NCBI GenBank assembly: GCA_018830405.1
Contig: JAHJSF010000173.1
Coordinates: 1 to 11,036 of the forward strand
Direction of reading: 5' to 3'
Length of the DNA: 11,036 nucleotides
From: Nitrospinota bacterium
GTDB lineage: Bacteria > Nitrospinota > Nitrospinia > UBA9942 > JAHJSF01
The notes under the pieces were generated by a model. It saw only the letters and a list, made by a program, of their open reading frames with translations. It did no database searches and was not told the origin of the DNA. Positions 1 through 11,036 of the stretch are shown piece by piece. A program made the translations under genes and the position numbers. How positions within the stretch are numbered: position 1 is the first letter of the stretch; each line of letters begins with the position of its first letter.

Positions 1-135
1 AGCCGACCGGCCTTTGACACGCCCGGCTTTGTCGTCAATCCTCGCCATAGGCCCTGCTATGGCTGCGGTTGTCTTCGTGCCAGTCGCACCAAATTCTCGG
101 TCTTGATACTGACGCAGAATTATGCAACTAAACAC
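1..135 (-). repeat. Foldback (MITE-like) repeat, copy A, cut by the window edge
   Basis: This is the reverse complement of the element at 1415-1575, with scattered substitutions and no large gap. Its terminal sequence GTGTTTAGTTGCATAA reads inward on the minus strand from 135. The other end, about 26 bp by comparison with copy B, lies outside the window. The central hairpin CCATAG-CAGGGC-CTATGG is intact. The flank beyond 135 is TG (CA on the element strand), so it does not show the TA seen beside copy C. The copy lies 53 bp past the stop of the RNase Z-like gene. I see no transposase, so it would have to be non-autonomous. Confidence 0.85.
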
Positions 136-188
136 TGGTTAGAATATGTTTTTTTAGATTATATAATTATTACCTGTAGGAGAGAAAT

Positions 189-1172
189 CTATCCCCTCCT
201 AAAATATTTCATCGCCTCAGACTTCAAGAGGTTAGGGGCATCCTTATACCTTGGGGAATGATGCAGAAGACGCAATTCCTTCACCCCCGCCTGAGCGGCA
301 ATCTCCCCCGCCTGCCTTGAGGTAAGGTGGTAACGTTCGCCGGCCCTAACACTATCCCCTTCAGAAAAAAACGCCTCTATGAAGAGGACATCAGAATCCT
401 TGACCAACCCAACTATCTTGGCCAGATTCTCTTCGTTGTATAGGACATCGACAACATACGATATCTTCTGTCCCCTCGATATAGTAATAATCGCCTCCTC
501 AAGCTTGGCAACAGGAACAGCCTCTTCCCCATCCTTAGTCGGAACCATAACCTCCCCTGTAAGATCCCTGCGGCGCACCTTCTCCTTTAAATCTTTCAGC
601 CACGGACCAACCTGATAACCGCGCCTTTCGAGGGCATCCTTCGATATATTGATATGCTCCTTCTCGGCCATAGAATAGGCCATAGATATAATACCGTGAC
701 TGAGGGGAACCGCCGATACGGTAAAGTGGGGTTCATCAAGTATCACCCCGTTATGTTCAAACTCCCCCTTCTCCTCCATGGCAAACCCGCGGGCACAAAT
801 AAAATCTCCCCGCCTGATTTTAGGGCCGTCTATCTCATAGACCTCGATAACCAAGTTATAGCGGTCGACCAGATTCCAAGTATAGGCGGCCAGCTTACCA
901 GCCACATTGCTTATCATCCCCTTCGGGCCGTAGAGCCTGACAGACTTTTCCCTGTTTAGAACGATTCTCAGGAAGTGATCAAACCCGATAAAATGGTCGA
1001 TGTGTGTATGTGAAACAAAGATATCGGATACCTTTAAGAGGCTAACCGGGGGGAGACGATGAATACAGCCGAGGTCAAAAAGAATGCCCCTCCTCTCCCA
1101 CAGTATATCCACATATACAACGGGATCCTTAAAAGGGTCGTTAACAAGACTGGCATGGAGAAGAGGTTTCAT
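189..1172 (-). CDS. RNase Z-like metallo-beta-lactamase-fold hydrolase
   Basis: A 327-residue cytoplasmic protein with no signal peptide, related to ribonuclease Z/ElaC, the endonuclease that trims tRNA 3' trailers. Visible zinc-site motifs are SHTHIDH (H55, H57, D59, H60), LSHG (H159), VVD (D242), RYHLT (H282, the position of the catalytic-helper His of RNase Z) and LLHHSPRY (H304). A segment with GPWLKDL around 189-195 resembles the RNase Z region between the third and fourth ligands. Length is close to the short bacterial form, about 300 residues. The start ATG is preceded by GGTGA, an acceptable ribosome binding site. It lies downstream of tRNA-Leu on the same strand, so read-through from the tRNA promoter is possible. 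The fold and metal site are clear, but tRNA as substrate is inferred: many related proteins act on other phosphodiesters or esters. Confidence 0.85.
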   Translation of the reverse strand: MKPLLHASLVNDPFKDPVVYVDILWERRGILFDLGCIHRLPPVSLLKVSDIFVSHTHIDHFIGFDHFLRIVLNREKSVRLYGPKGMISNVAGKLAAYTWNLVDRYNLVIEVYEIDGPKIRRGDFICARGFAMEEKGEFEHNGVILDEPHFTVSAVPLSHGIISMAYSMAEKEHINISKDALERRGYQVGPWLKDLKEKVRRRDLTGEVMVPTKDGEEAVPVAKLEEAIITISRGQKISYVVDVLYNEENLAKIVGLVKDSDVLFIEAFFSEGDSVRAGERYHLTSRQAGEIAAQAGVKELRLLHHSPRYKDAPNLLKSEAMKYFRRG

Positions 1173-1222
1173 AGGTCACCATTATACCTGTCAACCAGTC
1201 TATAGAAAAGGAGGGAATCTTA

Positions 1223-1288
1223 TGCGGAGTCACATTCAAACACCAACTCCCCTCTTATTCCCCATTAACAAAGGGGGATAGGGGGTTG
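1223..1288. repeat. Short hairpin repeat (type 2), copy 1, with shared 18-bp flank
   Basis: The core at 1244-1288 is an imperfect palindrome of C-runs and G-runs, CAACTCCCC at one end and GGGGGTTG at the other, around TTAACAAAG. The flank at 1223-1240 matches the flank at 5001-5018 at 15 of 18 positions. Related cores lie at 5026-5066 (opposite orientation) and 5193-5234 (same orientation). It lies between the tRNA 3' end and the RNase Z-like gene and could form a stem in the tRNA transcript. No U-run follows on the minus strand, so I do not call it a terminator. Confidence 0.8.
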
Positions 1289-1326
1289 TAACCTTTGCTA
1301 AGGTAGAACAGCGGTCAAAAAGAATA

Positions 1327-1411
1327 TGGTGCGAAAGGGGGGAGTCGAACCCCCACAGCTTGCGCCACTGGCTCCTAAGGCCAGCGCGTCTACCAGTTCC
1401 GCCACTTTCGC
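1327..1411 (-). tRNA. tRNA-Leu, anticodon UAG, CCA encoded
   Basis: Read on the minus strand from 1411. The acceptor strands GCGAAAG and CTTTCGC pair fully. The D arm GCG...GCG contains CTGGTAGAC. The anticodon stem CTGGC/GCCAG encloses loop CTTAGGA, giving anticodon TAG at 1377-1375, which reads CUN leucine codons. A long class II variable arm follows, as expected for leucine, and then a T arm with GGGGG-TTCGACT-CCCCC. The discriminator is A (1330), and CCA is genomically encoded at 1329-1327. All arms fold, so the gene looks functional. Its 5' end is 3 bp from foldback repeat copy B. Confidence 0.97.
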
Positions 1412-1414
1412 ATA

Positions 1415-1575
1415 GTGTTTAGTTGCATAAGTCTGCGTCAATACCAAGACCGAGAATTTGGCGCGGCCGGCGCGAAGACAACCGCAACCATAGCAGGGCC
1501 TATGGCGAGGATTGACGACAAAGCCGAGCGCACCAAAGGCCGGTCGACTACAGCAAGGCTTATGCAATTAAGCAC
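1415..1575 (+). repeat. Foldback (MITE-like) repeat, copy B, complete
   Basis: A 161-bp element with terminal inverted repeats GTGTTTAGTTGCATAAG and GTGCTTAATTGCATAAG (the latter read on the minus strand from 1575), differing at two positions. The two halves continue as an imperfect inverted repeat: GACCG...TTTGG.GCG...CGGC appears in both arms, and the fold ends in the tip CCATAG-CAGGGC-CTATGG. The left flank is TA and the right flank is CA. A second full copy lies at 5115-5309 and an inverted partial copy at 1-135. No coding capacity for mobility is present. The element starts 3 bp from the mature 5' end of tRNA-Leu and so lies in that gene's leader. Confidence 0.9.
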
Positions 1576-1607
1576 CAGAGTCCATTCTACTAAACTGTTA
1601 GGCATTG

Positions 1608-1636
1608 ATACTATTTTCTTTTCACAAAACTGTCAA
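1608..1636 (-). promoter_or_regulatory. Sigma-70-type promoter for tRNA-Leu
   Basis: On the minus strand a perfect -35 TTGACA (1636-1631) is followed by a 17-bp spacer and -10 TAGTAT (1613-1608). This is close to the sigma-70 optimum. Transcription should begin near 1601 and run toward the tRNA. The predicted leader is about 190 nt, of which 161 are foldback repeat copy B. Without the repeat it would be about 29 nt, a usual tRNA leader length. Confidence 0.75.
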
Positions 1637-1706
1637 CTTTTCACTTTTTTACCCGCCATTTCATTGTTTAGGCTTGAAATAGGCTCTTCCAATAGCCTCC
1701 ATCCAA

Positions 1707-1825
1707 CAGAGCGGCAGAAAAAAGTAGGCCGAGGCGCGACGAAGGCGAGGAGTAAGGCGTATTTAGGCATACGCTGTGGCGATGAGGCAAGGAGCAACAA
1801 AGGGATACAAATTTATGCCGCTCTG
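1707..1825. repeat. Third repeat type, bounded by CAGAGCGGCA ends
   Basis: A 119-bp segment with inverted ends CAGAGCGGCAGAAA (1707-1720) and TTTATGCCGCTCTG (1812-1825), matching at 13 of 14 positions. Inside is a small palindrome, GCGTAT (1757-1762) with ATACGC (1769-1774). On either side are imperfect direct repeats of the form GGCG.GA.GA.GC.AGGAG.AA (near 1733-1755 and 1778-1797). Only one copy is in the window, so calling it a dispersed repeat rests on its structure and its place among other repeats. Confidence 0.55.
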
Positions 1826-1842
1826 GGCCTATTACTTGATAT

Positions 1843-1872
1843 TCCCCCCCATTACTAATATCATGGGGGGGA
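1843..1872. promoter_or_regulatory. G/C-rich hairpin upstream of folE
   Basis: A perfect 10-bp stem, TCCCCCCCAT (1843-1852) pairing with ATGGGGGGGA (1863-1872), around a 10-nt loop. On the plus strand it is followed within a few bases by ATTTTT and then, 36 bp after the stem, by the folE start. It could terminate upstream transcription or form a structured folE leader if transcription starts further upstream. The U-run is short and offset, so a standard intrinsic terminator is not assured. Confidence 0.55.
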
Positions 1873-1908
1873 TGTGATTTTTGACACACCTCAAAGAATA
1901 AGGAAAAA

Positions 1909-2448
1909 ATGAAAGATTTAATTAAAGAGCTTTTGGAGAAGGTTGGGGAAGACCCCTCTCGCGAAGGGCTATTAAAGACCCCTGAGAGGTTTGAGAAATC
2001 ATTCCGATTCCTGACCAGCGGCTACACACAAACTGTGGCCGAGGTTATAAATGGGGCAATATTTGAGGAGGATTGCGATGAGATGGTTATCCTTAAGGAT
2101 ATAGAAATCTTCAGTATGTGCGAGCACCATATACTCCCCTTCTACGGAAAGTGCCATGTGGCCTATCTCCCCAATAAAAAGATTATAGGTCTAAGCAAGA
2201 TTTCACGGGTGGTCGACATATTCAGCCGCCGGTTACAGGTGCAGGAGAGGCTTACCCAACAGATAGCCGAGGCTCTCAATAATGCCTTGGGGTGTAAGGG
2301 GGTGGGGGTAGTTATAGAGGCCTTTCACCTCTGCATGTGTATGAGAGGGGTGGAGAAGAAGAGCGCCACAACGATTACCAGCTCAATGGTTGGGAAGTTT
2401 AAGAGCGATCCCCGCACCAGGTCAGAATTTTTAAGCCTGATCAAATAG
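1909..2448 (+). CDS. folE: GTP cyclohydrolase I (type IA)
   Basis: This enzyme converts GTP to 7,8-dihydroneopterin triphosphate, the first step of tetrahydrofolate and pterin synthesis, in the cytoplasm. The 179-residue product has the family signatures: [14 protein letters not shown] near 15-28, the zinc motif CEHHILPF (C71, H74), [23 protein letters not shown] (94-116), and HLCMCMRGV with the third zinc ligand C142 and catalytic H140. It is slightly shorter than E. coli FolE at the N terminus, which is common. AAGGA ahead of the ATG supports this start. The tonB/tolA-like gene follows after 31 bp and mutM after that, all on the same strand, suggesting one transcript. No other folate gene is nearby. 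Confidence 0.97.
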
Positions 2449-2479
2449 TCCTTGGATTGCCGAAATTATCCCCAATGAT

Positions 2480-3238
2480 ATGAAGAGATATACCTATTTT
2501 TCTATACTACTCCACGGAATATTTTTGCTTATTCTCCTCGTCGTTCCATATCAAAAAAGAAAGATTCCTTTTGACTCAACCTATAGGGTATCTCTAACTC
2601 CTCCCCCTCCTGAGATAGTTGAAGATAAAAAGAGTGAGACCACGGTTGTTGAGGAGAAAAAAGAAGAGGCCAAAAAGATTGAGGAGAAGGTTGTTGAGAA
2701 GAAAAAAGAGGCGCCAAAAAAGAGCGTAGCCAAGGTTATCGAAAAGAAAAAAGAAGAACCGAAAAAGAGTCCGGCCAAGGCTGTTGAGAAGAAAAAAGAG
2801 GAGCCAAAAAAAAGTACGGAGAAGGTTGCCAAGCAGGAAGATATTATGCCAGACATAGAGACCCCTGAGTCTGATTATACCCCCCCGCCGCAAACACCGC
2901 CGCAGGCCTCGGAACAGAAGATGACAGTCAGAGAAAATATGGAGGATTTCGCCCACCCCGATTACCTCAACCGAGTAAGGAATACAATTAACTACCATTG
3001 GGCCACCGCATCCTGGAATATAGAGAGGGGCAGGCAGCTCCTGACTACGGTAAGTTTTAGGATAGATAGAACCGGGGTGATAACAATGATTAGGATGGAG
3101 AAGAGTTCCGGAATGGTGCTTTACGACAACGCCTCTATAAAGGCGGTTCAGAGTTCCTCTCCCCTCCCCCCGCTCCCCGCTGATTATAGCGGAAACAGTA
3201 TAGATATATTTTTCGATTTCGCCTACGAGAGAAAATAG
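2480..3238 (+). CDS. TonB/TolA-like envelope energy-transducing protein
   Basis: A 252-residue protein built like TonB or TolA. It has a short cytoplasmic start and one membrane anchor at about residues 6-23. A proline stretch (PPPPEIVED) follows, then a long Lys/Glu/Pro-rich periplasmic linker (about 47-120) and a second proline-rich patch (PPPQTPPQ). The C-terminal domain (about 155-250) carries the TonB C-domain pattern SSGMVLYDNASIKAV...PLPPLP. Such proteins couple the inner-membrane proton-motive force to the outer membrane through ExbB/ExbD or TolQ/TolR. No partner gene is visible here, so whether it serves receptors, Tol-Pal or another role is open. No strong ribosome binding site precedes the ATG. 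The gene sits between folE and mutM, 11 bp before the latter. Confidence 0.85.
   Translation: MKRYTYFSILLHGIFLLILLVVPYQKRKIPFDSTYRVSLTPPPPEIVEDKKSETTVVEEKKEEAKKIEEKVVEKKKEAPKKSVAKVIEKKKEEPKKSPAKAVEKKKEEPKKSTEKVAKQEDIMPDIETPESDYTPPPQTPPQASEQKMTVRENMEDFAHPDYLNRVRNTINYHWATASWNIERGRQLLTTVSFRIDRTGVITMIRMEKSSGMVLYDNASIKAVQSSSPLPPLPADYSGNSIDIFFDFAYERK
2687..2821 (+). repeat. 45-bp tandem repeat coding for the Lys/Glu/Pro linker
   Basis: Three consecutive 15-codon units encode K[VA]xEKKKEx-PKKSxx, with a decayed partial unit on each side (EKKEEAKKIEE before, KVAK after). Codons vary between units (GAA/GAG, AAA/AAG), so the array is not freshly duplicated. It lengthens the periplasmic arm of the TonB/TolA-like protein. 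The third unit contains a run of eight A residues (2806-2813). Confidence 0.85.
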
Positions 3239-3249
3239 GAATTGTATAA

Positions 3250-4128
3250 ATGCCGGAATTGCCTGAAGTAGAAACGATTGTCAGAGGGCTGGCCAAAGTT
3301 ATTGTTGGCCAGAAAATTATATCGCTCAAGACCACCGCCCTAAAGGGAGACAAAATAATTATTGAGGATATTAAGACCTCATCCAATCTCCCCTCAATTG
3401 TCGGAGGGGTAAAAAAGAAATTTATCTCGGCGGTTATCGGAAGCACCATTAAGGGAATAAATAGGAGGGGGAAGTCGATAATCATCGAGCTGTCCGGCGG
3501 CCACTCCCTGATTGTCCACCTTAAGATGACCGGACAGCTTATCTATACGGATAGTTCCGATAAGGTAATTAAACATACCCATCTGATATTCAATCTCTCC
3601 GACGGAAAGGAGTTGCGATATGTGGATGTTAGGCGTTTTGGCTATATCAAAATATTCCCCTCTGAAAATATTTTTTTGGAACACCCACTCGATACCCTGG
3701 GACATGAGCCTATTGAAATAAAGATTGGGGAACTTAGGGAATTATTATCAAACCATAAGATTAGGATGAAATCTTTTCTACTCAACCAGTCTTTCATGTC
3801 GGGGATAGGGAATATATACGCGGATGAGATACTGCATCGAAGCCACATGCATCCCCTGAAAATATCTTCAAACCTGAGCGGGAAAGAAACAGCGAAACTC
3901 CATAAGATGATAAAAGAGGTCTTAAGAGAGGCGATAGAGCATAGGGGTTCAACGATACGCGATTATGTTACCTCAACGGGAGAGGCGGGGGACTTTCAAA
4001 AAATGCATAGGGTTTACAATAAGGAGGGGAAACCGTGCCGCTGTTGTCAGGGGAAAATAATAAAAATCAGGGCCGGGGGGAGGTCGACCTTCTTTTGCCC
4101 GGCTTGTCAGCCGATAGACGATAAATGA
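3250..4128 (+). CDS. mutM: Formamidopyrimidine-DNA glycosylase (Fpg)
   Basis: A base-excision repair enzyme that removes 8-oxoguanine and formamidopyrimidines and nicks the abasic site. The N terminus MPELPEVET gives the catalytic P2 (Schiff base after Met removal) and E3. NRRGKS places K75 at the position of the conserved DNA-binding Lys57 of E. coli. HLKMTGQL and NQSFMSGIGNIYADEIL (helix-two-turn-helix, near 178-194) are typical. The C-terminal zinc finger has C263, C266, C283 and C286 with GGRST (R278). The 292-residue product exceeds the usual ~270, mostly through about 18-20 extra residues between about 28 and 62. AGGA precedes the ATG. It is the last gene of the folE run and overlaps convergent recO by 22 bp. 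Confidence 0.97.
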   Translation: MPELPEVETIVRGLAKVIVGQKIISLKTTALKGDKIIIEDIKTSSNLPSIVGGVKKKFISAVIGSTIKGINRRGKSIIIELSGGHSLIVHLKMTGQLIYTDSSDKVIKHTHLIFNLSDGKELRYVDVRRFGYIKIFPSENIFLEHPLDTLGHEPIEIKIGELRELLSNHKIRMKSFLLNQSFMSGIGNIYADEILHRSHMHPLKISSNLSGKETAKLHKMIKEVLREAIEHRGSTIRDYVTSTGEAGDFQKMHRVYNKEGKPCRCCQGKIIKIRAGGRSTFFCPACQPIDDK

Positions 4129-4874
4129 GAGTTTATAAATTTTGATGATTTAAGTTCCCGCCCGGTGTGAAGCCTGAGGTATTTTTCGATAACATATCTA
4201 AGCTCCCCATTCATCTCTTTGCTGATAATCATCCTCTTGATGATATGAGGTTCACCATGCATGGCCCTCTCCATAAACTTTAATATACCGGGAGAGACCT
4301 TTATGGCGTAGGTGACCCTGCTCATACATCCCCTGCATATCACCCCGCCTCTCCCCGGATGAAATCCGTAAGGGGTTAGGTTGCAGTCTCCGCAGATAAC
4401 ACACATGCCCATCTTGGGGGCATAACCCGACTCGGATAAAAATTTTAACTGAAATATATTGATAGCCGTTTCGGTCTTACCTCGCCCCGTTGCCTCCCCT
4501 ATAGATTTGAGTGTCTCCAGCCCAAGGTCAAAGAGGGAGGGGTGGGGATCACGGTCTGAAAGGTAGGTATTGAGAAGGTCGACCAGATAAAAGGAATGTA
4601 TCAGTTTGTCGTAATCGTCCCTGTTGACGGAGAAGGGGTCAACAATATCGGCGCTGTTGACATTGTAGAGGTTGGCATTCTCCCTGCCGAAAAAGATGAT
4701 ATTGGAGAGGGTAAAGGGCTCAAGGGATGCCCCGAATTTGGCCTTTTTGTTACGAACCCTTTTAACAATCCCCTGAATCTTCCCATATTCCTTGGTAAAG
4801 AAGGAGGCGATACAGTCGGACTCACCATAATCTATCACCTTAAGAACTATGGCCTTGGTTTCGTAGAGGGGCAT
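4107..4874 (-). CDS. recO: DNA repair protein RecO
   Basis: RecO anneals SSB-coated single strands and, with RecR (and RecF), loads RecA in gap repair. The 255-residue length is normal. The N-terminal OB-fold region has the family pattern in KAIVLKVIDYGESD and GKIQGIVKRVRNKKAKFG (residues 7-48). A helical middle part follows, then a zinc-finger-like cluster CVICGDC (C158, C161, C164) with CRGC (C180, C183). Its 3' end overlaps mutM by 22 bp, with no room for a conventional terminator between them. Only a weak ribosome binding site precedes the ATG. A possible 32-codon ORF ends 9 bp upstream, so translation could be coupled to it. Confidence 0.95.
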   Translation of the reverse strand: MPLYETKAIVLKVIDYGESDCIASFFTKEYGKIQGIVKRVRNKKAKFGASLEPFTLSNIIFFGRENANLYNVNSADIVDPFSVNRDDYDKLIHSFYLVDLLNTYLSDRDPHPSLFDLGLETLKSIGEATGRGKTETAINIFQLKFLSESGYAPKMGMCVICGDCNLTPYGFHPGRGGVICRGCMSRVTYAIKVSPGILKFMERAMHGEPHIIKRMIISKEMNGELRYVIEKYLRLHTGRELKSSKFINSHLSSIG

Positions 4875-4883
4875 TATGGATGA

Positions 4884-4982
4884 TCAATCTGTATAGATAT
4901 TTTGGCTGGGCAGGTAATCAGAAAGGGGCTGAATCCATTTATACACAAATCCCGTCGTTTCTTTCTCTGCATCGTTGCCCAT
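4884..4982 (-). CDS. Possible small protein ORF upstream of recO (unrecognised)
   Basis: The frame encodes 32 residues beginning MGNDAEKETTGFVYKW and ending in PSQNIYTD. Composition is soluble, mixed and protein-like, with no membrane segment. AGGG lies 7 nt before the ATG, a weak ribosome binding site. The stop is 9 bp before the recO start on the same strand, which would suit translational coupling. I recognise no family. It may be chance: at this length an open frame alone proves little. Confidence 0.3.
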   Translation of the reverse strand: MGNDAEKETTGFVYKWIQPLSDYLPSQNIYTD

Positions 4983-5000
4983 ATAAAAACCCTAAATTGA

Positions 5001-5066
5001 TACGAAGTCGCATTCAAAATGTTTACAACCCCCCCTCCCCCTTTGTTAAGGGGGAATAAGGGGGTT
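5001..5066. repeat. Short hairpin repeat (type 2), copy 2, with shared 18-bp flank
   Basis: The flank at 5001-5018 matches 1223-1240 at 15 of 18 bases. The core at 5026-5066 pairs CAACCCCC(C) with GGGGGTT around TTTGTTAAG. Judged by the asymmetric centre, the core is inverted relative to 1244-1288, while the flank keeps the same side and orientation. It lies upstream of recO and of the possible small ORF. Confidence 0.8.
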
Positions 5067-5114
5067 AGTTGGAAATAAAAACTTCACCTTGATTTTAACA
5101 GATTTTAAGGACTA

Positions 5115-5309
5115 GTGTTTAGTTGCATAAGTCTGCGTCAGTACCAAGACCGAGAATTTGGCGCGGCTGGTGCGAAGACAACCACAGCCGTACAACCCCC
5201 TTATTCCCCCTTAACAAAGGGGGATAGGGGGTTGTATAGCGAGGATTGACAACAAAGCCAGACACGCCAAAGGCCGGTCGACTACAGCAAGATTTATGAA
5301 ATTAAGCAC
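5115..5309 (+). repeat. Foldback (MITE-like) repeat, copy C, with replaced hairpin loop
   Basis: A 195-bp relative of copy B with the same orientation and ends: GTGTTTAGTTGCATAAG at the left, and TTATGAAATTAAGCAC at the right. It is flanked by TA on both sides (5113-5114 and 5310-5311), as expected for insertion with a TA target duplication. The arms align with copy B base for base except at the central hairpin. There the 8-bp loop of copy B is replaced by a 42-bp type 2 hairpin core (5193-5234) between TA dinucleotides. The DUF401 promoter begins 25 bp beyond the right end. Confidence 0.9.
5191..5236. repeat. Type 2 hairpin core embedded in foldback copy C
   Basis: A near-perfect palindrome opening TACAACCCCC and closing GGGGGTTGTA, with C-runs and G-runs separated by TTAACA. 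It matches the cores at 1244-1288 and 5026-5066 but lacks their 18-bp flank. It occupies exactly the position of the loop of the host element's central hairpin. Confidence 0.85.
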
Positions 5310-5333
5310 TATATATACCACCCTATGTTAGAA

Positions 5334-5361
5334 TTGACAGACGTTTTTGAGCCAAAATAAT
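5334..5361 (+). promoter_or_regulatory. Promoter for the DUF401-kinase unit
   Basis: TTGACA at 5334-5339 and AATAAT at 5356-5361 with a 16-bp spacer (ATAATC with 17 bp is the alternative). The predicted start is near 5367-5369, only a few bases before the ATG pair at 5372/5375. That would give a very short leader without a normal ribosome binding site. Confidence 0.6.
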
Positions 5362-5371
5362 CAACGGTAAA

Positions 5372-6568
5372 ATGATGATCGATATATTAAAAATAGTTTT
5401 AATCTTCACCTTCATCCTACTCCTATTGAGGAAAAAATTGGGGGTAGGATATGTCCTTATAGCCGCCTCGGCCCTCCTCTCGATGGCCTATCTGATGAAA
5501 CCGGCTGAGGTGTTAGACACAATATCGAATACCGTAACCTCCAAAATAACCTTCGAGCTATTCATCGCCCTGACGTTTATCAGAATGCTCGAGATAATAT
5601 TGAGGGAAGAAGATATTCTGCACGATATGATGGTGGCCATGAAGGGACTTATAAGGAGACGGCGGTGGGTAGTTATATCTATGCCCCTCCTGATAGGCCT
5701 TCTCCCCTCGATAGGGGGGGCCTACTTCTCCGCCCCGATGGTTGAAGAGGCCACTAAAGATATGGGTCTCTCCAGAGAGGATAAGGCCTTTACCAACTAT
5801 TGGTACCGCCACCCCTGGGAATTTATCCTCCCCCTCTACCCGGGAATAATTCTGGCCGCGGCCCTGACCGGTAAAGGACTAAGGGCCTTTATCCTCCACA
5901 ACCTCTCCTACTCGGTAACCATGCTTATAATCGGAGGGTTCTTCGCCATGAAGGGAATTAAGGGAAAAGGGAGCAAGGAGAACGGGCTAACCAAGAAGGG
6001 GCTCATCTCCTTTTCCCCCATAATAATACTTCTCCTGTTGGTAATGATATTCCATATCCCTGTCCACTATGCCCTGGTATTCGTGGTGGCGGCACTTCTC
6101 GCCCTGTTCCGCTACGATTATGAACGGCTTAAGAAGGTATTCAAATATGGGTTCTCCCCCGATATAGTCTTTCTTATTTTGGGGGTTATGCTCTTTAAAG
6201 AAACGCTGGTCACTTCGGGGGCGGTCAAAAATCTGACCATATTCTTTGAGGCCACGGGGATACCGATATTCCCTATCCTCTTCCTTCTCCCTTTTGTTTG
6301 CGGTCTTTTGACCGGACTGACCGTCGGTTCGATAGGGGCAACCTTCCCCCTAATCATCAGCATCTACGGGACAAATATGGCCGGGATGTCATTCGCCTTC
6401 GCCGCAGGTTATGTAGGGGTACTACTATCGCCGGTTCATGTCTGCCTTATATTGACAACGAAATATTTTGAGGCCAATATGTGGAAGATATATAAGAAAC
6501 TTATACCGGCAACCCTTTCCATTATGGGGGTGGCCCTGATTCAATATCTCTTTTTGACGCTAAGGTAA
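5372..6568 (+). CDS. DUF401 family multi-spanning membrane protein
   Basis: A 398-residue, very hydrophobic inner-membrane protein with about 11-12 predicted spans (for example 4-20, 24-42, 60-77, 99-116, 150-166, 173-192, 212-247, 263-283, 296-318, 342-362, 376-396). It carries motifs I associate with DUF401: PSIGGAYFSAPMVEEA (112-127), NYWYRHPWEFILPLYPGIIL (142-161), GLTVGSIGATFPL (315-327) and GYVGVLLSPVHVCL (346-359). Repeated Gly/Pro breaks with polar residues inside spans look like a secondary transporter, but the family has no agreed function that I know. The start is ATGATG, so initiation at 5372 or 5375 cannot be decided. The sugar-kinase-like gene follows 15 bp later on the same strand. 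Confidence 0.85.
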   Translation: MMIDILKIVLIFTFILLLLRKKLGVGYVLIAASALLSMAYLMKPAEVLDTISNTVTSKITFELFIALTFIRMLEIILREEDILHDMMVAMKGLIRRRRWVVISMPLLIGLLPSIGGAYFSAPMVEEATKDMGLSREDKAFTNYWYRHPWEFILPLYPGIILAAALTGKGLRAFILHNLSYSVTMLIIGGFFAMKGIKGKGSKENGLTKKGLISFSPIIILLLLVMIFHIPVHYALVFVVAALLALFRYDYERLKKVFKYGFSPDIVFLILGVMLFKETLVTSGAVKNLTIFFEATGIPIFPILFLLPFVCGLLTGLTVGSIGATFPLIISIYGTNMAGMSFAFAAGYVGVLLSPVHVCLILTTKYFEANMWKIYKKLIPATLSIMGVALIQYLFLTLR

Positions 6569-6583
6569 CAGCAGGATAAATTT

Positions 6584-7585
6584 ATGCTTTCCGATAAAAA
6601 TATAGAGACCATAGAAACATTTTTAGGTAGACCCAAAAACAATCTTTCCATAGATAAGATAAAGGGGGATGCCTCCGACAGGCAATATTACAGGGTTGGT
6701 TATGGGGAGGATAAGTCGGTCATCATCATGCTCCTCCCCTCTCCGGTTGAGTCTAACCTCCCCTATATAGAGGTTCAGCAGATTCTTAAAAGGTCCGGAA
6801 TAGCCGTCCCCGAAACGTATCACTACGCCCCAAAAGAGGGGCTGCTGATAATCGAGGATTGCGGCGATATCTCCCTTGAGCAGCTCCTCCTTGGAACAAC
6901 CAACCAAACCAAAAAGGAGAATATCTACAAAAGATGCATCGACATAATAGTTGAGATACAGACCAATATCGTTGATGAAGAGAAAGGAGAGGCGGCCTTC
7001 AAGTTGGCCTTTGATGAGGAGAAGCTTATCCGGGAACTAAACTTCATGCTCGAACACCTCGTAAATGGTCTCTTTAAACAAAAGATGACCGATACCGACC
7101 GAGAAGAAACGGCAACAATATTCGGTAATCTCTGCAAAGAGCTGGCCGATGAGCCGCGTGTTTTTACCCACCGCGACTATCATAGCCGCAACATCATGGT
7201 GAAGGGAGATAGGCTGATTTTAATCGACTTTCAGGACGCCAGAATGGGCCCCGCCCAATACGACCTGGTATCCCTCCTCAGAGATTCCTATTCACCTATC
7301 GATGATTCGATGCTGAACAGGCTGATAGATTACTATATTGAAAAAAGAGGGGGGATTGATAGAAAAAGATTTATCCGAATATTTGATTTGATGACCCTGC
7401 AGAGGTCGCTCAAGGCAGCCGGGACATTTGCCTTTCAGAATGAGATGAAGAAAAACAACAGCTATCTAAAATACCTTCCACCCGTCTTGGGCTACGCCGG
7501 AGGGGTAATCAAAAAATATGAGGAACTGGAGAGATTTAAAACGGTTTTCGAGAGGTACATCGACTCCCCCCTGAAATCTATTTAG
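6584..7585 (+). CDS. AmgK-like APH-family sugar kinase
   Basis: A 333-residue soluble kinase of the aminoglycoside phosphotransferase/choline kinase fold. KGDASDRQYYRV (27-38) is the nucleotide-binding start. IIEDCGDISLEQLL (89-102) is the hinge. THRDYHSRNIM (195-205) is the catalytic loop with D198 and N203, and LIDFQDARMGPAQYDLVSLLRDSY (213-236) carries the metal-binding D215. The phrase DFQDAR.GP..YDLVSLLRD is characteristic of AmgK, the anomeric N-acetylmuramate/N-acetylglucosamine kinase of peptidoglycan recycling. No MurU nucleotidyltransferase is adjacent, so the substrate is inferred. AGGA is 8 nt before the ATG. It shares a likely transcript with the DUF401 gene and its 3' end overlaps the convergent histidine kinase by 8 bp. 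Confidence 0.85.
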   Translation: MLSDKNIETIETFLGRPKNNLSIDKIKGDASDRQYYRVGYGEDKSVIIMLLPSPVESNLPYIEVQQILKRSGIAVPETYHYAPKEGLLIIEDCGDISLEQLLLGTTNQTKKENIYKRCIDIIVEIQTNIVDEEKGEAAFKLAFDEEKLIRELNFMLEHLVNGLFKQKMTDTDREETATIFGNLCKELADEPRVFTHRDYHSRNIMVKGDRLILIDFQDARMGPAQYDLVSLLRDSYSPIDDSMLNRLIDYYIEKRGGIDRKRFIRIFDLMTLQRSLKAAGTFAFQNEMKKNNSYLKYLPPVLGYAGGVIKKYEELERFKTVFERYIDSPLKSI

Positions 7586-10034
7586 TCTTCCCTCTTTCCA
7601 AAACCTCTCTGATGGCTCGGGCTAAATTTTCGCCGCTTAACGGTTTAGTCAAGAAGGCCCCTATCCTCATCGACTTGGCCTCCTCCTCTGAGAGGGTTTC
7701 GCTGTAACCGCTTAATATGATGCCCGGAAAATCGGGGTTAATCTCAAATACCTTTTCGGCCAGCTCCTTCCCTGTCATTTTGGGCATCGTCTGGTCGGTT
7801 ATAAGGAGATCAAACCTATCCGGTTCTTTCTTAAATATTTCGAGGGCCTCAAGGGGGTCAGCTACGGGAGTGACATCGTAACCGAGCCGCATGGTCATTT
7901 TGGTTATAACCTCAAGGACAGCAGGGTCATCATCGACCAGAAGTATCTTCTCGCTGCCGGTAGGGGGAGAGGCAGGAACCGCAATATCAACAGAGACCCT
8001 TTCCCCCCCTATCTCCGGCAAATAGACATTGAAGGTCGTTCCCTCCCCTTCTACACTATCAAAATCTACATACCCCCCATAGTCGATAACTATGGCATGG
8101 ACAACAGACAACCCTATCCCCGTCCCCTCCCCCTTGGCTTTAGTTGTAAAGTAGGGGTCAAAGATATACCCCCTATCCTTTGGGGGAATTCCCTTCCCAT
8201 TATCCTTGACGGAGAGGTGGATATATCTGCCGGGGGGACACTCCTCCGCCAACCTATCTTCTGAGACTATGTCTATCCTCCTAAGGTCTATCTCAATCTT
8301 CCCCTTCTTCCCGCCGATGGCCTGATAGGCGTTGGTAACCAAGTTTAGCAATATCTGCTGTAACTCCGTCGAGTCCCCCATGACGGGCCTCCCCTTCTCA
8401 TCTATTGTTAACTCTATTTCGATGGTTGAAGGAATGGAGGAACGGAGGAGCCTAACCGTTTCCTTAACAATATTCTGCATCAGTACCGGCTGTTTTTCTA
8501 CCTCCTCTTGTCGGCTAAACCTAAGTATCTGCTTAACCAACTCTTTGGCCCGGGTGGCCGCCGTCAAAACCTTCTTAAGGTCATCACAGACATCGCCATC
8601 TTTGGGGGTCTTGTTAAGGGCAATCTCGGTATAGCCGAGTATGGGGGAGAGCATATTGTTAAGGTCGTGGGCAATACCGCCGGCCAAACTCCCGATAGCC
8701 TCCATCTTTTCAACCTGCCGCATCTTCTCTTCAGCCTTTTTGACATAGGTAAGGTCGGTAAATATCCCTTGGATAACCTTTCTCCCCTCAAGCTTAAAGG
8801 TACTTGTACTTATCTGAACGGGGATATTCTCTCCTCGGCTGTTTCTCACAAATATATCTGTAAGCACACTATTCTTTTCATCCCTTTGGGTTCTGAATGT
8901 TTGGGCGTAATGCTCTCTATCTTCGGGGGGATGGAGTTCGGTCTGGTGCATGGTTAAGATCTTTTTCAGGGGGAGCCTCATAAGCCTTTCGGCCGCCTTG
9001 TTGGCCTCAATAATCATCCCTGTCTCGGCATCGGTAATAAATATGGCATCATTGGCCAGCTCTATAAGTTTTTGATATTTGTTTTTGGCCGCGGCAAGAC
9101 TTGCCTGACTCTCCCTATTAGCCAGGTCTGTCCTTAGGGAAATAATCCCATAGCTCAAATCCCCGGCCAACTGGGTGAGGAGTTTGACCTCGTCCCGGTC
9201 AAAAATGTCGGCCTCGGAGGTATAAATATTCACCGCCCCGATAGGGACATTCTTATAGATCAGAGGGAGGGCAATGGATGAGACATAACCCCTCTTGGCC
9301 GCCTCCGCACTCCAAGGGAGATAACTAGGATCGGTTTGAGAATTTCCACATATTGCAGGTTTCCCTGAACGGATAGCCCGGCCGGTAGGTCCTCGCCCCC
9401 TCTCATCATCCCCCCAACTGATATCGGCCTTGGCCAGATATCCTTCCTCCTTCCCATACCAGGCCATCGGCTTAACGCTCTTGGCTTCGTCATTCATAGC
9501 ATAGCCTACCCAGGCCATCGTGTATCCCCCAACCTCGACCAGAAGCCGGCACAACTGGTATATAAGCTCCTTCTCTGCCTTTATATAGATAAGCAGATTG
9601 TTGCATTCAATCAGGGTTTTTAGAGCCCGGTTTGTTTTTAACCCCTTCTTCTCGCTCTTTTTACGCTCGGTGATATCTTTGGCTACATGAATGACTTTTT
9701 TTATGGAACCATCCGGTTCGGGGATAGGGGCAACGGTAACAAGATAGGTCCCCCCGAGCCCCTCCATCTCCATATCCATAGTTTCGGGGTGCTTAGAATT
9801 TATCAGCGCCTCGTGGGGACAGCCTTCGGGGGGGTGGTTGGAACAGTGAAACAATTCGTAACAGGAGGTCCCGACAAGTTCTGATTCCTTCTTTCCCAGA
9901 ACCTTTTCGACGGCCGGGTTGACGGCCAAAATGGTATGGTTTCGGTCGAGGATAATCACCAGGTCTCTCATGGCGTTGAAGACAACCTTCCAATCCAGAT
10001 CGACCGTTCTACCACTATTTTGCGCCTTGGCCAT
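7578..10034 (-). CDS. Hybrid sensor histidine kinase (PAS-GAF-PAS-HisKA-HATPase-REC)
   Basis: An 818-residue signalling protein with no membrane segment, so probably a cytoplasmic sensor. Domains in order: PAS at about 15-125 (ending in the KDITERKKSE linker), GAF at about 140-300, PAS at about 318-435, and HisKA with the phosphorylated H456 in GGIAHDLNN. An ATPase domain follows with N box (LLNLVTNAY, N564/N568), DNGKGI (611-616), FDPYFTTK (625-632) and GEGTGIGL (635-642). The C-terminal receiver (696-815) has acidic residues D701-D703, phosphoacceptor D747, S775 and K797. The first PAS has a Cys/His cluster, C58, H63, C64, H67, C72, H74. AGGAG just ahead of the ATG supports the start. The signal, the downstream partner and the output are unknown. 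It is divergent from the RmuC-like gene. Confidence 0.95.
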   Translation of the reverse strand: MAKAQNSGRTVDLDWKVVFNAMRDLVIILDRNHTILAVNPAVEKVLGKKESELVGTSCYELFHCSNHPPEGCPHEALINSKHPETMDMEMEGLGGTYLVTVAPIPEPDGSIKKVIHVAKDITERKKSEKKGLKTNRALKTLIECNNLLIYIKAEKELIYQLCRLLVEVGGYTMAWVGYAMNDEAKSVKPMAWYGKEEGYLAKADISWGDDERGRGPTGRAIRSGKPAICGNSQTDPSYLPWSAEAAKRGYVSSIALPLIYKNVPIGAVNIYTSEADIFDRDEVKLLTQLAGDLSYGIISLRTDLANRESQASLAAAKNKYQKLIELANDAIFITDAETGMIIEANKAAERLMRLPLKKILTMHQTELHPPEDREHYAQTFRTQRDEKNSVLTDIFVRNSRGENIPVQISTSTFKLEGRKVIQGIFTDLTYVKKAEEKMRQVEKMEAIGSLAGGIAHDLNNMLSPILGYTEIALNKTPKDGDVCDDLKKVLTAATRAKELVKQILRFSRQEEVEKQPVLMQNIVKETVRLLRSSIPSTIEIELTIDEKGRPVMGDSTELQQILLNLVTNAYQAIGGKKGKIEIDLRRIDIVSEDRLAEECPPGRYIHLSVKDNGKGIPPKDRGYIFDPYFTTKAKGEGTGIGLSVVHAIVIDYGGYVDFDSVEGEGTTFNVYLPEIGGERVSVDIAVPASPPTGSEKILLVDDDPAVLEVITKMTMRLGYDVTPVADPLEALEIFKKEPDRFDLLITDQTMPKMTGKELAEKVFEINPDFPGIILSGYSETLSEEEAKSMRIGAFLTKPLSGENLARAIREVLERGKTK

Positions 10035-10075
10035 AACCGCTCCTGAGATGATGCTATACAGCAGTAATAATTAGT

Positions 10076-10104
10076 ATCCTATACTCAGTCACTACGCTAA
10101 GCAA
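10076..10104 (-). promoter_or_regulatory. Candidate promoter of the histidine kinase gene
   Basis: On the minus strand TTGCTT (10104-10099) and TAGGAT (10081-10076) are 17 bp apart. Matches to consensus are moderate (three of six and four of six). Spacing and position, about 40 bp ahead of the ATG, are suitable. No operator is evident. Confidence 0.35.
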
Positions 10105-10158
10105 CCCCCAAAAGGGACGGAAGGGATGGAGAGGAGCAAGATTCCCCCCCTCCCCCTA

Positions 10159-10167
10159 TGGTATAAT
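10159..10167 (+). promoter_or_regulatory. Extended -10 promoter of the RmuC-like gene
   Basis: A perfect TATAAT (10162-10167) is preceded by TGG (10159-10161), the extended -10 pattern, which can work without a good -35. The region where a -35 would lie has no recognisable hexamer. The expected start is near 10174, about 30 nt before the ATG at 10204, with AAAGGA (10189-10194) as ribosome binding site. Confidence 0.6.
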
Positions 10168-10203
10168 CCGGTAGTTATTATTCTCTCTAAAGGAATTAAA
10201 TTT

Positions 10204-11036
10204 ATGGCTGATACGTCACTAATATTGCTCATAGTAGTTGTCATCCTCGCCTTGGCCAACCTTATCATCTCAGTCAAAAAAAGGGGCGACTCGGCTATGG
10301 AGACGCGCCTGAAAGAGGTGGAAACGGCCATACTCAAGTTCGATACTATCTTGGGTAAAACGGAAGAATCGATCAAGAATGAATTCCAGAGAAACCGAAC
10401 GGAGATAAACGAGATATCAAAGACAAACAGAGAAGAGATGGCAAAATCGCTGGCCTCCTTCGAAGAACGCTTTTCAAGGAATGCCAAAGAACTGAAGGAG
10501 GGAATTGAAAAACAGCTCAACTATATAAGGGAGGACAATAATAAGCAGATAGCCGAGATGAGAAACACGGTTGACGAAAAACTGCAAACCACCTTGGAGA
10601 AACGTCTCGGGGAATCGTTCAAACAGGTCAGCGAACGGTTGGAACTTGTCCATAAAGGTTTGGGGGATATGCAGACCTTGGCCACCGGTGTGGGGGATCT
10701 AAAGAAGGTTCTTAGCAATGTTAAGACAAGAGGAATTATAGGAGAATACCAGCTCGGCAATATACTTGAACAGATTTTCTCCCCCAGCCAGTATGCCAAA
10801 AATGTGGCCACCAAGAAGGGGAGCCGAGCCAATATAGAGTATGCCATAAAATACCCCGGCAATAGCCCAGGCCAGCATATCTGGCTCCCTATCGATGCCA
10901 AGTTTCCGCAGGAGGATTACAATAGACTAATTGATGCCTATGATGCCGGGGATGTGGGTGAGATAGAAATTCAGAGAAAAAATCTTCTCAAAACCATCGA
11001 GAGCTTTGCCAAAGATATCAGTGACAAATATATAGA
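10204..11036 (+). CDS. rmuC: RmuC-family protein, 5' part (runs off the window)
   Basis: The open frame runs 277 codons from ATG at 10204 to the window end without a stop. AAAGGA 9 nt upstream marks the start. An N-terminal membrane anchor (about residues 5-23) is followed by a long charged coiled-coil region (about 30-150). The RmuC domain then begins: RGIIGEYQLGNILEQIF (about 177-193), an ANIEYAIKYPG segment, and IWLPIDAKFPQEDYNRL, the nuclease-like core with the DAK motif in place of the more usual DSK. RmuC limits recombination at inverted repeats in E. coli and belongs to a predicted PD-(D/E)XK-like group. Biochemical activity is not established. About 100-200 residues are probably missing beyond the window. 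Confidence 0.88.
   Translation, partial: MADTSLILLIVVVILALANLIISVKKRGDSAMETRLKEVETAILKFDTILGKTEESIKNEFQRNRTEINEISKTNREEMAKSLASFEERFSRNAKELKEGIEKQLNYIREDNNKQIAEMRNTVDEKLQTTLEKRLGESFKQVSERLELVHKGLGDMQTLATGVGDLKKVLSNVKTRGIIGEYQLGNILEQIFSPSQYAKNVATKKGSRANIEYAIKYPGNSPGQHIWLPIDAKFPQEDYNRLIDAYDAGDVGEIEIQRKNLLKTIESFAKDISDKYI

Follow-up and report, generated by a model that had tools for sequence, protein, structure and literature searches.

Palindromic repeats are common and dispersed in bacterial genomes, and little is known of the way in which long nested ones grow and change. Nested insertions are familiar among bacterial MITEs, which are dispersed, non-coding elements of 120–200 bp, present in many copies and bounded by inverted terminal repeats. 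The inner element of a nested MITE can lie anywhere and is accompanied by a target duplication, whereas in the repeats described here it lies exactly at the apex of a hairpin, in place of the loop. BOX repeats of S. pneumoniae and S. suis are also composite, MITE-like hairpins, and in S. suis one and the same central boxB is enclosed by outer modules of two families, boxA/C and boxE/F (PMC3049150), much as three families of arms share one core here; this likeness is drawn from the architecture of the modules rather than from sequence homology to boxA, boxB or boxC. BOX differs in that boxB varies in tandem number, whereas here a single hairpin occupies the position of the loop and the state of the apex is unlinked to the arms. 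Short dispersed palindromes in a genome with one Y1 transposase also recall REP and REPIN elements, which RAYT Y1 transposases move (PMC3116915); however, the Y1 gene of our genome (L228) has other ends, and the part of that account drawn on here describes no composite exchange of apices. Finally, template switching between the arms of an inverted repeat homogenizes the arms and inverts spacers, so that covariation of arms and inverted apex modules are expected of quasipalindromes (PMC8604942); that process acts at one locus or between sister chromatids, whereas here the apex would come from another copy or another family. Composite repeats resembling MITEs or BOX are already known, and it is the recurrent exchange of the apex that is new. 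Searches with partial coverage of the literature returned no relevant match to the core sequence and no description of such repeats in Nitrospirota.

The window, by which we mean the whole 11,036-nucleotide stretch analysed, is an entire contig of a 1.42-Mb, 185-contig, 87%-complete genome. Two plain copies of a hairpin repeat, type 1, lie in it: copy A (1–136, minus strand), which is truncated by the contig start and has its loop at 50–57, and copy B (1413–1575, plus strand), with the loop GCAGGGCC at 1493–1500. Copy C (5113–5309, plus strand) is chimeric. Read directly, the tip of copies A and B is CCATA-GCAGGGCC-TATGG, and that of copy C is CCG-TA, a 42-bp core CAACCCCCTTATTCCCCCTTAACAAAGGGGGATAGGGGGTTG, and then TA-TAGCGAGG. 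The left arm of copy C ends at 5190 and the right arm starts at 5237; between them the core, a type 2 hairpin (5193–5234, plus strand), stands between TA at 5191–5192 and TA at 5235–5236, where A and B have their 8-base loop, just as the first-pass annotation described. Its further statement that the paired bases around the loop remain needs a small correction: the bases beside the tip, TATGG in the plain copies, read TATAG in copy C. Copies B and C share 93% identity in the left arm. Folded as DNA, copy C forms a single hairpin, and the core makes up its apex (−43.9 kcal/mol, z −8.0); the values for copy B are −32.4 kcal/mol and z −3.6. The window also contains a plain hairpin of another family, type 4 (ACAGAGCGGCAG...TGCCGCTCTG, 1706–1825, plus strand), and two fusions on the plus strand, in which an outer arm of a third family, type 3 (TACGAAGTCGCATTCAAAATG), runs straight into an oppositely oriented core (5001–5066) and a decayed type-3 end (GCGGAGTCACATTCAAA) is joined to a core (1223–1290). 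We think it probable, if far from certain, that copy C is a nested modular palindrome, whose apex module descends from an old solo hairpin and has been exchanged among copies by recombination or template switching.

Chimeric tips, noticed at first in copy C, recur. A whole-genome search recovered both arms of 43 type-1 copies. Of these, 28 are plain and 15 bear the core, so that the architecture of copy C is present at 14 further loci; together with the fold of copy C, this makes it more than a chance arrangement. The plain hairpin is ∼163 bp long, and its tip has the stem CCATAG...CTATGG in all cases. The loop that this stem encloses varies in sequence and is about 4 to 10 bases long (GCAGGGCC, GCAGGGTC, GCTGGGCC, GCATGC, GAAATCTC and others), a small correction to the single plain loop described at first from A and B. 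In none of the 15 chimeric copies do loop and core occur together. The core points one way in 12 of them and is inverted in three (L190, L193 and L194), an arrangement that fits template switching and that arm–arm recombination would yield too. Junctions between arm and core also vary (GCCGTACAACC, GCACAACC, CATACAACC, GTATATAACC), as they would also do after several separate captures. The junction of two copies, ACGCACAACC...GGTTGTATATT in L183 and L185, resembles type-3 tips and is unlike every plain type-1 tip. As separate observations, the right junction of one chimeric copy (L068/L192, C150:19068–19275) carries a tandem duplication of ∼14 bases (GGTTGTATACCGAG), and two type-1 copies, L022 (C13) and L136 (C83), have a right flank in common and differ in left flank and arm bases.

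The same core also tips hairpins of types 3 and 4, both of which have plain copies, so that each of the three families occurs, in the manner of a BOX-like composite, either plain or with the common core. Type 3 (TACGGAGTTGCATTCAAAATGATAACAAGGCGGCAAGGAGGAAGCGAC...GAGGAGCTGACGACGAAGCCAACACAGTTAGCGTTTGAATGCGACTTCGTA) has plain tips of the form GCATAC-N6-GTATGT or near variants (L081–L085, L087), and the core is present in at least 14 further copies of this family; it can also be attached lower on type-3 arms (L009, L060, L144, L168, L172). Plain type-4 tips read GGCGTAT-N4/5-ATACGCC, and four copies of this family bear the core apically (L049, L056, L137, L140). Two of these retain loop bases, GTATTTTTA, next to the core, L140 reading GGCGTATTTTTA-TACAACC...AAGGGGGAA-TACGCTG and L137 beginning GGCGTATTTTTATGCAACC. 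The earlier contention that the loop was replaced is thus partly supported: no chimeric type-1 copy keeps the loop, but in this sister family two copies show the very pattern that the first-pass annotation had named as refuting its reading. Because they keep loop bases beside the core, insertion into the loop with later trimming is possible and replacement in one step is unproven. L140 lacks the end of the core, a loss that deletion between short TA/ATA repeats would produce. The arms of all three families are short, non-coding and dispersed and have inverted terminal repeats, as MITEs do; copies with paired ends number 43 for type 1 and ∼30 for each of types 3 and 4. Type-3 ends are mostly TA...TA, and the flanks of type 1 have no consistent target-site duplication. 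Searches of the 87%-complete genome with the arm DNA, which might have revealed an autonomous element with type-1, type-3 or type-4 ends, gave only short palindromes and truncated copies. A second, different core (AATCCCCCCATCCCCCCTTTAGTAAAGGGGGGNAAGGGGGGATTTG) lies within type-4 arms at three loci (L165, L167 and L176; C123, C130 and C163), where the part of the stem that it replaces is larger than that replaced by the first core.

When copy C was compared with six other genomes of the order, its core region (about bases 80–123) matched in all six, and type-1 arms were found in none of them, nor in named species genomes, viral contigs or plasmids. In the relatives the core usually stands by itself as a hairpin, approximately ACAACCCCCTNANTCCCCCTTAACAAAGGGGGATTNAGGGGGTTGT, with varied flanks; 326 kb of named Nitrospirota loci contained no copy. 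Since all six relatives have the core by itself, with type-1 arms not found there, the core appears, as far as can be seen, to be older than type 1, and the core-bearing tip to be derived. One solo core insertion (L204 in G006 and L215 in G001) is common to two relatives at an apparently orthologous site, and in one of the two a 32-base part of the hairpin is tandemly duplicated. At a separate locus (L149, C39:1540–1920), four core hairpins of ∼34 bp stand in tandem. One core allele, CCCCCTTATTCCCCCTTAACAAAGGGGGATAGGGGG, accounts for 22 of the 40 cores in hairpin families, against one of 46 elsewhere (Fisher, 1e-8), the contexts having been sorted by sequence patterns of our own making that are rough at the margins. 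From this distribution, and from the type-3-like junctions of L183 and L185, we infer that tips probably travel mainly from hairpin to hairpin, between families too, and not mainly from solo cores.

Among the rival explanations, the one with most support is that a mobile core has inserted repeatedly and independently into the apices of hairpins, the loop being lost or trimmed each time. In its strongest form a nuclease or transposase would cut the extruded stem at TA/TA and the core would be joined there, leaving TA on both sides. This would account for the TA found on either side of the core in copy C, as well as in several other copies, for junctions that differ among copies, for the solo cores dispersed through the genome and its relatives, and for the loop bases kept beside the core in L137 and L140. 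However, the intact solo cores of this genome and its relatives, which are few, have varied flanking bases, with no TA on both sides and no visible preference for palindromic flanks, and the allele found at the tips is nearly absent from other cores. The 87%-complete genome yielded no IS630-type DDE_3 transposase, and its only Y1 (IS200-like) transposase gene (L228; C26, 1369–2342) is flanked by GGGGTCAGGTCTTGCAATG inverted repeats, which are unlike the core and unlike the ends of types 1, 3 and 4. We consider repeated insertion unlikely on balance. Two specific routes were tried and rejected, namely a TA-duplicating insertion of the kind made by IS630/Tc1-type MITEs, given the varied flanks of solo copies and the missing DDE_3 match, and mobilization by a RAYT in the manner of REP or REPIN, given the unrelated ends of the sole Y1 gene.

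A further possibility is that the chimeric tip is ancestral in type 1 and that the plain copies arose by loss of the core; the scatter of chimeric copies across the entire arm tree speaks for it. Against this, no remnant of the core was found in the loops of plain type-1 copies, most of which share one common loop, CAGGGC or CAGGGT, and the relatives that have the core alone have no type-1 arms; an ancestral chimera, proof of which the first-pass annotation had named as refuting its reading, is improbable on these grounds.

A tree of the 43 type-1 copies built from the arms only required 13 changes of tip state, as compared with 12.7 when the labels were shuffled. The arms are short (141 columns) and may themselves recombine. 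Because the tree has almost the shape of a star, with a single starred branch, linkage was tested directly. Arm sites are linked to one another inside the left arm and inside the right arm, and left-arm sites are also linked to right-arm sites over the tip (for each of the three, 0 of 500 shuffles), whereas tip type is unlinked to arm sites (p 0.32), its strongest link, with the two sites closest to the tip, being marginal (p 0.06 each). The mean distance between arms is 14.7 among chimeric copies, 15.0 among plain copies and 14.9 from one group to the other, and nearest neighbours have the same tip at chance frequency (p 0.44), chimeric copies often being nearest to plain ones. The outcome in type 3 was the same (13.1, 13.7 and 13.1, respectively; p 0.58); there, the arms of a plain copy (L082) and a chimeric one (L096) differ at one terminal base. 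We conclude that apex state and arms vary independently of each other in type 1 as well as in type 3.

This independence bears on the idea that a single founding chimera multiplied as a subfamily through transposition of the whole hairpin. Such a history would explain why one core allele is present in most chimeric copies and why each copy sits in its own flanks. Nevertheless, a single clade of chimeric type-1 copies is rejected (p-AU 7.4e-5), the unlinked tips and the plain nearest neighbours of many chimeric copies speak against it, and the core tips two other families as well; we regard a founding chimera as very improbable.

The two arms of each type-1 copy, by contrast with the tip, remain matched to one another. 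Paired sites covary, position L15–R58 being A-T or C-G, and in the chimeric copies own arms give 792 paired cells against 782.5 ± 2.4 with shuffled partners (0 of 2000 shuffles), an advantage that the plain copies show too. That own arms pair best argues against chimeric copies being mis-joined halves, and with 15 chimeras in distinct flanks on 13 contigs, an artefact of metagenome assembly joining different repeats through the core is scarcely credible, although the assembly is fragmented into 185 contigs, some of which end inside these repeats.

Exchange of an old apex module among hairpins would accommodate these observations as follows. The ancestor of the module would have been an older hairpin repeat, dispersed solo through the order. 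In the lineage-specific, MITE-like type 1, the apical loop would have been replaced by this hairpin module of ∼45 bp (ACAACCCCC...GGGGGTTGT) in one or a few initial captures, the loop possibly being lost at the first capture through insertion and then trimming, or through replacement. The module would then have passed from copy to copy via short exchanges centred on the apex. These may have been gene conversions, or double template switches during replication, in which a hairpin arm would prime on the arm of another copy and the polymerase would copy the apex of that copy before returning. Exchange across families could make use of short similar stretches near the apex (GAGGA..TGACRACRAAGC, TA/ATA), and events ordinary for inverted repeats would then invert the module and perfect the stem. 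What is observed is that hairpins of three families in this genome have the module at their apex, and that one allele of the module dominates. Replacement by template switching, which the first-pass annotation had put forward for copy C, is consistent with the scattered, arm-unlinked tips and the three inverted cores; no type-1 copy displays the original step of capture. The family to which this bacterium belongs is represented by one genome, and no orthologous locus with both apex states was found, nor was RecO found beside DUF401 in named relatives, where an empty site was sought; no single exchange has been observed directly.

More tentatively, a process that is either dedicated or driven by structure might let extruded hairpins of different families in this lineage swap their apices where the loop meets the stem, through template switching between hairpins or through a cut of the extruded stem at a TA/TA step followed by joining. 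We see this as possible rather than probable; if it were true, hairpin repeats would evolve by shuffling of apices, with stems that evolve independently.

Whichever the route, transfer of tips between families, if true, would be a new evolutionary route for palindromes. Dozens of copies in one genome, whose interchangeable arms carry either a plain or a core-bearing apex, make the question countable, and sister strains could reveal how often, at which junctions and from which donors apices are exchanged. SbcCD cuts hairpins in E. coli, so a lack of it could let long palindromes persist. None of 77 genomes from the phylum gave SbcD at the curated cut-off. Weaker matches to the SbcD family, which may be other nucleases, were present in none of the seven genomes of the order (G000–G006) and in 51 of the other 70; the genomes are incomplete, and by our own arithmetic such a difference would arise by chance with a probability of ∼3e-4. 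A lack of SbcD in the order, if complete genomes bear it out, could help to explain the persistence of its long palindromes.

A DUF401 protein that neighbours the repeats has its closest homologues in Nitrospirota (Thermodesulfovibrionia and magnetotactic relatives), at no more than 57% identity, and served to place the bacterium there. In a TonB-like gene, 45-base tandem repeats (2627–2851) encode a linker rich in Lys and Glu. Finally, with Rfam covariance models at the gathering score, the repeats match no family and a tRNA is the sole match in the window; copy B starts 2 bases from the 5' end of this tRNA-Leu gene (1327–1411, minus strand), so that the region upstream of the gene is the repeat itself.
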